DNA of 64,000 nucleotides from Polyangiaceae bacterium (GTDB taxonomy: Bacteria; Myxococcota_A; Polyangia; Polyangiales; Polyangiaceae), in assembly GCA_023150915.1 (NCBI GenBank), contig JAKLKA010000003.1, forward strand, positions 1 through 64,000. Reading direction: 5' to 3'. Shown here piece after piece: positions 1 to 64,000 of this stretch. The position numbers were made by a program, and so were the translations under genes. Positions within the stretch are counted from its first letter, which is position 1, and the number at the start of each line of letters is the position of its first letter. Under the pieces are notes generated by a model. That model made no database searches, had not been told where the DNA came from, and saw nothing but the letters and a program-made list of their open reading frames with translations.

Positions 1-183
1 GCAGCCGCTTCGTCCGGCGCAGGCGGCGGGGCCGCGGGCCGCGGCTCCGGCGGCAGCGGCGCAAGCGGGGGCGGCGGGGGTACGAGCGCAGGCGGTGGCG
101 CGGGCGGCGGCACCGGCGGCGGTGGCGCGAGCGGCGGTGCGGGAGGAAAGGGCGGGAGCGGAGGCAGCGGCGGCTCCGGCGGA
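1..183 (+). repeat. Low-complexity Gly/Ala/Ser codon tract
   Basis: About 60 consecutive codons read almost only GGC, GCG, AGC and TCC variants and encode the flexible linker of the truncated protein. It is an irregular low-complexity tract, not a perfect tandem repeat. A similar but shorter linker occurs in the LNS2 lipoprotein near 36.1 kb. Confidence 0.8.
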
Positions 184-792
184 GTGAGCGCGAGCTGTCC
201 TGCCGGCGGCGTGGCCACCCTGAAGGACGCCTTCTCCGCCGCGCTGAGCACGAGCGTCTGGGACAAGTACATCACCAGCAAGGGCAGCATCGACACCACC
301 GCGGGTGACCTCCTGGCCAAGCCAGGTCTGGATGCGGGGCACTACGTGGGCATCATCTCGAGCGCGACGCTGACACTCGACGACTGCGCCATGTGGGTCG
401 AGGTCAAGAAGCCGCTCGCGGCGACGGCCAACGGCGAGACGTTCTTCATGGCCACCGTCGACAACTCCATGGACGCGGAGATGACCGCGACCCCGGACGG
501 GGCATCACCTTCGGGGCTGAAGCTCGTCTTCGGCGTCGAGCAGGGTGGCGTCGAAGACAACCAGTCCGTCCACTACGACGGGGCACAACATCGCTGGTGG
601 CGCATGCGCTTCCCGCCCGGAAAGGTCGCGTTCGACACCAGCCCGGACGGCAAGAAATGGACGGAGCGGCGTCTGGCCAACCGGCCCGCGGGCATGACCG
701 CGGTGAGCATCGAGCTCGGCGCCGGCACGTGGGCCTCGAACACCACGGCACCGGTCGCGACCTTCGACAACCTGAACGTGGCACCGCCCTGA
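1..792 (+). CDS. Gly/Ser-rich secreted protein with DUF1349-like C-terminal domain, 5' end missing
   Basis: The reading frame is open from the first base of the window, so the true start and any signal peptide lie upstream. The first ~60 visible residues are almost only Gly, Ala and Ser, a linker typical of myxobacterial surface lipoproteins. The following ~200 residues form a folded domain whose end (a 'DTSPDGKKW' strand, then 'FDNLNV' close to the stop) resembles the concanavalin-like DUF1349 or LamG beta-sandwich. I infer an exported, carbohydrate-binding-like domain held away from the membrane by the linker. The specific ligand cannot be told. A strong hairpin follows the stop. Confidence 0.7.
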   Translation, partial: AAASSGAGGGAAGRGSGGSGASGGGGGTSAGGGAGGGTGGGGASGGAGGKGGSGGSGGSGGVSASCPAGGVATLKDAFSAALSTSVWDKYITSKGSIDTTAGDLLAKPGLDAGHYVGIISSATLTLDDCAMWVEVKKPLAATANGETFFMATVDNSMDAEMTATPDGASPSGLKLVFGVEQGGVEDNQSVHYDGAQHRWWRMRFPPGKVAFDTSPDGKKWTERRLANRPAGMTAVSIELGAGTWASNTTAPVATFDNLNVAPP

Positions 793-799
793 AATGACC

Positions 800-828
800 G
801 AGGGCGACGCGCCTTACGCGTCGCCCTC
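800..828. terminator. 12-bp perfect hairpin between convergent genes
   Basis: GAGGGCGACGCG (800-811) pairs perfectly with 817-828 around the five-base loop CCTTA. It lies just after the stop of the Gly-rich protein and 26 bases before the end of the opposing SDR gene, so it could terminate both transcripts. There is no U-tract on either side, as is common for GC-rich bacteria, so intrinsic termination is inferred from structure and position only. Confidence 0.65.
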
Positions 829-853
829 GCGGCAACCCGAAGGTTGCTCCGGC

Positions 854-1762
854 TCACATCATCGCGAATTTCATCGCGGCCCCGGCCGCTTCCATCGCGT
901 TACCATAGGCCTTGGCGCCGGCCATGTCGTTGATCTTCGCCCACTGCTCGGCGACGGCCTCGGGGCTGACCTTGTCGACCGGCAGACCGATGCCCTCGGC
1001 CTCCATCACCGCCACGCGCGAGAAGTACCCGCCACCGACCGCGTAGACCTGCGCGCTGTCTTCGCACTTGTCCGAGACCAGATAGGCGACGAGCGCCGAA
1101 ACGTACTCCGGCGCGAGCTTCTCGAGCACGTTGGGCGGCATCACGGTCTCGGTCATGCGGCTCTTGGCGATGGGCGCAATGACGTTGACCTTGATGTTGT
1201 ACTTCGCACCCTCGTGAGCCAGCGTCTTGCTCAGGCCCACGATGCCCAGCTTGGCCGAGCTGTAGTTGGCCTGGCCGAAGTTGCCATAGAGACCCGCCGC
1301 GCTGGTGGTGTTCACCACGCGCCCGTAGTTGTTCTCGCGCAAGAGCGGCCATGCCGCGCGGCTGACGTACATCGTGCCGGTCAGGTGCACGCGCAGCACC
1401 TTGTCCCAGTCCTCGTCGGTCATCTTCAAGAACGAGACGTCTCGCAGGATGCCGGCGTTGTTGATCACGATGTCGAGCTTGCCGAACGCCTCTTTGGCCT
1501 TGGCCACGATCTTCTGGGCGCCTTCCCAGGTGTCGACACCGTCGTAGCTGGCGACCGCCTGGCCACCGGCGGCCTTGATCTCGTCGACCACTTTGTCCGC
1601 GGCAGAGCTCCCGCTGCCACTGGAGCCATCCATGGCTCCGCCCAGGTCGTTGACCACGACCTTGGCTCCACGCTTGGCGAGCAAGAGCGCGTGGGCGCGC
1701 CCCAGACCTCCGCCGGCACCGGTGACGATAGCGACTCGATTGTCGAAACGAAGCTCGGACAT
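854..1762 (-). CDS. SDR-family (3R)-hydroxyacyl-CoA dehydrogenase-like oxidoreductase
   Basis: This 302-residue protein has the classical short-chain dehydrogenase layout: the dinucleotide-binding TGAGGGLG at residues 14-21, NNAG at 101-104, catalytic Ser about 154 and the YxxxK pair Tyr167/Lys171. The insertion after the 'NDLGG' strand and the length match the dehydrogenase part of peroxisomal multifunctional enzyme type 2 better than FabG (~245 residues). That family oxidises 3-hydroxyacyl-CoA or steroid alcohols with NAD. The SCPx-type thiolase at 25.6 kb and the crotonases elsewhere in the window fit a beta-oxidation role, but the gene is monocistronic here, so the substrate is inference. 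Confidence 0.88.
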   Translation of the reverse strand: MSELRFDNRVAIVTGAGGGLGRAHALLLAKRGAKVVVNDLGGAMDGSSGSGSSAADKVVDEIKAAGGQAVASYDGVDTWEGAQKIVAKAKEAFGKLDIVINNAGILRDVSFLKMTDEDWDKVLRVHLTGTMYVSRAAWPLLRENNYGRVVNTTSAAGLYGNFGQANYSSAKLGIVGLSKTLAHEGAKYNIKVNVIAPIAKSRMTETVMPPNVLEKLAPEYVSALVAYLVSDKCEDSAQVYAVGGGYFSRVAVMEAEGIGLPVDKVSPEAVAEQWAKINDMAGAKAYGNAMEAAGAAMKFAMM

Positions 1763-1841
1763 TTTGCCTCCACTGTGCCCGGTGTGCCGCTGAAGGCGTT
1801 CGGGCGGAGGGGACCCTAGCCAGAAGGCGCGCTCTCGGCAA

Positions 1842-2309
1842 TCACTCGTAGCTGATCGCGCAAATCTCCAGCTCGACCTCGCCGGCGGGTCGGCGCACGG
1901 TCACGACGTCCCCCACCTTGCGCTTCATCAGCGCGGTGCCGAGCGGGCTCTTGAAGCTGATGCTTCCGGCAGACGGGTCGACCTCGTCGGGGCCGACGAT
2001 GCGGTAGCGCTTGCGCTTTCCGTCTTCGTCCGCGACCTCCACGGTCGCACCGAAGCGCACCGACTGCTGCGCGACCTCGTCCAGCTTCACCACCACGGCA
2101 GACTCGAGCCGCTTGGTCAGGAAGCGAATGCGGCGATCGATCTCGCGCAGGCGCTTCTTGCCGTAGATGTACCCGGCGTTCTCCGAGCGATCGCCCTGCG
2201 CGGCGGCCTCCGACACCTCTTGCACCACGCGCGGGCGCTCGGAGTGCAGCAGGTGCTTGAGCTCGTCCTGGAGCTTCCTGGCGCCTTCGGGCGTGAGATA
2301 GGTGGCCAT
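1842..2309 (-). CDS. greB: Transcription elongation factor GreB
   Basis: At 155 residues it matches the usual length of Gre factors. The N-terminal two-thirds is a charged coiled coil that includes the GreB-typical stretch 'KKRLREIDRRIRFL'. The C-terminal part is the FKBP-like domain, ending in the 'SPLGTALM..KVGD' core. Gre proteins enter the RNA polymerase secondary channel and stimulate transcript cleavage to rescue backtracked complexes. The acidic tip is conserved as 'DRSENAGY'. I chose the ATG at 2309 because homology starts at 'MATYLTPEG'; the frame is open further upstream but that extension looks non-coding. It is transcribed divergently from the AsmA-like gene. Confidence 0.93.
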   Translation of the reverse strand: MATYLTPEGARKLQDELKHLLHSERPRVVQEVSEAAAQGDRSENAGYIYGKKRLREIDRRIRFLTKRLESAVVVKLDEVAQQSVRFGATVEVADEDGKRKRYRIVGPDEVDPSAGSISFKSPLGTALMKRKVGDVVTVRRPAGEVELEICAISYE

Positions 2310-2361
2310 GGGGGCGGAACCAGGATAGCGCGATCGGCCGGGCCGACGTACCCTCACCGCC

Positions 2362-3747
2362 GTGACCAGGAAGCGCTGGGCGATCATCGCGGCCGTGGCG
2401 TTCGCCCTGCTGCTCGCCGTCGTCGCTGTCTTCATGCAGTTCTTCGCCGAGCCGATGGCGCGGCGCATGGCCATTCAGCGCGCGGAAGAGCACGGCGTGG
2501 TGCTCGAACCGGGAGACATCTACCTGTCGCTCGGTTCGGTCAGCGTGCGCCGATCGCGCTTCCACCTGGTGGGGCTGCCGGCTGTGCGCGGTTCGCTGGA
2601 CGAGCTCCGGGTGTCGCTGCGCGGCACCCACCCCGTGGGGGTGAAGCTCCGGGGGGTCGAGGTCGAAGCGCTGGGCTCGGCGGCAACGCTGGCCTTGGGC
2701 GTGGCCGAGTGGAGTCGCCGCTTTCCGCAGACCTTTCGCCTGCCGACCGAGGTCGACGCCGCGACGCTGGTCTGGCGCAAAGCCGACCAGGCCGAGCCCT
2801 GGCTCACGCTCTCGGGGGGCACGGTCCGGCGCGGCGGCTCGACCACCCACTTCAGTGCCGAGAAGAGCGTGCTCGGCCTTTGCCGCGAGCGCGATGAAGG
2901 CGCGGCGCTGTGTCCGGACCTGGGCCAGGTCGGCGCGGCGTGGACCGCCGACGACGCCCAGGTGGCCATCGGCTTCGGCGTCGACGATCTCGCCCGCGCG
3001 CCGGTTCGGCTCGAGGTGCGACACTCGCTCGCCGAGCCGACGGCCACCATCACGCTATCGCCGGTCGATCTCGCGCGCCTGGCCGGACCGTTCGGCAGCA
3101 AGCTGCCGGTCAAAGGCGTGACCGCCAGCGCGACCGTTCAGCTCGTCTTGCCGAAAGGCAGCGGGGCAGTCACCGGGACCCTCGATGCTTCGCTCAAAGG
3201 CTACGTTCCACCCCACCCGCGCGAGCTCGACGGCTTGGTGTTCGGAGACACGACCACGCTGAGCGCGAAGCTACGGGTGGACGAGGGGCGAGAACGGGCA
3301 GAGCTTTCGGAGGTCAAGGTGGGCGCGGGGGCCTTCAAGCTCGCCGGCACGGGCAGCGTCTTCCGGGAAGCGGACCACGGCGCGCTGCGGCTCGACCTGA
3401 GCGGCAGCTTGCCCTGCTCGGCCTTGGCCGGCGCGGCCGCGGAGAGTCACCTGGGCCGCGCGCTCGGGGGCATCGCCGGGCAGCTGGCCCGCGATCTGAT
3501 CAAGGGCAGCGTGGCCATCACGGTGGCGATCACGGCTCGCTCCGACGAGCTCGACAGCGCCAAGATCGACAAGAAGATCGGCGTCGGCTGCGGGCTTCGC
3601 CCCATCGAGATTGGCGGCGTGGACGTGACCAAGATCCTGGAAGGCAAGCTGCCCCCGATGCCCAGCGGGCTGCCGGCACTGCCCAAGATCGACCTCGAGA
3701 TCGAGCCGCCGAAGCCCAAGCCCAAGGGCACGGGAGAGAAGCAGTAG
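2362..3747 (+). CDS. AsmA/GspN-like membrane-anchored protein
   Basis: The product has 461 residues, with one N-terminal transmembrane segment (about 7-26) and then a long beta-rich region of short amphipathic strands, as in AsmA/DUF748 and the GspN-like proteins of myxobacterial type II secretion loci. The C-terminus is a Lys/Pro tail. Such proteins sit in the inner membrane facing the periplasm; lipid transport or secretion assembly has been proposed for relatives. No catalytic motif is visible. The GTG start is the first start codon after greB's divergent start. The stop TAG shares its G with the GTG start of the next gene, so the two are probably translationally coupled. Confidence 0.6.
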   Translation: MTRKRWAIIAAVAFALLLAVVAVFMQFFAEPMARRMAIQRAEEHGVVLEPGDIYLSLGSVSVRRSRFHLVGLPAVRGSLDELRVSLRGTHPVGVKLRGVEVEALGSAATLALGVAEWSRRFPQTFRLPTEVDAATLVWRKADQAEPWLTLSGGTVRRGGSTTHFSAEKSVLGLCRERDEGAALCPDLGQVGAAWTADDAQVAIGFGVDDLARAPVRLEVRHSLAEPTATITLSPVDLARLAGPFGSKLPVKGVTASATVQLVLPKGSGAVTGTLDASLKGYVPPHPRELDGLVFGDTTTLSAKLRVDEGRERAELSEVKVGAGAFKLAGTGSVFREADHGALRLDLSGSLPCSALAGAAAESHLGRALGGIAGQLARDLIKGSVAITVAITARSDELDSAKIDKKIGVGCGLRPIEIGGVDVTKILEGKLPPMPSGLPALPKIDLEIEPPKPKPKGTGEKQ

Positions 3748-4319
3748 TGCGCCTCGGGTTCGCCCCGGTCTTGGCGGCCCTGGCGGCATGCACGCACGAG
3801 CCGCCCCCGATGACGGCGCGTCCCGAGCTCGCTCGCCCCGGACCCGCGCGCCGCTCTGCCGTGACGCCCGCCGCCAAAGCTCGAGCACCGGACCTCTCGC
3901 ACCGCGAGTGCGGGGAGCTCGCGCTGGAGCGCCGCGCGCTGACAGCAGCCGGCAAGGGCGAACGACACCCCGAGGTGCTCGCTGTCGAACGTGGGCTCTC
4001 CGCGTGCAGCGACCCGCGTCCGAGCGCATCGGCGTGCCGCCGGGTGCTGAGCGAGAACGCAAGTCATGCGGAGCGTGGCTACGGCCCGCGGCATCCCGCT
4101 AGGCAGACGACGGATGCCAAGCTCGAGTTGTGCCGGGAAGTGTACGGCCCCGTTGGCGCGCCAACGCCCGATCCCGCCGACTGCGAGTCCTTGCGGTCCG
4201 AGCGGGCGCGCTTGATCGCGGGGGGAAAGGGTCCGCGTCACCCGGCCATCCTCGCCGTGGACGCAGAGCTCGAACCGTGCAACGCGCCACCATCATCGAA
4301 GGAAACCCCGTCGCAGTGA
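3747..4319 (+). CDS. Lipoprotein with three 33-residue Cys-flanked GxGxRHP repeats
   Basis: I placed the start at the GTG (3747) that overlaps the previous TAG. It gives a short signal peptide with lipobox LAAC (Cys15) and a 190-residue product. After a Pro/Arg-rich spacer come three repeats, residues 55-87, 97-129 and 146-178. Each is exactly 33 residues from Cys to Cys and shares Glu at position 7, G-x-G-x-R-H-P at 15-21 and Leu at 30. The spacing suggests a small helical hairpin closed by a disulfide or metal site. I do not recognise a named family and assign no function. It lies between an AsmA-like gene and a WD40-like lipoprotein, so an envelope role is likely. Confidence 0.75.
   Translation: MRLGFAPVLAALAACTHEPPPMTARPELARPGPARRSAVTPAAKARAPDLSHRECGELALERRALTAAGKGERHPEVLAVERGLSACSDPRPSASACRRVLSENASHAERGYGPRHPARQTTDAKLELCREVYGPVGAPTPDPADCESLRSERARLIAGGKGPRHPAILAVDAELEPCNAPPSSKETPSQ
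3909..4280 (+). repeat. Three internal protein repeats (33 codons each)
   Basis: Repeat units at 3909-4007, 4035-4133 and 4182-4280 encode the C-x32-C modules of the lipoprotein. Conservation is at the protein level (E7, G15, G17, R19, H20, P21, L30, both end cysteines). The nucleotide sequences have diverged, so the duplication is old. Confidence 0.8.
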
Positions 4320-4366
4320 CTCCGGAGGAAGATCCGGAGGAGGTCTCGCATACGAAGCGCGGGCCC

Positions 4367-6745
4367 ATGCCGCGCTGGCTCGCGTTTTCGTTGCTCGCCT
4401 TCGGCGTCGCCTGCGGCGCCCATCCGCCCGGAGCCCCGGCTGAGCCGCGCCCTCGCCCGAGGGCGGTCGGCGCGCCCGCGCCACCGGAGCCGACCACGCG
4501 CGAAACGCCGCTCCCAACGGCGTGCGAGCGGGCCACGGACAAGCTCAGGCGGGCGGCGGCGCGCCGGGCCGAGGGCTTCTCGCGACGCGCGCAGCGGCTC
4601 TCGGACGACGCGCTTCGGCTCTGCCCCGAGCGCAGCGCGCTGACTCTGCCGGCACCCGCCGACGGCGGTGGCGTCAGCGCCGACGACGCCTGGGCGGCAG
4701 CGCGGGCGGCGCTCGCACAAGGCGACCTCCCCAGGGCACGACGCTTGGCTTCGCTCGCAGCCATCCGCTTCGAGGAGCGCGGCGTGCGCGTGACGCCCTG
4801 GGCGGACATGGCCAGCGTCGCTGCCGTGGCTCTTTCGCGCGACGGCGCGCTCTTGCTGGGCGCCACCGAGGCCGGCGAACGCTTGATCGTGGATGCTCGG
4901 CAGCTCGCGCCGCGAGTGTTCCTCGACAAGGCCAGCGCAGCGCGGCGTCACCACACCGAAGGCGCGCAGTTCTCTCCGGATGGGCGCGCTGTTGCCGTGA
5001 TGGAGCAGAACGCGGTCGTGCTCTACGACACGGCCACGGGCGCACGCGGGAAGAAACTCGAGTGGGCGGACCAAGAGCTCCGGGTGTTCGGCTTCAGCCC
5101 GGACGGGACGGCCATCTTCGCCGGCTCTCGCGCGGGGTTCGACGCCGTCGTCCGACGCTTCGACGTGGCGACCGGCGACTCGACGGCCGAGCACGTCGTG
5201 GCCAAAGGGCGTGACGTCACGGCGCTGGCAGTTTCTCCCGACGGCAACCTGGTGGCAGTCGCCACCAGTGGCGAGGCGCTGGCTCTCTTCGAGACCAAGA
5301 AGCTGACCCGGGCAAAGTCCCTCGGCGCGCCTCCACGCGCAGACGCCGCGACGCTGGCTGCCTTCTCCCCGAACGGCGACCGCCTGGCCGTTGCCGGACC
5401 GACGACTCTGGAGGTGTGGAGCGTGGCGAAAGGGACCTCGCTTGCCCGGGCCACCCTCGATCGACCGTGGCGCCGCAACGTCCTGGCGTTCTCGCAAGAC
5501 GGCAAGCGGGTCCGCACCAGCGGTGGAACCTGGGGTGAAACCCTGGTGGACTACGACCCGGCGTCCGGCCAGGCGCTGTCGTCCAAGAAGGTGCCCGGCG
5601 GCGATCTGGTGCTGTCGCCAGACGCAGCCGTGGTGGCCATCAGCACGCGTTCGGGGGGCCTGGCCATCGCCGACGCTGCCACCGGAGCCGTTTCCGCCCA
5701 GGTCACCCGCGGTTCGACTCGGCTCGAGGGCCTCGCGCTCGCGGACGGTCAGCTCGCGATCGCGCGAAAGGTCAGCGAGCCGCCCAACGATCACGTCGAG
5801 GTCTTCGTGGTGGGGACTCGCTCGAGTGAAGCGCACTTCCTCTCGGCGCCGGGCTACAGGGCAACGCTCGCCTTTTCTCGCTTGGGGCAGCGCCTGGCCG
5901 GCAGCCTCGGCGGCAAGAGCATGGTCGCCTGGGAGGTGGCCACGGGCCACCGCCTGGAGCTGCCCGAGGCACCAGAGTGGGTGGACGAGCTCCAGTTCTC
6001 GGATCCCGAGCACCTCTGGGGTCTGGGCGGGCCGTTCGAGAGAAAGCTCTTCACGCATGACGTGGGCAGCCCGATCTGGACGACCGCACTGTCGTTTCCC
6101 CGCGCGAAGAGCGGGCGGGTGTTCGCACTGTCCGAGACTCGAGCGGTGACGTCATCGGACGACGCGCTCGCGGTCTTCGACTTCGCCACCCGGGCCACAC
6201 GCACCCTGACTCGGCCGAAAGACCTGCGCGCGCTGGGCTTGTCGCGCGACGGAAGCGTGCTCGTACAGGTCTCTGCCAGCGGAGCAGAGCGCGTCTTGCT
6301 CCGCGCAGGCAGCCCCAGCAAGCTCTTGTCGGGCCGCTGCAGCCGGGGCCCGGTCAGCGTGTCGATGGACGGCAGCACGATACTGATGGGCTGCACGTAC
6401 AGCGACATCGCGGTGTTTTCTGCGGCGGGCGCAACGACCCGAAGCGTCAGCGCGGATCGCCTCGAGGTCTCGCCCGACGGTCGCGTGGTGGTCCTGGAAG
6501 ACGACGGCCAGGTCACGATCGCCGGGCAAGACCTCACCCCTCGCGTCACCTTGAGTGCTTCCGCGCGACCCGGGGGCGTGCTGGCCCGCTCGGCCACGGG
6601 CAAGCTCGAGATCTTCGGCTCGCCCACCGCCCACGAGCGGTTGTTCTGTCGCGCCGGCAGCCGCGCCTACCCCTTCGAGCTGTGCGAAGATCTGATGATC
6701 GAAGACGACCTCGTGCGCGACGCGCTGAGCGGCGCCCCTCACTGA
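4367..6745 (+). CDS. WD40/YVTN-like beta-propeller lipoprotein
   Basis: The product has 792 residues, starting at the ATG that gives a signal peptide with lipobox GVAC (Cys16). An upstream extension in the same frame has no signal character and was left out. After a Pro-rich spacer and a helical region with several cysteines, the rest contains many ~40-residue beta-blades. The markers 'FSPDGRAVAV', 'FSPDGTAIFA' and 'VSPDGNLVAV' are typical of WD40 or YVTN propellers. Such domains are protein-interaction platforms; no catalytic site is seen. It follows the triple-repeat lipoprotein by 47 bases and is probably in the same operon. An outer-membrane scaffold or sensor role is inference. Confidence 0.75.
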   Translation: MPRWLAFSLLAFGVACGAHPPGAPAEPRPRPRAVGAPAPPEPTTRETPLPTACERATDKLRRAAARRAEGFSRRAQRLSDDALRLCPERSALTLPAPADGGGVSADDAWAAARAALAQGDLPRARRLASLAAIRFEERGVRVTPWADMASVAAVALSRDGALLLGATEAGERLIVDARQLAPRVFLDKASAARRHHTEGAQFSPDGRAVAVMEQNAVVLYDTATGARGKKLEWADQELRVFGFSPDGTAIFAGSRAGFDAVVRRFDVATGDSTAEHVVAKGRDVTALAVSPDGNLVAVATSGEALALFETKKLTRAKSLGAPPRADAATLAAFSPNGDRLAVAGPTTLEVWSVAKGTSLARATLDRPWRRNVLAFSQDGKRVRTSGGTWGETLVDYDPASGQALSSKKVPGGDLVLSPDAAVVAISTRSGGLAIADAATGAVSAQVTRGSTRLEGLALADGQLAIARKVSEPPNDHVEVFVVGTRSSEAHFLSAPGYRATLAFSRLGQRLAGSLGGKSMVAWEVATGHRLELPEAPEWVDELQFSDPEHLWGLGGPFERKLFTHDVGSPIWTTALSFPRAKSGRVFALSETRAVTSSDDALAVFDFATRATRTLTRPKDLRALGLSRDGSVLVQVSASGAERVLLRAGSPSKLLSGRCSRGPVSVSMDGSTILMGCTYSDIAVFSAAGATTRSVSADRLEVSPDGRVVVLEDDGQVTIAGQDLTPRVTLSASARPGGVLARSATGKLEIFGSPTAHERLFCRAGSRAYPFELCEDLMIEDDLVRDALSGAPH

Positions 6746-6807
6746 GCCGTGCCCGAGCAGGCAGGCTAGCAACCGCGCGACAAAGCGTTATAGACCAAGG
6801 CGTCCGA

Positions 6808-9195
6808 ATGCGCTCGCTCCGGTTCCTTGCGCTCGCGGTGCTGCTGAGTGCGGGCCATGCCCACGCACAGCCGGCGCCCAGCACGCCGCCCCAGGCCGCC
6901 GCTCCGACGCTGATCGCACCGAAGGTGCTCTCGGACACGACCGTGCTCTACCCCGATCACGCCCGCGGGGATGCGACGGTGGTGCTCACTTTGGTGGTCG
7001 ATCGGACCGGCCGGGTGACGTCCGCCGTGCCGAGCGAGGTGAACGAGCCGTTCAGCAGCCTGGCCACGAACCGCGCGCTGGGCTGGCGGTTCGAGCCGGC
7101 CACGCGCAACGGGGTGCCGGTCGTCGCGAAGATCCGCGTCGAGGTGGTGTTCCACGAGCCCGAGCCCCCACCCGAGGCCGCCGCCGCGACGCCCGAGCCC
7201 CCGGCGCCAGCCCGGCCAGGCGCTACGAAAGAAGAGCGCGTCGAGGTGGTGGTGCTGGGTGAGCACCCCGAGCCGTCGCGCACCGCGACGCTGTCTCGCG
7301 CCGAGGTACGCCAGATCCCCGGAACGTTCGGCGATCCGTTTCGCGCCATCGAGGCGCTGCCGGGGGTCACGCCCATCGTCTCGGGCTTGCCGTTCTTCTT
7401 CATCCGCGGCGCGCCGCCGGGCAACGTGGGCTACTTCTTGGACGGCATTCGCGTGCCGCTCTTGTTCCACGTGGGCATTGGCCCGTCGGTCGTACACCCG
7501 GTGCTGATCGAGCGGGTCGACCTGTATCCGGGCGGGTACCCGGCGCGTTTCGGCCGGTTCGCCGGCGGCATCGTCGCGGGCGAGACCACCTTGCCGAATC
7601 CCGAGTTGCACGGCGAGTACAACCTGCGACTGTTCGACGCCGGCGCAGCGGTGGAGGCGCCGTTTGCCGCGGGGCGCGGCACCGCGCTGGTGGGCGGTCG
7701 CTACTCGTACACCGCCATGCTCTTGTCGCTGCTCTCGCCCGAGGTGCTGCTCGAGTACTGGGACTACCAGGCGCGTGCAACTTACGACCTGACGCCGGAA
7801 GATCGTCTGGGCGTCTTCGCGTTCGGCTCGTACGACTACCTGGGGCAGAAGACCCAGGGCGAGCCCCTCACCCTGTTCGCGACCGAGTTCCACCGAGTCG
7901 ATCTGCGCTACGACCGCCACCTGCCCCGCGGCAAGATGCGCAGCGCTCTGACCCTGGGCATCGATCGCTCGCTGGTGCAGCAAGATCGGTCGGTGGTGAG
8001 CCGGCTGTACGGCGGCCGCACCGAGGTCGAGCACCGTGTCGACCACGCAGTCCGAGTGCGGGCGGGAACCGACTTTGCGCTCGAGACCTACGGGATCGAG
8101 CTCGGATCACAGGTGCTGTCACCGTCGGCCCGGCGCGCCGCCGAGAACTTCCCCTCGCGCACCGATCTGACCTTCGGCATGCGCGGCGACGCGGTGATCA
8201 CGCCAGCCCCTGGCTTCGACGTCACACCCGGCCTGCGCATCGACCTCTACGCCTCGGAAGGCGTGAGCGCGGTCGGCATCGACCCGCGCCTGGCGACCCG
8301 CACCCAGCTGAGCGAGCGTCTGCATTTGTTGACGGCCTTCGGCATTGCACACCAGCCGCCCGCATTCGTGGTCCCCGTGCCGGGCTTCCAGCCGGGTGGC
8401 CTGCGGGGCGGCCTGCAGCGCGCGGTGCAAGAAAGCATGGGTGTCGAGCTGGATCTGGGCGACGCCACGACCCTCACCGCCACCGTCTTCCAGAACGCTT
8501 TCTTCGACATGAGCGATCCCCTGGGCACCACCGAGCCAGAGCTCGACGGCTGCCCGCCCGGGTCGTACCCCGACGACTCGATCGGCGGCGACTACGGCGC
8601 GACGCCCGACACCCCCCCCGACTGTGCCAACCGCTTCGAGCCGGGCACGCTCGGGCCCGACCGCAGCGGCGGCGGCGGCCAGGGCGCCGACAGCCGCGGG
8701 GGCCGGCGTTTTGCAGAGGTGTTCGAGGTGCGCACGCTCGGGGCATCTTACGGGCTCGAGCTGTTCCTGAAGCGCAGGCTCACGAAGAAGCTCGGGGGCT
8801 TCGTCTCGTACACGCTCTCTCGCTCGACCCGCAGCTTCGGCCGGCGAACGTACGTGGCCACCTTCGATCGCACCCACGTGGCCAACGCGGCCGTGGCCTA
8901 CGACCTGGGCCGGCGCTGGCGCGCAGGCTCGCGCGTGGTGTTCTACACCGGGCTGCCCAAGCCGCCGGACCCGTTCGACGGCTCCACGCGGCTGCCGCCG
9001 TTCTTTCGTCTCGACCTGCGGCTCGAGAAACGCTGGCAGCTCACGCCGACGGTCTGGATCAGCGCCGTGGCCGAGGCGATGAACGCAACCCTGAGCAAAG
9101 AAGCGGTGCAGAGCGAGTGCACGCTGGAAGGCTGCGCGGCGGAAGAGATCGGACCCGTGACCATTCCCAGTCTTGGGGTAGAAGGAGGCTTCTGA
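6808..9195 (+). CDS. TonB-dependent outer-membrane receptor with N-terminal TonB-C-like domain
   Basis: The product has 795 residues. A Sec signal peptide (about 1-20, ending AHA) is followed by a TonB C-terminal-like domain (about 33-118: 'VVLTLVVDRTGRV' and 'GWRFEPAT'), a Pro-rich spacer, a plug domain (about 150-260, containing 'FFIRGAPPGNVGYFLDG') and a long beta-barrel ending in Phe, as expected for BAM recognition. Receptors of this class import ligands using proton-motive force passed by TonB. Carrying a TonB-C domain on the receptor itself is unusual outside Myxococcota and Bacteroidota-like systems. The substrate is unknown. The stop overlaps the next gene's ATG (TGATG). Confidence 0.85.
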   Translation: MRSLRFLALAVLLSAGHAHAQPAPSTPPQAAAPTLIAPKVLSDTTVLYPDHARGDATVVLTLVVDRTGRVTSAVPSEVNEPFSSLATNRALGWRFEPATRNGVPVVAKIRVEVVFHEPEPPPEAAAATPEPPAPARPGATKEERVEVVVLGEHPEPSRTATLSRAEVRQIPGTFGDPFRAIEALPGVTPIVSGLPFFFIRGAPPGNVGYFLDGIRVPLLFHVGIGPSVVHPVLIERVDLYPGGYPARFGRFAGGIVAGETTLPNPELHGEYNLRLFDAGAAVEAPFAAGRGTALVGGRYSYTAMLLSLLSPEVLLEYWDYQARATYDLTPEDRLGVFAFGSYDYLGQKTQGEPLTLFATEFHRVDLRYDRHLPRGKMRSALTLGIDRSLVQQDRSVVSRLYGGRTEVEHRVDHAVRVRAGTDFALETYGIELGSQVLSPSARRAAENFPSRTDLTFGMRGDAVITPAPGFDVTPGLRIDLYASEGVSAVGIDPRLATRTQLSERLHLLTAFGIAHQPPAFVVPVPGFQPGGLRGGLQRAVQESMGVELDLGDATTLTATVFQNAFFDMSDPLGTTEPELDGCPPGSYPDDSIGGDYGATPDTPPDCANRFEPGTLGPDRSGGGGQGADSRGGRRFAEVFEVRTLGASYGLELFLKRRLTKKLGGFVSYTLSRSTRSFGRRTYVATFDRTHVANAAVAYDLGRRWRAGSRVVFYTGLPKPPDPFDGSTRLPPFFRLDLRLEKRWQLTPTVWISAVAEAMNATLSKEAVQSECTLEGCAAEEIGPVTIPSLGVEGGF

Positions 9196-9755
9196 TGACG
9201 TTCCATCGCGTGCTGGTGCTGGCCGCGGGCCTGGGCCTCTCCGGCTGCAGCGACCCGCAGGCCGAGCCGTCGCCGCCCTGCGACCAAGAGTGCCAAGATA
9301 GGACGGCCGCGCGGGCGCTGCGCGAGACCATGAAGCTGGTCTACAACATCACGCTTCAGGGTAACGCCGTGGGTCCGCAAGACGAGACCACGCCGTGCCC
9401 GCTCGGCGGCAAGGCGCGGGTGTTCGGACAGGCAACGTCCAACGCGAAGTTCGGCTCCACCGAGGTGAGCCTCACCTACGAGCTAGCGGCCTGCCATTCA
9501 CTGTCTCGCGACGAAGAGGCCGGCGAGAACTACGACATGGTGGTCACCGGAAGCGTGTCCCAGACGGGGACCCTGGCGGTCCAGCCCACCGCCACCACCG
9601 CCCTGGTGATGCAGAGCGCGGCCATCACGCTCGAGGGCGACGTCTACGATCCCCCGATCGGATACTCGATCACGGCGTGCGCGGTCGAGATGGGGCAAGA
9701 CGGCAATCAGCTCTCGGGCTCGCTCTGCGGACGCCAGTTCGGCGTGGGGCTGTGA
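9195..9755 (+). CDS. Lipoprotein encoded with the TonB-dependent receptor
   Basis: This 186-residue protein has a short signal peptide and lipobox LSGC (Cys18). The mature part begins with a Cys pair (PPCDQEC) and is otherwise a beta-rich domain with further cysteines. I do not recognise the family. The ATG shares a base with the receptor's stop, so the two are translated together. By analogy with SusD-like or other surface accessory lipoproteins it may help the receptor bind its ligand, but no sequence similarity supports that directly. Confidence 0.7.
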   Translation: MTFHRVLVLAAGLGLSGCSDPQAEPSPPCDQECQDRTAARALRETMKLVYNITLQGNAVGPQDETTPCPLGGKARVFGQATSNAKFGSTEVSLTYELAACHSLSRDEEAGENYDMVVTGSVSQTGTLAVQPTATTALVMQSAAITLEGDVYDPPIGYSITACAVEMGQDGNQLSGSLCGRQFGVGL

Positions 9756-9769
9756 CCACGGCAATGGCC

Positions 9770-10765
9770 TCACTCGCCGGTGGCAACCCGCCCACCGCTC
9801 GCCACCGCCGCGTGAACGTCCATCGCCAGCGCGCAGCTGTCGATGCCGCTGGCCCACTCGGCGCGGGTCGCGGCCGAGATCCAGCTCGGGTCGACCCGCC
9901 GGCGCAGGCGCAGCAGCACCTTGCGCGTCACCAGATCGACCAGCCCGACGCGCACGTCGTGCGGGCGCTCGCCATCGAGCTCCGTCGGGCCCGGCTCGGA
10001 ATTGGGTTCGTCCACCACCACCAACAAGAGCTTGGCTTTCGCCGCCGCCTTGGCGCGGGCAATGGGTGCGCGCTCGAAGTCGCGGCGCATCCGCTCCAGG
10101 TCATCTCGCGATCGGGCAGCGCGCACCTTTCTCTCCCACTCGGGGCTCAAGAACGGCAACCCGACCAGCGCGTCTTGCAAGCGCTCGACACCGGCAACGG
10201 GCGCCAGCGCCTCGCCGCGACCGCTGAGCGCGGCGCGCGCCTTCGCCTTGAGCAAGGGTTCGGTGCGCGCGTTCGGCGGTGCCACCAGGCACAGCACGAA
10301 CGCATCCTTGAACGAGCTCGCGGCGCTCTCGTCCACCCTGCTCGCGACGCTCGGGAGCGAACCGCGCAAATACAGGGTGGGGCGCGAAAGAACCGCCGGC
10401 AGCGCGCCGGCGGGGCGAAGCTCGTCGGCGACGAGATCTCCGGCGTAAGCGCCGGCGAGCGGCGGCAGCCACGGCAGAACCCGAGTCGCGACGGCGTGCT
10501 CGTCGGGCCCGAGCTCGGCGGCCTCGTGCTGGACCTTCGCCACCAACCCGGCGCGGCGAGCCTCGAGCTCGCGCTGGGCGCGGTAGAGCGACACGCCCAG
10601 CCAGATCCCGGCGATCACGATGGTCGCCGTAGCGCCGAGGCGAAGCACCGACGTCGCGCGCGGTGCGAGCTTCGAGCCGGGGGCGGCGCGGCGACCATCC
10701 ACGCTGGCGCGGACCCTTGCGGCCAGCTCGGGCGACATCTTCTTGGTGACGAGCAGGGTCGGCAT
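9770..10765 (-). CDS. Membrane protein coupled to the MutS-like ATPase
   Basis: This 331-residue protein has a basic N-terminus, one transmembrane segment (about 41-60) and a ~270-residue region with many Ala, Arg and Glu residues. The end of that region resembles a lipid- or ligand-binding beta domain ('VGLVDLVTRKVLLRLRRRV'). No family was recognised. Its ATG overlaps the stop of the MutS-like gene (TGATG), so the pair is co-expressed at matched ratio, which is odd for a DNA-repair-type ATPase and a membrane protein. It runs convergently into the lipoprotein gene only 14 bases away. Confidence 0.6.
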   Translation of the reverse strand: MPTLLVTKKMSPELAARVRASVDGRRAAPGSKLAPRATSVLRLGATATIVIAGIWLGVSLYRAQRELEARRAGLVAKVQHEAAELGPDEHAVATRVLPWLPPLAGAYAGDLVADELRPAGALPAVLSRPTLYLRGSLPSVASRVDESAASSFKDAFVLCLVAPPNARTEPLLKAKARAALSGRGEALAPVAGVERLQDALVGLPFLSPEWERKVRAARSRDDLERMRRDFERAPIARAKAAAKAKLLLVVVDEPNSEPGPTELDGERPHDVRVGLVDLVTRKVLLRLRRRVDPSWISAATRAEWASGIDSCALAMDVHAAVASGGRVATGE

Positions 10766-12405
10766 CAGCGGTGCTTGGCTCGGAATTGCTCCACGTTGCG
10801 CTCGATCAGCGACAAGAGCTGCTCACCCGTGACGCCCAGCCGCTCGGCGGCGTGCCCAGCCAGCGACGTGGTCGCGACGCCGGGCACGAACTGATAGGTG
10901 GCCCGCCGGTCGGCGCCCAGCTCGACCTGCACGAAGCTGAGATCGGGGATCTTCTTCTCTCGCTCCAGCCGCGCAGCGAAGGTGAGAAAGTGGGTGGTGA
11001 TGAACGCCTGGGGTGCGAGCTTGCTCAACATCTCGACCACCAGCTCGAAAATCTCTTCGCCTTCCGACGGGTTCGTCCCCGAGCACAGCTCGTCGAGCAG
11101 CACCATCGCGCCCGGGGGCAACCGCTCGAACAGGTCCCGGATGCGCAAGAGCTCCACTCCCAGTCGACCCTCCGCCTGGTCGGCTTTGGTCTCTTGGATC
11201 AGCGAGACGACCAGCGCCGGCGAGAGCGCGACGGCGCCCGACCGCGCCGGGATGAACGCGCCGCACTGGGCCAAGAGCTGCGTCAGGCCGACGGACTGCA
11301 AGAGCCGGGTCTTCCCGCCCGAGTTCGGGCCAGTGACGAGCAGGGTGGTGGCCAGGTGGCTCGACACCAGATCGCACGGCACCGGCTGGATCCCGCTCAT
11401 CAGCAGCAGCGGATTGAAGAGGCCGATGAGGGCGCGAGGCGCGTCGGCCGAGACCAGCTCCGGCAAGCACACCTCGAGCCCCGCCGCCCGCGCTTGGTCG
11501 GCGAAGCCCAGGGCCCCCAGGTAAAACTCGAGGTCGCCGAGCAACTGAACCAAGACCACGATGTCGTCTTCGAGCCCCGTGAACACGGCGTCCACCAGGC
11601 GAGTCATGACCTCCGCGTCGCTGAAGCGGTAGCCGCGGGCGAACAGCTCGAGCTTGGCGAGCCAGCGCCGCCACGGCGGGTTGATGAAGGGGTTCTCGGC
11701 ATCCTCGGCGATGGACACGACCTGGAAGCCGCGGATGCGCCCGTCCGCTCCGACCCCGACCTTCAGGCTCAGAGTGGCGAGCCGTTCGTCGTAACGCAAG
11801 AGGTCCGACAGAGATCGATACGGCTCGCCCACCAGGACCCGCCTGGCGAACTCGCTCAGGATGGCCAGCCCCGACCGGCTGGCGGCGAACCCGGTCGCCA
11901 TCAGATCGAACACCTCTTTCACCACCGAGAGGATGTCGAGCTGCCGCCGGGCGGGATCCCAGTTGCGCGCCCCGCTGGTGTTCTCCAAGAGGGCGCGCAG
12001 CCGGCGCAGTGCGCGATAGAGCTCCTCGGCGCGCGCTCGGAGCTCGCTCGACGACGAGAGCTCGGCAAGGATGGTCCGTCGGTGCTCGACGGTGGCGCGC
12101 TCGCGCGGCGGGTGGGCGAGCAGCCGAACCAGGTGTGTCGCGGCGAGCGGGCCCTCCTCGCGCCCGGCGCGGATCTTGAAGCAACCAGCAGCGAATCGGC
12201 GCAAGAAGAGGTCGCCCTCGAAGCTGGCCGGCTCCCAGGTGGATGGCGCGAGGGATGCCTGGTCCAGCGCTTCTTCGAACAGACCGCCCGAGACACCGCC
12301 GGCGAAGGCCAGGTTCAGCCCGAGGCGGGTCTTTTCCAGGTCGATCCGCACCAGCGGGGACGGGTGGAGCAGATCCGGTATCGTCGGGGCGTCGGCTCGA
12401 GCCAT
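10765..12405 (-). CDS. MutS-related ATPase
   Basis: The product has 546 residues. The C-terminal half is a MutS-type ABC ATPase: Walker A GPNSGGKT at residues 359-366, a Walker B/signature region 'LLDELCSGTNPSEGEE', and 'FITTHF' as the H-loop. The N-terminal half is helical like the MutS lever/clamp core (domain III). The mismatch-recognition domain I is absent, and no Smr domain follows, so it is neither canonical MutS nor MutS2. I infer an ATP-dependent DNA-structure or recombination factor of the MutS-homologue group found in several bacterial phyla. The ATG at 12405 was chosen because upstream codons look non-coding. Confidence 0.8.
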   Translation of the reverse strand: MARADAPTIPDLLHPSPLVRIDLEKTRLGLNLAFAGGVSGGLFEEALDQASLAPSTWEPASFEGDLFLRRFAAGCFKIRAGREEGPLAATHLVRLLAHPPRERATVEHRRTILAELSSSSELRARAEELYRALRRLRALLENTSGARNWDPARRQLDILSVVKEVFDLMATGFAASRSGLAILSEFARRVLVGEPYRSLSDLLRYDERLATLSLKVGVGADGRIRGFQVVSIAEDAENPFINPPWRRWLAKLELFARGYRFSDAEVMTRLVDAVFTGLEDDIVVLVQLLGDLEFYLGALGFADQARAAGLEVCLPELVSADAPRALIGLFNPLLLMSGIQPVPCDLVSSHLATTLLVTGPNSGGKTRLLQSVGLTQLLAQCGAFIPARSGAVALSPALVVSLIQETKADQAEGRLGVELLRIRDLFERLPPGAMVLLDELCSGTNPSEGEEIFELVVEMLSKLAPQAFITTHFLTFAARLEREKKIPDLSFVQVELGADRRATYQFVPGVATTSLAGHAAERLGVTGEQLLSLIERNVEQFRAKHR

Positions 12406-12446
12406 CTGGCCCGCGACACTACGGCCACGGAGAAGTTCCCGCCACC

Positions 12447-13442
12447 GTGAGACTTTCGACCTCCATTTTGCTGATTGCCACGGCTTGTGCCGGCGCACCG
12501 CCAAGCTCGCCCGCCATCGAGCCCGCCACGGCGACCGCGCCCCCATCGGCGACAGACGCGGGCGTCGACGCGGCAACGGATGCCGCCCCTGCCCCGCTCG
12601 ACGCCAGCACCGATGCCCTGCCGGGGGCCGACGCAGCCCCGCCGGCGCTGGCCGCCGAGGGAAGCCCCTGCAACTCGGGCAGCGAGTGCGAGAGCGGGAT
12701 CTGCGAGGGCGAAGGCTGTGATGATTCCTCCGGCCAGTGCGCCAGCAAGGAGCGCAGCTGCGGCGCCAAGCTCGGATGGTACTGCGGCTGCGACGGCACG
12801 GATTTCCAGGCCAGAGACGCCTGCCCCGGTCAGCGCTTCGCGTATCGCGCGCGCTGTGGCCTGGCAAAGACATGGGGGCGCGGGGCGGCCCCGGACGGAG
12901 CCCCGTGCCTCAGGGCCAGCCAGTGCAAGAGCGGCGTGTGCGAGGGGCCGGGCTGTGATGACGCCCATCCCGGCACGTGTCAGCCCGCCATGCGGGGCTG
13001 CGGGCAATCCGCGGTCCAGTATTGCGGCTGCGATGGGCGCGTCTTCTCGTCGAACCCATGCCCCGGCGTGCGCTTCGCGACGGCCGGTCAGTGCCCGATC
13101 GATCCCAACCTCGTGAGCGTCGTCAAAGTCGTGTCCGTGACCGGCACGAACCCCAAGGTGAACGACGAGGTGAGGCACGCGCTGCTCACCAATGTCCTGC
13201 TCCCCCGATGTCATCGCTCCAGCGGAGAGAAGACCGTCGCGGTGACGCTCCAGCTCGAGATCGACGCCCAGGGCAGAGTCGGCGTGAAGAAGATCTCCGG
13301 AGCAGGAGGACCGGAGGCGATGCTGCCGCGCTGCTTCGCCCGGTTCGCTCGGCAGGCCGTGGTTGCGGCCGCGGTGGGTGCGCCACGCGCCGCCCAGGTG
13401 TCCGTCAAGCTGCGGTTCGACCTCACCGGCTCCAAGCCGTGA
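12447..13442 (+). CDS. Lipoprotein with two 10-Cys repeats and AgmX/PglI-like C-terminal domain
   Basis: The GTG start gives a signal peptide with lipobox ATAC (Cys14) and a 331-residue product. An Ala/Asp/Pro-rich spacer leads to two Cys-rich modules (about residues 75-140 and 154-216). Each has ten cysteines in the same order, with shared elements 'SG(I/V)CEG.GCDD' and 'YCGCDG'. The last ~100 residues resemble the AgmX/PglI/TonB-type C-terminal domain ('VTLQLEIDAQGRVGV' followed by a final beta-strand). The Cys content indicates an extracytoplasmic, disulfide-rich protein. A role at the cell surface, perhaps in motility or adhesion, is inference from the AgmX similarity. Confidence 0.72.
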   Translation: MRLSTSILLIATACAGAPPSSPAIEPATATAPPSATDAGVDAATDAAPAPLDASTDALPGADAAPPALAAEGSPCNSGSECESGICEGEGCDDSSGQCASKERSCGAKLGWYCGCDGTDFQARDACPGQRFAYRARCGLAKTWGRGAAPDGAPCLRASQCKSGVCEGPGCDDAHPGTCQPAMRGCGQSAVQYCGCDGRVFSSNPCPGVRFATAGQCPIDPNLVSVVKVVSVTGTNPKVNDEVRHALLTNVLLPRCHRSSGEKTVAVTLQLEIDAQGRVGVKKISGAGGPEAMLPRCFARFARQAVVAAAVGAPRAAQVSVKLRFDLTGSKP

Positions 13443-13532
13443 GTCGGGGTTTGCGCGCCGAAGGTGGCGGCGCCGCCGGCCGCCCCCACGGACCTCTTCC
13501 CCGCCCGCTCGGCCCGCGGCATGCTGGCCAGA

Positions 13533-14579
13533 ATGGCAGTCGTCACCGTGGTCGGCGCAGGCATGATGGGCACCGCACTGTGTCATCCACTGCTCGACGC
13601 GGGGCACGACGTCCGTCTGGTCGGCACCCATCTCGATGGGGAAATCGTGGCGAGCCTGAAGGCCCAGGGCCACCACCCGAAGCTCGCGCTCGACGTCCCG
13701 CGCGCGATCCGTCCCTTCTTCTTGGAAGAGCTCGAAGCCGCGATGGACGGCGTCGAGCTCATCGGAGTGGGCGTCAGCTCGGCGGGCGTGCGCTGGGCCG
13801 GAGAGGTGCTCGCGCCCTACGTACGCCCCGATCGGCCGGTGGTGATGATCACCAAGGGGCTCGAATGGTCTGGGACGGCGCTGACGACGCTTCCCGACGT
13901 CCTCGAGCGCACTCTGGGACCCGAGCTCGTGGGTCGGATTTGCCCCGCGGCGGTCGCCGGCCCGTGCATCGCCGGTGAGCTCGCGCGCCGAGTCGAGACC
14001 TGCGTGGTGCTCACGGGCCGCGACGCCTCCAAGCTCGAGCGGCTGCGCTCGGCATTGATGACACCGTACTACCACCCGTTCGTGAGCTCGGACGTGCTCG
14101 GGGTCGAAACGTGCGCCGCGCTGAAGAACGCCTACGCCATGGGCATCGCCTTCGCGCTGGGCATGCACGAGAAGAGCGGGGGCGTCCCGGGCAGCATTGC
14201 GCAGCACAACTACGAAGCCGCGGTGTTCGCCCAGAGCGTGCGCGAGATGCGCGCCCTCGTCCGGGCCGTGGGCGGCGACCCCGAGAGCGCCTCGGGGCTG
14301 CCCGGGGTCGGCGATCTGGACGTGACCACCAACGGCGGCCGCACGGGGCGGTTCGGCAAGCTCTTGGGCCTGGGGCTGACGGTGCCTCGGGCGGTGGAGC
14401 AGATGCAGGGCGCAACCCTCGAGTGCCTCGACATCTTGCGCGTGATGCAGAGCGCGCTCCCGGCCCTGAAAGCCGAAGGCAACCTGGCCTCGGATGCCGT
14501 GCCGCTTCTCGAGCACCTGATCGAGGTCGCGTTGGGCGACCGTCCGGTGGCAATGCCCTTCGCGCGCTTCTTCCGGTGA
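13533..14579 (+). CDS. GpsA-like NAD(P)-dependent glycerol-3-phosphate dehydrogenase
   Basis: This 348-residue protein has an N-terminal Rossmann motif GAGMMGTAL at residues 7-15, the 'GPCIAGELA' substrate-loop region, and a C-terminal helical domain with 'ALKNAYAMGIAF' and the 'GLPGVGDLDVTT' motif, as in GpsA. GpsA interconverts dihydroxyacetone phosphate and sn-glycerol-3-phosphate for phospholipid synthesis. This copy is divergent (MMG in place of the usual SWG). It sits 3 bases before an FGGY kinase, so it may act on a different phosphorylated polyol or in catabolism. An in-frame ATG at 13521 is an alternative start. Confidence 0.8.
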   Translation: MAVVTVVGAGMMGTALCHPLLDAGHDVRLVGTHLDGEIVASLKAQGHHPKLALDVPRAIRPFFLEELEAAMDGVELIGVGVSSAGVRWAGEVLAPYVRPDRPVVMITKGLEWSGTALTTLPDVLERTLGPELVGRICPAAVAGPCIAGELARRVETCVVLTGRDASKLERLRSALMTPYYHPFVSSDVLGVETCAALKNAYAMGIAFALGMHEKSGGVPGSIAQHNYEAAVFAQSVREMRALVRAVGGDPESASGLPGVGDLDVTTNGGRTGRFGKLLGLGLTVPRAVEQMQGATLECLDILRVMQSALPALKAEGNLASDAVPLLEHLIEVALGDRPVAMPFARFFR

Positions 14580-14582
14580 GCC

Positions 14583-16079
14583 ATGCTGGTGATCGGCGTC
14601 GATTGCAGCACCACCGCGGCCAAGGCGGTGGCCTGGGACGCCTGGGGCGCCTCGGTCGCCGAGGGGCGCTCGGCGTTTGCGCTCGACAGCCCCGCGCCGG
14701 GAGCTTGGGAGCAAGACGCGGAGGCGTGGTGGACCGCGACGCGGTTCGCGATCGCCGAGTGCGTACACGCTCTCGGGTCGCGCTCCACCGAGATCCGCGC
14801 GCTGTGCCTGACCCATCAACGCGAAACCTTCGTGCTGACCGACCCGAGCTCGAAACCGCTGCACCCCGCGACGGTGTGGATGGACTCGCGCGGCGTCGAG
14901 CAGGTCGAGCGGGCGAAGCACCGCGTGGGCGCCGAGCAGCTGCGCCAGATCTCGGGCAAACCGCCCTGTGTCACGCCGTCGCTGTACAAGCTGATGGCGC
15001 TCTTCCAGCGCCGCCCCGAGCTGGTGGCGCAGCGGCCGCGGGTGCTCGACGTGCACGCCTTCCTGTGCTGGCGGCTGACGGGTCGCTTCGCCACGTCGCT
15101 GGCATCGGCCGATCCCTTGGGCCTGGTCGACATGGCACGCCGCGCCTGGGCCCCCGAGCTGTGCGCGCTGGCAGAACTGGACGAAGCTCAGCTGCCCGAG
15201 CTGGTCGAGCCGGGCGCCCGGCTGGGCGAGCTCGATCGAGCGGTGGCCGCCACCATCGGGCTGCCAAGAGGCCTGCCCGTGATCGCCGGCGCCGGGGACG
15301 GCCAGGCCGCCGGGCTCGGCGCCGGTATCGTGAGCGCCGACCGCGCCTACCTGAATCTCGGAACCGCCATCGTGTCCGGCGTCGCATCCAGCACGTACAG
15401 CGTGGGTGACGCGTTCCGCACGATGTACGGCGCCGCCCCCGGGACGTTCTTCCTGGAGACGGATCTGAAGGGCGGCACCTTCACCCTCAACTGGCTGGCC
15501 GAGCGCGTGCTCGGCGCGCGCGACCCCACGCAGAAGCTTGCCGAGCTCGAGCAAGGCGCTGCGGCGTTGCCCGCCGGCGCCGAAGGCCTGCTGCTGGTGC
15601 CGTACTGGAACGGCGTGATGAACCCGTACTGGGACGACACCGCCACCGGCGTGGTGGTGGGGCTCACCGGGCGACATGGCCCCGCGCACCTTCACCGCGC
15701 CGTGCTCGAAGGCATCGCCTTCGAGCAGCGCCTGCACACGCACGGCGTCGAAGCAGCAATCGGGACCCCCATCACCGAGATGGTGGTGATGGGGGGCGGT
15801 GCGAAGAGCGCGCTGTGGTGCCAGATCATCAGCGACGCACTGCAGAAACCCGTGGTGCGCGCCCGCGCGGCGGAAGCCACGGCCCTCGGCGCCGGCATGC
15901 TGGCTGCGGTCGGCGGTGGTCTGTACCCCGATCTGGCCGCGGCCGCCGCCGGCATGACCGGCACCGGCGATCGCTTCACGCCCGGCCCGAACGCCGCGCG
16001 GTACGACGCGCTATTCGCGATCTACCAGCAGCTGTTCCCGTCACTCCGAGCGCCGCTCCACGCCTTGGCGTCGCTCTGA
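14583..16079 (+). CDS. FGGY-family carbohydrate kinase
   Basis: The 498 residues match the FGGY family length. The N-terminal ribonuclease-H-like domain starts with the phosphate loop 'GVDCSTTAAKA'. The C-terminal domain has the 'AGAGDGQAAGLGAG' motif with the catalytic Asp and the adenosine-binding 'GGGAKSALW'. The pattern is closest to xylulokinase, but glycerol, gluconate and ribulose kinases share it. Being in an operon with a GpsA-like dehydrogenase, it probably phosphorylates a polyol or keto-sugar whose phosphate the partner then oxidises. The exact sugar cannot be read from sequence. Confidence 0.85.
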   Translation: MLVIGVDCSTTAAKAVAWDAWGASVAEGRSAFALDSPAPGAWEQDAEAWWTATRFAIAECVHALGSRSTEIRALCLTHQRETFVLTDPSSKPLHPATVWMDSRGVEQVERAKHRVGAEQLRQISGKPPCVTPSLYKLMALFQRRPELVAQRPRVLDVHAFLCWRLTGRFATSLASADPLGLVDMARRAWAPELCALAELDEAQLPELVEPGARLGELDRAVAATIGLPRGLPVIAGAGDGQAAGLGAGIVSADRAYLNLGTAIVSGVASSTYSVGDAFRTMYGAAPGTFFLETDLKGGTFTLNWLAERVLGARDPTQKLAELEQGAAALPAGAEGLLLVPYWNGVMNPYWDDTATGVVVGLTGRHGPAHLHRAVLEGIAFEQRLHTHGVEAAIGTPITEMVVMGGGAKSALWCQIISDALQKPVVRARAAEATALGAGMLAAVGGGLYPDLAAAAAGMTGTGDRFTPGPNAARYDALFAIYQQLFPSLRAPLHALASL

Positions 16080-16388
16080 TCAGCGCTTGCCCGGCGGTGG
16101 CGGGGCATAGGGGCCAGGTTTCTGCGTGTCGGGGTTCGGCATCGAAAGACACACCTGCGGTTCGGGCTCGGGCTGCGGCTCTGCTCCGGCGTCGGGCCCC
16201 TCGGGCATCGGGCGCATGCTGAGACACGGCTCGGGCTCGGGCTCGGGCTGGACCGAGAGGCACGGCTGGGCCGAAAGGCACGCCTCGGGGGGCTGCGGTT
16301 TGCATGCGCTGACACTGATGGCGGTCACGGCGGCGGCCACGAACTTCGCCCGGCGCGCCAAGATCTTCTCGCGGTCGTCGTCGGTCAT
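16080..16388 (-). CDS. Small Pro/Glu-rich lipoprotein with four 'CLS' tripeptides
   Basis: This 102-residue product starts at the ATG that overlaps the ppa stop by four bases (ATGA). The N-terminus is charged ('MTDDDREKILARR'), followed by a hydrophobic stretch and a lipobox-like SVSAC (Cys29). The rest is a Pro/Glu linker holding Cys-Leu-Ser at residues 37-39, 43-45, 55-57 and 80-82, and it ends in a Pro-rich tail. The only five cysteines are the lipobox Cys and the four CLS ones. I do not recognise a domain. The regular motif suggests repeated metal binding, disulfide cross-linking or modification sites. Function is unknown. Confidence 0.7.
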   Translation of the reverse strand: MTDDDREKILARRAKFVAAAVTAISVSACKPQPPEACLSAQPCLSVQPEPEPEPCLSMRPMPEGPDAGAEPQPEPEPQVCLSMPNPDTQKPGPYAPPPPGKR

Positions 16389-16939
16389 CCCCAACCTCTC
16401 AAGCGGCTCTCTTCCTTGCGGTAGAGCTCCACCGACTCTTCGATCACGCGTTCGGCCTCGCCCCGCCCGACCGGATCTTCCGCGATGATGTCCTTCTTCG
16501 TCTCGAGGGACTTGTAGTCCAGGAAGAAGCGCTGGATCTCCCGGGCCAGGTGGCGTGGCAGCTGCTCGATCTCTCGGTATTCGTTGAAGGCGGGGTCGTG
16601 CAGGTGCACGGCGATGATCTTGTCGTCGGCCTTGCCGTCGTCGACCATGCGCACCATGCCGATCGGCCGCGCGACCATGATGCACATCGCCTCGACCGAC
16701 TCGCTACACAGCACCAAGATGTCCAGCGGGTCACCGTCGCCGCAATAGGTACGGGGGATGAAGCCGTAGTTTGCGGGGTAGTGCACCGAGCTGTGGAGCA
16801 CGCGGTCGACGCGCAACAGCCCGGTGGGCTTGTCCAGCTCGTACTTGACCTTGGAACCACGCGGGATCTCGATCAGCGCGTTGACCGCATCCGGGGGTGA
16901 CGGCGGCCGGCTCGGCAGCTCGTGCCAGACGTGAATCAT
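16385..16939 (-). CDS. ppa: Inorganic pyrophosphatase (family I)
   Basis: This 184-residue protein has all class-I soluble pyrophosphatase landmarks: 'EIPRGSKVKYE' near the start, 'NYGFIPRTYCGDGDPLDILV' containing the D-G-D-P-L-D metal signature, and the second metal motif 'DDGKADDKIIAV'. It hydrolyses PPi from biosynthetic reactions such as the acyl-CoA synthetase and prenyltransferase steps found elsewhere in this window. The cysteine in 'RTYCGDG' replaces the more frequent acidic or Thr residue. It is translationally coupled to the CLS lipoprotein downstream. Confidence 0.96.
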   Translation of the reverse strand: MIHVWHELPSRPPSPPDAVNALIEIPRGSKVKYELDKPTGLLRVDRVLHSSVHYPANYGFIPRTYCGDGDPLDILVLCSESVEAMCIMVARPIGMVRMVDDGKADDKIIAVHLHDPAFNEYREIEQLPRHLAREIQRFFLDYKSLETKKDIIAEDPVGRGEAERVIEESVELYRKEESRLRGWG

Positions 16940-16961
16940 CGCGCCCAGAGTACCCGACGAA

Positions 16962-17504
16962 TCACCCCAGCGTGAACTTGATCGAATAGCTGATGACGGT
17001 CGGGCCTTTCTTGGGCTTTTCGAACTCTGCCTGCTCGAAGGCCTTGATCACGCACTCTCGAAAGCCGTTCCCCTTCATGCCCGTGCGTGGCTGCTTCACC
17101 TGCGCGCGGCCGCCGTCGCGCCCAATGTGGAGGTCGACCCCGAACGTGCCCCCCTTCACCGGATCGTCGACCTTGGCGTAGCAGGCCCGAAACTCGTCGA
17201 AGCGCTTCTCGATGGCCCGCAAGTACGGCGCCTTGGTGGCGTCGTCGTTCGGGCCACCGCCGATGTGGAGCCCGACCGCTGCCACCTTCACCTCGGGCAA
17301 GGAGCCGCCGGGCCCAGGCGGCGGTTCCGGCGCCGGCGCAGGCGCGGGCGCGCTGGGCACCGGCGCGGGTGCAGGCGCTGCCGGCGCGGGGCCCGAGGCC
17401 GAGGCGCTCGGCGGGGGCGACGGCTCCGGCGTCGCGCTCCCGGCGGTGTCGACGGCGCACGTCTCGGCCTTTGCGGTCTTGTGCCCGAGGCGCACCGGAG
17501 CCAT
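16962..17504 (-). CDS. AgmX/PglI C-terminal-domain protein
   Basis: This is 180 residues from the ATG at 17504. The N-terminal third is Ala/Pro-rich. The C-terminal ~100 residues contain 'KRFDEFRACYAKV', 'GTFGVDLHIGRDGGRAQV', 'FRECVIKAF' and a final beta-strand 'VISYSIKFTL', the pattern of the AgmX/PglI and TonB-C-like domain common in myxobacteria. No signal peptide is visible from this start. The frame stays open upstream without another start codon for at least 90 bases, so the true N-terminus is uncertain. It lies 96 bases after the MYXO-CTERM gene on the same strand. Confidence 0.65.
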   Translation of the reverse strand: MAPVRLGHKTAKAETCAVDTAGSATPEPSPPPSASASGPAPAAPAPAPVPSAPAPAPAPEPPPGPGGSLPEVKVAAVGLHIGGGPNDDATKAPYLRAIEKRFDEFRACYAKVDDPVKGGTFGVDLHIGRDGGRAQVKQPRTGMKGNGFRECVIKAFEQAEFEKPKKGPTVISYSIKFTLG

Positions 17505-17600
17505 GTGCGGCGGATAGCCCCACGGCTCGCGGATGAAAAGGGGAAGCTGGGCTGGACCGGGATTTTCGTGTCGGCCGGGGCCAGCCGGCCGGCGAAGGGC

Positions 17601-18611
17601 TCACCGCCGCCGCGCGCGCCGTCGAAGAAGCAAGCCGCCCGCCGCCAGCGCCAGAGGGGCCAGGCTGCGATCGCTCGCGCCGCCCGCCAAGCTGCAGCCG
17701 GCGTCCGCGGTCGATTCGTTGCTCGTCGGCGCTTCCGCTGCTTCCCAGGGCGGCGCAACGTTCGGGTCGTCGGTCTTGCCGGCGCAGTAAATCTTCAAGA
17801 GTGGGCACCACTCGACCGGGTGGCTCACGTCGGTGGTGGCCGCGGGGGTCACGGGCTCGAGCGCCGCGGGGCCCGACGCGCAGACGTCGATGATCGAAGC
17901 GTCGCCGGCGAGACCGGTCGTGAGCTGATCGCGAACGGCCGCGACCACCAGCTCGCCGTTCCAGCGGCGGTCCACGCCGTCCCACGTGACAGCGCTCTTC
18001 AGGAAGTCGCACACGCCGCTGCGCGGGGGGAAATACTGCGGATCTTGCTGGCCCTGCGGCTCGGGATCGCTCGGCGGCGTGGGCACGGTGAAGTGGGCCG
18101 CAAACGTCTCCATCACCAGGGCCGTCTCTTTCTCGGCGCAGGCGATGGCCGCCGGCTGTACGTCGGGGCTCGACTCGCTCTCGGTGCACGAATCGGCGAC
18201 CGAGGCCCAGGCGTGCTGCACGTTGGGCATCCCGGTGTGCGCGCAGTTGTCCTGCACGGTGTGCAAGACGCGGCCGAGCGCCACCGCCAGCGCCGGGTCG
18301 TACTGGGTGGCCGCCTGTCCCAGCTTGCGGATCTCGGCTGCGAGCGTCGCGACCCGGCCCACCGTCTTGTTGGCGGCGTCGCACTTGGCCGCCCCGACCT
18401 CGGGCTGAGCGTGGGCGGCCAGGTCGTCCCATTCGAAGTGGTCCACGTTGTACGAGGCCGCCCCGACCGATACGCAGAAGGCGTTTGGCAACTTCTGCTT
18501 CGAGCACGCGGAATAGCTGAGCCCCCGGTGCTTGCTCTGCGCCAAGGCAGAGGCAGAAACCGGAACCAAGAGCAGCGACAAGAAGCAGCAGACCGCGGTG
18601 AAGGCTCGCAC
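17601..18611 (-). CDS. Zn-dependent phospholipase C/HET-C-fold-like protein with MYXO-CTERM-like tail
   Basis: The GTG start gives a Sec signal peptide (about 1-24, ending ALA) and a 336-residue product. The core contains 'LGRVLHTVQDNCAHTG', the H-x3-D-x3-H pattern of the helical zinc phospholipase C / S1-P1 nuclease / HET-C fold, with other His and Asp residues upstream. The C-terminus is a MYXO-CTERM-like sorting signal: a Cys close to Gly/Ser, a short hydrophobic helix and a run of arginines. In Myxococcota such tails mark proteins for processing and delivery to the cell surface. I infer a surface hydrolase on phospholipids or nucleotides; activity is not proven by the motif alone. Confidence 0.72.
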   Translation of the reverse strand: MRAFTAVCCFLSLLLVPVSASALAQSKHRGLSYSACSKQKLPNAFCVSVGAASYNVDHFEWDDLAAHAQPEVGAAKCDAANKTVGRVATLAAEIRKLGQAATQYDPALAVALGRVLHTVQDNCAHTGMPNVQHAWASVADSCTESESSPDVQPAAIACAEKETALVMETFAAHFTVPTPPSDPEPQGQQDPQYFPPRSGVCDFLKSAVTWDGVDRRWNGELVVAAVRDQLTTGLAGDASIIDVCASGPAALEPVTPAATTDVSHPVEWCPLLKIYCAGKTDDPNVAPPWEAAEAPTSNESTADAGCSLAGGASDRSLAPLALAAGGLLLRRRARRR

Positions 18612-18695
18612 GGTGGCGTCCAGCCTACTGCTTCCCGCCCTGCGATCAACTGGCGCACTTGCGCCAGCAGCAGAGCCCGCTCTAATGAAAGGCCC

Positions 18696-20639
18696 ATGCT
18701 CGATCGCGTCCGCCCCCCCAAGCACCCCGTGCGTTCGGTGACCCCGAGCTGCAAGACCTTGCCCGAGCTGTTCCTGGGCCGAGTCGATCGCTCGCCCCAC
18801 GCCACGGCGTACCAGCGCAAGGTCGACGGCCAGTGGGTCGCGTCCACGTGGCGTGACTTCTACGAGGCGGCGGCGGCGCTGGCCTGCTGGTTGATGGACG
18901 CGGGGCTGGGCCCCGGGGACAAGATCACGATCGTCGGCAGCACCCGCCCCGAGTGGTGCATCGCCGACATCGGCGGGCTGCTCGCGGGGGCGGTCACGGT
19001 GGGCGCCTACCCGACCCTCACCTCCGAGCAGCTGGCGTACATCATCGAGCACTCGGACTCGCGCTTCGTGATCGTGGAGGACGAAGAGCAGCTCGCCAAG
19101 GTGATCGAGCACAAGGCGAAGCTGCCCAAGCTCGAGCGCGCGCTGCTCTGGGAGCCCCGCGGGCTCGACGACCTCTTGAAGCGCGAGCCTTGGGTGGAGC
19201 CGTTCTCGCGGGCCCTGGGACAGAAGCCCGATCGCAGCCGCATCGACGAGCGTGCCAGCAAGGTGGACCCGAAGACCACCGCCATCATCGTGTACACCTC
19301 GGGCACGACTGGCCCGCCCAAGGGCGCGATGATCTCGCACGAGAACATCGTGACCTTGCTGAGCGACACCGCCGTGATGGAGTTCGACGAGAACGACATG
19401 GGCTTGAGCTTCTTGCCCATGGCCCACGTGGCCGAGCGCGTGCTGGCGTTCTACGGCCGCATCAACTTCGGTACGGCCACCGCGTACGCCACCAGCGTGC
19501 CTGCAGTGCTGGAAGAGGTGAAGGAGATCCGCCCCACCATCTTCGGCAGCGTCCCGCGCATCTTCGAGAAGGCCTACGCCCGGATCCAGGGCGAGGTGCA
19601 GAAGGCACCGCCCGGCACGCAGAAGGCGTTCCGCTGGGCCGAGGGCGTGGGCCACGAGGTGGTCGCGCTCTGGCAGACGGGGAAGCCCATTCCGCTCGGC
19701 CTGCGCGCCAAGCACGCGCTGGCCGACAAGCTGGTGTTCTCCAAGCTGCGCGCGGTGTTCGGCGGGCGGGTGCGCTACTTCGTCACCGGCGCCGCGCCCA
19801 TTCCCCGGAAGATCATCGAGTTCTTCTGGGCCGCCGGCTTTCCGATCTTCGAGGTCTACGGCATGACCGAAGCCACGGTGGTGACGCACGTCAACCGCCC
19901 GGGCGCCGTGCGCCTGGGCTCGGTCGGTAAGCCGCTGGCCTTCGTCGAGGACAAACTGGCAGACGACGGCGAGATCCTGATCCGGGGCAAGTCGGTGTTT
20001 CAGGGCTACTACAAGGCGCCCGAGGCGACGGCCGAGGCGATCGACGCCGACGGCTGGCTCCACACCGGCGACGTCGGCAAGCGCGATGCCGATGGGTTCT
20101 TGTACATCGTGGACCGCAAGAAACACATCATCATCACCGCGGGCGGAAAGAACCTGACCCCGTCGAACATCGAGAACGAGATCAAGCACCAAGATCCGCT
20201 GATCAGCCACGTCCACGCCCATGGCGACACCCGCGCTTACGTCACCGCGATCGTCTCGGTCAGCCCCATCGAGTCCATCGACTGGGCCGTGCAGAAGGGC
20301 ATCGGTCCGGACGAAGCGGCGGTGGCGCGGCTGAAGCGCGCGCTGATGGAAAACCCCTTGGCTCGACCCGACGGCCTCGGCGAGCTGATGGCCAAGGTCA
20401 CCAGTCACCCCGAGCTGCGCCAGCGGATTGCCGAGGCGGTGCACCGCGGAAACCAGAAGCTGTCGCGCGTGGAGCAGGTGAAGCGCGTGTACCTGCTCGA
20501 TCGCGAGTTCTCGCTCGACCAGGACGAAATCACCCCCACTCTCAAGGTCAAGCGCAAGAACGTGGAGCAGAAGTTCGCACCGATCTTCGACCAGCTCTAC
20601 GACGACCCGGCCTTCGGCATCGTGGTGATGGACAAGTAG
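18696..20639 (+). CDS. Long-chain acyl-CoA synthetase (AMP-forming)
   Basis: This 647-residue enzyme has the AMP-binding motif 'YTSGTTGPPKGAM' near residue 200, the 'VYGMTEATVVTHVN' A5 motif, the 'GWLHTGDVGKRDADGFL' A7/A8 region and 'KKHIIITAGGKNLTP'. The last element is typical of the FadD15/ACSBG-type long-chain synthetases. It activates fatty acids to acyl-CoA at the membrane. The ATG at 18696 was chosen because homology begins just after it; the frame is open far upstream only because of GC bias. It is divergent from the MYXO-CTERM gene and 53 bases before a methyltransferase. Confidence 0.92.
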   Translation: MLDRVRPPKHPVRSVTPSCKTLPELFLGRVDRSPHATAYQRKVDGQWVASTWRDFYEAAAALACWLMDAGLGPGDKITIVGSTRPEWCIADIGGLLAGAVTVGAYPTLTSEQLAYIIEHSDSRFVIVEDEEQLAKVIEHKAKLPKLERALLWEPRGLDDLLKREPWVEPFSRALGQKPDRSRIDERASKVDPKTTAIIVYTSGTTGPPKGAMISHENIVTLLSDTAVMEFDENDMGLSFLPMAHVAERVLAFYGRINFGTATAYATSVPAVLEEVKEIRPTIFGSVPRIFEKAYARIQGEVQKAPPGTQKAFRWAEGVGHEVVALWQTGKPIPLGLRAKHALADKLVFSKLRAVFGGRVRYFVTGAAPIPRKIIEFFWAAGFPIFEVYGMTEATVVTHVNRPGAVRLGSVGKPLAFVEDKLADDGEILIRGKSVFQGYYKAPEATAEAIDADGWLHTGDVGKRDADGFLYIVDRKKHIIITAGGKNLTPSNIENEIKHQDPLISHVHAHGDTRAYVTAIVSVSPIESIDWAVQKGIGPDEAAVARLKRALMENPLARPDGLGELMAKVTSHPELRQRIAEAVHRGNQKLSRVEQVKRVYLLDREFSLDQDEITPTLKVKRKNVEQKFAPIFDQLYDDPAFGIVVMDK

Positions 20640-20692
20640 CGCTCAAAAAGTAGTTTGCGTCCATTGGCCACCGGCTGTAACAAGCCCGCGCC

Positions 20693-21514
20693 TTGACCCA
20701 GAAAAACCGAACTCGGAAGCAGCCCGCGCTCACGGCCAAGAACGCCGACAAGCACGTGCTTTACCAACTCAGCGTGCAAGACGCGAAGGTCGAAGTCGAC
20801 TTCATCGACGAGGTGTACCGTTCGCTCTATCGACGGCGACCGACCACCTTGCTCGAAGACTTCTGCGGCTCGGCACTGATCTGCTCCGAGTGGGCGCGCC
20901 GTGGCGCCACCCGGCAGGCCACCGGGGTCGACATCGACCCGAAGGTGCTCGCCTGGGGCAAGAAGAACAACGTCGCGCCGCTGGGCGACGCCAGCGAGCA
21001 GGTTCGGTTGCTTCGCCAAGACGTCCGTGACCCGGTCCGCGCCAAGTTCGACGTCGTGTGTGCGTTCAACTTCAGCTACTGGGTGTTTCGCACGCGCGAC
21101 GAGATGCGAGCTTACTTCGCCCACGTTCGGACCCAGCTCGGCAGCGACTCGTTCTTCGTGCTCGACGCCTACGGCGGGTGGGAGTCTCAGCAGCCGATGC
21201 AAGAGCGCCGGCGCATCAAGGGCGGCTTCACCTACATCTGGGATCAGAACCAGTTCGATCCCATCACGCACGAGGTCGTCAACTACATCCACTTCGAGTT
21301 CAAGAACGGCTCGAAGTTGAATCGGGCGTTCAGCTACCACTGGCGGTTCTGGACGTTGCCCGAGCTGCAAGAGCTGCTGGCTGAAGCGGGGTTCTCTCGC
21401 GTCAGCGTGTACTGGGATTGCTCGAAGGGCCAGTCCGACGAAGAGCTGTTTCGTCCGCGGCTTCGCGCGCCGAACCAGCCGGGCTGGCTCGCATACCTGG
21501 TGGCGCGCCGCTGA
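20693..21514 (+). CDS. Class I SAM-dependent methyltransferase
   Basis: This 273-residue protein probably starts at TTG 20693; no ATG or GTG gives the full N-terminus. The glycine-poor motif I 'LEDFCGSALICSEW' is followed by an acidic motif II 'GVDIDPKVLAWG' and a post-motif 'VVCAFNFSYWVF', the fold of class I methyltransferases. The C-terminal half carries extra beta-strands rich in aromatic residues that may form the substrate site. Target unknown: small molecules or lipids are as likely as protein. It may be cotranscribed with the acyl-CoA synthetase. Confidence 0.8.
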   Translation: MTQKNRTRKQPALTAKNADKHVLYQLSVQDAKVEVDFIDEVYRSLYRRRPTTLLEDFCGSALICSEWARRGATRQATGVDIDPKVLAWGKKNNVAPLGDASEQVRLLRQDVRDPVRAKFDVVCAFNFSYWVFRTRDEMRAYFAHVRTQLGSDSFFVLDAYGGWESQQPMQERRRIKGGFTYIWDQNQFDPITHEVVNYIHFEFKNGSKLNRAFSYHWRFWTLPELQELLAEAGFSRVSVYWDCSKGQSDEELFRPRLRAPNQPGWLAYLVARR

Positions 21515-21517
21515 GGC

Positions 21518-22954
21518 TCAGCCGGCCGCGGCGCGCTGGGTCTCGGTGTCCAGCACCCGAGCCACGGCTTCCTTCAATGCCGACGGCGTGAAAGGCTTGG
21601 GGACCACCGGCACGTCCGCCAGGCGCGGGTCGTCCGCCTTCATGTAGCCCGTGGTCACCAGGCGCGGCACGCTCGGCCGGTGCCGGTCGAGCGCGTCGAT
21701 CACGTCGGCGCCGGTTCCGTCGGGCAGCTGATAGTCGGTGACCACCACGTCCACGCGCTCGGTCGCGTCCGCGATCACAGCCAGCGCCGCCTGGACCGTC
21801 TCCACCCCCACCACGGAATAGCCGCAGCTCTCGAGGATACGCACGATGATGCTCCGAACCGGAGCCTCGTCCTCGACGACCAGCACCGAGAGCCTGGCGA
21901 CCGGGGCGGAGGTGGTCTGGGGTGACGACCCTGGCTCGACTTCCGCGCTGGCCGGTCCCGCCGCCGGCAAACGCAGCGTGACCGTCGTCCCCGAGCCCAG
22001 CGTGCTCGAAAGATCCACGCTGCCGCCGAAGGCGCGGATCACGCCATCGGCCACCGACAGCCCGAGCCCCGTACCCTTGCCCGAAGGCTTGGTGGTGAAG
22101 AACGGCTCCATCGCGCGGCGCATGGTCTCGGGGCTCATTCCCGGACCGTCGTCGCGCACCGCGAGGCGCGCCATCGCGCTCGGGCCCTGCGCGATCCCCT
22201 GGCCGACGGTCACAACCACGTTCTTTGCCCCCGCATCCCGTGCGTTGACCACCAGGTTGACGACCACCTGCTCGAGCTGACCCTTGTCGCAGCACACGGC
22301 TTCGTCGCTCTCGATCACCACGCGCAGGTCCACGTCGCGCCCCACCAGGCGCGTGAGCATGGGCCGCAGCGCATCCAGCATCGCGCTGAGCTGCACCCGC
22401 GACGAGTGGGCCTCGTCACGCCGGCTGAAGATCAAGAGCTGGCGGGTGATCTGGCGGGCGCGCTCACACGCCGCGGCGAGCTCGGCCACGGCGGCCCGCG
22501 CCGGGTCGTCCGCGACCGTGCGCTCGAGCTCGGCCGCGCACCCGAACATGACGGTGAGCATGTTGTTGAAGTCGTGCGCAACCCCACCGGCCACGCGCCC
22601 CACCGCTTCCATCTTCTGCGCGTGGATCAGATGCTCGTGCGCCTGTTCGAGGTCGCGCGTGCGCTCCACGACCTTGGTCTCGAGCTCTCGGTTCAGGTCG
22701 GCCAGCGCGCGTTCGCGCTGTGCCAGCTCGGCGGCAAGTTGCTGCTGGCGCTGGATAGCGCGACGGATCCGCACGATCAGCGCCCCGAAGGCGAACCCCA
22801 GCAAGAGCGGAACGACGAAGAACTGCGGGATGGGGTCGACCTCCATCACCACGATCAGCTGCACCGCGGCCGCACAGGCGACTGCCAGCGTGCACGCCGC
22901 GACGATGGCGGCGTTCTGCCCCCTCTGGGCGGCGTGGTCGGGAGCGGAGCTCAT
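21518..22954 (-). CDS. Membrane hybrid histidine kinase with C-terminal receiver
   Basis: The product has 478 residues. Two transmembrane helices (about 15-55) with almost no periplasmic loop precede a coiled coil, a HisKA domain whose phospho-acceptor lies in 'GGVAHDFNNML' (about residue 125), and an HATPase domain with 'VVNLVVNARDAG', 'DDGPGM' and 'GKGTGLGL'. A receiver domain occupies about 355-470 and has 'VVEDE', the phospho-Asp in 'VVVTDYQLPDG' and Lys in 'VPKPF'. With no sensor domain, the signal probably comes from the membrane or a partner. No output regulator gene lies beside it, so phosphotransfer probably continues to an unlinked protein. It is divergent from the lipoprotein at 23100. 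Confidence 0.9.
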   Translation of the reverse strand: MSSAPDHAAQRGQNAAIVAACTLAVACAAAVQLIVVMEVDPIPQFFVVPLLLGFAFGALIVRIRRAIQRQQQLAAELAQRERALADLNRELETKVVERTRDLEQAHEHLIHAQKMEAVGRVAGGVAHDFNNMLTVMFGCAAELERTVADDPARAAVAELAAACERARQITRQLLIFSRRDEAHSSRVQLSAMLDALRPMLTRLVGRDVDLRVVIESDEAVCCDKGQLEQVVVNLVVNARDAGAKNVVVTVGQGIAQGPSAMARLAVRDDGPGMSPETMRRAMEPFFTTKPSGKGTGLGLSVADGVIRAFGGSVDLSSTLGSGTTVTLRLPAAGPASAEVEPGSSPQTTSAPVARLSVLVVEDEAPVRSIIVRILESCGYSVVGVETVQAALAVIADATERVDVVVTDYQLPDGTGADVIDALDRHRPSVPRLVTTGYMKADDPRLADVPVVPKPFTPSALKEAVARVLDTETQRAAAG

Positions 22955-23099
22955 CCCCAGCTGTGAGCCTACGCCCGATACGGCGTCCCTTCGTGGATCC
23001 ACTTGGAACGGAAAATTGTGGGCCTAGGTGGCGACGTGTGCTCCGTGGTAGTTTCATGTGGGGATCGTTGTGTCAGCGGTCCCGAAGAGAGGTTCCACG

Positions 23100-24092
23100 A
23101 TGCCGTTCCACCGAAGACTCGAGACCTGGGGGACACGACACGCCGGCGCGATGCTCGCCATCGCCCTGCTCATGGGCTGCTCCAAGAAAGAGGCGGCCGG
23201 TGGGCCGCGCGAAGACACCCCGCCCTCGATTGCGCCGGTACTGGAAGCCGGGCGAGGCAAGGGCGACGGTCAGCTCGGGCAGAACATCCCCGAAGAGGGC
23301 CTGCCCGAAGGCCCGAAGAGCTTCGTGGTCGACGCTGGCGGCACCCTCCACGTTCTCGATCAAGAGAACGAGCGCATCCAGAAGTTCGCCGCCGGGAAGC
23401 TGATCGGCAGCGTGAAGATCCCGGCGCGCGCCTTCGACGACATCGAGCTGTTCGGCACCTCGGGCTACGCACTGCTCGACGTGCACTCCCCCGCCGCGAT
23501 CGTGTTCGTGGGCAACGACGGTCAAGTCGAGAGCGAGCTTCCGCTCGACACCAGCGACATCCCAGAGCCCTCGTCGATCACCGCGCTGGTCGCGCACGAC
23601 GACGGCTACTGGGTCGAGCTGACGGACGACTATCTGGTGCATGTGGCGAGCTCGAGCGGAGCCGCCGTCGCCACGAGCGTGGTGCCCGGGCAGGCGTTCG
23701 ACGGACCGAACGCGCTCAAGGCCGAGCAATCGGAGCCCCAGCGCGTGGCGTTGTTCCGGGTGGCCTTGCCGGGGGGCGATCCGAGCTCGCTGGGCGAGAT
23801 CGCGTTCGGTGACCGTGTTGCGCGCCGCACGCTGCTGGCGGGCCGCAAAGGCGGCGGCGCGCTGCTCGGCGTGGTGACCGAGTCCGAGCAGAGCGATCCC
23901 GAAACGCCGCCGGTCGAGAGCGCAAGCCTGATCGTGATCGACGCGAGCGGGCATGAGAAGCACCGTGTCTCGCTACCGCACTCGAGCAGCGTGGAAGACA
24001 CGTTCCGGAGCGTGAAGCGCGGGCTGGACGGAAACGTGTACGTGATGAAGGTGACCGAGGGCGCCGTGAGCTTCGCGAAGGTGACGCCATGA
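23100..24092 (+). CDS. Beta-propeller-like lipoprotein coupled to NlpC/P60 protein
   Basis: The ATG at 23100 follows an AGAGAGG ribosome site by about 8 bases and gives a lipoprotein signal with lipobox LMGC (Cys27) and 330 residues. The mature part has repeated short beta elements such as 'FVVDAGGTLHVLDQENERIQKF' and 'GLDGNVYVMK', resembling NHL or YVTN propeller blades. No catalytic residues are evident. The stop overlaps the next ATG (ATGA), so it is made together with the NlpC/P60-like enzyme and may position it on the envelope. Function is unassigned. Confidence 0.7.
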   Translation: MPFHRRLETWGTRHAGAMLAIALLMGCSKKEAAGGPREDTPPSIAPVLEAGRGKGDGQLGQNIPEEGLPEGPKSFVVDAGGTLHVLDQENERIQKFAAGKLIGSVKIPARAFDDIELFGTSGYALLDVHSPAAIVFVGNDGQVESELPLDTSDIPEPSSITALVAHDDGYWVELTDDYLVHVASSSGAAVATSVVPGQAFDGPNALKAEQSEPQRVALFRVALPGGDPSSLGEIAFGDRVARRTLLAGRKGGGALLGVVTESEQSDPETPPVESASLIVIDASGHEKHRVSLPHSSSVEDTFRSVKRGLDGNVYVMKVTEGAVSFAKVTP

Positions 24093-25459
24093 GCGCGCAC
24101 GGAATCAAGCAGGGTCTCGTCGGCCTGGCGCTGCTGCTCTTGGCGATCTCGTCGGCATGTGCCGTTCAGGTCGGCGAGTCCGGCGAAGACGAGAGCCTGG
24201 GCACCACGGAAGAGGCCGTCACCGCCAGCATGAGCCGGGGCGAGATCATCGCGCTCGGCGCCAGCGGCGTCGGCTACTCGTACTGGTGGGGTCACGGCCG
24301 CTGGGACCCGGCCAGCAAGAGCTACCCGGGGAAGTGCAGCGGCAGCTGCGGTGGGTGCAGCCACTGGGCATCGCCCAAAGGCGGCCCCGAGTACGGCGCG
24401 GACTGCTCGGGCTTCGTGGCTCAGGCCTGGCAAGTCCCGGGCGAAGGCTCACCCAAGGTCGATCGCCATCCGTACTCGACCTACAACTTCCGCTACGAGA
24501 AGACCCACTGGTATCCGATCAAGAAGAGCGAGCTCAAGGCGGGCGACGCTCTGGTCTACAACTCCGGCAAGAAGGGGCACATCGTCCTGTTCGAGAGCTG
24601 GACCGGCGGCGGCAAGGCGATGGCCTACGAGTGCGCGGGCTGCAAGGTGGGCTGCATCCACAAGCCCCGCGGCTTCGGCAGCTCGTACATCGCCATCCGC
24701 CGCAAGGGCGTCGAGGACGAGGCCAAGAACGATCCGCCGAAAGGCCAGCTCGAGAAGGCCAGCTGTGACGACGGCCTCAAGGGCTGGGCCTTCGACCCCG
24801 ATGCCGGCAAGGGGGCCGTCGATGTGGTCCTGACCTTCGACGGTCCGATCACCAGCCCGAAGGCGAAGAAGCTCACCCTGAAGGCCGACGAAGACCGCGC
24901 CGACCTGGCCAAGAAGCTCGGCTCGACCAAGCACGGCTTCACTGCCCCTATCCCCGCGACGCTCAAGGACGGGAAGAAGCACACCCTCTACGCCTACGCG
25001 GTGGACGATCAGGGCAAGCAGACCCAGCTGCTCACCGGGGCGCCGCGCAGCGTGACTTGCGGCCCAGCGCCTTCGACCAAGGCCGACGACCCGCCGCACG
25101 CCTGCGGCCACAGTGAGTGTCAGACCGGAGGCGCGCTCACCAAGGACTGCAGCCCCTGTGCGGATCAGGTGTGCCTGATCAAGCCTTCGTGCTGCGACAC
25201 CCAGAACGGAAAGTGGGACGCCTCGTGCGTCGATCTGGCAGGCGAAACGGTGGGCGCCTGTCGTGGGGTGTGTGCCGGCGGGCCGTCGTCGTGCGCGCAC
25301 AGCGAGTGCGACGCCGGAACGGCGCTGTCGGCCAGCTGCTCGGAGTGCGCCGCCCACGTCTGCAAGCGCGATCCGTTCTGTTGTAGCTCGGGCAAGTGGG
25401 ACTTCATCTGCGCCAAAGAGGCGAAAGAAGATCCCTGGTGTAGCTGCGGCACGCCCTGA
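24089..25459 (+). CDS. NlpC/P60-like cysteine peptidase lipoprotein with Cys-rich C-terminal repeats
   Basis: The product has 456 residues and a signal peptide with lipobox SSAC (Cys24). The catalytic domain (about 50-210) has 'YGADCSGFVAQAW' with the nucleophile Cys near 105 and 'KKGHIVLFE' with the His near 164, the NlpC/P60 arrangement for cleaving peptidoglycan stem peptides. It is unusually Cys-rich ('CSGSCGGC', 'CAGCKVGC'), suggesting disulfides. A beta domain (about 225-335) resembles a chromosomal IgG-like bacterial 'swap' domain with 'GWAFDPDA'. Two C-terminal modules start at residues 339 and 402 and share C-x-HSEC, Cys-Cys and WD features. Wall remodelling or predation is inference. 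Confidence 0.82.
   Translation: MSAHGIKQGLVGLALLLLAISSACAVQVGESGEDESLGTTEEAVTASMSRGEIIALGASGVGYSYWWGHGRWDPASKSYPGKCSGSCGGCSHWASPKGGPEYGADCSGFVAQAWQVPGEGSPKVDRHPYSTYNFRYEKTHWYPIKKSELKAGDALVYNSGKKGHIVLFESWTGGGKAMAYECAGCKVGCIHKPRGFGSSYIAIRRKGVEDEAKNDPPKGQLEKASCDDGLKGWAFDPDAGKGAVDVVLTFDGPITSPKAKKLTLKADEDRADLAKKLGSTKHGFTAPIPATLKDGKKHTLYAYAVDDQGKQTQLLTGAPRSVTCGPAPSTKADDPPHACGHSECQTGGALTKDCSPCADQVCLIKPSCCDTQNGKWDASCVDLAGETVGACRGVCAGGPSSCAHSECDAGTALSASCSECAAHVCKRDPFCCSSGKWDFICAKEAKEDPWCSCGTP
25103..25456 (+). repeat. Two Cys-rich C-terminal protein modules
   Basis: Units beginning at 25103 and 25292 encode two ~52-residue modules with the shared order C-x-H-S-E-C, C-x2-C, C, C-C, W-D and C. The same kind of module is common at the ends of secreted myxobacterial enzymes, from memory of the family. 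It is probably disulfide-bonded and may bind the cell surface. Confidence 0.7.
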
Positions 25460-25489
25460 CACGCCCCGGCGCACTTGCCTGCCCCCGGA

Positions 25490-25513
25490 GGTTGGCGTAT
25501 CCGAACGCCATCC
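25490..25513. promoter_or_regulatory. Imperfect 24-bp dyad upstream of the thiolase gene
   Basis: GGTTGGCGT (25490-25498) and ACGCCATCC (25505-25513) are inverted copies with one mismatch around a 6-base spacer. The dyad sits 60 bases before the thiolase ATG and 30 bases after the preceding stop. The size suits a TetR-type or similar dimeric operator. No regulator gene is adjacent, and part of the preceding gene's 3' hairpin could look the same. Confidence 0.35.
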
Positions 25514-25573
25514 GAGAATGCGGGGCGCACCCTCCCCGGGGCGCCACCCGCTCGAGAACCAGGGAGAGAGAGA

Positions 25574-26773
25574 ATGGGCAGGAAAGTCTACGTCGTGGGC
25601 GTCGGGATGACGAAGTTCGAGAAGCCGGGCTCCAAGGAGTGGGACTACCCGGACATGGTGAAGGAAGCGGGCGACAAAGCCCTGGCCGACGCCGGCATCC
25701 CGTACACCAAGATCCAGCAAGCCGCGGCCGGCTACGTCTACGGCGAGAGCACCAGCGGCGAGCGTGCGCTCTACCAGCTGGGGCTCACCGGCATCCCGGT
25801 CTACAACGTGAACAACAACTGCTCCACCGGCTCGACGGCCCTGTTCTTGGCCAAGCAACTGGTCGAGGGCGGCATCGCCGACTGCGTGATGGCCGTCGGA
25901 TTCGAGAAGATGGAGAAGGGCTCGCTCGGCGCCAAGTTCATGGACCGCGTGAACCCCCTCGACAAGCACATGATGCTGATGATGGAGCTGAGGGAGTTCG
26001 CCCCCGCGCCCCCGGCACCGCAGATGTTCGGCAACGCCGGCCGCGAGCACATGGAGAAGTACGGCACCACCGCCGAACAGTTCGCCAAGGTCGGCTGGAA
26101 GAACCACAAGCACTCGGTGAACAACCCCTATTCGCAGTTCCAGGACGAATACTCCTTGGAAGACATCATGAACGCGAAAGAGGTCTACGCTCCGCTCACC
26201 AAGCTGCAGTGCTGCCCGACGTCCGACGGTGCCGGCGCCGCCATCCTCGCCAGCGCGGACTTCGTCAAGCAGCACAAGCTCGAGAGCAAGGCGGTCGAGA
26301 TCGCCGGCATGTCGATGGTCACCGACCTGAGCTCCACCTTCGACGACCGCAGCTGCATCAAGATCATCGGTGCCGACATGAGCCGCAAAGCAGCGCAGAC
26401 CGCCTACGAGCAGTCGGGGCTCGGTCCCGAGAACGTGGACGTGGTCGAGCTCCACGACTGCTTCAGCACCAACGAGCTCATCACCTACGAGGCGCTCGGC
26501 CTGTGCCCGGTCGGCAAGGGCGGCGAGCTGATCGATTCGGGTGCGGTCACCTACGGCGGCAAGTGGGTGGTGAACCCGTCGGGCGGCCTGATCTCGAAGG
26601 GTCATCCGCTCGGCGCCACGGGCCTCGCGCAGTGCGCCGAGATGAACTGGCAGCTGCGTGGGCTCGCGGAAAAGCGCCAGGTGTCCGGCGCGAAGGTCGG
26701 GTTGCAACACAACCTGGGCCTCGGCGGGGCCGCCGTGGTCACCCTCTACCGCCGTCCCGATTCCATCGCCTGA
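25574..26773 (+). CDS. SCPx-type thiolase / lipid-transfer protein
   Basis: The product has 399 residues. The ATG at 25574 follows a purine-rich AGGGAGAGAGAG ribosome site. It has the thiolase fold of sterol carrier protein X: nucleophile Cys83 in 'NNNCSTGS', the 'SDGAGAAI' region, His in '[11 protein letters not shown]' and the 'KGHPLGATG' catalytic loop near residue 345. SCPx thiolases cleave 3-ketoacyl-CoA with branched or steroid side chains. A separate SCP2 domain is not fused here. Together with the SDR gene at 0.85-1.76 kb and the dienoyl-CoA isomerase it suggests degradation of branched or unsaturated lipids, but the genes are scattered. Confidence 0.92.
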
Positions 26774-26788
26774 GCGCCTGCCCTGCGT

Positions 26789-26836
26789 AAGGCCCGCCGA
26801 CCCGGGAGCGTTTCTCGTGGTTCAGGCGGGCCTTTC
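26789..26836 (+). terminator. Rho-independent-type hairpin after the thiolase gene
   Basis: AAGGCCCGCC (26789-26798) pairs perfectly with GGCGGGCCTT (26825-26834), leaving a 26-base loop that can itself fold partly. It starts 15 bases after the thiolase stop. The right arm ends in TT followed by TCG, a weak U-run. The 10-bp perfect stem and the position support termination before the lipoprotein pair. Confidence 0.6.
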
Positions 26837-26924
26837 GCGCTCTGGGTCGGTGGGCGCCTCGAGCCCGGGGCCCATCGAATCCACCTCTGGTCCGTCTGAC
26901 TGAAGTACGCTGGGAGTCGAAGGC

Positions 26925-27458
26925 ATGCGCATCCGTCACCTCGCTGTGCTGGGGGCAATCGGTCCGGTGGCTCTGGCCTGCGCAGCGCGCCCCGCGCCGC
27001 CGCCGACCGAGCCGGCTTCGCCCGCCGTTCCCGAGGGCCATTCCCAGAGCCCGGCCGAGCCCGGTGCGTCCTCCATCGCCGAGGCGAAGGACGAAGACCG
27101 GAAGCAAAGCTCGGCTGACGACCTGGGTTTCACCTCGCTCGCCGAGGCCGAAGCCGCCCTCGACCAGGCCAATGCCGAGCTGAATCCGTCCGTCAGAGCC
27201 GACAAGGCGGCCGAGACCAAGGCCAAACGCCCCCGCGCGGTGCCACCGGCCAAACCCGCCGCCACCGCAACCCCTGAGGGCGGCGCGCCGGACCGTTGCG
27301 TGAACGCATGCAAGGCCTTCGCCTCGCTCAAACGCGCGGCAGCAGCCGTGTGCCGCCTGGCGGGGGACAGCGACGCGCGGTGCAAGCGCGCGCAGACCAT
27401 CGTCCACGAGAACGAGGCACGGGTGGCAGTGTGCAAGTGCACGGGGAACGGGGAATGA
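26925..27458 (+). CDS. Six-Cys lipoprotein A of a paralogous pair
   Basis: This 177-residue protein has lipobox ALAC (Cys19), a Pro/Ala/Glu linker, a short helix 'SLAEAEAALDQANAELN' and a C-terminal domain with cysteines spaced C-x3-C-x13-C-x9-C-x16-C-x-C. The next gene encodes a protein with exactly the same spacing and the shared core 'RAAAAVCRLAGD'. No known family was recognised. The helical domain with three likely disulfides is probably periplasmic. The first base of its stop codon TGA is the second base of the next gene's start (ATGA). Confidence 0.72.
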   Translation: MRIRHLAVLGAIGPVALACAARPAPPPTEPASPAVPEGHSQSPAEPGASSIAEAKDEDRKQSSADDLGFTSLAEAEAALDQANAELNPSVRADKAAETKAKRPRAVPPAKPAATATPEGGAPDRCVNACKAFASLKRAAAAVCRLAGDSDARCKRAQTIVHENEARVAVCKCTGNGE

Positions 27459-27970
27459 AAGCAACGCGCGCCGCAGTCGTGGCGAGCCTCGCGCTGGGGC
27501 TCTTTTCCCTCGAGAGCTGCAAGAAGCAAGAGGCGGCGCCGCCCCAGGCGCAGCAGCCGATGGCGCCCCAGCAACAGAGCGCGCCCACCCCCACCGCGGC
27601 GGCCGGGACGTCCGTCGGCTCGGCCAAGGGTCCGGCGGTGCTCGAGAAGGATCAGGCTCCGCTGCCCGGCACCGGCTCGGAGCGTGAGCTGGCGTCGCTG
27701 CCGGAAGCCGAGAAGGCCCTCGACCAGGCCTCGGAGGATCTGAACAAGCTGCTGGGCGACAAGGGACCGGCGGGCGGCGCCTCGCGCCTCGCGGCCGGAG
27801 ACGCCCGCTGCCCCGAAGCCTGCAAGGCCATGAGCTCGCTGCGCCGGGCGGCCGCGGCCGTGTGCCGCTTGGCAGGGGACGCCACCGACCGCTGCACGCG
27901 CGCCAAGGGCATCGTCAAGGGCAGCGAGGCGCGCCTCGCTGCCTGCAAGTGCGAACCCGGCGAGCACTGA
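27455..27970 (+). CDS. Six-Cys lipoprotein B of a paralogous pair
   Basis: This 171-residue protein has lipobox LESC (Cys22), a Gln/Pro-rich linker, the helix 'SLPEAEKALDQASEDLN' and a C-terminal domain with the same six-Cys spacing as its upstream neighbour. The two share about two-thirds identity in the last 50 residues but differ in the linkers, consistent with a tandem duplication followed by divergence outside the folded domain. The ATG overlaps the upstream stop, so the pair may be made in equal amounts and could form a heterodimer. Function unknown. Confidence 0.72.
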   Translation: MKATRAAVVASLALGLFSLESCKKQEAAPPQAQQPMAPQQQSAPTPTAAAGTSVGSAKGPAVLEKDQAPLPGTGSERELASLPEAEKALDQASEDLNKLLGDKGPAGGASRLAAGDARCPEACKAMSSLRRAAAAVCRLAGDATDRCTRAKGIVKGSEARLAACKCEPGEH

Positions 27971-28018
27971 CCCAAGGCCTGGCGCCCTGCCGGGTACAAC
28001 CCCGGGAGGTACGTGACG

Positions 28019-28276
28019 ATGAAACGGTTCGCAATCGGCGCGGGCGTGCTGCTCGGCGTCTTGACCCTGTCGGGCCTGGCCCAGGCCGACGTGCAGAGCG
28101 CGACGCGCACGGCGGACGGCGATCGGTACATCTTCGACGACGAGCTCTTGAACTCGGGAGCCAGCTTCCCGCTGGCGGCCCGGATCCGCGTCCGGCCCCT
28201 CGGCGGCCGGGTGCTCTTGATCCGGCCGCGGGCCTCGTTCGTTCGCGAGATGTTCAAGTCGGTCGAGAAAATGTGA
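28019..28276 (+). CDS. Small exported protein
   Basis: This 85-residue product has a signal peptide (about 1-23, ending AQA) and a compact mature part of about 62 residues with a central 'YIFDDELLNS' and a basic beta segment. The ATG at 28019 is preferred over the in-frame GTG at 28013 because the GGGAGGT ribosome site at 28004-28010 is then 8 bases away. There is no lipobox and there are no cysteines. I know no function; the 42-base distance to gluQ suggests they may be cotranscribed. Confidence 0.65.
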   Translation: MKRFAIGAGVLLGVLTLSGLAQADVQSATRTADGDRYIFDDELLNSGASFPLAARIRVRPLGGRVLLIRPRASFVREMFKSVEKM

Positions 28277-28312
28277 CGCGCCGGCGGGATTCGAGCAGCC
28301 TTTCGGCGACGC

Positions 28313-29266
28313 ATGTCCGCCGAACGCCCCTTGGTCGGCCGCCTGGCTCCCAGCCCCACGGGCCTGCTCCACCTCGGGCATGCGCGCTCGTTCTTGCTGG
28401 CGTGGTGGAGCGTGCGCGCGCGCGGCGGCCGCCTGGTGCTACGGATGGAAGATCTGGACGGACCGCGGGTGAAGCCGGGCACGATCGACGCCGCGCTCCG
28501 TGATCTCGACTGGCTGGGGCTCGACTGGGATGGGCCGTGGCTGCTGCAGTCGTCGGGGATGGATCAGCTGCGCGCCGGCGTCGCAGAGCTCGCCGGGCGT
28601 GGGCTGGCCTATGCCTGCGTGTGCAGCCGCAGTGACGTGCGCGCCGCGCTCAGTGCACCCCAGCAGGGCGATGTCGAGCTGCGATACCCGGGGACCTGTC
28701 GCGGGCGCTTCGAGTCGCTCGAGGCTGCCCGCGCCAGCGGTCGCGACGCCAGTCTGCGCTTCCGGGTGCCCGAGGGCCCGGTCACGATTCGCGACGGCTT
28801 CGCACCGGCGACCTGCCACGACGTCCAGGCCGAGGTCGGCGACTTCATGGTGGCGCGGCGCGACGGCACCCCGGCCTATCAGCTGGCGGTGGTGGTGGAC
28901 GACGCACGCCAGGGTGTGACCGAGGTGCTGCGAGGAGACGATCTCTTGCCCAGCGCCGCCCGGCAGTGGCACCTGCAGCGCGCGTTGGGGCTGCCTCACC
29001 CGACCTTCGTCCACGTGCCGCTCGTGGTGGACGAGAGCGGGCGCCGCCTGGCCAAGCGCGCCGACGATCTCAGCCTGGCAGAGCTGCGCGGCCGTGGGGT
29101 CGATCCGCGCGCGGTGGTGGGCTGGGCGGCACTCTCGGCCGGGCTCGCAGTCGCCGAGCGCCTCACCCCTCGCGAGGCACTGCCAGACTTCACGCTCGCG
29201 CACCTGCCGCACGCGCCGGTGCGGCTCGGGGCCGAAGAGCTTGCTAAGCTGAAAGCCGCCCGATGA
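28313..29266 (+). CDS. gluQ: Glutamyl-Q tRNA(Asp) synthetase
   Basis: This 317-residue protein looks like the catalytic core of glutamyl-tRNA synthetase without the anticodon-binding domain. It has 'GRLAPSPTGLLHLGHA' with the HLGH signature, a zinc-type Cys cluster beginning 'CVCS' and ending 'YPGTC', and 'RLAKRADD' in place of KMSKS. GluQ-RS attaches glutamate to the queuosine base at position 34 of tRNA-Asp. The 4-base overlap with the archaemetzincin gene implies coupled expression. miaE, another anticodon-loop modifier, is two genes downstream on the opposite strand. Confidence 0.94.
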   Translation: MSAERPLVGRLAPSPTGLLHLGHARSFLLAWWSVRARGGRLVLRMEDLDGPRVKPGTIDAALRDLDWLGLDWDGPWLLQSSGMDQLRAGVAELAGRGLAYACVCSRSDVRAALSAPQQGDVELRYPGTCRGRFESLEAARASGRDASLRFRVPEGPVTIRDGFAPATCHDVQAEVGDFMVARRDGTPAYQLAVVVDDARQGVTEVLRGDDLLPSAARQWHLQRALGLPHPTFVHVPLVVDESGRRLAKRADDLSLAELRGRGVDPRAVVGWAALSAGLAVAERLTPREALPDFTLAHLPHAPVRLGAEELAKLKAAR

Positions 29267-29934
29267 CGCCCCACTCTCGCCGTCGATTCTTGGCGCTGTC
29301 GGCGACGCTTGCTGCATCCGGCGTGGCTCTGCCGCTCTTCGCGGCAGAGGGCGCGCGGGTGCTCTACGTGCAAGCGCTGGGAAAGGCGCTGCCCGACGCC
29401 GAGGTCTCGCTGGTCGTGCAAGCGCTGCAGGCGTTCTACGCCGTCGAGGTCAAGACCCTGGGCCGGGTGGAATTGCCGAAGGTCGCCTACTACCCGAAGC
29501 GCGCGCGCTACCGAGCCGAGAAGCTCCTCGAGTTCTTGGGGCCCCGCTTGCCGAAGGGTGGCAGCCGCATCCTGGGCCTGACCAGCGTCGACATCAGCAC
29601 GACCAAGGGCAAGATCGACGACTGGGGTATCTTGGGGCTCGCGACGCTGGACGGTGCGGCGTGCGTGCTGTCGTCGTTCCGCTGCAAGCGGCAAGCGAAG
29701 AACGCGGCGCACGCGCGGATCCGCTTCGCGAAGGTGGCGGTCCACGAGATCGGCCACACCTTCGGCCTGGAGCACTGCCCAACTCGCGGCTGCTTGATGG
29801 AAGACGGCGGCGGCAGCGTGCTCACCACCGACCGCGAGTACGACCTGTGCGCCGACAGCCGCCGCCTGCTGACCGAGCGCGGGGTCGAGCTGGCCGGCGG
29901 CGAGATCCCGTGGCCGAAACCCAAGCTCAAGTGA
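29263..29934 (+). CDS. Archaemetzincin-like metalloprotease with Tat signal
   Basis: This 223-residue protein has a twin-arginine leader (RRRFLAL, residues 6-12) and a hydrophobic stretch ending near residue 28. The zinc site is HEIGHTFG at 161-168, with His171 as third ligand and Cys172, followed by Cys177 and Met179 (the Met-turn). That is the archaemetzincin consensus HExxHxxGx3Cx4CxM. The last cysteine pair is incomplete: Cys196 is present but the position of its partner is Ser199. Archaemetzincins are usually cytoplasmic, so export is unusual. It probably cleaves peptides in the periplasm; the target is unknown. Start ATG overlaps the gluQ stop (ATGA). Confidence 0.85.
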   Translation: MTPHSRRRFLALSATLAASGVALPLFAAEGARVLYVQALGKALPDAEVSLVVQALQAFYAVEVKTLGRVELPKVAYYPKRARYRAEKLLEFLGPRLPKGGSRILGLTSVDISTTKGKIDDWGILGLATLDGAACVLSSFRCKRQAKNAAHARIRFAKVAVHEIGHTFGLEHCPTRGCLMEDGGGSVLTTDREYDLCADSRRLLTERGVELAGGEIPWPKPKLK

Positions 29935-29946
29935 ATTGCCGCCCGC

Positions 29947-30546
29947 TCAGTGGATCCGGGCAACGACGGGCAGCTCGGCCACGATGGCCGCTTCCGCCTG
30001 CGCAAGCTGGTCGAGTCGGCCAGCCGTGACCTCTTCGCCGAAGCGACCCTCGGCAAGATGCACGAACAGCGCGGCGTGCCCCGCTTCGCTGGACTCGAGC
30101 CGCCGGAAGACGGCGCAGAGGCTCGCCTCACCGCGGCGCTCGAGCTCCGAGCGCAGCAGCCGGAAGCGCTCGCACGAACGCGCTTCGATCAGCGCGCCGA
30201 CCAGCAGCCGGTCGAGCTTGCGCAGCTCCGGGGGCTGGCGCAACAGTCCCATCAGCGCGCGCGCATAGGGGTCCCCTCGGTCACGGGTCAGCTCGGCACC
30301 GCGCGCGACCAGCAGCTCGTGCACCTCGCGAAAGTGGCCGATCTCTTCCTCGGCCAGGCGGCCCATCGCGCGGACCAGCTCGATGTCTTCGGGGTAGTCG
30401 TTGATCAGTGCCAGGGCGCTGGCGCTCGCCTTCTTCTCACAGTGCGCGTGGTCCGCCAGGGTAGCCGCCAGATCGTCCGCCGCGACCTTGGCCCAGCGCG
30501 GCGGCGTCTGGCTCTTCAAGAATCGCTCGGCCGGTCGCGGGTCCAC
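29947..30546 (-). CDS. miaE: tRNA-(ms2io6A37)-hydroxylase MiaE
   Basis: This is a 199-residue helical protein with the ferritin-like di-iron ligands: Glu and 'DHAHCEKKA' in the first half, 'RLAEEEIGHFREV' (E-x2-H), and 'LIEARSCERF' with 'LESSEAGHAALF' in the second half. MiaE hydroxylates the isopentenyl group of ms2i6A at tRNA position 37. The GTG start at 30546 gives the usual MiaE N-terminus 'FLKSQTPPRW'. The substrate needs MiaA and MiaB, which are not in this window. It is convergent with the archaemetzincin gene, 12 bases apart. Confidence 0.93.
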   Translation of the reverse strand: MDPRPAERFLKSQTPPRWAKVAADDLAATLADHAHCEKKASASALALINDYPEDIELVRAMGRLAEEEIGHFREVHELLVARGAELTRDRGDPYARALMGLLRQPPELRKLDRLLVGALIEARSCERFRLLRSELERRGEASLCAVFRRLESSEAGHAALFVHLAEGRFGEEVTAGRLDQLAQAEAAIVAELPVVARIH

Positions 30547-30671
30547 GCGCCCTGTCTAGCCCGGGCTGATCTCGGTGTCGCGGCAGCGTGAACCGGCCCC
30601 GAGATCGCCGGCAGTTTCCCGCGAATCGGAGCTTGTGCCGGTGGCACGCCCCGTGCTCTTTCGGCCTGCCC

Positions 30672-31373
30672 ATGGCTTCGAAATTGCTCTGCCTCGCTGG
30701 GCTCGTCGCCCTCGCTTCGGTCACCTGCCCCGCGCGGGCCGAGCCCACGGGCGACGTGCTGCTCGCGGCCGGCGCGACCTATCGCCACGTGACCCGAGTG
30801 GACCTGGCCCAGATCGGCGGCTCCGACGACCATGGCTCGGACGGTGACCAGAGCCCAGGCTCGCTCTCGGCCGAGATCGGCGCGGGCCTGCTGTTCCGCC
30901 CTGGCTTCGAGCTACGCGGCAGCGCATGGCTCGGTGTGGGCGGGCTCGCGCTGGCCCACGTCGAGAAGCGCTACTTCGACGGCGGGCCCGAGCAGATCGG
31001 CTCGTCGCTGACGGTGGGCGCGGGCGGAAGCGCGCGCTACGCGCCGGCGCTGACGCCCGGGGTGCGCGCATTCGTCGGACCGGCCGTCGACTGGAAGCGC
31101 CTGACTGCGGCATCACCGCTCGGCTCCGCGCACCTCGAGCTGGTAGGCGTCGGGCTCGACGCCGGTCTGCGCTTTCGCACCAGCGCCGCGACCAGCAAGC
31201 TCGGCGGTCACCTCGAGCTCACCTTTGGCGCCAGGCGCGAGCTGCCGGTCGCGGTCTGGGTCGGGCGGAGCCGCACCGACGTCCTGTTCGCGGGCGTCGA
31301 GTCGGCGGGCGACCCCGTGTACAGCATCGCGATGGGCGCCGCCTACGTGATGTCGTTCAACGACGCGCTGTGA
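30672..31373 (+). CDS. Outer-membrane beta-barrel-like protein
   Basis: This 233-residue protein has a signal peptide (about 1-20, ending ARA) followed by alternating hydrophobic strands ('LRGSAWLGVGGLAL', 'LELVGVGLDAGLRF', 'GHLELTFGARREL') typical of small 8- to 10-stranded barrels. It ends in Leu rather than Phe/Trp. The ATG at 30672 was chosen because it starts the signal peptide; the longer upstream frame has no signal. The last 17 bases overlap the end of the convergent metallophosphoesterase gene. Function unassigned. Confidence 0.7.
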   Translation: MASKLLCLAGLVALASVTCPARAEPTGDVLLAAGATYRHVTRVDLAQIGGSDDHGSDGDQSPGSLSAEIGAGLLFRPGFELRGSAWLGVGGLALAHVEKRYFDGGPEQIGSSLTVGAGGSARYAPALTPGVRAFVGPAVDWKRLTAASPLGSAHLELVGVGLDAGLRFRTSAATSKLGGHLELTFGARRELPVAVWVGRSRTDVLFAGVESAGDPVYSIAMGAAYVMSFNDAL

Positions 31374-32214
31374 GGCGAAACACCGGGAGCTCGGGTCGGC
31401 ACATGAAACGCGCGGCGATCACGCTCGTCCCGGTGCCGCGGCTCACGTAGGCGCGCCCGGCACGGGTCTCGTAGAAACCCTTCACGTAGGGACCACTTCC
31501 CGGCGGCACCAGCGGGGCGAACGAACCGAGCACCAGCTGTCCGCCGTGGGTGTGGCCGGCCAGCGCAAGATCGAAGCGAGGCACCTGCTCGGGCACCCGC
31601 TGAAACAACGCGGGGCTGTGGGTGAGCAAGAGCCGCGGCGCACCGGCGCCCTGGACGGCTGCCAGCGACGCCAGGGTGTGGTCCCAGCGCGGAGCCCCGG
31701 CGTACCCGTCGTCGGTTGCGGCGACGACCACGCCTCGTGCCACCACGCACTCGTTCACCACGAGGCGCGCGCCGAGGCGCGCGTATTCCTGCGACAGCCC
31801 GAGGGCGGTGAACCCAGCCCAGTGCTCCCAGTTGCCCAGCGTGGCCACCACCTCGGCGCCGGCCGCACGCAGAGCACTCACCAACTCGGCCAGCAGCGGT
31901 AGACCAGCGCTGCGGTCGACGATGTCTCCGGTCAGCACCACCAGCTGCACCTGAGCCCGCTTCACCGCCTCGACGATGCCCCGCTCCACCCGACCCAAGC
32001 TTCGGAGGTGGGCGTCGGTGACCTGCGCCAAGGTGAAGCCCTCGAGCGCGCTGGGCAGGCGGTCGAGGGTGAGCACGTGATGGCTCACCTCGAGCCACGC
32101 TGGCTCGATCGCAAAGGCATCGAGCGCGCCTGCGCCCGCCAGCGCGCCTGCGCCCAGCAGCAGGCGTCGCCGCCCCAGGCGCGGCTTCAGCTCTTGACGA
32201 TCGTCCGGATCCAC
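31357..32214 (-). CDS. Metallophosphoesterase with Tat-like signal
   Basis: This 285-residue calcineurin-like phosphoesterase has the ligand blocks 'QVTDAHLRSLG' (D-x-H), 'LTGDIVDRS' (GDxxD), 'LGNWEHW' (in place of GNHD/E), 'LLTHSP' and 'GHTHGGQ'. The N-terminal 'GRRRLLLGAGALAGAG' looks like a twin-arginine signal anchor. The family hydrolyses phosphodiesters such as lipid A diphospho-sugars or UDP-DAG substrates (YkuE/YaeI group). The first 28 bases lie inside the end of the POT transporter gene on the same strand, so the two form an operon. Confidence 0.88.
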   Translation of the reverse strand: MDPDDRQELKPRLGRRRLLLGAGALAGAGALDAFAIEPAWLEVSHHVLTLDRLPSALEGFTLAQVTDAHLRSLGRVERGIVEAVKRAQVQLVVLTGDIVDRSAGLPLLAELVSALRAAGAEVVATLGNWEHWAGFTALGLSQEYARLGARLVVNECVVARGVVVAATDDGYAGAPRWDHTLASLAAVQGAGAPRLLLTHSPALFQRVPEQVPRFDLALAGHTHGGQLVLGSFAPLVPPGSGPYVKGFYETRAGRAYVSRGTGTSVIAARFMCRPELPVFRLTARR

Positions 32215-33734
32215 TTGCCGTAAGCGTAGATCCCCATGGCCGTGATGACACCGATCGCGCCCATGATGATCCAGACCGCCCCGACGTTGTGGCTGGTGTA
32301 GAGGATTTGTGTGAGGGATTCTCGCGAATCTCCGGTGAACTTCATCAGCTCACCAAAGGCCTCACCCTGCTTGATGGCCTCGACCTGCGAGGCCGCCATG
32401 CCGCGCTCGATCAAGAGCTCGCGGGCGAAGCGGTCCTTGGACGCGAAGTGATCGTAGAGCAGCGGCGCGGTGAACCCTTCGAGCCCCCAGCCGATGGCGA
32501 GCGGGATCTGGGAGAAGCCGAGGTACATCGCCTTCTTGTCGGCCGGGGCGAAGTTGCCGATGAACTCGCTGAACTTCGGGCTCGACAGCATCTCGCCCAC
32601 GCTGAAGACCAGGATGGCGCCGACCGACAGCCAGCCGAGCTTCGAGTACCCGGAAAGGAACATCGCGGCGGTCGCCATCAGCGTACCCACCACCATGCTG
32701 GTGGTGGCACGCATGCGCCCGCTGAGCCAGGCGAAGAGAAAGCAGGTGGTCATGATCAGCCCGGAGTTCAGGTTGAGCATGCCTTCGGGGAGGATCTCGG
32801 TCCCCTCCTTGTTCATCACGACGAAGAACTTCACGAACTCGGAGCTCGTGCCGCCGGTCCCGAACAGGGTTCGCACGATGTCGCGCGTGTCGACCCAGTC
32901 GTCGATGTGCGCGGGCAGCACGTCGAACAGCGCGTTGAACATGTACCAGAAGCCCGAGAAGATCAGCAGATAGAGCCACACGTGCTTCTTGACCAGCTCG
33001 CGCAGTGACTCTCTCCACAGCGCTTCTTGCTTCAGCTTGCCCTCTTTGGCCAGCTTGGCTCGAGCCAGTCGCTCTTCCTTCCCCGGCTCCTTGTAGGTGA
33101 GCAGCAAGAGGAAGTTGCAGGCGATCAGCGCAGCGCAAGACAGGAAGACGTACCGCCACTGCATCTTGCGCATGTAGCCGGCGAGCAGTGGCCCCAGGAA
33201 CCCGCCGATGTTCACCGTCTGATAGAAGATGCCCCAGGCCATGGAGCTGTTCTCGCGCTTGGTGGACTTGACCAGCGTGCCCTGGATGCCAGGCTTGAAG
33301 ACCGCGGTGCCAGCGGCCAGCAGCATCGCCCCGGCGAAGAAGCCGTAGAACGTCGGGAACCCGGCCATCACCAGGTACCCAGAGATCTTCACCACCGTCG
33401 AGGCGAAGATGGTCTGCTTGTAGCCGTAGCGATCCGAGAGCCCGCCGGTGAACACCGGCACCAGGGATTGAACCCACGCCCACGTGCCCAGGATGATGCC
33501 GAACTTGGACATCGCGACGCCGAGCCCGCCTTCGCTCACGGGGGACTTGGCGTACAGCGTCGCCACTGCCTTCACTCCGTAGTAAGCGAAGCGCTCCACC
33601 ATCTCCATGGCGCCGACGCACCAGAACACGTAGCCCAGCGAGACGATCGCGGCTCCGAGCCCCAGCTGCTTGACGTCATCGAGCGCCGCGGTGTCGGTCG
33701 CCGTGCCTGGTTTCTCTGCCGTTTTCTCGCTCAT
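32187..33734 (-). CDS. POT-family (proton-dependent oligopeptide) transporter
   Basis: This 515-residue MFS protein has about 12-14 hydrophobic helices. The N-terminal helix carries 'EMVERFAYYGVKAV', the E-x-x-E-R-F-x-Y-Y-G signature of proton-coupled peptide transporters, and helix 5 has 'FKPGIQGTLV', the 'GxGGxKPxxxxF'-type element. It imports di- or tripeptides (or nitrate-like solutes in some members) with protons. A second POT protein is at 46.1-47.7 kb; the two are clearly distinct in sequence, so they are not a recent duplication. It precedes and overlaps the phosphoesterase gene. Confidence 0.88.
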   Translation of the reverse strand: MSEKTAEKPGTATDTAALDDVKQLGLGAAIVSLGYVFWCVGAMEMVERFAYYGVKAVATLYAKSPVSEGGLGVAMSKFGIILGTWAWVQSLVPVFTGGLSDRYGYKQTIFASTVVKISGYLVMAGFPTFYGFFAGAMLLAAGTAVFKPGIQGTLVKSTKRENSSMAWGIFYQTVNIGGFLGPLLAGYMRKMQWRYVFLSCAALIACNFLLLLTYKEPGKEERLARAKLAKEGKLKQEALWRESLRELVKKHVWLYLLIFSGFWYMFNALFDVLPAHIDDWVDTRDIVRTLFGTGGTSSEFVKFFVVMNKEGTEILPEGMLNLNSGLIMTTCFLFAWLSGRMRATTSMVVGTLMATAAMFLSGYSKLGWLSVGAILVFSVGEMLSSPKFSEFIGNFAPADKKAMYLGFSQIPLAIGWGLEGFTAPLLYDHFASKDRFARELLIERGMAASQVEAIKQGEAFGELMKFTGDSRESLTQILYTSHNVGAVWIIMGAIGVITAMGIYAYGKWIRTIVKS

Positions 33735-33790
33735 GCGCCGCGGGGCCCTCCCAGGCCGGGCGGGACCTTAGAACGAGGGCCTCTCGCGTT

Positions 33791-34918
33791 TCAACGCAAG
33801 GCTGACCGATCGCCGGCGAAGTGGTGGAGCAGGTCCGCCATGGTCGCCGCCCGAGCCACGTCTTCCAGCCCGATGAGACCGATTGTCCCCTGGGGGCCAC
33901 GCACCGCCAGGGGGCGGCCCCCGCGTTCGATCAGCTGGGTCCGCACCTCGGACAGGGGTTCCTCGACCCCCACTTCGACCACGTCGCGGTTCATGACCCC
34001 CGCGACGAAGGTCAGGGGGCCGAGCTTCCGAACCGCATCGAGGATCTCTTCCCGGCCCAGGGTGCCCACCAGGCGCTCGCCCAGCACCACGGCGTAGTAC
34101 GGCTGCGACGACCGCAGCGCGTGCGCCAGCGCGTGCGCCAGCATGTCGCCCGGCTCCAGGACGATCGCCCGAGCGTCGACCGCGTCGGCCGCGCGAAGGC
34201 CTGCCAGCGATGCCATCACCTTGGCGGTGGTGCGCTCTTGAGCCGCCCCCAGAAACACGAACACGCCGATCGCCACCAGTACGACGTTGCCGCTCATCAG
34301 GCCGAACGCCGCCAGCCCAGCCGCCAGGAACTGGCCCACCGTGGCCGCGATGCTGGTGGCGCGCAGCTTCCCCAAGAAGAAGGTGAGCACCGCGCGCAGA
34401 ACACGCCCGCCGTCCATCGGCAGAGCCGGGATCATGTTGAACACCGCCAGCGCGAGGTTGGCCGCGGTGAGGGCCGCCACCAGAGTCGCCGGCGCCGGCG
34501 GCGCCATCAGTGCACGCACGAAGCCCCCGTCGGAGAGCCAGACCGGCCCAACCACCACCCGGGCGCCCACCACCAGCAAGACAGCCAGAATGACGTTCAC
34601 CAGCGGGCCCGCCACGGCTATCAGCAGCTCGTGCAGCGCGGTCTTCGGCTCTCGCCCCAGGCGCGCGACCCCGCCGATGGGCAGCAGCAAGATCTCGCGA
34701 ACCGAAACCCCCAGGCGCTGCGCCACCAGGCTGTGCCCCAGCTCGTGCAGTGCGACGCAAGCGAAGAGCAGGCACACCAAGAGCGCGCCGAACAGCGCTC
34801 CCCGCGTGCCGTGCGAGAGCCCCCACTCCATCGCACCCAGCGCCACCACGAACAAGAACGTGACGTGCACGCGAATCGCGATCCCGCTCACGGTGGCGAC
34901 GCGCCAGGACAGCTTCAT
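33791..34918 (-). CDS. Site-2 protease (M50) with C-terminal CBS pair
   Basis: The product has 375 residues. About six transmembrane segments carry the zinc motif 'HELGHSL' at 58-62 and the third-ligand motif 'NMIPALPMDGGRVL' near 160. The C-terminal ~130 residues form two CBS domains ('VVLGERLVGTLGREEIL' and 'GRPLAVRGPQGTIGLI'). This matches the Rip3/MJ0392-type S2P peptidases with cytosolic CBS regulation by nucleotides. They cleave anti-sigma factors or other membrane substrates; the anti-sigma-like protein at 43.5 kb is a possible but unlinked target. No PDZ domain is present. Confidence 0.9.
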   Translation of the reverse strand: MKLSWRVATVSGIAIRVHVTFLFVVALGAMEWGLSHGTRGALFGALLVCLLFACVALHELGHSLVAQRLGVSVREILLLPIGGVARLGREPKTALHELLIAVAGPLVNVILAVLLVVGARVVVGPVWLSDGGFVRALMAPPAPATLVAALTAANLALAVFNMIPALPMDGGRVLRAVLTFFLGKLRATSIAATVGQFLAAGLAAFGLMSGNVVLVAIGVFVFLGAAQERTTAKVMASLAGLRAADAVDARAIVLEPGDMLAHALAHALRSSQPYYAVVLGERLVGTLGREEILDAVRKLGPLTFVAGVMNRDVVEVGVEEPLSEVRTQLIERGGRPLAVRGPQGTIGLIGLEDVARAATMADLLHHFAGDRSALR

Positions 34919-34991
34919 CGGTGGTTCACCAAACCTAAGGCGCCGACGCAGTCTTGGCCAGGCAGTGCTACCAGGTCGCGCCGATGTGGAA

Positions 34992-36194
34992 CTACTGACA
35001 GGGCTTGGTCAGCGCGCCGAACTCGCCCAGAAGGTCGGTATAGGCTTCGATGCGCCGACCGCCGTGGGCTGCGTCGGTGAACTGGTAGAATACGCGGTGA
35101 TCGTCGGGCTTGATGCCCACCAAGAAGAACGAGTCCGCGTCGGAGGCAGTGTTGCCGAACGCGTAGGCAACCTTGAAGCCTCGGCCCATCAGCTCTTCCA
35201 GCTCCGCCTTCTTGAAGCTGACCGCGGCGCCACCGGTCGCGCCGAGCTCGAAGGTGGTGTGGACCGGCCCCGCCGGGAAGCCCTTCACGCTCACGAACTC
35301 GCGCGTTCGGCCCACCAGGAATTCGGGCCGCGCCGTCAGATAGAAGGGTCGGTAGCCCTTCTGGGCGAGCAGGCTCAGCGCCTTGCCGGCGTCGGGATTG
35401 GCGTCCGAGACCGAGCCGGTGAGAATGGCCGAGTACTCTTCGGTCTCTTTGCTGGTGAGGGTTCCGTCGACGTCGGTCACGAAGTAGGTCGTTCCGACGG
35501 GGACCACTTCGATGATCTGGTCGGCGCCGGACAGGTCGCCCGCCACGACCATGCGGATCCGGTGACGCCCGATGCCCAATGCGGCCGACGACGGGATCTT
35601 GAAGTAGATGCGGCCGCCGGTGTCCACGGCCCCTTCGATGGCGGGGTGCCCCGTGGTCTCTTCCGTGGTGAGGGCGGTCCCCAGCTTCTCCCAGCTCGAG
35701 CCGCAGTCACGGTTGAGCCAGATGTCGACCTCTTCGTCTTTCAGATCCTTGTCGGCGACGCCGTAGGCGAACTTGCCGAGCGCCCACTGGTCGGTGCCCG
35801 GCGGAAGGATCAGGTCGCGCCCGCGGTGGTTGGCAAACCCGGTCGCGACGATGATCGGGCTCGCAACCGTGTGTTTCCAGGGCCGCTTGCTGAGCGCTGG
35901 CAGCGCCGCGTCGCAGGCCGGCATCGGCACGCAGGCCACGCTGGTCGAGCCGCCCGCCCCGCCGCTGGCGCCGCCGCTGCCGCCGCCGCCGGAGGGCGCC
36001 GCACCGGTCCCCGCGCCACCGCCGCCCGACGGGACGCCACCACTTCCGCCGGCATTCCCGCCCCCGCCGCTCGACGTGGCCCCGACTCCGCTGCCGCCTC
36101 CGTTGTACCCCGGAGACTCGGACTCTGCCCCGCAGGCGGCGGTGCAGAGCGCGCCGCAGACTGGCAGCCAGGCGACCCGGCGAAGAAAGCGCAT
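34992..36194 (-). CDS. LNS2 (lipin-like) domain lipoprotein
   Basis: The ATG at 36194 gives a lipoprotein (lipobox TAAC, Cys21) of 400 residues. A Gly/Ser-rich linker covers about residues 30-85. A beta domain follows, then an LNS2/HAD-type domain with 'FVTDVDGTLTSKE' near residue 240 (D-x-D-x-T nucleophile motif), 'YLTARPEFL' and a late acidic loop 'GNTASDADSF'. In eukaryotes this domain is the phosphatidate phosphatase of lipin. Here it would sit outside the inner membrane, acting on lipids or other phosphates. Bacterial LNS2 proteins are sparsely characterised; catalytic residues look intact. Confidence 0.8.
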   Translation of the reverse strand: MRFLRRVAWLPVCGALCTAACGAESESPGYNGGGSGVGATSSGGGGNAGGSGGVPSGGGGAGTGAAPSGGGGSGGASGGAGGSTSVACVPMPACDAALPALSKRPWKHTVASPIIVATGFANHRGRDLILPPGTDQWALGKFAYGVADKDLKDEEVDIWLNRDCGSSWEKLGTALTTEETTGHPAIEGAVDTGGRIYFKIPSSAALGIGRHRIRMVVAGDLSGADQIIEVVPVGTTYFVTDVDGTLTSKETEEYSAILTGSVSDANPDAGKALSLLAQKGYRPFYLTARPEFLVGRTREFVSVKGFPAGPVHTTFELGATGGAAVSFKKAELEELMGRGFKVAYAFGNTASDADSFFLVGIKPDDHRVFYQFTDAAHGGRRIEAYTDLLGEFGALTKPCQ

Positions 36195-36251
36195 CGACCC
36201 AGAGACTACCGTGGCGGCTGCCCGAGAACCAGGGGTGGTAGCTTCCCGCGC

Positions 36252-37031
36252 GTGGCGCGGCAGAACTACTGGCTCTGGGTGGTCGGCCTCGCCGTCGGGT
36301 GCAACTCGCCGGCGCGCACCACTGGCGCTCTCCCCGCTGCCAGCGCTGCCGCCACCCACCCAACCGGCACGAGCGCCGCGCCGACCCTTCCGCTCGAGTG
36401 GACCGAACGGGTCACTGGCGGCGCAACCGCCAGCGAGCCTTTGCCGCTGGTCATCGCGATGCACGGCCTGGGTGATCGCCCCGAAGCCTTCGGCGAGCTC
36501 TACTCGGGGTTCGACCAGAGAGCGCGGGTCGTGCTGCTGCGCGCGCCCGACCCCTGGGGCACGGGCTATTCATGGTTTCCGTTTCGCGCACACGACGGCG
36601 ATGACCTCCGTGCCAAGGGCATCGCCATCGCCGCCGAGCGCGTGATCGTGACGGTCGCGTTGCTCGAGAGCAAGCTCCCGACGCGAGGCAAACCGATCGT
36701 CACCGGCTTCTCGCAAGGTGGCATGCTGAGCTTCGCGATCGCGGCGCGCCACCCGGATCGCGTGCGCGCCGCGCTTCCGCTGGGCGGCGTGCTCCCGGCT
36801 CCACTCTGGCCAGCGTTCGATGCCGGCTCGCCCGCGGTGCGAATCATCGCACTGCACGGCGAGGCGGACGCCGTGGTGCCCATCGCCCCGACGAAGAGCG
36901 CCGTGGCCGCGCTGCAGGCCCGCGGATTCGACGCGCGGCTCGAGAGCTTCCCCGGCGTGGGACACTCGCTGCCCGAACCGCTCCGGGGGCGCTACTTCGA
37001 GCTGTTGAAGGCCGAGCTGAACCGCCCCTGA
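36252..37031 (+). CDS. Phospholipase/carboxylesterase-family lipoprotein
   Basis: This 259-residue alpha/beta hydrolase begins at GTG 36252, giving a short signal peptide with a Cys in 'LAVGC' (about residue 16). It has 'HGLGDRPEAFGELY' (oxyanion region), the nucleophile elbow GFSQGG with Ser154, the acid in 'HGEADAVVP' and the His in 'GVGHSLP'. The closest family is the bacterial lysophospholipase/thioesterase group (FSH/PlpB-like). It is divergent from the LNS2 lipoprotein 58 bases away, so both may act on the same lipid pool. The exact substrate is not shown by sequence. Confidence 0.85.
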   Translation: MARQNYWLWVVGLAVGCNSPARTTGALPAASAAATHPTGTSAAPTLPLEWTERVTGGATASEPLPLVIAMHGLGDRPEAFGELYSGFDQRARVVLLRAPDPWGTGYSWFPFRAHDGDDLRAKGIAIAAERVIVTVALLESKLPTRGKPIVTGFSQGGMLSFAIAARHPDRVRAALPLGGVLPAPLWPAFDAGSPAVRIIALHGEADAVVPIAPTKSAVAALQARGFDARLESFPGVGHSLPEPLRGRYFELLKAELNRP

Positions 37032-37033
37032 GC

Positions 37034-37681
37034 TCAGGGCGGATAGCGCGTCCCCCAGGGGCGCTCGGCCTCGACCACCAGCTCCGGCAAGGCCACACCC
37101 AGCTGGTGCGCGAGCCGTGCAATCAGCTCGAACAAGATGACTGCGCTCGCGCCGAAGAGCACGCGCTCGCCGAAGCGGAAGTGGGGCAAGAGGAACGGGT
37201 CACCCCGGTGATCGGTGTAGAAGCCGAAGATCCGCGTGCTGCCGGTGAAGAACGGGGTCAGCGGCACCTCGATGATCTGATCGAGCTCGGGAGAAACGAT
37301 GCGCGGCGCAGCGCCCTCGCTCAGCACACCCACGAAGGGTGTGATCAGATACTTCCCAGTCACCACCGGGATGGGAGTGAGGGCGCCCAAGATCTCGACC
37401 TCGCCCGAGCCCACCGCCAGCTCCTCGCCTAGCTCTCGCGTCGCAGCGTTCGAGAGCAGCTCCCCCGGCTCGGGCTTTCCGCCCGGGAAGCCCAGCTCGC
37501 CCGCGTGATCCGCCAAGGTCAGCGCGCGCACCACGACCAGCACCCGCGCGACGGGTGTGAGCCGCACCGGCACCACTACGGCAGCGGCCGCGGAGACGCC
37601 GGCAAAGCGGGGGGGAGTGGGGAACACAGCGGGGCCGTCCACAGCGCGGGCGATGAGCTCTCGCGTGAACGACTGGGGCAT
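37034..37681 (-). CDS. NUDIX hydrolase, CoA-pyrophosphatase-like
   Basis: This 215-residue protein has the Nudix box 'GGKPEPGE..SNAATRELGEEL' preceded by 'ELGFPGG', a combination typical of NudL-type CoA pyrophosphatases (UPF0035). They cleave CoA or acyl-CoA between the phosphates and control CoA turnover. The first 106 bases are inside the end of the MATE gene in another frame. Either the true start is later or the MATE tail is extended by a frameshift. Convergent end with the esterase gene, 2 bases apart. Confidence 0.85.
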   Translation of the reverse strand: MPQSFTRELIARAVDGPAVFPTPPRFAGVSAAAAVVVPVRLTPVARVLVVVRALTLADHAGELGFPGGKPEPGELLSNAATRELGEELAVGSGEVEILGALTPIPVVTGKYLITPFVGVLSEGAAPRIVSPELDQIIEVPLTPFFTGSTRIFGFYTDHRGDPFLLPHFRFGERVLFGASAVILFELIARLAHQLGVALPELVVEAERPWGTRYPP

Positions 37682-38955
37682 GGGCTGGGTTCTAGCTCAC
37701 CTGTGCGACGGTTGCGCCAGCCCAGCAGGCCGGCAATGGCACTCAGGCCGACGCCGAGCCCGAGCCACAGCCCGGCGGCACCAAGACCCGCGTGGGTCGC
37801 CAGCGTCACGCCGAGGGGGAGCCCCAGCAGATAGTGCCCCGAAAGGCACGCACCCAGCGCGAACCGCGTCGCACCGGCTCCGCGAGAGGCGCCGACCGCC
37901 ACGACCTGAACCGAATCGGCAACGAGCACGAAGCCCGCGATGCGCATCAGGACCGGCGCGGCGGCAATGACCGCAGGCTCGCGAGTGACCCACGCCGCCA
38001 GCGCCTCGGGGACCAGAACCAGAGGCGCACCGAGCATGATCCCGAGCGCCAGCGCCGCCCACGCCCCAGCTCGCGCGCTGTCGCGAGCCGAAAGCGCGTC
38101 CGCGCGGCCGAGGGCTCGGCCCACGGCGGCCGCCACGCCAGCGCCCAGCCCCACCGGCAACATGAACAGCGTACCGAGCCACGCCATGGCCACCTGGTGC
38201 GCGCCGAGGTGCCCGGGGTCGATCCGCGCGACCAGCCAGCCCAGGCTCGCGAACACTGCGTATTCCGCCACCAGCGCCAGACCCACCGGCAGCCCGCTTC
38301 TCACGACGGCAACGAGACCCGAGCGCGCTCGAGCGAAGCTGGGGCGCGGCGCGCCACGGGCCAGCACCAGCACCTGCACGAGCGCGCCGCCGCTTTCGGC
38401 CAGCCCCACGCCCAGCACGCCGAGCTCGGACGCCAGGGCCGGCGCGGTCAGGAGCACGCAAGTGCTTGCCAGCGCAGACGCGAGCAGCACCCGCCCGGTT
38501 CGAGCTCGTGCCGCGGCGGCGCTCCGCAGCACGACGAACGCCAGGTACGGCGCGAGACCCGGCAGACGCCCCCAGATGTAGCGCTGCAGGTCGATTCGGG
38601 TGTCGACGGCAAGCAAGCCGGGTCCGAGCATGACGGCAGCCAGCGCGATGACCCCAGCCAGGACCAGAGCGGCCGCGAACGCCAGCAGCAGCCCTTGACC
38701 CACGGCGCGCCGCACGCCCTCGCGGTCGCCGCGGCCGGCGGCGCCGCTGACGATGGGATCGACGCCCAGCAAGAGCCCGACGCCGAACGCCGCGATGGTG
38801 AAGAACAACGACGACCCGAGCCCGACGGCTCCGAGCTCGCGCTCGCCCACGCGCCCGGCCACCACCAGGGCGAGCGTCCCGACCAGGGTCTGGGCAAGGC
38901 TCGCGAGCGCCAGCGGCGCACCGGCCCGGAGCAGCGGGATCAGCTGGGAGTTCAC
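37576..38955 (-). CDS. MATE-family efflux transporter
   Basis: This 459-residue protein has 12 predicted helices, starting with 'LLRAGAPLALASLAQTLVGTLALVVAGRVG'-type helix 1 of the MATE fold and a repeated half structure ('VGLALVAEYAVFASLGWLVAR' after the midpoint). It would export drugs or other cations with a sodium or proton gradient. The last ~40 residues ('RNRRTGELEPSPCPS' onward) are low-complexity and hydrophilic and lie over the NUDIX start region, which suggests either a long same-strand overlap or a lost stop codon in the MATE gene. No regulator is adjacent. Confidence 0.87.
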   Translation of the reverse strand: MNSQLIPLLRAGAPLALASLAQTLVGTLALVVAGRVGERELGAVGLGSSLFFTIAAFGVGLLLGVDPIVSGAAGRGDREGVRRAVGQGLLLAFAAALVLAGVIALAAVMLGPGLLAVDTRIDLQRYIWGRLPGLAPYLAFVVLRSAAAARARTGRVLLASALASTCVLLTAPALASELGVLGVGLAESGGALVQVLVLARGAPRPSFARARSGLVAVVRSGLPVGLALVAEYAVFASLGWLVARIDPGHLGAHQVAMAWLGTLFMLPVGLGAGVAAAVGRALGRADALSARDSARAGAWAALALGIMLGAPLVLVPEALAAWVTREPAVIAAAPVLMRIAGFVLVADSVQVVAVGASRGAGATRFALGACLSGHYLLGLPLGVTLATHAGLGAAGLWLGLGVGLSAIAGLLGWRNRRTGELEPSPCPSRSRESSSPALWTAPLCSPLPPALPASPRPLP

Positions 38956-38998
38956 GCCCGTTTTGGAGCAGAACGCCCGAGCGCGGCCGCGCGATTCC

Positions 38999-39775
38999 TC
39001 AGAGCTCGATCCCCGCCAGCAGCATCGGCCGGACGCCGCTGAACTGCACCGCGGCCTCTGCTCCGTCGAACTGCGTCTCGAGGGTGCGGAAGGTGTAGGC
39101 CTGAACCTCGAAGTCCACGCGCAGGCCGAATCGGCCCAGGTTGACCAGCAGACCGGGCCCGGCTCCCGCCTGCGCTCCGAAGTACGGGCCCCGATCGGTT
39201 TCGCAGGTTCCGGCGTAGTCGACCTCGTAGCTGGCGCAGGCCTCCGACCGGGCCGCCCCCTCGTCCTTCAGTTCACCGCTCGGGAACAGCAAGCTCATGC
39301 CCACCCGGCCGCGCAGCGTGAGCGCCATCTTCTTCGAGAGGTCGACGACGCCCTCCAGGACCAGATCCGTCGATGCGACGCTGCCGAGCTCGAAGCGCTC
39401 TCCGGACTCCTCGACTTCGAGCTCCGGAATGAACCCGAAGCCCGCTCCGATGCGGAAGTTGCGCGACGAGTTGACCAGCCAGTCCGCACTCAGCGCATAC
39501 GAAGAGCTCTCACGGTACTTGGTCGTCTCCAAGGACTCGGGGCAGCCGTCTCCGTCGCATCGCTCCGCCGCTCGGCCGGCACCCGAGAAGGCACCGCCGC
39601 GCAGTACCCATACCGATCCGGTTCGCCGGTGGTCTTCCACGATCTCGACCTCGGGGGGCGCGTCGCCCACGCTGGGCTGGTACGAGTAGCCGTCGAGGGA
39701 CGGCGGCAGAGAGACCTGCGCAATCGCTGGAGAGGCGCAGAACATCAGGGCGCAGACGATGGGGAAGGTCTTCAT
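38999..39775 (-). CDS. Outer-membrane beta-barrel-like protein in a lipoprotein operon
   Basis: This is 258 residues from the second of two adjacent ATGs. That ATG leaves 5 bases after the AGGAGG ribosome site, whereas the first (39778) leaves only 2. The signal peptide ends near AIA (about residue 20). The mature part has several cysteines (CDGDGC, SEAC, GTC) and strand patterns of a small barrel ('FGFIPELEVEES', 'GLRVDFEVQAYTF') ending in Leu. The gene follows a lipoprotein gene by 10 bases, so they are co-expressed. Function unknown. Confidence 0.7.
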   Translation of the reverse strand: MKTFPIVCALMFCASPAIAQVSLPPSLDGYSYQPSVGDAPPEVEIVEDHRRTGSVWVLRGGAFSGAGRAAERCDGDGCPESLETTKYRESSSYALSADWLVNSSRNFRIGAGFGFIPELEVEESGERFELGSVASTDLVLEGVVDLSKKMALTLRGRVGMSLLFPSGELKDEGAARSEACASYEVDYAGTCETDRGPYFGAQAGAGPGLLVNLGRFGLRVDFEVQAYTFRTLETQFDGAEAAVQFSGVRPMLLAGIEL

Positions 39776-39785
39776 CATGTCCTCC

Positions 39786-40067
39786 TCAGCGGGCGGTCAC
39801 CTGCGAGCCCTTGAGCTCGCTGACGCGTTTGCAGCCCTGGGGGATGCAGTGATAGAGCGCGTACCCATCCTTGTTGATGAAGGCGCCGTCCTTGCTCACG
39901 TCGGTGCCGGTCTCGCCCATCACCACCCAGACCTCGGAGGGCCCACCCGCGGCGACGGCGGTCACGTTTCGACTGACCACCTGCGCCCGCGGCGGCGCCG
40001 TCATGCACCCGGCCCCGGCGACAGCCAGGGCGAGAAACCCGACCAACTTCGCGATTGTCTTCGACAT
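39786..40067 (-). CDS. Small lipoprotein
   Basis: This 93-residue protein has lipobox AGAGC (Cys21). The mature part is short, with strands 'SEVWVVMGETG' and two further cysteines ('YHCIPQGC'). The pattern looks like a small beta-sandwich or a cap for a barrel. It is upstream of the outer-membrane barrel-like protein with 10 bases between them. The family was not recognised. Confidence 0.62.
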   Translation of the reverse strand: MSKTIAKLVGFLALAVAGAGCMTAPPRAQVVSRNVTAVAAGGPSEVWVVMGETGTDVSKDGAFINKDGYALYHCIPQGCKRVSELKGSQVTAR

Positions 40068-40148
40068 GCCGCCCCATCGGGCCGCGGCCGGGGGCAGTTG
40101 CGTGTTCTTTGGGGGGCTGGGTCACTTTTCTTGGGGGCGGCCTGAACC

Positions 40149-40772
40149 ATGCTGAGCGGCGTGACCCCCCTGATCTTGCTCGCCCACGGCGCCGGAGCCC
40201 CATCGACCTCGGATTGGATGGTCGGCTGGCGCGAGCGACTGGGGAGCCTGGGGGAGGTGCACGCCTTCGACTACCCGTACATGGCCCGCGGCTCGAAGCG
40301 CCCCGATCCCCTGCCCACGCTGATCCGAGCTCACGTCGACGCGATCGCCGCCGCGCAGGGAGGGCAGGCTCGCCCGCTGGTGCTCGCCGGCAAGAGCATG
40401 GGTTCGCGCGTGGGCTGTCACGTCGCAGCCGAGGCGGAAGGGATCCGGCCGCGCGCGCTGATCTGCTTCGGCTACCCGCTGGTCGGCCAGAACGGCAAGC
40501 TGCGCGACGCCGTGCTGCTGGCGCTCTCGACGCCGATCTTGTTCGTGCAGGGGGATCGCGATCCGCTCTGCCCGCTCGAGCTTCTCGAACGGACCCGCGC
40601 GAAGATGCGTGCGCCCAACGAGCTGTTCGTGGTCGAGGGCGGCGACCACTCTCTGCTCTCCACCAAGACCGCGCTGAAGCGCACGGGGCAGACCCAACGG
40701 GACGTCGACCAGGCGATCGTGCGCACCATCGCGCACTTCCTCTCAGCCCATCAGGCGAGCAGCCCGGGCTGA
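40149..40772 (+). CDS. Alpha/beta hydrolase
   Basis: This 207-residue hydrolase belongs to the small KANL3/Tex30- or YqiA-like group. It has 'LLAHGAGAP' at the start, the nucleophile elbow GKSMGSR (Ser about 82), the acid in 'VQGDRDPLCP' and the His in 'GGDHSL'. The family is cytoplasmic with poorly known esterase or thioesterase roles. It is divergent from the small lipoprotein, and its last 30 bases overlap the end of the convergent FAD reductase gene. Confidence 0.85.
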   Translation: MLSGVTPLILLAHGAGAPSTSDWMVGWRERLGSLGEVHAFDYPYMARGSKRPDPLPTLIRAHVDAIAAAQGGQARPLVLAGKSMGSRVGCHVAAEAEGIRPRALICFGYPLVGQNGKLRDAVLLALSTPILFVQGDRDPLCPLELLERTRAKMRAPNELFVVEGGDHSLLSTKTALKRTGQTQRDVDQAIVRTIAHFLSAHQASSPG

Positions 40773-42008
40773 CCACTCCGCGAGCGCGCGAGGATCCTCC
40801 GGATAGCGGGCGTAGTGCGCGGCCGCAGCGGCCCCCGTTGCTAGCGCGGGAACCAGCCGACGCGCCAGCCGACGCTCCGTGGCCACGCCGCGCAAAGCGC
40901 CGACCACCGCGCCGGGGCTGGGACGCGGCAGCCGCTGTTCGAGACCGGCGCGCGCCGAGCGTTCGTCCAAGAGCCCGACCGCCATCATCCGATCCAGGTC
41001 CCGCTCCGTCAGCGCCTGCGAGAAGCGCCGAAAGGCGTCGAAGGTGGCGAACAGCCCACCGTACTTCCGGTGCCACGCCACCGCATAGTCGTGGAGGTCG
41101 CGGCCGTCCGCGAGCGCATCGGCCAAGAGCCGCGCGGCGATCATCCCGGCGCCGATGCCCGAGCCGTGAGCCGAGAACACCTGGCAGGCCGCGTCGCCGA
41201 GCAGCGCCACGTTGCCGCGCGCGAGCACGTCCAGCGGGCGCCGGAGCGGAATGGCTCGGGCTCCGCCGAAGAGCCGCGCCCCGATCCACTTCTGGTCAGC
41301 AACGAAGCGGTCGAGGATCTGTTGACCCGAGGGGTGACCCGCACCGGGGATGGACCCGGTGAGAATGCCCACGCGATCGCCTTCGAGCCGGACGTTGATC
41401 ACCGAGAAGCCACCGGCCACGCCCGTGAAGCACGCGGTGTGCCCGGCGCCGACCTGGTGCTTGTCGAAGAACGCCCGGGCATCTGCCAGGTTGGACACGG
41501 CCCGCACCTCTTGGGCGGCGGCACACAAGTCGCTGGCGTGCACCCGCGCCTGATCGAGCAGCCGGGCGCCGGCAAGCCCCGACGCGTCCACGTACCAGCG
41601 CGCGGTGACCCGCCCGGCACTGGTATCGAGCGTGCGACCATCGAAGCCCGTGACGCGGGTGTTCTCGAGCAGCGTGGCGCCATGCTCACACGCCAAGACC
41701 TGCAGGCGCTCGACCAGCGTGCGCATGTCCACCTCGAGCACGTCGTGGCCGCGGATCGTCACCCGGCGCGGGCCCAAGCCTGCGAGCAGATGCATCTCGT
41801 GACCGGCACCAAACACCTCGTGACCGCGCGGCTGCGCGACCCCGGCGGCATCGAAGGCCCAGCCTGGCACGCCGTTCACCCAGCGAGCGCCCGCCTCGCG
41901 CGCCGCACGCCGCTCGAGGCACACCACCCGCAGCCCGCGCCGCGCGGCGAGAAATGCCAGGGACGCTCCGGCCGTCCCGGCGCCGACAATGGCGAGATCT
42001 GCCCGCAT
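40743..42008 (-). CDS. FAD-dependent oxidoreductase of the geranylgeranyl-reductase/halogenase fold
   Basis: The product has 421 residues. The N-terminal Rossmann motif 'IVGAGTAGASLAFLAA' and the later 'VALLGDAACQVFSAHGSGIGAGM' (the GD FAD motif of the flavin-monooxygenase fold) define the family of geranylgeranyl reductases, tryptophan halogenases and related enzymes. The C-terminal region is helical and Ala-rich. It may reduce isoprenoid or lipid double bonds, which would suit the prenyl synthase 2.5 kb away, but that link is inference. It starts only about 20 bases from the divergent dienoyl-CoA isomerase. Confidence 0.85.
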   Translation of the reverse strand: MRADLAIVGAGTAGASLAFLAARRGLRVVCLERRAAREAGARWVNGVPGWAFDAAGVAQPRGHEVFGAGHEMHLLAGLGPRRVTIRGHDVLEVDMRTLVERLQVLACEHGATLLENTRVTGFDGRTLDTSAGRVTARWYVDASGLAGARLLDQARVHASDLCAAAQEVRAVSNLADARAFFDKHQVGAGHTACFTGVAGGFSVINVRLEGDRVGILTGSIPGAGHPSGQQILDRFVADQKWIGARLFGGARAIPLRRPLDVLARGNVALLGDAACQVFSAHGSGIGAGMIAARLLADALADGRDLHDYAVAWHRKYGGLFATFDAFRRFSQALTERDLDRMMAVGLLDERSARAGLEQRLPRPSPGAVVGALRGVATERRLARRLVPALATGAAAAAHYARYPEDPRALAEWSARAARLMG

Positions 42009-42028
42009 GAGGTATGCGCCATTCTGCC

Positions 42029-42829
42029 ATGCCCGAGACCCTCTGCCTCGAACGAAACGACCACGTCGTCAGCGTGGTGCTGCAGAAGCTGACGATGCCG
42101 CCGCTGTTCTTCCAAGAGCTGGGCGCCGCCTTCGACCAGATCGCGTCCGAGCCCGACGTGCGCGCGGTGATCGTGCGTTCCGCGGGGAAGCACTTCACCT
42201 ATGGTCTGGATCTGCCCGCGGCGTTCGCGGAGCTGGGGCCCAGCCTGCAGGGCGGCACGGCTGCGGTGCGGATGGCCCTGCACCAGACCATCTTGCGCCT
42301 TCAGGCACACCTGACCAAGGTCGCAAGCTGTCCGGTGCCGGTGATCGCGGCAGTGCACGGCTGGTGCATCGGTGGTGGCGTCGACCTGATCACCGCCTGC
42401 GACATCCGCCTCGCGACCCGTGACGCCCGCTTCTCGGTGCGCGAAACCAAGATCGCCATCGTGGCGGACCTGGGGACACTGCAGCGCCTGCCGCTGATCG
42501 TCGGCCAGGGGCATGCTCGCGAGCTCGCGCTTTCAGGCAAGGACATCACGGCGGACCGCGCCGAGCGCATCGGGCTGGTGAACGAGGTGTTCGACGACCC
42601 GGCGGCCCTCCGGGCCGGCGCCGAAGCGCTGGCAGAAGAGATCGCCAAGAACGCCCCGCTGACGGTGCGCGGCGTGAAGCGAGTGCTCGACTTCGGGACC
42701 GGCCGACGCGCGGCCGACGGGCTCGAGTACGTCGCGGCCTGGAACTCCGCGTTCCTGGCCTCGGAAGATCTGGGCGAGGCTCTGTCGGCGTTCCTCGAGA
42801 AGCGCCCGCCCAGCTTCAGCGGTCGCTGA
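42029..42829 (+). CDS. Delta(3,5)-delta(2,4)-dienoyl-CoA isomerase-like crotonase
   Basis: This is 266 residues from the ATG at 42029; an in-frame ATG at 42014 would add five residues. The crotonase fold is clear: oxyanion regions 'GKHFTYGLDLP' and 'HGWCIGGGVDLI'. The block 'ETKIAIVADLGTLQRLP' matches the peroxisomal dienoyl-CoA isomerase ECH1, in which a Glu and a Asp of this segment, with an Asp in 'CDIRLA', move protons over five carbons. It would convert unsaturated fatty acids with odd-position double bonds for beta-oxidation. Transcribed divergently from the FAD enzyme. Confidence 0.88.
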   Translation: MPETLCLERNDHVVSVVLQKLTMPPLFFQELGAAFDQIASEPDVRAVIVRSAGKHFTYGLDLPAAFAELGPSLQGGTAAVRMALHQTILRLQAHLTKVASCPVPVIAAVHGWCIGGGVDLITACDIRLATRDARFSVRETKIAIVADLGTLQRLPLIVGQGHARELALSGKDITADRAERIGLVNEVFDDPAALRAGAEALAEEIAKNAPLTVRGVKRVLDFGTGRRAADGLEYVAAWNSAFLASEDLGEALSAFLEKRPPSFSGR

Positions 42830-42969
42830 ACCGCATTGAGTTACGCACACTTACCCGACCCAGCTTAACGTCGCGGGCGGGTGCGGCATTCGCCCTTCGA
42901 GTGGCCCAGCACGTCTGCCCCAACGTTTTCGTCACCGGCGCGCCCCCCAGCGATGACAGGCTCGGGGCC

Positions 42970-43530
42970 GTGTCGCTCGAGCACGAGCTCATCTCCCGCG
43001 CGCTGGACGGCGACGGCCGCGCCTTCGCGGGGTTGGTCGAGCCGCACTTGCCGGTGCTCTACCGCATCGCCGCGCGCGCCTGCGGCGATCGGGCCTTGGC
43101 CGAAGACGCCGTACAAGAGGCGCTGACCTTGGCCTTCGAGCGCCTCTCGGGGTACGAGCCGGGCACGTCGTTTCGCGCCTTCCTTGCCGCCTTCGCGGTG
43201 CGTCGCGCGCAGACGCTGCTCCGGGGTGAGCGCCGCCGGCGAACGCGTGAAGACGCCTCCGACGTGCCACCCTCGCTGCCAAACCCAGCCGAGCTCGCCC
43301 GCGCCCTCCAAGCCGCCCAGAGGGTGCGCGACGCACTGGCCACCCTGCCCGAGAAGCGACGCGCCGTGGCCATGCTGCGGCTCGACGCCGAGCTGTCGTA
43401 CGCCGAGATCGCCCAGGCCGTGGGCACGACCGAAGGCTCGGCGCGGGTGCTGGTGCACATGGCGCTGAAAGAGCTTCGACAGCAGCTTGCCGACCTCGTA
43501 CGAGAAGAGGAAACTTCGGAGGAGCGATGA
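42970..43530 (+). CDS. ECF-type RNA polymerase sigma factor
   Basis: The product has 186 residues with sigma region 2 ('RAFAGLVEPHLPVLYRIA', 'AEDAVQEALTLAFE', 'FRAFLAAFAVRRAQ') and region 4 ('LRLDAELSYAEIAQAVGTTEGSARVLVHMALKEL'). I chose the GTG at 42970 because region 2 homology begins there; a GTG at 42901 would add 23 residues without homology. The stop overlaps the start of the anti-sigma-like gene (ATGA). The third gene of the row encodes a CpxP-like periplasmic protein, so this may be a CnrYXH-like stress module. Confidence 0.9.
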   Translation: MSLEHELISRALDGDGRAFAGLVEPHLPVLYRIAARACGDRALAEDAVQEALTLAFERLSGYEPGTSFRAFLAAFAVRRAQTLLRGERRRRTREDASDVPPSLPNPAELARALQAAQRVRDALATLPEKRRAVAMLRLDAELSYAEIAQAVGTTEGSARVLVHMALKELRQQLADLVREEETSEER

Positions 43531-43988
43531 CCGACCTCGATCCCGAGCGCGAGCTCAAGGCGCTGTTCGACGCCACGGCGGAAGCGCCGACCGGCGCTCA
43601 GCTCACCAAGCTGAAGGCGCGCGCGACCGACGTGCCGGGTCGTCGGCGCCGCCCGCTGTGGCTGCTCTGGGCGCCTTTCCTGGCGGTGGCCGCCGGTTTC
43701 TTCGCGGTGGTGGTGCTGCGGGGCAAGCCCGGACCCGAGCAAGCGCACCTCCCGTCGGCAACCATCACCGCGTCGGAGCAGATCGCCTCCGTCGTAACTC
43801 CGGCCCCGAGCCTGGCGCCGCCCGGTGAAGAGCCCGCCGGCGACGACCTCGACGAGAGCCTGGCAGGGCTGGACGATCTCGACGACGAGCCGACCACGGA
43901 CGTTCTGGCGGCCCCCCTCGATGACGCTGACGAAGAAGAGCTGGACGTCTGGCTCGCCGCAGCCGATTCGTTCCTGGAGGAAGGCTGA
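43527..43988 (+). CDS. Anti-sigma-like single-pass membrane protein
   Basis: This 153-residue protein has a short cytoplasmic N-terminus of about 43 residues, one transmembrane helix (about 44-64) and a ~90-residue outer part that is strongly acidic ('DDLDESLAGLDDLDDE', 'DDADEEELDVWL'). The layout, size and position right after an ECF sigma gene resemble CnrY-type anti-sigma factors, although no zinc HxxxCxxC motif exists. I infer that it sequesters the sigma factor at the membrane. Its start overlaps the sigma stop and its stop shares a base with the next ATG. Confidence 0.65.
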   Translation: MTDLDPERELKALFDATAEAPTGAQLTKLKARATDVPGRRRRPLWLLWAPFLAVAAGFFAVVVLRGKPGPEQAHLPSATITASEQIASVVTPAPSLAPPGEEPAGDDLDESLAGLDDLDDEPTTDVLAAPLDDADEEELDVWLAAADSFLEEG

Positions 43989-44458
43989 TGCACCGGCTGG
44001 TGCTGCACGCGCTCTTGGCGTTGACCCTGGTGCTGTGCGCCCTGCCCGCGCAGGCCGAAGGCAAGCGCGCGGAAGAGAAGCGGGCCAAGGTGGAGCAGCG
44101 GCTGAAGCAGGTCACCGCGAAGATCCTCAGGCAAGAGGTGGGGCTGGACGACCAGAAGGCCGACGAGGTCATGAAGGTCCTGGTCAAGCACCAGGTCGAG
44201 CGCCGAACCCTGCAACAGCAGCACCGCCAGCATCGCAAGGCCATCGGTGAGCTCTTGCAGAGCGACAGCAGCGACGAAGCCCAGTACAAGAAGAGCATCG
44301 ACGGCTTCCGCTCGACGCAGAAGAAGCTGAACGGGGTGCGCGATCGGGAAATGGACGAGATCGCCAAGCTGATTACCCCCAAGCAACAGGCCAAGCTGTT
44401 CCGGGCCCTCGAACGGATGCGAAGGAAGCTCGCCCGGCGCCAGCGCGGCCCAGACTGA
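43988..44458 (+). CDS. CpxP/Spy-like periplasmic protein
   Basis: This 156-residue protein has a signal peptide (about 1-23, ending AQA) and a highly charged helical mature part. 'LITPKQQAKLF' near the C-terminus matches the LTxxQ motif of Spy/CpxP/CnrX-type proteins, which form helical hairpins that sense misfolded protein or metals. As third gene of the sigma/anti-sigma row (shared base TGATG) it is a candidate signal sensor controlling the sigma factor, as CnrX does. No metal-binding His cluster is obvious, only scattered His residues ('QQQHRQHRK'). Confidence 0.78.
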   Translation: MHRLVLHALLALTLVLCALPAQAEGKRAEEKRAKVEQRLKQVTAKILRQEVGLDDQKADEVMKVLVKHQVERRTLQQQHRQHRKAIGELLQSDSSDEAQYKKSIDGFRSTQKKLNGVRDREMDEIAKLITPKQQAKLFRALERMRRKLARRQRGPD

Positions 44459-44488
44459 ACGCGCGTCCCCGACGGAAACCCGCCGTGC

Positions 44489-44526
44489 CTTGCAGTTCAA
44501 GCGCGCTTGAACTACACCGCCGAAAA
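44489..44526 (+). promoter_or_regulatory. Promoter-like region with perfect 20-bp palindrome before the prenyl synthase
   Basis: AGTTCAAGCG/CGCTTGAACT (44494-44513) is a perfect 20-bp inverted repeat 12 bases before the ATG. It lies between a TTGCAG (44490-44495) and a TACACC (44513-44518) with 17 bases between them, so a sigma-70-like promoter may be overlaid, although both hexamers match weakly. A transcript from it would start at or just before the ATG. A GbsR/MarR-type regulator is encoded next in the same operon, so this is the natural operator for it; binding is inference. Confidence 0.65.
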
Positions 44527-45515
44527 TGAGCATGGGCGCCGTCGAAACGGCTCAGGCTGCCGCCCGCGAGCGGGTGGATTTGGGGGAGATCGAGCGTGCG
44601 CTCGATCGCGAGCTCGACGGCCCGTCGAGTGGGCTGCTGCGGGCTGCCGAGCGACACCTGTGCATCACGCATGGCGCCAAGCGCGCGCGCCCGCAGCTGG
44701 TGCTGCTGCTCGGCCAGGTCGCCGGCGCTCCGCACGAGGGGCTGGTCGACGCAGCCGTCGCCGTCGAGCTGATCCACTCGGCGAGCCTGCTTCACGACGA
44801 CGTGGTGGACGAGGGCGAGCTGCGCCGCGGGGTGCCCACGGTCAACGCGCGCCACGGCAACGTCGTGGCGGTGCTGGCGGGCGATCACTTGCTCAGCCGC
44901 GCGCTGGTGCGCTTGGCGAAATACCCGCAAGCGCTCAGCACGCGCGCCGCGGAAGTGGTGGCAGAGATGGCGCGCGCGGCAGTGCGCGAGGTCGAGGTGC
45001 GGGGCGACGCCTCGCTCTCTTCGGCAGGGTGGCGCGAGGTCGCCATGGGCAAGACCGCGGCGCTGTTCGGGCTGTGTGGATTCGCCGCCGGCATGCTCTC
45101 GGGCGATCTGGGGCGCGCCCGGCGCTTCGAGGCAGCGTCCCGCAGCCTGGGAATGGCGTTCCAGATGCAAGACGACCTGGGCGACTTGGTCGATCAGAAC
45201 CAGGACCGATACAACGACATCAAGGAGCGCAATCCGTCGCTGCCGGTGTTGCTCGCGTGCGAAGAGAACCCGGCGCTCTCGGCCCGCTTCGCCCAGCTGT
45301 GGGGCAGCCTGCCGGTGACGGCCGAGGGCGCGCGCGGGCTGGGTGAGGCAGTGCTCGACACCGGCGCGGTCGACCGCACGCTGGACGCCATCTTGCGCGA
45401 CGTCGCCGACGCCCGCGCCGCGCTCGCCCCCGACGCCGGGCACCCGGCGGTGGATCTGATCTGGGCCTTCGCAGAGTCTCTGCTCGCCGATCCTCGTCGG
45501 GTGAGGGTGCCTTGA
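44526..45515 (+). CDS. Polyprenyl diphosphate synthase
   Basis: This 329-residue trans-isoprenyl synthase has the first aspartate-rich motif in 'LLHDDVVDEGE' (about 90-96), the basic 'LRRGVPT' loop after it and the second motif 'QDDLGDLVD' (about 215-222). The family condenses isopentenyl diphosphate onto allylic primers to make C15 to C50 chains for quinones, carotenoids or bactoprenol. Chain length cannot be read reliably here. The stop overlaps the TTG start of the GbsR/MarR regulator, and a perfect palindrome lies just upstream. Confidence 0.92.
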   Translation: MSMGAVETAQAAARERVDLGEIERALDRELDGPSSGLLRAAERHLCITHGAKRARPQLVLLLGQVAGAPHEGLVDAAVAVELIHSASLLHDDVVDEGELRRGVPTVNARHGNVVAVLAGDHLLSRALVRLAKYPQALSTRAAEVVAEMARAAVREVEVRGDASLSSAGWREVAMGKTAALFGLCGFAAGMLSGDLGRARRFEAASRSLGMAFQMQDDLGDLVDQNQDRYNDIKERNPSLPVLLACEENPALSARFAQLWGSLPVTAEGARGLGEAVLDTGAVDRTLDAILRDVADARAALAPDAGHPAVDLIWAFAESLLADPRRVRVP

Positions 45516-46099
45516 AGAAACCGCGCGCGGCCGCCGAGAGCGCGGCCCCCCTGCCCGAGTGGGAAGCGCTGGTCGTCGAGGCAGTCGGAACCGTCATCGA
45601 ATTCTGGCGGTTCAAGCGCAATCAGGGTCGGGTCTGGGCGCTGCTCTACCTGCGTGGTCGCGAGCTGACCGCCGCAGAGCTGCAAGAGGCGCTCGAGCTG
45701 TCCAAAGGCGCGGTGTCGATGGTCACCCGCGAGCTCGAGCAGTGGGGCGTGGTCAGCCGCAGTCACGCCGGAAGCGATGGGGTGTGGCGCTTCCGTGCCG
45801 AGACCGACCTGATGAAGATGGTCGGGCGGGTGATCGAGGCGCGCGAGTCGAAGCTGGTGCTGGGGGTGAAGGCCGATCTCGAGCGGGCAGAACGCCTGGC
45901 CCGTCAGCGCGACGACGTTCCCCCCGACGTGCTGGCGCGCTTGCAGCGCATGAAAACCCTGGCCGCGGTCATCGACCGGGCGGTCCGCGGCTTCTTGCAC
46001 ACCGCGCGGCTCGACGTCGGCGGCGCGGTGAGCGTGCTCTCGGGCGTGCTGCCGGCGCGGCGGGCACGGCGAACCAGCGCACGCGTCAATCCTGGATGA
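45512..46099 (+). CDS. GbsR/MarR-family transcriptional regulator
   Basis: This 195-residue protein starts at TTG 45512, overlapping the synthase stop by four bases (TTGA). It has the winged helix 'LTAAELQEALELSKGAVSMVTRELEQWGVV', whose second helix 'SKGAVSMVTREL' is the recognition helix of the GbsR/MarR group, followed by a long charged helix for dimerisation. The group represses or activates in response to small effectors. Its operon begins with a perfect 20-bp palindrome, so autoregulation with the prenyl synthase is the simple reading. Its end overlaps the opposing POT gene by 14 bases. Confidence 0.85.
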   Translation: MKKPRAAAESAAPLPEWEALVVEAVGTVIEFWRFKRNQGRVWALLYLRGRELTAAELQEALELSKGAVSMVTRELEQWGVVSRSHAGSDGVWRFRAETDLMKMVGRVIEARESKLVLGVKADLERAERLARQRDDVPPDVLARLQRMKTLAAVIDRAVRGFLHTARLDVGGAVSVLSGVLPARRARRTSARVNPG

Positions 46100-47747
46100 A
46101 ATCCTGCTGCTTGTAGAAGTAGGCGCGGATCCCGAAGAGCAGCCCCGCGCCCGCCATCAGCCCGGCGAACACCCAGAAGAACTGCGCCTCGGGCAGTTTG
46201 ATCTTCGAGATGATGGACACGAGCACGTTGCCAGCCGTCACCGTCAAGAGCCAGAACCCCATGATGGTGCTCTTCATGCGCTTGGGCGCCTGGGTGTAGG
46301 CGAACTCGAGCCCGGTGACCGAGACCAGCACCTCGGCCAGGGTGATGATCAGGTAGGGCACCAGCTGCCACTCGATGGGCACCTTGCCGACGCCCTCGAC
46401 GTCGATGCGCTTTTGGATCATCGCCACTGCGACGAACGAGGCCGCCGCCACCAGCATGCCGGCAGTCATGCGGCGCAGCGGGGTGGCCTTGAAGCCCAGC
46501 TTCTCGACGCCGGGATAGAGCGCATAATTCACGAAGGGGATCAGCGCCATCACCATCAGTGGGTTCAGCGCCGCGACCTGCTGGGGGTCGATGGGGTCCG
46601 AGCCGAAGAGTGGCACCACGCGTTCCATCGCCTTGGCCTGGATCACCCACGACGACCCGTGCTGGTCGAACAGCGCCCAGAAGATGCTGACCAAGAAGAA
46701 CACCGTCATGATGCCGAGCACGGCGACCGGCCCCTCGACGGAGCCGATCCCGAAGTGCTTCACCGCCGGCCCGAAGAAGCGGCTCTGGCTCAGCTTCTTG
46801 CGGCGCTCACGCGCCTCGTCGGAGAGCCCCGAGTCCTCGGCCGTTGACGTGGCCTCGCTGGCATCTGCCGGCTTTCCGCCGGCGAAATAGCGCTTCACCG
46901 CAAACCACAGCACCGCCAGAAAGCCGTCGTCGGGCTGCTTCTTCTGCCGGATCTCGAACAGCACGAACCCCAGAACCAGCATGCCGACGCTGGTCGCGAC
47001 CTGCACCCACGCGGGCTGCGTGGCGGTGAAGAACAGGTGCCCCACGCTCATGAACAAGGCCGTCGACGAGAGCGCGTCGAGCAGGCCCAACGTGCCACCG
47101 GGCTTGGCGGGGATGTGTACGAACTTCGCTCGCCCGAGCCAGAACACGAAGGTGGCGATGGCCATCAAGATGCCGGGGATGCCGAACGCCAAGCTCACGC
47201 CCCAGCGCTTCCAAATCCAGGGGATCGCCAGCGTGGCGAAGAAGCTGCCGAAGTTGATGATGAAGTAGAACGCTTGATAGACGGTGCGCACCCGGTTCCA
47301 GTTCGAGCGCCCGAACTGATCCCCGACGTTGGCCGACACGCACGGCTTGATGCCGCCGGACCCGACGGCGATCAGACCAAGGCCAATCCACAGCCCCCAC
47401 ACCGACCCCTCGCCCACCGCCAAGACGCCGTGCCCGGCGGTGTAAACCAGCGAGAGCCAGAAGATGGTGCGGTACTTTCCGATCAGACGATCGGCCAAGA
47501 TGGCGCCGATCATCGGGAAGGCGTACACCGCCGCGACGAACAGATGGTAGTGCGCCTTGGCGAAGTCCTTGGGCGCGGACTCGAACAGCGGATGGTTCTT
47601 GTACAAGAAGTCCGCCATGTACAAGGTCAGGATCGAGCGCATGCCGTAGAAGCTGAAGCGCTCGCAACCCTCGTTGCCGATGATGTACGGCACGCCAGGC
47701 GGCCAGCCCTTGTTCTCGTGGTCCGGATGGGTGCGCCACTGGGTCAT
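46086..47747 (-). CDS. POT-family (proton-dependent oligopeptide) transporter
   Basis: This 553-residue MFS protein starts at the ATG at 47747. It has 'EGCERFSFYGMRSILTLYM' (the E-x-x-E-R-F-x-F-Y-G proton/peptide motif), 'GSGGIKPCVSANVGDQF' (the GTGGIKP-type block) and 'VYQAFYFIINFGSF' in helix 4 (the F-Y-x-x-I-N-x-G signature). It is closer to classical PTR2 than the POT protein at 32-34 kb. A charged cytoplasmic loop 'DSGLSDEARERRKK' follows the sixth helices. Probably imports di- and tripeptides. Confidence 0.92.
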   Translation of the reverse strand: MTQWRTHPDHENKGWPPGVPYIIGNEGCERFSFYGMRSILTLYMADFLYKNHPLFESAPKDFAKAHYHLFVAAVYAFPMIGAILADRLIGKYRTIFWLSLVYTAGHGVLAVGEGSVWGLWIGLGLIAVGSGGIKPCVSANVGDQFGRSNWNRVRTVYQAFYFIINFGSFFATLAIPWIWKRWGVSLAFGIPGILMAIATFVFWLGRAKFVHIPAKPGGTLGLLDALSSTALFMSVGHLFFTATQPAWVQVATSVGMLVLGFVLFEIRQKKQPDDGFLAVLWFAVKRYFAGGKPADASEATSTAEDSGLSDEARERRKKLSQSRFFGPAVKHFGIGSVEGPVAVLGIMTVFFLVSIFWALFDQHGSSWVIQAKAMERVVPLFGSDPIDPQQVAALNPLMVMALIPFVNYALYPGVEKLGFKATPLRRMTAGMLVAAASFVAVAMIQKRIDVEGVGKVPIEWQLVPYLIITLAEVLVSVTGLEFAYTQAPKRMKSTIMGFWLLTVTAGNVLVSIISKIKLPEAQFFWVFAGLMAGAGLLFGIRAYFYKQQDFIQD

Positions 47748-47785
47748 GGGGCGCGCATCTTGCCCGAGACCGCCGGCTCCGTCGA

Positions 47786-49039
47786 CTACGCGCGACGGCG
47801 CAGCCAAAGCAGGGTTTCGACGTGGTGCGTGTGCGGAAACATGTCGAAGCCCAACACCGAATCGAGCACGTAGCCCCCGGCGAGCAGCTTCACGTCGCGC
47901 GCCAGGGTGACGGGATCGCACGCGCAAAAAGCGATCCACGGCGGGGCGGCCGCAAGCAGCGCGGGCACGACGTCGCGCGCGCCGTCGCGCGGCGGATCGA
48001 GCAACACCAGATCTGCCACCGGCCTGGCTCGGCGAGCAAGCTCGCGTGCGGCATCGCCCGACACGAAGCAGTCGTCGCTCAGGGCCTGTGTGCGCGCGGC
48101 TCGGCGGGCGGCCCGAATGCTGGCCCCGGCGTGCTCGATGGCCACGCCACGCAGGCCCGCACGAAGCAGAGGCAAGGTGAAGTTCCCCGAGCCGGCGTAC
48201 AACTCGACGAAGCGGGTGATCGCGCGCTGCTTCACGCCGGCAATCAGCTCCTCGATCAGCGCGGTGTTCACCGCCCAGTTGACCTGCACGAAACCACCGG
48301 CTGGGACCCAAAGCTCGACGCCGCCGGGCAGCGGCCAACGCTGATCTTCGCCCGAGCCGCCGGCCTCGACCACCTCCCACTCACGCGCCAGGGTCTCGAT
48401 CAGCGCGCTCTCTTCCGCGCTCGGAGCTCGCGCGTGCCGCGGCATCATCCAGAGTGACACCGGCGGCCCGAGTGGGGCGACGCGGATCTCGATCTCTTGC
48501 CAGCGGGCAAGCACCGCTGGTTTCGCGAGCTCTCGGAGCTTCGACAGGACCTGCCCGATGCGCGGCTCGCTCACCGGGCAGCCGGGGATCTCGACCACGC
48601 GGTGCGACCCGCGTTCGAACAGCCCGATGCGCCCGCTCGCGTCGACGTGCAAGCGCAGGCGATTCCGATAGCCGAGATCGGGGCCAGCGCTGCGGATCGG
48701 CAGCGCCTCGGGCAAGTCGGTGAGCCCCCCGGTGCGGCGCAGCGCTTGGCGAACCAGCGCCGATTTTTCGACGATTTGTCGGGCGCGAGCCAGTTCCATC
48801 CACTCGCACCCGCCACACTCGCTGGCCACGGAGCAGGGCGGGGTCACCCGATCGGGCGACGGCTCGACCAGTGACCACTCGTCGGCGCGCACCCAGCTCT
48901 TGTGCTGCGTGCAGCGCGCTACGCTCACGCGATCGCCCGGGAACGCCCCGGCGACGAAGCCGACGCGCCCATCTGCGAGACGCGCCATGCCGTCCCCACC
49001 GGGGACCAGTTGCTCGACATTCCAGGTGTCTGTGCTCAT
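47786..49039 (-). CDS. RNA m5U methyltransferase (RlmD/TrmA-like)
   Basis: The product has 417 residues. The N-terminal TRAM-like domain is followed by iron-sulfur cysteines 'CSVASECGGCEW' (C-x5-C-x2-C, with a fourth in 'IPGCPVSE'), the SAM site 'FVELYAGSGNFTLPL' and the catalytic block 'FCACDPVTLARDVKLL' with the active Cys before Asp-Pro. This is the 23S rRNA m5U or tRNA m5U54 methyltransferase family. Which uridine is modified cannot be determined. The start ATG overlaps the stop of the AlkD-like gene by four bases. Confidence 0.9.
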   Translation of the reverse strand: MSTDTWNVEQLVPGGDGMARLADGRVGFVAGAFPGDRVSVARCTQHKSWVRADEWSLVEPSPDRVTPPCSVASECGGCEWMELARARQIVEKSALVRQALRRTGGLTDLPEALPIRSAGPDLGYRNRLRLHVDASGRIGLFERGSHRVVEIPGCPVSEPRIGQVLSKLRELAKPAVLARWQEIEIRVAPLGPPVSLWMMPRHARAPSAEESALIETLAREWEVVEAGGSGEDQRWPLPGGVELWVPAGGFVQVNWAVNTALIEELIAGVKQRAITRFVELYAGSGNFTLPLLRAGLRGVAIEHAGASIRAARRAARTQALSDDCFVSGDAARELARRARPVADLVLLDPPRDGARDVVPALLAAAPPWIAFCACDPVTLARDVKLLAGGYVLDSVLGFDMFPHTHHVETLLWLRRRA

Positions 49040-49743
49040 GAACGCTTGCCGATGTTCTTCAGCGCTTCGCGCCGTGCGAGGGGAGACATCCGCGACCCGA
49101 GCCTGGCAACGTAGCGGCGCACCTCTTTCGGATCCGTCCAGGCGTGCTGTCGGAGTGCCCAGCCGATGGCCTTCTGGATGAAGAAGTCGTCTTGCTCGAG
49201 GTTGACTTCGATGCACGCATACAAGAGCTCGAGATCCGCCTTCTCCCGGAGCTTCAGCTGCGCCAAGAGTGCGGCGCGCCGCTTCCAGATGCTGCTCGAG
49301 CGCGACCAGCGTCGGAGCACGCGGCGGGTCTTCGCCGGCTGGGCGCAGAGCAGCGCGCCCAGCCCGTGCGACGCCAGGGCGTCCACATAGTCCCACCACG
49401 CACCCTCGGTGATCAGCTTCTCGAGCAGCGGCAGCCGCTCGAAGGTCAGGAAGTGCCGATGGCGGGGGTGGAGCAGCACGTCGACGGCGGCGTAGCGTTG
49501 TTCGCGAAAGCGCGCGCGTTGCCAGAGGTCCAGCACCGCCCGCTGCCAGCTCTCGGTATCCCGAAGCGGGTGAGCGCCCAGAGCAGCCCTCACCAGAGCT
49601 CGTCGCTCGGGACTGCCCACACCGAGGAAGGCCATCTTGGACTTCATGTAGGCCTGCATGGCCGGCGCTCGGGCCGGGTCGGCCGCCCCAGCCAGAGCTC
49701 GCCGCAGGGCTCGGGCGAAGGGCGACGGGGTCGGGCGGGGCAT
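49036..49743 (-). CDS. DNA alkylation repair protein (AlkD-like)
   Basis: This 235-residue helical HEAT-like repeat protein has the active-site elements 'GAWWDYVDALASH' (aromatic and acidic residues that hold the damaged base in AlkD) and 'FIQKAIGWALRQHAW'. AlkD glycosylases remove N3- and N7-alkyl adducts without flipping the base. The next gene downstream, with a 4-base overlap, is an RNA methyltransferase; a functional link is not obvious. Start ATG at 49743. Confidence 0.9.
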   Translation of the reverse strand: MPRPTPSPFARALRRALAGAADPARAPAMQAYMKSKMAFLGVGSPERRALVRAALGAHPLRDTESWQRAVLDLWQRARFREQRYAAVDVLLHPRHRHFLTFERLPLLEKLITEGAWWDYVDALASHGLGALLCAQPAKTRRVLRRWSRSSSIWKRRAALLAQLKLREKADLELLYACIEVNLEQDDFFIQKAIGWALRQHAWTDPKEVRRYVARLGSRMSPLARREALKNIGKRS

Positions 49744-49814
49744 GAAATCCCTCGGGACCTCCGCAGCTTACGGCACGGCCTCGGGCGGCCGTCACAGAAA
49801 TCCTTTCGGCCTCG

Positions 49815-50837
49815 ATGACGGCCCAGGATCATCGCATGGCCATGCCCGTCAGCGCCGACCGCGGAAACCTCCTCGCTGCCCCCGAGCTCCGGTCGGGCCT
49901 GGTGCGGTTCGTGCGCGGGCGGGTCCCCGAGTCGGACGTCGAAGACGTGGTGCAGGCCACGCTGGCCGACGCTTTCGCCGCCCGCGAAGCCCCGTCCGAA
50001 GCCGAAGAGCTGCGGCGCTGGGTGTTCGGCATCGCGAAGAACAAGATCGTCGACGTTCACCGCAAGGGCGGGCGCGAGCTGCCAAAAGAAGGCGTGGGCG
50101 ACGAGGCCTCTGCGGAGAGCGCTCCGATGAGCGCGCGCGATCTCTTGCGGTGGGCCGAGACCGAGCTCCCCGAGGCGGAGGGTGCCCAGAGCACGCTGGA
50201 GTGGATGCTGCGCGAGGGCGACGGCGAGAAGCTCGAGCACATCGCCGAAGAGGCTCAGGTTCCCGCTCCGCGCGTGCGACAGCGGGTGTCGCGGATGCGG
50301 AAGTACTTCCGCTCGCGCTGGGCGGCGCAGCTGGCTGCTGCCGCGACCCTGGCCATCGTCGGGCTGGCGATCTGGACCTGGCTGGCCAGCCGCGACAAGC
50401 CCAAGCCCGAAGAGATTGCCCGCGAGGTGCCCCCGGACGAGCGGGCGCGAGAGCTCCGCCGCATCGCCTTGGAGCGCTGCCAGGCGCGGGACTTCGCGCC
50501 GTGCCTCGAAGGGCTCGACCGTGCCAGGGCCATCGATCCCGTCGGGGACGAAGCGCAGGCCATTCAGGAGGCGCGGGCCGCCGCCGCCCGCGGTCAGGCT
50601 CCAGCACCGAGCGCGGCTCCAGCGCCCGAGCCCGCGCCCAGCGCCGCGCCCCCGGTGAAGCGCCTGCCGCCGGACTCGAAGGGTAGCCTCGAACCAGCGC
50701 CCACGACCCGGCCCCCACCGAGCGACGTCAAGAAGATGGCACCCGAGAAGGGCTCGTCCAACGACTTCCCCCAGGCCCCGGCGCCGCAGAAGAAGCCCAA
50801 GGCCGCAGCGCCGGACTTCGGCGGCTCGTCCAAGTGA
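49815..50837 (+). CDS. ECF-type sigma factor fused to a transmembrane helix and Pro-rich tail
   Basis: The product has 340 residues. Residues ~20-170 form an ECF sigma factor: region 2 with 'DVEDVVQATLADAFAARE' and 'LRRWVFGIAKNKIVDVHRK', then region 4 with 'EHIAEEAQVPAPRVRQRVSRMRKYF'. Directly after region 4 comes a transmembrane helix (about 170-191), then a ~60-residue helical part with two cysteines ('ERCQARDFAPCLEGL') and a Pro/Ala-rich tail. Thus the DNA-binding part would be tied to the membrane. No anti-sigma gene is adjacent, so the fused domain may be the regulator. ATGs at 49836 and 49842 are alternative starts. Confidence 0.82.
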   Translation: MTAQDHRMAMPVSADRGNLLAAPELRSGLVRFVRGRVPESDVEDVVQATLADAFAAREAPSEAEELRRWVFGIAKNKIVDVHRKGGRELPKEGVGDEASAESAPMSARDLLRWAETELPEAEGAQSTLEWMLREGDGEKLEHIAEEAQVPAPRVRQRVSRMRKYFRSRWAAQLAAAATLAIVGLAIWTWLASRDKPKPEEIAREVPPDERARELRRIALERCQARDFAPCLEGLDRARAIDPVGDEAQAIQEARAAAARGQAPAPSAAPAPEPAPSAAPPVKRLPPDSKGSLEPAPTTRPPPSDVKKMAPEKGSSNDFPQAPAPQKKPKAAAPDFGGSSK

Positions 50838-50851
50838 GCCGATGACTCCGA

Positions 50852-50899
50852 GTCACCCGTGGTCCTGGCCCGAAAACGGGCCGGACCTCGATGGGTGAC
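50852..50899. terminator. Long hairpin between convergent genes
   Basis: GTCACCC (50852-50858) pairs with GGGTGAC (50893-50899), and inside it GGTCC-T-GGCCCG pairs with CGGGCC-GGACC around an AAAA loop. The structure sits 14 bases after the sigma gene stop and ends 6 bases before the stop of the opposing crotonase gene. Without a U-tract it is presumed to be a bidirectional terminator by its position and stability. Confidence 0.7.
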
Positions 50900-50905
50900 C
50901 CGAAG

Positions 50906-51715
50906 TCACCGCGGGAGCACGGGCCACTTCGCGGACTTCGCCATCTTCCACACCGGCGAACGCTTCTCGAGGAACGACGTCACGCCCTCGGCGGCGTCCG
51001 GCTGCTTGCCGATCCAGTCGAACCATTGATCCTCGTAGTCCTTGGCGACCGCTGGATCGGTCTCGCCGAGCTGGTGCCAGAGCAGGTGCTTGGTGACCGC
51101 CACCGACACCGGCGCCGTGTGCTCGGCGATCTCCCGCGCGACGCCCACCGCAACCTCCATCAGCTGCTCGTGAGGCACCACCCGGCTGACCAGCCCGTAG
51201 GCCAGGGCGTCGGCGGCTGTCAGGATGCGCCCGGTCAAGAGCAGCTCGGACGCCCGGGCGCTGCCGATCAACCGCGGGAGGATCCAGGTGCTGGCCGCCT
51301 CGGGGCAGATCCCCCGGCGGACGAAGACGAAGCCGATCTTGGCTCGATCCGAGGCCAGCCGGATGTCCCACTGGAGCGGCAGGGTCGCGCCGATGCCCAC
51401 CGCGGGGCCGTTGATTGCAGCGATCACCGGCGTGCGCATCACCCACGGTCGGGTCTTCTGCTCCAGGTCCCGCGCCGCCTGCCACGCCCGTTCGCGCGCG
51501 AAGGTGGCGCCCCCCGACTCGAGATCCGCCCCGGCGCAGAAAGCGCGCCCTTCGCCCGTGACCACGATGGCGCGCACGTCGTCCCGCTGGTCGAGCTCGG
51601 CGAACGCGCCGAACAGCTCGATGCCCATCTCGACGGTATACGCATTCAGGCGCTCCGGACGAGCCAGGGTGATGAGAGCAACCTGTCGTTCGACGCTGAC
51701 GCGAAGCGTGGCCAT
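50906..51715 (-). CDS. Enoyl-CoA hydratase/isomerase family protein
   Basis: This 269-residue crotonase has the oxyanion blocks 'GRAFCAGADLES' and 'INGPAVGIGATLPL', with the 'DIRLASDRAKIGFVFVRRGI' region that in hydratases usually carries catalytic Glu. Here 'RRGICPEAAST' supplies the second Glu position typical of the 'FTRRGIVPEWGS' group of enoyl-CoA hydratase/isomerase-related proteins. So hydration or isomerisation of enoyl-CoA is likely but chain specificity is not. Monocistronic, convergent with the sigma gene. Confidence 0.9.
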   Translation of the reverse strand: MATLRVSVERQVALITLARPERLNAYTVEMGIELFGAFAELDQRDDVRAIVVTGEGRAFCAGADLESGGATFARERAWQAARDLEQKTRPWVMRTPVIAAINGPAVGIGATLPLQWDIRLASDRAKIGFVFVRRGICPEAASTWILPRLIGSARASELLLTGRILTAADALAYGLVSRVVPHEQLMEVAVGVAREIAEHTAPVSVAVTKHLLWHQLGETDPAVAKDYEDQWFDWIGKQPDAAEGVTSFLEKRSPVWKMAKSAKWPVLPR

Positions 51716-51725
51716 GCGGACGATG

Positions 51726-52133
51726 TTATCCGACTCTGCCCACGCCGAAGATCTCTTTCACGCTCGGTCGATTGAGGACCAGCAAGGTGAAGATCCCGAG
51801 CGCCGTGCCGAGCGGCACGTTCAGACAGATCACACACGCCACGATGAAGCACATCCAGTAACGGCGCTGGGCGCGCAGCGACAGGCCGGACAAGAGCAGC
51901 AGGAATGCCATGGTCCAGCTGATCACGATGACCGCCGCGCCCACGCCCACGAACAGCCAGCCCGGGTTGAAAGGGGGCGGCGGGCCGCCACCCCCGAGAA
52001 AGCTGGGGTCGGACACCATCTTCAGCCCCAGCAGCACGTGCACGATGGGGATCGAGCCGGTGAGCGCGGTCAGCCCCGCCATGGCGAAGTAGAAGATCGA
52101 CAGCAGGTTGAGCTCGCTCAGATCCTTCTCCAT
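51726..52133 (-). CDS. Four-helix membrane protein, DUF4870-like topology
   Basis: This is a 135-residue protein from the ATG at 52133, which shares a base with the stop of the VOC gene (TGATG). About four transmembrane segments are seen, with a Gly/Pro-rich loop ('GGGGPPPPFNPG') between the first two. The last two helices ('YWMCFIVACVICLNVPLGTALGIFTLLVL') resemble small membrane proteins of unknown function found across Myxococcota. No functional residue stands out. It ends the benzoate-CoA-ligase/VOC operon. Confidence 0.65.
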   Translation of the reverse strand: MEKDLSELNLLSIFYFAMAGLTALTGSIPIVHVLLGLKMVSDPSFLGGGGPPPPFNPGWLFVGVGAAVIVISWTMAFLLLLSGLSLRAQRRYWMCFIVACVICLNVPLGTALGIFTLLVLNRPSVKEIFGVGRVG

Positions 52134-52507
52134 CAGGGCCTCGGATAGTGGCTGATGGCCACGCGGTTGCCCTCGGGGTCGCGGGCGTACGAGCTGTGCG
52201 CGGTGCGCTGCTCGACGGTTGCCCCGCGACGCTCGAGCTCGCGCTCGAGTGCGGCCCGCTCGTCCGGCGTCACGGAAAAGGCCAACAAGAAGGGCCCCGC
52301 GCCAACGCCCTGGACCGGTCGCGCGGGCTCTTCGGTGTGCTCGATCATCAGCAGGGTCTCGCCGCTCGCCAGCCAGATCGAGCGCAAGACGCCCGACTCG
52401 GTGTGGTGACGGGCCACCTCGGCCAGGCCGAACGCCTCGCGATAGAACCCGGCGACTCGCTCGACGTCGCGGGCCCCCAGCGCCAGGTGATGCAGCGCAC
52501 GCGTCAT
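52133..52507 (-). CDS. VOC-family (glyoxalase/dioxygenase fold) protein
   Basis: This 124-residue protein is a single glyoxalase-like half-module pair: 'LHHLALGARDVERVAGFY' at the start (metal His in the first strand), then a middle strand with 'LLMIEH' and the C-terminal 'YARDPEGNRVAIS' with the second metal region. VOC proteins include dioxygenases, isomerases and resistance proteins. It starts 3 bases after the acyl-CoA ligase stop, so it may process the same ligand. Specific function unknown. Confidence 0.85.
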   Translation of the reverse strand: MTRALHHLALGARDVERVAGFYREAFGLAEVARHHTESGVLRSIWLASGETLLMIEHTEEPARPVQGVGAGPFLLAFSVTPDERAALERELERRGATVEQRTAHSSYARDPEGNRVAISHYPRP

Positions 52508-52510
52508 CGC

Positions 52511-54055
52511 TCACCCACCCTTGCGCAACTTGCCGCGGTCGATCTTCCCGAGGTGAGTGCGCGGCATCGAATCGACGAACACCACGTCACGGGGCGCCTT
52601 GTAGGGCTCGAGCTTGTCGCGCACCCAGGCCTTGAGCTCGTCCCCCAGGGTGGTGCTCACCGAGGTCGCGGTCACGTACGCGTGGGGCTTGACCAGCCCG
52701 CTGTCGTCGGTGACGCCGACCACCGCGACCTCTTTCACTGCCGGGTGCGTCAACAGGCAATTCTCCACCTCGCCCGGTGCGAGCCACTTGCCGCCCACCT
52801 TCAGCATGTCGTCACCACGGCCGCAGTACACGAAGTTGCCCCGAGGGTCCCGCGAGACCATGTCGCCCGAGACGTACCACTCGCCGCGAAAGGCCGCCTG
52901 GGTCTTCTCCATGTTCTGCCAGTAGGCGATGGCGCGCGAGTCCCCGCGGACCCAGAGCCAGCCGACCTCGCCGTCGGGCAGGTCGCGGCCATCGTCGTCG
53001 CGCACGCGGACGTCGAAACCCGGGACCACCTTGCCCAGGGTTCCGGGAACGACGTCGTCGGGCCTGTTGGTCAAGAACACGTGCCACATCTCGGCGGTTC
53101 CGAGACCGTCGAGCAACTCCACTCCGAACGTGGCTTTCCAGCGCTGATACAGCTCGACCGGCAGCGCTTCGCCGGCCGAAGTCGCAAAGCGCAGGCACGA
53201 GAGATCCTGCTCGCGGGCCGCGGGGTGATTGACCATGGCGCTCACCATGGTCGGCACGTTGATCAAGATCGTGGGGCGGTGCCGACGGATCTGGTCGAAG
53301 AGCACGTCGGCGGTGCAGCGCTCGGGGAACAAGATGCTGGTGCCCCCCACCGAGAACGGGAACAGCAGGTTCGCACCGGTGGCGTAGCCGAAGTACAGTT
53401 TGGGCACGCTCAGCGTGACGTCGCGCTCCGAAAATCGCAGCACCCGACTCGCATACAGCTCGGTGGTATTGGCGAACGAGGCGTGGGACTGAAGCACCGC
53501 CTTGGGTCGCCCGGTGGTGCCACCCGAGAAGAGCCAAATGGCGGCGTCGTCGCGATGGGTCGGGTAGAAGTCCGACCGCTCGCTCGCGCCCGCCAAGAGC
53601 GGCTCGAAGGGGCGCACCTTGCCCGAGCTCTGCTCGCCGCCGACCACCAGCACGTGCCTCAGATCGCGGGCGCCTGCGGCGGCCTGGGTGAACAGATCGG
53701 CCTGGTCCGCGTGCACCACGGCCACCTTGGCGCGTGTGTACTGGTAGAAGTAGGCGATCTCGTCGACCTTGAGCAGTGAGTTGACCATCACCACGGCAGA
53801 GCCGTTGAACAGCGTGCCGAACAGCGCGATGGGGAACTCCGGAACGTCGGGCAGGCCGATCAGCACCCGCTGCTCGGGATCCACTCCCAGCTCGGCGAGC
53901 ACTCGGGCGAAGCGTCGGGCCGCGGCGTGCACCTCGGCATAGGTCAGCTGCCGCGCGCCGGCGATCAGGGCGACCTTGTCGCCCCGGCCCTCACGGAGCC
54001 GCTCGGAGAGGAAGCGGTCCGCGATGTTGAGCGTCTCGGGCAGCACCACCGTCAT
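52511..54055 (-). CDS. Benzoate-CoA-ligase-type acyl-CoA synthetase
   Basis: The product has 514 residues from the ATG at 54055. It carries the AMP motif 'WLFSGGTTGRPKAVLQSH', 'LLDGLGTAEMWHVFLTN' (A5), 'YVSGDMVSRDPRGNFVYCGRGDDMLKVGGKWLAPGEVE' (A7/A8) and the catalytic Lys in 'RTHLGKIDRGKLRK'. The pattern with 'GTAEMWHVFLTN' is the benzoate-/aminobenzoate-CoA ligase group, which activates aromatic or branched carboxylates. Together with the downstream VOC protein and the nearby crotonase it suggests aromatic acid or fatty acid metabolism; no ring-cleavage genes are in the window. Confidence 0.88.
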   Translation of the reverse strand: MTVVLPETLNIADRFLSERLREGRGDKVALIAGARQLTYAEVHAAARRFARVLAELGVDPEQRVLIGLPDVPEFPIALFGTLFNGSAVVMVNSLLKVDEIAYFYQYTRAKVAVVHADQADLFTQAAAGARDLRHVLVVGGEQSSGKVRPFEPLLAGASERSDFYPTHRDDAAIWLFSGGTTGRPKAVLQSHASFANTTELYASRVLRFSERDVTLSVPKLYFGYATGANLLFPFSVGGTSILFPERCTADVLFDQIRRHRPTILINVPTMVSAMVNHPAAREQDLSCLRFATSAGEALPVELYQRWKATFGVELLDGLGTAEMWHVFLTNRPDDVVPGTLGKVVPGFDVRVRDDDGRDLPDGEVGWLWVRGDSRAIAYWQNMEKTQAAFRGEWYVSGDMVSRDPRGNFVYCGRGDDMLKVGGKWLAPGEVENCLLTHPAVKEVAVVGVTDDSGLVKPHAYVTATSVSTTLGDELKAWVRDKLEPYKAPRDVVFVDSMPRTHLGKIDRGKLRKGG

Positions 54056-54132
54056 GCGCCCACGAAACGACCGCCCGCGCGGGGGGTCAAGCGCGTGGAC
54101 CAAGCCGCATGCTCGGCACTATGCTCCGCGTC

Positions 54133-54918
54133 ATGCTCGACCGCTTCCCCGTCATCCCCGGCGCAGAGCCCTGGTCGTCCCCCGGCTCGGGCGCGCGCTC
54201 CGACATCGGCCTCGTGCTCTGCCACGGCTTCACCGGAAACCCGAACGCCATGCGCCCCCTGGGCGAAGCGCTGGCCGCCCGGGGTTTCGCCGTCGAGGTG
54301 ATCCGCCTTCCGGGGCATGGCACCCACTGGCGTGACATGACGCGCACCCGCTATTCCGACTGGCGCTGGGAGATGGATCGCGCCGTGAGCGATCTGGTGA
54401 AGCGCGGCAAGCGGGTGGTGATGGTCGGGCTCAGCATGGGTGGGACCATCGCCCTGGACGTCGCCTGTGCACGCGCCGACGAGATCGCGGGCGTCGTCCC
54501 GATCAACTGCACGGTGCTCGACCGTGAGGGTCTCTTGGCCAAGGTCGCGCCGGTGCTCGAGCACATCTTGCCGGTGGTTCCGGCCAAGGCCGCCGGCCTG
54601 GTCGAGAACGACATCGCCAAGGGCGGCGACGAGAAGGCCTACGACATGGTGCCCGCCAAAGCCGGCAACTCGTTCTTGAAAGAGCTGCCGCGGATCCGCG
54701 CCGGCCTCACCGGCCTGAAGGTCCCGGTGCTGGTGGCCTATGCCCCGAACGACCACAGCGTTCCGCCGGCGAACTCCCGCGCGCTCTTGAAGATGCTCCC
54801 CGACGGCAGCGAGCTAGCGCTCGAGCGCTCGTACCACGTGGCCACTCTCGACCACGACCTGGACCTATTGGTCGAGAAGATCAGCGAGTTCGCCGAACGG
54901 GTCGGCAGGCTGTCGTGA
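54133..54918 (+). CDS. Alpha/beta hydrolase (carboxylesterase Est30-like)
   Basis: The product is 261 residues from the ATG at 54133; in-frame ATGs at 54109 and 54121 are possible. The layout is that of Est30/YvaK-type carboxylesterases and monoacylglycerol lipases: 'LVLCHGFTGNPNAMRPLG', nucleophile elbow GLSMGGT, acid in 'APNDHSVPP' and His in 'SYHVATLDHD'. It hydrolyses short acyl esters or acylglycerols. The stop overlaps the GTG start of the creatininase-like gene by four bases (GTGA), so both are co-translated. Confidence 0.88.
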   Translation: MLDRFPVIPGAEPWSSPGSGARSDIGLVLCHGFTGNPNAMRPLGEALAARGFAVEVIRLPGHGTHWRDMTRTRYSDWRWEMDRAVSDLVKRGKRVVMVGLSMGGTIALDVACARADEIAGVVPINCTVLDREGLLAKVAPVLEHILPVVPAKAAGLVENDIAKGGDEKAYDMVPAKAGNSFLKELPRIRAGLTGLKVPVLVAYAPNDHSVPPANSRALLKMLPDGSELALERSYHVATLDHDLDLLVEKISEFAERVGRLS

Positions 54919-55658
54919 GCTCGGCGCGGCTGGCCGACTTCAGCTGGGAGGCCCTGCGCGATCTCGACAAGGCCGCGCTCTGGGTGATCTTGCCGGTCGG
55001 CGCCACCGAAGCCCACGGCCCCCACCTGCCGCTCTCGACCGACGTGATCATCGCCGAGGCCATGGCCGAGGCCGGCGCCGCGGCCCTCTCGGCGCGCGGC
55101 GTACGAAGCCTGATCGCGCCAGCGTTGGCGTACACCTCGGCGGGCTACGCCGCCGGCTTCCCCGGGACGGTCTCGGTGCGCCCCGAGACGGTGACCGCGC
55201 TGATCGTCGACATCGCCCAGGCGCTGGCCGGACACGGCTTCTGCCGCCTGGTGATCGCCAACGCGCACCTCGAGCCGGCGCACATCGCGTCGCTGCACGC
55301 CGCCGTGCGGGTCCTGGCCGGCGAGCTCGAGATCGCGTTCCCCGACGTCACTCAGAAGCCCTGGGCGCTGCGCCTGACCGACGAGTTCAAGAGCGGCGCC
55401 TGCCACGCCGGCCAATACGAAGGCTCGATCGTGCTGGCGGCGCGGCCCGAGCTGGTGAACCAGGATCTGGCCCAGAGCCTGCCAGAAAACCCGGCCAGCC
55501 TGAGCCGCGCCATCCGCGACGGCAAGAGCAGCTTCGAGGCCGCCGGGGGCGCACGCGCATACTTCGGCTCCCCCGCCCGCGCGAGCGCAGAAGAGGGACG
55601 CGCAACGCTCGCAGTGCTGGGGCAGATCCTGGCGGACGCGGTGCTCGGGGCGGCTTGA
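54915..55658 (+). CDS. Creatininase-family amidohydrolase
   Basis: This 247-residue protein has the N-terminal metal site 'LPVGATEAHGPHLPLSTDV' (Glu, His, Asp ligands), the Gly-rich 'SAGYAAGFPGTVSV' and the 'ACHAGQYEGSIVL' (E-x-S/T) motif. The usual NGHGGN segment reads 'NAHLEPAHI', which keeps the His but loses the glycines, as in some relatives of the MftE/creatininase group. The family cleaves cyclic or linear amides (creatinine, mycofactocin precursor). There is no mycofactocin cluster here. Substrate unknown; coupled to the esterase. Confidence 0.85.
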   Translation: MSSARLADFSWEALRDLDKAALWVILPVGATEAHGPHLPLSTDVIIAEAMAEAGAAALSARGVRSLIAPALAYTSAGYAAGFPGTVSVRPETVTALIVDIAQALAGHGFCRLVIANAHLEPAHIASLHAAVRVLAGELEIAFPDVTQKPWALRLTDEFKSGACHAGQYEGSIVLAARPELVNQDLAQSLPENPASLSRAIRDGKSSFEAAGGARAYFGSPARASAEEGRATLAVLGQILADAVLGAA

Positions 55659-55737
55659 TCACCGCTGGCGGTCTGCCTGGCGTTCCAGCGCAGCGCGACG
55701 CAGCCCCAGCCAGGCGTCAGAGCCCGCGGCGCTGGCG

Positions 55738-56187
55738 CTACCCCACGCGCTCGAGCGCGAAGAAGAACTGATCGCCGTCGCCGCGAGCACGCGAGACCCC
55801 ACCGATGCCCAGGCACACGTCGTCCGAGAGCGGCTTGACCTCGTCGTACAAGAACTGGTTGAAGAAACCCGGCAGCCGGCGGTCGTCGTAGAGCATGCGC
55901 AGCGTGCTGGTGTCGCGCCAGCGCGAGGGGCCGGCGCTGAGGCTGAAGTGCCCGAACCCGAGCGGCAGCCCGAGCCAGGTCCAGACGCGGCGATCGAAAT
56001 CGATGCACCAGGGCAAGCGCGCGAACACCAGGTCGTTCACGGGTCTGAGCACCGGATGGTGCGCCACGCGCGTCTCGAGCCAGGCCAGGTGGCGCCCGCG
56101 AAACTGCCCCGAGGGAAGGGAGAGGACGCCCGGCCCCGCGTAGATCGCCTCGAGCTCGGCAGGCGTTCTGCGGATCAGCTGGGCCAT
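55738..56187 (-). CDS. Conserved hypothetical protein
   Basis: This 149-residue protein starts at the ATG 56187 (an in-frame GTG at 56199 would add four residues). No signal peptide or membrane segment is visible. It is rich in aromatic residues and Arg, with blocks 'WLETRVAHHPVLRPVNDLVF', 'LPLGFGHFSL' and 'FFNQFLYDEVKPLSDDVCLGIGG', and ends in 'FFFALERVG'. The last feature resembles the closing strand of a lipocalin- or START-like domain. I do not recognise a family. It is divergent from the aldehyde dehydrogenase gene, 46 bases apart. Confidence 0.65.
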   Translation of the reverse strand: MAQLIRRTPAELEAIYAGPGVLSLPSGQFRGRHLAWLETRVAHHPVLRPVNDLVFARLPWCIDFDRRVWTWLGLPLGFGHFSLSAGPSRWRDTSTLRMLYDDRRLPGFFNQFLYDEVKPLSDDVCLGIGGVSRARGDGDQFFFALERVG

Positions 56188-56233
56188 CGGGGGCGGCACG
56201 CCGCGCAGTCTAACCCATGGTATGAGGCGCGGC

Positions 56234-57607
56234 ATGCGCATCGTGGATCCGGCGAATGGGCAGACGCTCCGAGAGCTCGACGAGGACACGCGGGACTCGC
56301 TCACCGAAAAGGTCGCACGCGCCCGAAGCGCGCAGCGCGCCTGGGCCTTGCGCCCCTTCGCCGAGCGCGCCGAAGCGCTGCGACGCTTCCGCGATCGGGT
56401 CACCGAGCGGCGTGAAGCGCTGGCGCTCACGCTGACCCAAGAGGTGGGCAAGCCCATCGCGCAATCACGAAACGAGCTGAACGCGCTCGCGGGCCGCATC
56501 GACTTCTTCCTCGAGCACGCGGCGCGCGAGATCGAAGACGAGGTGCTTCTCACCGCCGAGGCCGGCGGCACCGAGGAGCGCATCCGCCACGAGCCGCTCG
56601 GGCTGGTGGCCAACGTGAGCGCCTGGAACTACCCGTTCTTCGTCGGCGCCAACGTGTTCGTGCCGGCGCTGCTCACCGGCAACAGCGTGCTCTACAAGCC
56701 CAGCGAGTACGCCACGCTCACCGGCCTGGGGATCGAGACGGCCCTGCACGACTCGGGCGTGCCACGCGACGTGTTCGTGAGCGTGATCGGCGGCGGCAGT
56801 GTGGGCGCGGCGCTGCTCGAGCAGCGGGTCGACGGCGTGTTCTTCACCGGCTCGCACGCCACCGGCACCCGCATTGCGCAGGCCCTGGCCCATCGCATGA
56901 TCCGCGTGCAGCTCGAGCTCGGCGGCAAAGATCCGGCCTATGTCTGCGACGACGCCGACCCGCGGCACGCCGCCGCCGCCACCGCCGACGGCGCGTTCTA
57001 CAACTCCGGGCAGAGCTGCTGCGCAGTCGAGCGGCTGTACGTGCACCAGGCCATCTGGGAGCCCTTCGTGCGCGAGCTCGAAACCACGGTGCGCGGCTTC
57101 GTGATGGGCGACCCCACCGATCCGAACACGTACATCGGGCCCCTCGCCCGCCGCGAGCTCGCCCTGGCCACCCTGGAAGATCAGGTCGCCGACGCCCTGC
57201 ACCGCGGCGCCAAGCTGCTCACCGGCGGGCGCCGCGCTAGCCGGCCCGGCTTCTTCTTCGAGCCCACGGTCCTGGTCGACGTGACCCACGACATGAAGGT
57301 GATGCGGGACGAGAGCTTCGGTCCGGTGATCGGCGTGATGAAGGTGCGCTCGGACGAAGAGGCCCGCGAGCGGATGGCGGACACGGAGTACGGCCTCACC
57401 GCGGCGGTCTACTCGCAGAGCCGCGCCCGCGCCGAGGCCATCCTGAGCACGCTCGACGTCGGCACGGCGTACTGGAATTGCTGCGATCGCGTCAGCCCGC
57501 GGCTGCCCTGGTCCGGCCGCGGCCACTCGGGCATCGGCTGCACGCTCTCGACCTACGGCATCGAGGCGTTCCTGAAGCCGAAGGCGTATCACCTGCGGGC
57601 GGGGTAA
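56234..57607 (+). CDS. Aldehyde dehydrogenase
   Basis: The product is 457 residues from the ATG at 56234, which has a GAGG ribosome site 6 bases upstream; ATG 56222 is an alternative. It has the NAD-binding 'AWNYPFFVGANVF', the 'LELGGKDPAYV' Glu and the 'GQSCCAVERLYV' nucleophile Cys, with 'ESFGPVIGVM' near the end. That is the ALDH superfamily fold used to oxidise aliphatic or succinate-semialdehyde-like aldehydes to acids. The 'GKPIAQSRNE' start resembles succinate-semialdehyde dehydrogenases. The GMC alcohol dehydrogenase-like enzyme at 60.6 kb could supply aldehydes, but this is speculative. Confidence 0.92.
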   Translation: MRIVDPANGQTLRELDEDTRDSLTEKVARARSAQRAWALRPFAERAEALRRFRDRVTERREALALTLTQEVGKPIAQSRNELNALAGRIDFFLEHAAREIEDEVLLTAEAGGTEERIRHEPLGLVANVSAWNYPFFVGANVFVPALLTGNSVLYKPSEYATLTGLGIETALHDSGVPRDVFVSVIGGGSVGAALLEQRVDGVFFTGSHATGTRIAQALAHRMIRVQLELGGKDPAYVCDDADPRHAAAATADGAFYNSGQSCCAVERLYVHQAIWEPFVRELETTVRGFVMGDPTDPNTYIGPLARRELALATLEDQVADALHRGAKLLTGGRRASRPGFFFEPTVLVDVTHDMKVMRDESFGPVIGVMKVRSDEEARERMADTEYGLTAAVYSQSRARAEAILSTLDVGTAYWNCCDRVSPRLPWSGRGHSGIGCTLSTYGIEAFLKPKAYHLRAG

Positions 57608-57625
57608 GAGCCCTTCCGAACGCCC

Positions 57626-58090
57626 TCAACGCCGCTTCTGATACGTCCCGATCAGCTCCGCGCTGGCAAGCACGTGGCCCTGCATCGCGGCCTCGAGCTC
57701 GGCCTTGGTGAGCGGGCCGCGATCGCCGAGCACGGTGCTCAGCGCGTACAGCTTGTGAAAGTAGCGGTGGCGCCCGATGGGTGGGCACGGGCCGCCGTAG
57801 CCGATGCGTTTCCAGTCGTTCTCGCCGTCGCGGGCGCCGACGGGCGCGTGCTTCGCGCCTTCGGCGAGGGACGTGACGCTGGGGGGCAGATCGTAGATCA
57901 CCCAGTGGACCCAGACGCGCTTCGGTGCCGCGGGGTCGGGCGCGTCGGGGTCGTCGACGATCAGCGCGAAGCTCTGGGTGCCGGCGGGCGCGCCGCTCCA
58001 CGCGAGCGGCGGCGACGAGTCTTGGCCTTCGCAGGTGTGCTTTGCTGGGATCTCGCCCTGGTGTGTGAACGCCGACGACTCTATGCGCAT
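57626..58090 (-). CDS. YbhB/YbcL-type PEBP protein
   Basis: This 154-residue protein has the phosphatidylethanolamine-binding-protein hallmarks 'LIVDDPDAPD', 'WVHWVIYDLP' and 'GYGGPCPPIGRHRYFHKLYAL' (the GPCPPxGxHRY loop). Bacterial members (Raf kinase inhibitor-like) are of uncertain function and may bind anions. No signal peptide is present. Last gene of the minus-strand run that starts at the Tat subunit near 62.7 kb. Confidence 0.9.
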   Translation of the reverse strand: MRIESSAFTHQGEIPAKHTCEGQDSSPPLAWSGAPAGTQSFALIVDDPDAPDPAAPKRVWVHWVIYDLPPSVTSLAEGAKHAPVGARDGENDWKRIGYGGPCPPIGRHRYFHKLYALSTVLGDRGPLTKAELEAAMQGHVLASAELIGTYQKRR

Positions 58091-58108
58091 GGGCTTGCCC
58101 GATTCGGT

Positions 58109-58489
58109 TCAGATCATCAGCGCGACGTTGGCGGGGTTCATCGGATCGACCTTCATGTGAACCATGCAACCCGGCTGCACGCGCGGAACCGCGAGCATGG
58201 ACAGGATCATGGTCGTGTCGGCCTGGTAGGGCGGGCGGCCAGGCATCTGTACCTCGACGATGATGCGCACCTGCGGCTGGTTGTTGACCAGCATGCCCGT
58301 GTCCATCAGCTGCAGCACACGCCCGGTGGCGGGGATGCCGGTGCTCAAGATGCGCGAGCGCTCTTGGGACTGCTTCATCAGCCCGCCGAACACCTTCCAC
58401 ATCACGAAGCCCACGCCGGCAAACACGACCAGCGAGAACAAGATGGAGACGACCGTGACGATGATTCCGAACCCCGCGCCCATGTCCAT
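58109..58489 (-). CDS. Membrane protein with DUF3592-like extracytoplasmic domain
   Basis: This is 126 residues from the ATG at 58489. One strong transmembrane helix (about 7-30) is followed by a short basic segment and a small beta-domain with 'ATGRVLQLMDTG', 'VRIIVEVQMPGRPPYQADTT' and 'QPGCMVHMKVDPMNPANVAL', the pattern of DUF3592-like modules. It has no catalytic residues. It lies between pgi and the PEBP gene (18 and 32 bases). A role in membrane or cell-wall homeostasis is only inference. Confidence 0.72.
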   Translation of the reverse strand: MDMGAGFGIIVTVVSILFSLVVFAGVGFVMWKVFGGLMKQSQERSRILSTGIPATGRVLQLMDTGMLVNNQPQVRIIVEVQMPGRPPYQADTTMILSMLAVPRVQPGCMVHMKVDPMNPANVALMI

Positions 58490-58521
58490 TCGTCGATGGT
58501 TTTCCGACTTGGGGCCGGGCG

Positions 58522-60198
58522 TCAAACGGCGGGCGGTTTCGCCCCGCGGATGCGCGCGCGCACGCGCTTCATGTGGTTGATCAGGCCGTTGGTCGAGGCG
58601 TCGTGGCCGGTCACCGGCTGGTCGTCACCCAGCTCGGGCAAGATGGCGCTCGCCAGCTGCTTGCCCAGCTCGACGCCCCACTGATCGAAGCTGTTCACGT
58701 CCCAGATCACGCCTTGCACGAAGATCTTGTGCTCGTAGAGCGCCACCAAACGGCCCAGGGTCCTCGGGTCGAGCTCGTCGATCACGATCGACGTGGTGGG
58801 GCGATTGCCGGAAAACACCTTGTGCTGGCGAAGCTCGGCGATGCGCGCGGGGGGCGTGCCGGCCTTCGCGAGCTCGGCGTCCACCTCTTCCAGGGTCTTG
58901 CCGCGCATCAGCGCCTCGGTCTGGGCGAAGAAGTTGGCGAGCAAGATCTCGTGGTGCTGCCCCAGCGGGTTCTGGCTCTTCACGGCCGCGATGAAGTCGG
59001 CGGGCACGAGCCGCGTGCCCTGGTGGATGAGCTGGTAGAAGGCGTGCTGGCCGTTGGTGCCCGGCTCGCCGAAGACGATCGGCCCCGTGTCGTAGCCGGT
59101 GATGGGGCCACCGCTGCGGTCGACGCCCTTGCCGTTGCTCTCCATGTCCGCTTGCTGCAGATAGGCCGCAAAGCGGTGCAGGTACTGGTCGTAGGGCAAG
59201 ATGGCGTGGGACGCGGCGCCGAAGAAGCCGGAGTACCAGACGCCGAACAGCGCCATCAGCACCGGCGCGTTCCGTTCGAGGGGCGTGGTGCGGAAGTGCT
59301 GGTCGATCTCGTGGGCGCCGGCCAGGAGCTCTTCGAAGCGAGCCATGCCGATCACGCAGGCGATCGACAAGCCGATGGCGGACCAGAGCGAGTAGCGACC
59401 GCCGACCCAGTCCCAGAACTCGAACATGTTGGCGGTGTCGATGCCGAACTCGGCGACGGCCTTCTCGTTGGTCGAGAGCGCGACGAAGTGCTTCTTCACC
59501 GCTGCGTCGCTGCCCAGGCGCTCGACGAGCCACGCGCGCGCGGAACGCGCGTTGGTCAGCGTTTCTTGGGTGGTGAAGGTCTTGGACGCGACCAAGAACA
59601 GCGTGGTCTCGGGGTCGACGCGCCTCAGCGTCTCGGCAAGGTGCGTGCCGTCGATGTTGGAGACGAAGTGCACGTCGATCTCGGGGCGCCAGAACGGGCG
59701 CAGCGCTTCGGTGGCCATCACCGGGCCGAGATCCGAGCCGCCGATCCCGATGTTGACGATGTCTCGGATCTTCTTGCCGGTGTGCCCGCGCCACTGCCCA
59801 CCCTCGAGGGCGCTGACCAGTCGGCGCATCTTGTCGAGCACCGCGTTCACGTCGGGCATCACGTCGCGCCCGGCGACCCGCACCGGCGCGCCCGAGCGGT
59901 TGCGCAACGCCACGTGCAACACCGGTCGACTTTCGGTGATGTTGATGGCCTCGCCGCCGAACATCTGCTCGACGCGCGCGGGCACGCCGGCCTGCTCGGC
60001 CAGACGCACCAAGAGCGCGAGGGTCTCGCTCGTCGCGCGGTGCTTCGAGAAATCGAGCAGCATGCTCGGAAGCTCGAGCTTCATCCGCTGGAAGCGCTCG
60101 GGGTCACGCGCAAACAGCTCGCGCATGCCGGTTCGTTCGATCTCGCTCTTGTGAGCCGCGAGCGCCCGCCACGCCGGCGTGTCCGTCAGAGTCGTCAT
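58522..60198 (-). CDS. pgi: Glucose-6-phosphate isomerase
   Basis: The 558 residues match long-form bacterial PGI. It contains both PGI signatures: '[16 protein letters not shown]' and '[13 protein letters not shown]', with '[20 protein letters not shown]' (catalytic Glu) and '[11 protein letters not shown]' for phosphate binding. It interconverts glucose-6-phosphate and fructose-6-phosphate in glycolysis and polysaccharide supply. The start ATG is 36 bases after the zinc-ribbon gene, suggesting readthrough from the GMC operon. Confidence 0.97.
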
Positions 60199-60234
60199 GG
60201 CGCGAGCCTGACACGTGCCGCCGGGGGCGAGAAG

Positions 60235-60558
60235 TCAGCTCGGCAGGTCGCTGGCCAGCCGGAAATACCAGGTGCGAGGCGCGCCGCATTGGGAGCACTT
60301 CGCGACGACCACGCGCAACCGGCGCCCCCCGATGGTCTCCGCTCGGTGGTCGTCGACCCGCACGCCGGCGCCGCAGCGCAAGCAGGGCTCGGCGCGCACG
60401 CGGGGCTCGACCACCGACGCCGAATCGACATCGAGGGGGCGCTCCGGCGCGCCGCCGGCCTCGAGCCGCGCCAGCTTCTCCCGGGCGTCGCCCAGCTTCT
60501 GACTGGCGCGCTCGCGCTCGCGCCGGGCCGTACGTGGGCGCTTGGGCTTCGCGCTCAT
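60235..60558 (-). CDS. Small zinc-ribbon protein
   Basis: This 107-residue protein has a strongly basic N-terminal helix (Lys/Arg-rich 'KPKRPRTARRERER') followed by two cysteine knuckles 'CLRCG' and 'CSQCG' about 30 residues apart, a zinc ribbon as found in nucleic-acid-binding adaptors. The ATG overlaps the GMC gene stop (ATGA), so it is a stable partner of that operon. DNA or RNA binding is likely but a target is unknown. Confidence 0.72.
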   Translation of the reverse strand: MSAKPKRPRTARRERERASQKLGDAREKLARLEAGGAPERPLDVDSASVVEPRVRAEPCLRCGAGVRVDDHRAETIGGRRLRVVVAKCSQCGAPRTWYFRLASDLPS

Positions 60559-62123
60559 GACGTGCGGGCAGCCACGGCAGCGGCGGCCACGCGGCTGAAG
60601 GCCAAGATGGTGAGGCTGGGATCCACGCTGGGCGGGCTGGGAAACACGCTCGGGTCCGCGACGAACAGGTTGTCGAAGCCGTGCACTCGGTGTTCGTGGT
60701 CGACCACCGAGTCCCGCGGGCTCGCGCCCATGCGCGCGCCGCCGCCCGGGTGCGGCGCGCCCAGCACGTTGCGCGCGGGCCGAATCGACAGCTGGCGCAC
60801 GGCGGCTTCGATCTGTTCGGCGCGCTCGATGCGCGTGTCCTGGGCGTCTCCGAACAGAACCTGTTTCGCGCCGACGGCGAGCAAGAGCTGGGCCTGCTTC
60901 TTCCACGCGTCGCGCAGCCGCTGGCCGTTGCCGCCGGTGAGCGGCATCTCGATCCGCCGCCGGCCGCCGTCGATTCGAATGCGCCCCGGCTCGACGTCGT
61001 CGATCCAGCAGATGGTGCCGCCCAGCTTGGGCAACTGTCGCATCAGCTCCGCGTGGGCGCGACCGATACCGGGAAGGACCGCGCCGAGCAAGCCTGGCTG
61101 CAGCTGGTTCGGCATGAACAGGTAGCCGCCTTCGAGATAGCGACTCTGCGACGGCCTGCCGAAGACGCGCCGCGGCCCGTGATAGCGCGCGAGCCGGAAT
61201 TCTTCCACGCCCCAGGCGGCGGGGATGTTCCGCCACTGGATGACGTCCTCTTCGAAGATCGCATGCACCATCGGGCAGGGGTTCACGAACAAGTGCTCGC
61301 CCAGCTCGGGCAGCTGCGCCTTCAAACCCTGGCGAAGCAGGAAATCGGGCGTGCCGTAGCCACCTGCTGCGATCACGAACACCCGAGCCTCGACCCGCAG
61401 CGTGGGGCCTCGGGGTCGACCGGTCGCCCGATCGAGCACCCGCCCGACCAGCGCGGAGGCCTTGCGACCCGACCACTCGAGGCGTTCAGCGCGAAGATCG
61501 GAGTAGAGCCGTGCGCCGGCGGCCACCGCGCGAGGAATGTACGTCACCAGCTGGCTCTGCTTCGCGTCGTACGAACAGCCCTGCATGCAGTGGCCACTTC
61601 CGCGGCAGGCCTTGCGCGCCTGCGGCACGCGCGCCACGTGCCAGCCGAGCTGGCGGGCCCCCCGCTCGACCAGGAGGTTCATCCGGTTGGCGTACTCGTC
61701 CGTGGCGGGGTGCACGTTCAGATCGCGCTCGATCTCGGCGAAGTGGGGCGCCAGCGCCTCTTCGCTGTGGCCCAGGATGCCGAACACGTCGCGCCACTCG
61801 AGCAGGCGATCGGGGGGTGTGCGATAGCTGTCGGCCCAGTAGTGCACGCTCGCGCCACCGACGTTGTTGCCGTACGTCAGGGACACCGACACGTCGTCGC
61901 TGGCGTGAAGGCCGCGACCGCCGTCGATCTTGGCCAGCATGTTCAGCTCACGCTGGTCGAAGTCGTCCTTGGTGTAGTAGCCGCCTTGCTCGACCAGCAC
62001 CACCGAGCGCCCCTGCTCGGCGAGGACCGCGGCGAGCGAGGCCCCACCGCAGCCCGACCCCACCACGCACACATCGACGCTCTCGCGCTGGTCCCGATCG
62101 AGCTCGTGGCCCTGGCGGATCAT
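60555..62123 (-). CDS. GMC-family oxidoreductase
   Basis: This 522-residue FAD enzyme has the N-terminal 'VGSGCGGASLAAV' Rossmann motif, 'GNNVGGASVHYWADSY' and the C-terminal 'HPGGGARMG' and 'DPSVFPSPPSVDPSLTI' blocks of GMC oxidoreductases. The cysteines in 'ACRGSGHCMQGCSY' match the long-chain alcohol oxidase and gluconate-dehydrogenase-like subgroup. The upstream gene, overlapping by four bases, encodes a small Tat-exported protein like gluconate 2-dehydrogenase subunit 3, so a membrane-attached periplasmic dehydrogenase complex is likely. No cytochrome subunit is adjacent. Confidence 0.88.
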   Translation of the reverse strand: MIRQGHELDRDQRESVDVCVVGSGCGGASLAAVLAEQGRSVVLVEQGGYYTKDDFDQRELNMLAKIDGGRGLHASDDVSVSLTYGNNVGGASVHYWADSYRTPPDRLLEWRDVFGILGHSEEALAPHFAEIERDLNVHPATDEYANRMNLLVERGARQLGWHVARVPQARKACRGSGHCMQGCSYDAKQSQLVTYIPRAVAAGARLYSDLRAERLEWSGRKASALVGRVLDRATGRPRGPTLRVEARVFVIAAGGYGTPDFLLRQGLKAQLPELGEHLFVNPCPMVHAIFEEDVIQWRNIPAAWGVEEFRLARYHGPRRVFGRPSQSRYLEGGYLFMPNQLQPGLLGAVLPGIGRAHAELMRQLPKLGGTICWIDDVEPGRIRIDGGRRRIEMPLTGGNGQRLRDAWKKQAQLLLAVGAKQVLFGDAQDTRIERAEQIEAAVRQLSIRPARNVLGAPHPGGGARMGASPRDSVVDHEHRVHGFDNLFVADPSVFPSPPSVDPSLTILAFSRVAAAAVAARTS

Positions 62124-62698
62124 CCGCGGCCTCCGCGCTCGCCCACGAGCTTCTGATACGCCAGGGCGCTGGCGGGGGGCTTTGCTTCCTTGATCCAAGG
62201 GCCGTCGTAGCCGATGGCCGGCCACACCCGCGCGTCGGCGTAGTAGCAGATTTGCACCAGCTGCTTCAGGCCAATCGCGACTTGTACGAACAGGTCGCGG
62301 CGTGAGCGCAGCATGCGCTCGAACACTTCCCCTCGCGCGGCCACTGAGAGCGCGCTGTAGCGACCCATGTGGCCCAGAAGCGGCGGCACGTGCTCGAGGA
62401 GCTCGAGCGCAGAACGGAGATCGCTGGCCATGCCCTCGTCCGCCGCCCACACCTCCTCGTCGATGCGCTGCACCAGACCCAGCTCCGCACCGCCCGGGAA
62501 GCCGTCGCCTCCGGGCACAAGAGCCTCGACCAGGGCGCGAGCCACACAGAGCTGCTTCACGCTCAGGCCCACGGCGACTTCGCCAGCGCGGAGCAGGTAC
62601 CCGCTGCCGAGCCAGCGCAGGCCCAGGCCGCCCAGCGCGAGCACCATGGCTCCGCCCACTCCGACCTGAATCAGCTGCCGGCGGCCGAGGTCGCTCAT
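62120..62698 (-). CDS. Tat-exported gluconate 2-dehydrogenase subunit 3-like protein
   Basis: This is 192 residues from the ATG at 62698. 'MSDLGRRQLIQVGVGGAMVLALGG' carries a twin-arginine-like signal, followed by a helical domain with 'LPGRDGFP'-type Gly/Pro turn ('VPGGDGFPGG') and 'AIGYDGPWI' near the end. Both features are typical of gluconate 2-dehydrogenase subunit 3 and similar subunits that carry GMC dehydrogenases across the membrane. Its stop overlaps the GMC start, so complex formation is likely. Confidence 0.8.
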   Translation of the reverse strand: MSDLGRRQLIQVGVGGAMVLALGGLGLRWLGSGYLLRAGEVAVGLSVKQLCVARALVEALVPGGDGFPGGAELGLVQRIDEEVWAADEGMASDLRSALELLEHVPPLLGHMGRYSALSVAARGEVFERMLRSRRDLFVQVAIGLKQLVQICYYADARVWPAIGYDGPWIKEAKPPASALAYQKLVGERGGRG

Positions 62699-62823
62699 CG
62701 AGTCGGATGTCACCACGGTCGCGTGGTTCGGAAAAGCGTCCTGCCAAGCGCAGCAGAAATCAGCGCTTCCGGGGCCAGCCCAAACCGGCGATAGTTTCCG
62801 CTCATCGAAAAGGAGACCCCCCG

Positions 62824-63003
62824 GTGGCAGACAAAGACGACGACAGCGGCCAGTCCGACAGCGCACGCATGCTGAAAGAGCTGGAGCAGATGCGCGCTGC
62901 TCTGAACGAGCTCAGAGAGCACCAGACTCGCTACCTGTGGATCCTGTTTCCGATTGGCGCGCTGATCGCCATTCAGACGATCCTCCAGGCGACGAAGCTC
63001 TGA
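62824..63003 (+). CDS. Small coiled-coil membrane protein
   Basis: This 59-residue product starts at GTG 62824 with an AAGGAG ribosome site 8 bases upstream (62811-62816). The first ~35 residues are charged and heptad-like ('MLKELEQMRAALNELREH'), followed by one transmembrane helix ('YLWILFPIGALIAIQTIL'). It ends 3 bases before the convergent Asp-rich protein. Size and layout fit a membrane-anchored oligomerising peptide. Function unknown. Confidence 0.62.
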   Translation: MADKDDDSGQSDSARMLKELEQMRAALNELREHQTRYLWILFPIGALIAIQTILQATKL

Positions 63004-63006
63004 AGC

Positions 63007-64000
63007 TCACTCCACCGCGCGCTTGCCGAACAGCTCTTTCGCGACCTTCTCGAAGCGCTTCTGGTCGGCGGCCTTCGCGAACACGCTGTGGCTGGCGAGC
63101 GGCTTGCCTTTCAGTGACTCGTCGAGCGTGACCTTGCCGGCTGCGTCGATGCGGAAGCCGACGTCGGCCTTGCCGCCGCGCGGATCGGACGAGTACAGCA
63201 CCACGTCGTACCCCTTCTTGGCGTCGACGTCGTAGTACGCCCACGCCAGGCCGTTGCGCTGGAAGTACGCAAACTCGATGTCGAGCTTGCCGCTCTCGGC
63301 GAGCTTGGGCAGGTCCTTGGGCTTGGCGGGTTTGTCGCGCAGGCTGTTGCTGTCCAGGTCGACCAGGTAGCCGTCGCTGCCCTGGGCATAGACCAGCACC
63401 ACCGACTTCTGCAGCCCCTTGATGTCCATGATCTCGTAGCTTGCGCCGCGGTGATCGGCGATGGGCTCGGGGAACGACCCGATGCCGGTGTCGGAGGGCG
63501 CGCTCAAGATGCTCAAGAAGCCCTTGCCCATCAGGGCGCGAAGCTGCGACGCCTGCGACGGCGAGCTGAGCAAATCGGCGCGGACCAGCTTGCGCCCCAC
63601 GTGCTCGGGCGCCGCGGTCTTGTTGCCGCTCGCGTCTACTCGCCAGGCGTCGGACGCCACGTAGAGCCGTGCACCCCCCGAGTGCAGCACCAGGTCGAAG
63701 CGGCTGTCGTCGTCGGTGTCGTACCAGATCCACATGTGGTTCGCCTGGGAGACCACCGCGACCTCGGCATCCACCTGGGAGCCGTGAGTGGAGAGGTTGA
63801 ACTCGCGCGGCAACGAGCCCACGCTGCTGCGGTCGACGTCGACCAACAGCCGGTAGCTGAACGCCGAGTCGACCCGCACCGATTCGAGCGTGCCGTCCCA
63901 ATCGATGTCGCTCACCACGGCCTTGCCGGTGCGCCCGACCGGGCTCGGCAGGGCGTCCGTCGAAGTCGACCCGGCCTCGACGTAGTGCTGGGGGAACGCG
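63007..64000 (-). CDS. Secreted Asp-rich repeat protein, 5' end missing
   Basis: The reading frame is open to the end of the window, so the N-terminus is lost; about 331 codons are visible. The protein has spaced calcium-type motifs: 'SDIDWDGTLESV', 'YDTDDDSRFDLVL', 'VDLDSNSLRD' and 'YDVDAKKGYDVVL', each with alternating Asp residues. They resemble FG-GAP/EF-hand-like or VCBS-type calcium loops separated by beta strands. A stop precedes the small membrane gene by 3 bases. I infer a large extracellular or outer-surface calcium-binding protein. Confidence 0.7.
   Translation of the reverse strand, partial: AFPQHYVEAGSTSTDALPSPVGRTGKAVVSDIDWDGTLESVRVDSAFSYRLLVDVDRSSVGSLPREFNLSTHGSQVDAEVAVVSQANHMWIWYDTDDDSRFDLVLHSGGARLYVASDAWRVDASGNKTAAPEHVGRKLVRADLLSSPSQASQLRALMGKGFLSILSAPSDTGIGSFPEPIADHRGASYEIMDIKGLQKSVVLVYAQGSDGYLVDLDSNSLRDKPAKPKDLPKLAESGKLDIEFAYFQRNGLAWAYYDVDAKKGYDVVLYSSDPRGGKADVGFRIDAAGKVTLDESLKGKPLASHSVFAKAADQKRFEKVAKELFGKRAVE

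Follow-up and report, generated by a model that had tools for sequence, protein, structure and literature searches.

A lipoprotein-like protein of Polyangiaceae with three Cys-paired modules predicted to be helical hairpins, and their likeness to the arm turn of polysaccharide co-polymerases

What might a bacterium do with a 190-residue protein in which a short segment, bounded by two Cys and belonging to no named family, is repeated three times behind a putative lipid anchor? This question is raised by a gene at 3747..4319 on the forward strand of a 64,000-nucleotide stretch of Polyangiaceae DNA (hereafter the window), which starts with GTG and has homologues in nine other genomes. A first-pass annotation had seen in it three modules built around a GxGxRHP motif, had argued for a real small fold closed by a disulfide or a metal and had left its function open.

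The gene and its modules

The ORF is very likely a real gene because its start codon shares one base with the stop codon of the upstream gene (TAGTG) and GC at the three codon positions, which is 0.89/0.71/0.51 in the same frame ahead of the start, becomes 0.75/0.63/0.80 within it. It is present in one copy in its genome. Its product begins, as read by eye, with a short putative signal sequence of 14 residues and a lipobox (ALAAC) of which Cys15 is the last residue (3747..3791, forward strand). A Cys near the N-terminus after small residues is likewise visible in the nine relatives, so that lipobox-like starts extend across the ten-genome family.

Re-reading of the ORF bore out the three Cys-to-Cys modules, each of which is C-x13-GxGxRHP-x11-C and 33 residues long. 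On the forward strand, module 1 (residues 55–87; 3909..4007) carries a GKGERHP loop, module 2 (residues 97–129; 4035..4133) a GYGPRHP loop and module 3 (residues 146–178; 4182..4280) a GKGPRHP loop, with linkers of 9 and 16 residues between them. None of 200,000 residue shuffles of the protein held even one such module. The seven Cys of the protein are C15 and the six module Cys, with no other.

The pattern does not correspond to a catalogued family. Searched against Pfam at E ≤ 10, the protein matched no named family (sole scores 12.4 and 8.6 bits), NCBIfam returned only a weak match to the FxSxx_TPR equivalog (E 0.042, 12.3 bits vs a cut-off of 300) and a PDB sequence search gave nothing at E ≤ 10. 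Across all ten family members Pfam found no convincing family, the best match being DUF2664 in one member (E 0.0034). A PDB search with the module profile produced AlbB (E 0.02) and two phosphonate-enzyme sequences (E 1.2), which we judged to be chance. A literature search found no published account of such a module, which does not by itself prove that none exists. Judged by sequence, the module is thus an unnamed small domain lying outside Pfam, NCBIfam and the PDB, in agreement with the first-pass annotation.

Distribution and conservation

BLAST, module-profile searches and reading of single loci identified at least ten carriers in the window's order (183 genomes), with one to three modules per protein. 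Nine are in one family (G000, G026, G111, G119, G131, G143, G159, G160 and G175) and one, G043, comes from another family of the same order. A scan of genome contigs with the single protein gave 73 pattern matches and no relatives. BLAST on 59 relatives matched five genomes, of which the own genome, G043 and G026 were real; the matches at L005 and L006 were antisense or chance. Run on the 183 order genomes, an eight-module profile hit 70 at E ≤ 0.01, its matches comprising short Cys-paired lipoprotein-like ORFs together with mostly long ORFs, and a second search ran an 18-module profile on 108 genomes of the window's family. Loci L084 to L091 added a new member from L084 only, and L027 was discarded as a ferrochelatase-like frame (by eye). 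Of the first-look candidates, only a fraction was scored in these profile searches (in the own genome, for example, 73 out of 164), and weak members may be missed. In a phylum sample of 377 genomes that omits some known carriers, every Cys module listed at E ≤ 0.001 came from the window's order.

Between them the ten carriers encode 23 modules, of which 20 are distinct. Fourteen of the distinct modules are 33 residues long and six are 32, so that the exact length of 33 residues first reported holds for all three window modules but not for the whole family. Only C1, G17, H20, P21 and C33 are invariant over the 20, a count based on 18 aligned modules and two G143 modules that were read, all being exact translations. 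Of the residues originally proposed as invariant, the GxGxRHP Gly at module position 17, the His-Pro and the Cys pair stand, whereas the Glu, Arg and Leu vary among the modules of relatives. The loop types keep the order GKG, YG/WG, GKG in G000, G026 and G159/G160, whose proteins have three modules; G159 and G160 differ by three codons in this gene. Two family proteins have a different layout: in L010:1330-2277 (forward strand) two modules precede an unrelated region of about 190 residues without a Pfam match, and in L028:3-701 (reverse strand) such a region of about 200 residues precedes one module.

Predicted fold

An AlphaFold model of the window protein, built on a 10-sequence alignment (mean pLDDT 80.9; 86–97 over the module blocks and 52–60 over the N-terminal tether), contains six helices that form three like helix-turn-helix hairpins, with predicted helices at residues 55–67 and 75–85, 94–109 and 117–133, and 143–158 and 166–179. 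In each of them the turn has 7 residues, helix 2 begins with the Pro and 12 residues separate the first Cys from the end of helix 1, as well as the start of helix 2 from the second Cys. The packing of successive hairpins is modelled with a pTM of 0.53 and a low-confidence second linker. The segments are thus predicted to fold alike, which favours the real, thrice repeated small fold that had been suggested; the two outcomes that would have told against it, an existing Pfam match and unlike folding of the three segments, were looked for and neither occurred.

With one Cys per helix and C-x31-C spacing, the modelled Cys are mirror-placed on neighbouring helices and appear well suited to an intramodule disulfide, a bond that we infer. 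The same invariant Cys pair and the one invariant His per module could in principle bind a metal or haem. However, the modelled His sits in the turn and both Cys 12 helical residues away (about 18 Å by helix geometry), at the opposite end of the hairpin, and the modules contain no CxxC or CxxCH motif, so that a metal site is highly improbable. Of the two closures first envisaged, it is the disulfide that the modelled Cys placement fits.

How ordinary is this hairpin? Foldseek found no match to the window model in the PDB with an E below 3.5, and a second structure comparison returned designed, SMYD and kinesin-light-chain-type (TPR-type) hairpins with Z ≤ 5.1, suggesting that by structure alone the predicted hairpin is generic. 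Like the modules, TPR hairpins of the kinesin-light-chain/SMYD type (TPR_10) are antiparallel helix pairs (Z 3–5, mostly single hairpins), and they have an LG-x-x-HP loop motif. However, at E ≤ 10 Pfam recognises no TPR in the window protein, which, because its linkers are of 9 and 16 residues, also lacks a fixed TPR-like period of 34 or 42 residues. CHCH/twin CX9C proteins and alpha-hairpinin peptides are disulfide-held helical hairpins. They have two Cys per helix, whereas the modules have one per helix, at the outer ends and with 31 residues between. The module can be described as a known kind of hairpin in a stapled, as yet unnamed form.

Genomic context

The upstream gene (2362..3747, forward strand) encodes 461 residues and is kept in relatives without the module gene; it had been called AsmA/GspN-like, a label that we do not retain since no Pfam family matches the gene product at E ≤ 0.01. 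The downstream gene (4367..6745, forward strand) encodes a WD40 β-propeller lipoprotein-like protein, the WD40 likeness noted earlier being confirmed by Pfam. In two same-genus genomes a homologue of the upstream gene (87% and 69% identity) is directly followed by the WD40 gene. Since the flanking genes are 620 nt apart in the window vs an estimated 82 nt or so in G002, just the module gene is absent from the site in these relatives. It is a clean example of an accessory element, one gene long, within a gene row that is otherwise conserved. Further downstream, the protein encoded at 6808-9195 has a TonB-dependent receptor plug and, N-terminal to it, a TonB C-terminal domain (TonB_C) whose score of 23.6 is just below the Pfam cut-off of 24.6.

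A blastp comparison of ORFs from eight carrier neighbourhoods and the first 16 kb of the window revealed no shared partner gene, and the idea of a conserved neighbour was rejected. The only matches were between the near-identical loci of G159 and G160, among the module proteins, between two kinases (L061/L066, 31%) and, over a short stretch, between L063 and L064; the mechanical ORF picker used had missed the module gene in several regions. An integrase/transposase-like frame (by eye) lies near the G159 module gene at L064:2609-3433 (forward strand), in one of two near-identical loci.

This context bears on two alternatives. In the first, the staple would open and close in the periplasm as a redox switch, melting or forming a docking surface. 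An isolated short hairpin with one Cys pair would suit such a switch, but no redox partner gene was recognised near the module gene in the window or the carrier neighbourhoods, and we consider it improbable. In the second, the stapled hairpins would be a protease-resistant stalk or add-on without a specific partner, making the tether of variable lipoproteins longer or stiffer. The accessory nature of the gene, the presence of one to three copies, in two proteins (L010 and L028) beside unrelated extra regions, and the confinement of conservation to positions that would be required for a turn and a staple all agree with a spacer. A mere spacer, however, need not keep the order of loop types that the three-module proteins keep, and we see it as a possible, if somewhat unlikely, explanation.

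Likeness to polysaccharide co-polymerases

A likeness absent from the first-pass annotation is that of the module to the helical-arm turn of polysaccharide co-polymerases. After the Cys modules themselves, the best matches of the module profile in the same genomes are PCP-2a co-polymerase/BY-kinases (PF02706 and PF13807; E. coli Wzc): BLAST identified 57 of 59 non-Cys loci considered as Wzz/GNVR-type kinases (several fetched twice, with Pfam confirmation on one), and the other two, L037 and L046, gave no kinase match. The best E reached 1e-7 per genome, and the segment matched is a helical-arm segment with a GKGxxHP or YGxxHP turn. As in the modules, a helix is followed by a 7-residue G-x-x-H-P turn and by a second helix that the Pro opens, and GKG-type and YG-type turns differ in length by one residue. 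A model of the own-genome co-polymerase (mean pLDDT 81.8) has a helix at 292–313, a 7-residue turn with G317, H320 and P321, and a helix at 321–413; it superposes on solved Wzc and Wza-Wzc chains with Z of about 28–34, the rmsd reaching 16 Å because the arm moves. The arm differs from the modules in having no Cys pair and in being present once, as the tip of an extended coiled coil that belongs to a kinase of roughly 750 residues. The module lipoprotein lacks the other co-polymerase domains: neither the window protein nor the nine other members have a Wzz/GNVR match in Pfam, although a kinase control matches both, and no Walker-type tyrosine kinase domain was matched in any of them.

How far can this likeness be trusted? 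Stripped of its Cys columns, the module profile scored co-polymerases at a median of 24.1 bits vs 1.1 bits or less for nine own-genome TPR_10 loci frames, but these co-polymerases had themselves been picked with the module profile. In a set chosen independently of it (37 GNVR matches, of which 30 were fetched), the median was only 12 bits, with 26 of 30 reported. The turn was G..HP in 20 of these 30 co-polymerases, D..HP in two and neither in eight. Among the G..HP turns, the GKG form, which is also that of window modules 1 and 3, was found in 4/4 co-polymerases of the window's family vs 0/16 of the others. In the own genome, common ancestry or a common structural need with the co-polymerase turn seems better supported than the TPR alternative.

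In E. coli, a study of the Wza-Wzc complex describes a contact between Wza D99/E102/Y155 and Wzc K332, Y334, T335 and H338, in which H338 touches E102; a quadruple interface mutant including H338E made no colanic acid, while changing Y334 or T335 made little difference or none (PMC12881504). Work on K30 Wzc reports that the arm (motif 3) is essential (PMC8285477). In MAFFT alignments run in three modes, on which the link of the turn to Wzc H338-P339 rests, these residues align with His in 45 and Pro in 46 of 46 co-polymerases, a near-perfect agreement (also for the Gly) that is partly circular because the set came from module-profile matches, the own-genome co-polymerase alone being found independently as well. 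The module profile did not match E. coli Wzc, and a PDB profile search with the co-polymerases broke off at H338-P339 without aligning the turn.

These data invite the idea that the modules are decoys or adaptors that mimic the tip of the co-polymerase arm, bind the D1 domain of the Wza-like OPX exporter and compete with or stabilise the co-polymerase–exporter junction. The position of H338 in the Wza-Wzc contact, its alignment with the turn, the GKG loop common to modules 1 and 3 and the family's co-polymerases, and the presence of an OPX gene (PF02563) in all ten carriers, the only genomes counted, are in its favour. However, the carriers' own co-polymerase turns have HP in six cases, YP in three (G119, G159 and G160) and NP in one (G043), whereas every module keeps HP, also in these four genomes, so that the modules do not follow the turn that they are supposed to mimic. 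No polysaccharide export gene was seen beside the module gene in the window or the carrier neighbourhoods, and a G-x-x-H-P turn may be a plain structural cap, with similar turns in TPR hairpins. This idea is accordingly unlikely. In G043 and G175, two additional weak GNVR matches have no such turn. In the co-polymerases at L134, L135 and L136, from three carriers, GKGxNYP replaces GKGxxHP in the exporter-facing turn.

Proposed role and outlook

The reading that we favour, and to which we give an even chance, is that the protein is a string of lipid-tethered, disulfide-stapled hairpin beads and most likely a multivalent protein-docking element of the envelope. Each module would be an antiparallel two-helix hairpin with G-x-x-H-P in its 7-residue turn and a Cys1-Cys33 disulfide closing the open end. 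The three beads would sit on a Pro/Ala-rich tether that, because of the lipobox, is probably lipid-anchored and periplasm-facing. Elsewhere such a hairpin forms the tip of a long coiled coil; the staple may allow it to stand alone, and the beads would together dock a periplasmic partner. Since in sequence the module is closest to co-polymerase arm turns, the polysaccharide export machine, through its co-polymerase or its OPX exporter, is a tentative first candidate for the partner; docking at the exporter is a guess, weakly held and drawn from sequence. That lipid-anchored, stapled copies of co-polymerase tips dock OPX exporters, and so form a previously unrecognised class of regulators or adaptors of polysaccharide export, is doubtful.

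Whatever its partner, the module is an apparently autonomous helical hairpin of 32–33 residues made by stapling, a domain that can be defined, searched for and modelled. If the exporter is not the partner, the module still offers design work a compact natural scaffold; if it is, the module would act as a natural probe or regulator at the point where the two halves of the export channel join.

Follow-up and report, generated by a model that had tools for sequence, protein, structure and literature searches.

The open reading frame at 49815-50837 (+) of the window (i.e., the whole 64,000-nt stretch of Polyangiaceae bacterium DNA analyzed here, the source assembly of which amounts to 8.0 Mb in 295 contigs) is a single unbroken frame of 340 aa that comprises sigma regions 2 and 4, a transmembrane (TM) segment and an exported part, and its product is rather likely to be an autoregulated one-component membrane-tethered ECF sigma factor that serves an envelope regulon and is probably released by intramembrane proteolysis. 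ECF sigma factors are normally soluble and sense the outside through a separate anti-sigma protein; here, the sensor, the tether and the transcription factor are apparently merged in one conserved protein without an anti-sigma domain, which thus looks like a one-protein sensor coupling the cell envelope to gene expression. The architecture, its conservation, the promoter and the regulon were worked out in silico, and the mechanism is proposed on that basis. Since a promoter and some five targets per species can be predicted, the switch-on of TM-fused ECF sigma factors would become directly testable, and several uncharacterized exported myxobacterial proteins gain a first functional context.

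Architecture and start of the tethered sigma factor

The original prediction of a complete region 2 and region 4, followed directly by a TM helix and by an exported part with a cysteine pair and a Pro/Ala-rich tail, was borne out in all of these elements (Table 1), the start codon having probably been placed too far upstream. Region 2 is matched by the Pfam Sigma70_r2 model above the cut-off (residues 28-87), while region 4 is divergent, scoring only E 0.34 with Sigma70_r4, and is nevertheless covered by full-length ECF models that reach residue 166-167 (SigZ, E 1e-10; the sigma70-ECF superfamily, 2.8e-6). It is also the best-conserved portion of the tethered-sigma family, in which the block TLEWMLREGDGEKLEHIAEEAQVPAPRVRQRVSRMRKxFRxRW recurs, and the two regions together have a dN/dS of 0.03-0.06 among three congeners. 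The presence of regions 2 and 4 alone, without regions 1 or 3, and of a bipartite ECF promoter before the gene itself (the latter on sequence evidence only) is what is expected of an ECF (group 4) sigma factor. An AlphaFold2 model built from 8 sequences was confident for the region 2 helices and uncertain for region 4 and the overall packing (pTM 0.28), and a Foldseek search with this model returned sigma factors as the top matches, none of them at E below 0.001.

The hydrophobic helix, as judged by hydropathy, starts 0-3 residues past region 4 in 30/30 aligned homologues, and the junction is spanned by a single continuous helix (residues 151-193) in the AlphaFold2 model, where confidence is low. 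As the N side of the TM helix is Arg-rich, the predicted topology is hence N-in/C-out. The TM sequence drifts among the three congeners with hydrophobicity retained (dN/dS about 0.3-0.8). Beyond it lies the exported hairpin, modelled as helices 207-223, 227-240 and 248-261 (pLDDT about 87-93 over residues 211-260), whose dN/dS of 0.06-0.11 in the same comparison shows, by this measure, that it is under purifying selection, and a tail that stays under a pLDDT of about 45 from residue 271 onwards and is under relaxed selection (dN/dS about 0.4). Exactly two cysteines are found in the exported part of 21/30 members, these being the members that carry the hairpin motif C-x7-C-x-x-x-LD (one of them with a longer spacer); the remaining 9/30 have neither cysteines nor the hairpin, and, because these nine members do without it, the hairpin is, on this evidence, not essential to the basic mechanism. 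In two of the nine (L027 and L028), the hairpin and the Pro-rich tail are replaced by another exported domain, a non-Pro-rich C-terminus that appears beta-rich by eye, which suggests that the exported part is swappable within the family.

Concerning the start codon, ATG 49815 falls within the conserved promoter's -10 element, and this upstream ATG is shifted out of frame by a 1-nt insertion in G001, a sister species, with the MAMP... beginning retained; because of this overlap and this shift, the start assumed originally seems to be too far upstream, and the true one is probably ATG 49836, which gives 333 aa rather than 340.

Table 1. Positions of the features discussed (residue numbers of the sigma regions, TM helix, hairpin and cysteines follow the 340-aa frame).
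Feature	Position	Strand	Remarks
Putative -35 element, GTCACAG	49791..49797	+	putative autoregulatory ECF-type promoter
Putative -10 element, CGATG (consensus CGA[T/C])	49813..49817	+	16 nt after GTCACA; overlaps ATG 49815
Putative Shine-Dalgarno, AGGA	49825..49828	+	7 nt before ATG 49836; read from sequence
Probable corrected CDS, TM-tethered ECF sigma factor	49836..50837	+	333 aa plus stop
Sigma region 2	49884..50084	+	residues 24-90; Pfam PF04542, E 1.2e-6; dN/dS 0.03-0.05
Sigma region 4	50133..50321	+	residues 107-169, C-terminal end RKYFRSRW; dN/dS 0.03-0.06
Transmembrane helix	50322..50387	+	residues 170-191, continuous with region 4; hydropathy
Exported helical hairpin, TPR-like	50430..50600	+	residues 206-262; contains C222/C230
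Cysteine pair C222/C230	50478..50504 (codons 50478-50480 and 50502-50504)	+	
Exported tail, Pro/Ala/Ser/Lys-rich	50601..50834	+	predicted disordered
M50 peptidase with CBS domain (33.8 kb gene)	33791-34918	-	
Predicted target 1, exported 277-aa protein	G000:C224:36640; L107, L132		
Predicted target 2, C39-like plus HExxH lipoprotein	G000:C219:32474; L136, L233		
Predicted target 3, second HExxH lipoprotein	G000:C220:88256; L241, L243		
Predicted target 4, exported 221-aa protein	G000:C7:28157; L245; G002:C45		G002:C45 by site sequence only

Promoter and predicted regulon

The ECF-type promoter GTCACA-N16-CGA that precedes the gene in the window (49791-49817) seems to be a property of the family, as GTCAC is found upstream of 37/38 family entries at a near-constant distance to the gene, and the strict pattern GTCAC[AG]-N16-CG[AT][TCA] is found upstream of 31/38, whereas the surrounding DNA has a background of 0.045 per 600 nt (a few of the 38 entries are repeat copies of genes already in the set, so that not all are independent). 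From this, the sigma factor is inferred to activate its own gene. At two loci (L102 and L104), back-to-back elements lie upstream of the sigma gene, i.e., one control region serves both the sigma gene and a transcript that diverges from it and in L104 encodes a YkuD L,D-transpeptidase.

In the three congeneric species, the element precedes the sigma gene and four orthologous genes for exported proteins, two of which have HExxH motifs (Table 1), and it also stands before the gene of the 277-aa protein in three further genera (G022, G024 and G213). The latter protein (L124:1525-2355 (+), G000:C224), which is predicted as a target in four genera or more, has a conserved motif, LCSNDQIDCGS, and gave no match in Pfam, NCBIfam or PDB sequence searches. 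In other genera, non-self sites lie before genes for, among others, YkuD (divergent from sigma), C39_2, DUF3160, HExxH lipoproteins and, in two genera, DUF4846. Altogether, the tethered sigma factor is predicted to drive a limited set of genes whose products are exported proteins and lipoproteins, in many cases resembling peptidases or hydrolases.

When the pattern GTCACACTY-N13-CGA was searched for in 12 further genomes, 36 sites were found versus 6 for the reversed control, and a control pattern with the spacing off by one gave 9 sites, none of them at the sigma gene. Motif counts as a proof of specificity had to be dropped, however, since the rates are similar with or without the sigma gene (36 sites in about 132 Mb of sigma-bearing genomes versus 22 in about 94 Mb of sigma-lacking ones, which is not clearly higher), and only the placement of the sites differs: 7/22 non-self sites in the sigma-bearing genomes stand before genes for exported proteins versus 0/20 of those examined in sigma-lacking relatives (one-sided Fisher p about 0.006), the sigma-lacking set being 16 genomes of the same family in which no copy of the sigma gene was found at E 1e-15.

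Proposed mechanism, known systems and rival explanations

In the mechanism put forward, cytoplasmic regions 2 and 4 would recognize the GTCACA-N16-CGA promoter, and the C-terminus would span the inner membrane once, with the hairpin (in which C222 and C230 probably form a disulfide) and the disordered Pro-rich tail facing the periplasm, where either of the two may sense an envelope signal. The tether itself most likely holds the sigma factor off promoters, since region 4 joins the TM segment without a linker and with no anti-sigma domain between them, and, with a tether that probably inhibits, activation would most likely come about by regulated intramembrane proteolysis, in which the envelope signal leads to a cut within the TM segment or close to it. 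Such a cleavage would set an active soluble sigma factor free, which would then act on its own gene and on the other genes of the predicted regulon. This linkerless join, together with the analogy to IutY (PMC8999054) and Pro-sigmaK (PMC11486902), makes proteolytic release plausible. A more far-reaching version is tentative and on balance doubtful: a receptor-type sigma factor in which the TM helix, continuous with the DNA-reading helix of region 4, is the inhibitory element, with no anti-sigma protein or domain involved, and in which periplasmic sensing and RNA polymerase reprogramming reside in one polypeptide, possibly transcribing in the membrane, for an exported-peptidase regulon.

Among known TM-fused ECF sigma factors, IutY of Pseudomonas putida (ECF243, of the iron-starvation type), activated proteolytically by Prc and RseP (PMC8999054), likewise has a C-terminal membrane-spanning exported part and no separate anti-sigma factor; in IutY, however, the fused extension is itself a membrane-bound anti-sigma factor that takes part in iron-uptake signalling, whereas the tethered sigma factor joins region 4 to the TM helix directly and has exported peptidase-like proteins as predicted targets, gave no Pfam match to a FecR-like anti-sigma domain up to E 10, and had no conserved receptor neighbor at the loci examined that would resemble the TonB-receptor context of ECF243. 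Groups ECF48/52/53 combine a zinc finger with a TM segment (PMC8999054, PMC5826349). ECF52, found only in Actinobacteria (e.g., SCO4117 of Streptomyces coelicolor) and with proteolytic activation proposed and positive autoregulation suggested (PMC5826349), shares the C-terminal TM segment and the Pro-rich exported extension, but differs in having a zinc-finger (anti-sigma-like) domain before the TM segment and a carbohydrate-binding module; in the tethered sigma factor, there is no zinc finger between region 4 and the TM helix (a gap of 0-3 residues, no pre-TM Cys in the protein of the window and no Pfam match), and the tail, predicted to be disordered, has no Pfam match to a carbohydrate-binding module. 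ECF41 sigma factors (-35 TGTCACA, -10 CGTC, spacer 16 +/- 1 and a soluble extension; PMC3426412) are similar in the lack of an anti-sigma gene, the C-terminal regulatory extension, the -35 element and spacing, and the small regulon, yet the -10 element here is CGA rather than CGTC, and a TM segment with an exported part stands in place of the SnoaL-type soluble extension. Pro-sigmaK of Bacillus subtilis, which is membrane-held and freed by SpoIVFB, an S2P with a CBS domain (PMC11486902), is a non-ECF sigma factor with an N-terminal pro-sequence as the tether, in contrast to the C-terminal TM segment of the present one. Two myxobacterial groups with Sorangium cellulosum examples, ECF220 and ECF276, are listed among ECFs with regulatory extensions (PMC8999054), and the family described here may or may not belong to either of them. 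Compared with the other ECFs above, and unless it proves to belong to ECF220 or ECF276, it would appear new in having neither an anti-sigma nor a zinc-finger domain and in its different promoter, extension and targets.

The rival that deserves most weight, while still being unlikely, is transcription at the membrane without release, whereby the tethered sigma factor would recruit RNA polymerase in a CadC/ToxR-like manner and the exported part would modulate it. A single TM segment with an exported part is indeed what CadC/ToxR-type one-component regulators have, a TM sequence that drifts as long as it stays hydrophobic is expected of a simple anchor, and no conserved protease partner was seen at the loci compared; however, with the end of the recognition helix only 0-3 residues from the TM segment (30/30), the -35 DNA would be pressed against the bilayer, and for the TM-fused ECFs known so far, activation by proteolysis has been either proposed or shown (PMC8999054). 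Somewhat less probable still is that a different, soluble ECF sigma factor reads the GTCACA-N16-CGA promoters, the tethered protein being just one of its targets: about 44 further Sigma70_r2 genes are available in the genome for such a role, and TGTCACA is also the -35 element of ECF41-type sigma factors, though with another -10 (PMC3426412), but the element stands before the tethered sigma gene in nearly all genomes, and well-placed sites before exported-protein genes are seen only in genomes with the tethered sigma factor.

That the protein is a non-working sigma factor, i.e., a decoy or anti-activator held at the membrane, which would bind to core RNA polymerase or to promoters but start no transcription, would fit the poor match of region 4 to its Pfam model and is nevertheless quite improbable given the strong purifying selection on regions 2 and 4 and the promoter conserved before its own gene and the exported-protein genes. 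As for an artefact, the possibility that the TM segment and tail come from another gene through a frameshift or assembly error (an unrecognized frameshift before the helix being among the findings that the original prediction had named as fatal to itself) was looked for and can be dismissed with near certainty, since the same fusion is seen in 30 members with open frames in independent assemblies, and since selection persists past the junction into the hairpin with its low dN/dS. The preferred reading remains a tethered sigma factor that is probably set free by proteolysis.

Neighborhood and distribution

The sigma gene is flanked in the window by genes for an enoyl-CoA hydratase and a repair protein of the AlkD type, with no adjoining anti-sigma gene, as noted initially, and no neighbor besides sigma itself recurs in most of the 20 loci compared. 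An exported alpha/beta hydrolase adjoins the sigma gene in 5/20 loci (L089, L092, L099, L100 and L105); these neighboring hydrolases carry extra cysteines, and in a hydrolase copy elsewhere (L181) the ATG is preceded, at 201 nt, by a promoter element. The hydrolase was considered as an anti-sigma factor or regulator and set aside, because, going by the L181 element, it looks like a target.

The M50 gene, suggested from the outset as a possible unlinked partner, stays a candidate protease, because its S2P (M50) plus CBS architecture is the one described for SpoIVFB; nothing singles it out, however, among the about ten M50 loci of the window's genome. Its distance to the sigma gene is similar only in two congeners, as general synteny, and it was not found in the sigma flanks fetched for other genera; as a linked partner it was therefore dropped.

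Homologues of the tethered sigma factor were found in 31/59 relatives (including MAGs of Polyangiaceae/Myxococcales) at E 1e-5, some weak region-2-only matches among them, and, at E 1e-15, in 69/289 genomes of the class, which all belong to the order of the window and represent three of its families; when 377 genomes were drawn from across the phylum, 30 matches came up, every one in the same order. One relative (G032) has several diverged copies with in-frame stops (at C82, C466 and C447), which are perhaps decaying paralogues. Within the window's own genome, 45 Sigma70_r2 genes are present, and a TM segment was seen in 0/43 of the others (43 of 44 scanned). One other ECF sigma factor, ordinary and soluble, with both Sigma70_r2 and Sigma70_r4 exceeding the Pfam cut-offs, is encoded at 42901-43527 (+), about 6 kb upstream of the tethered one.
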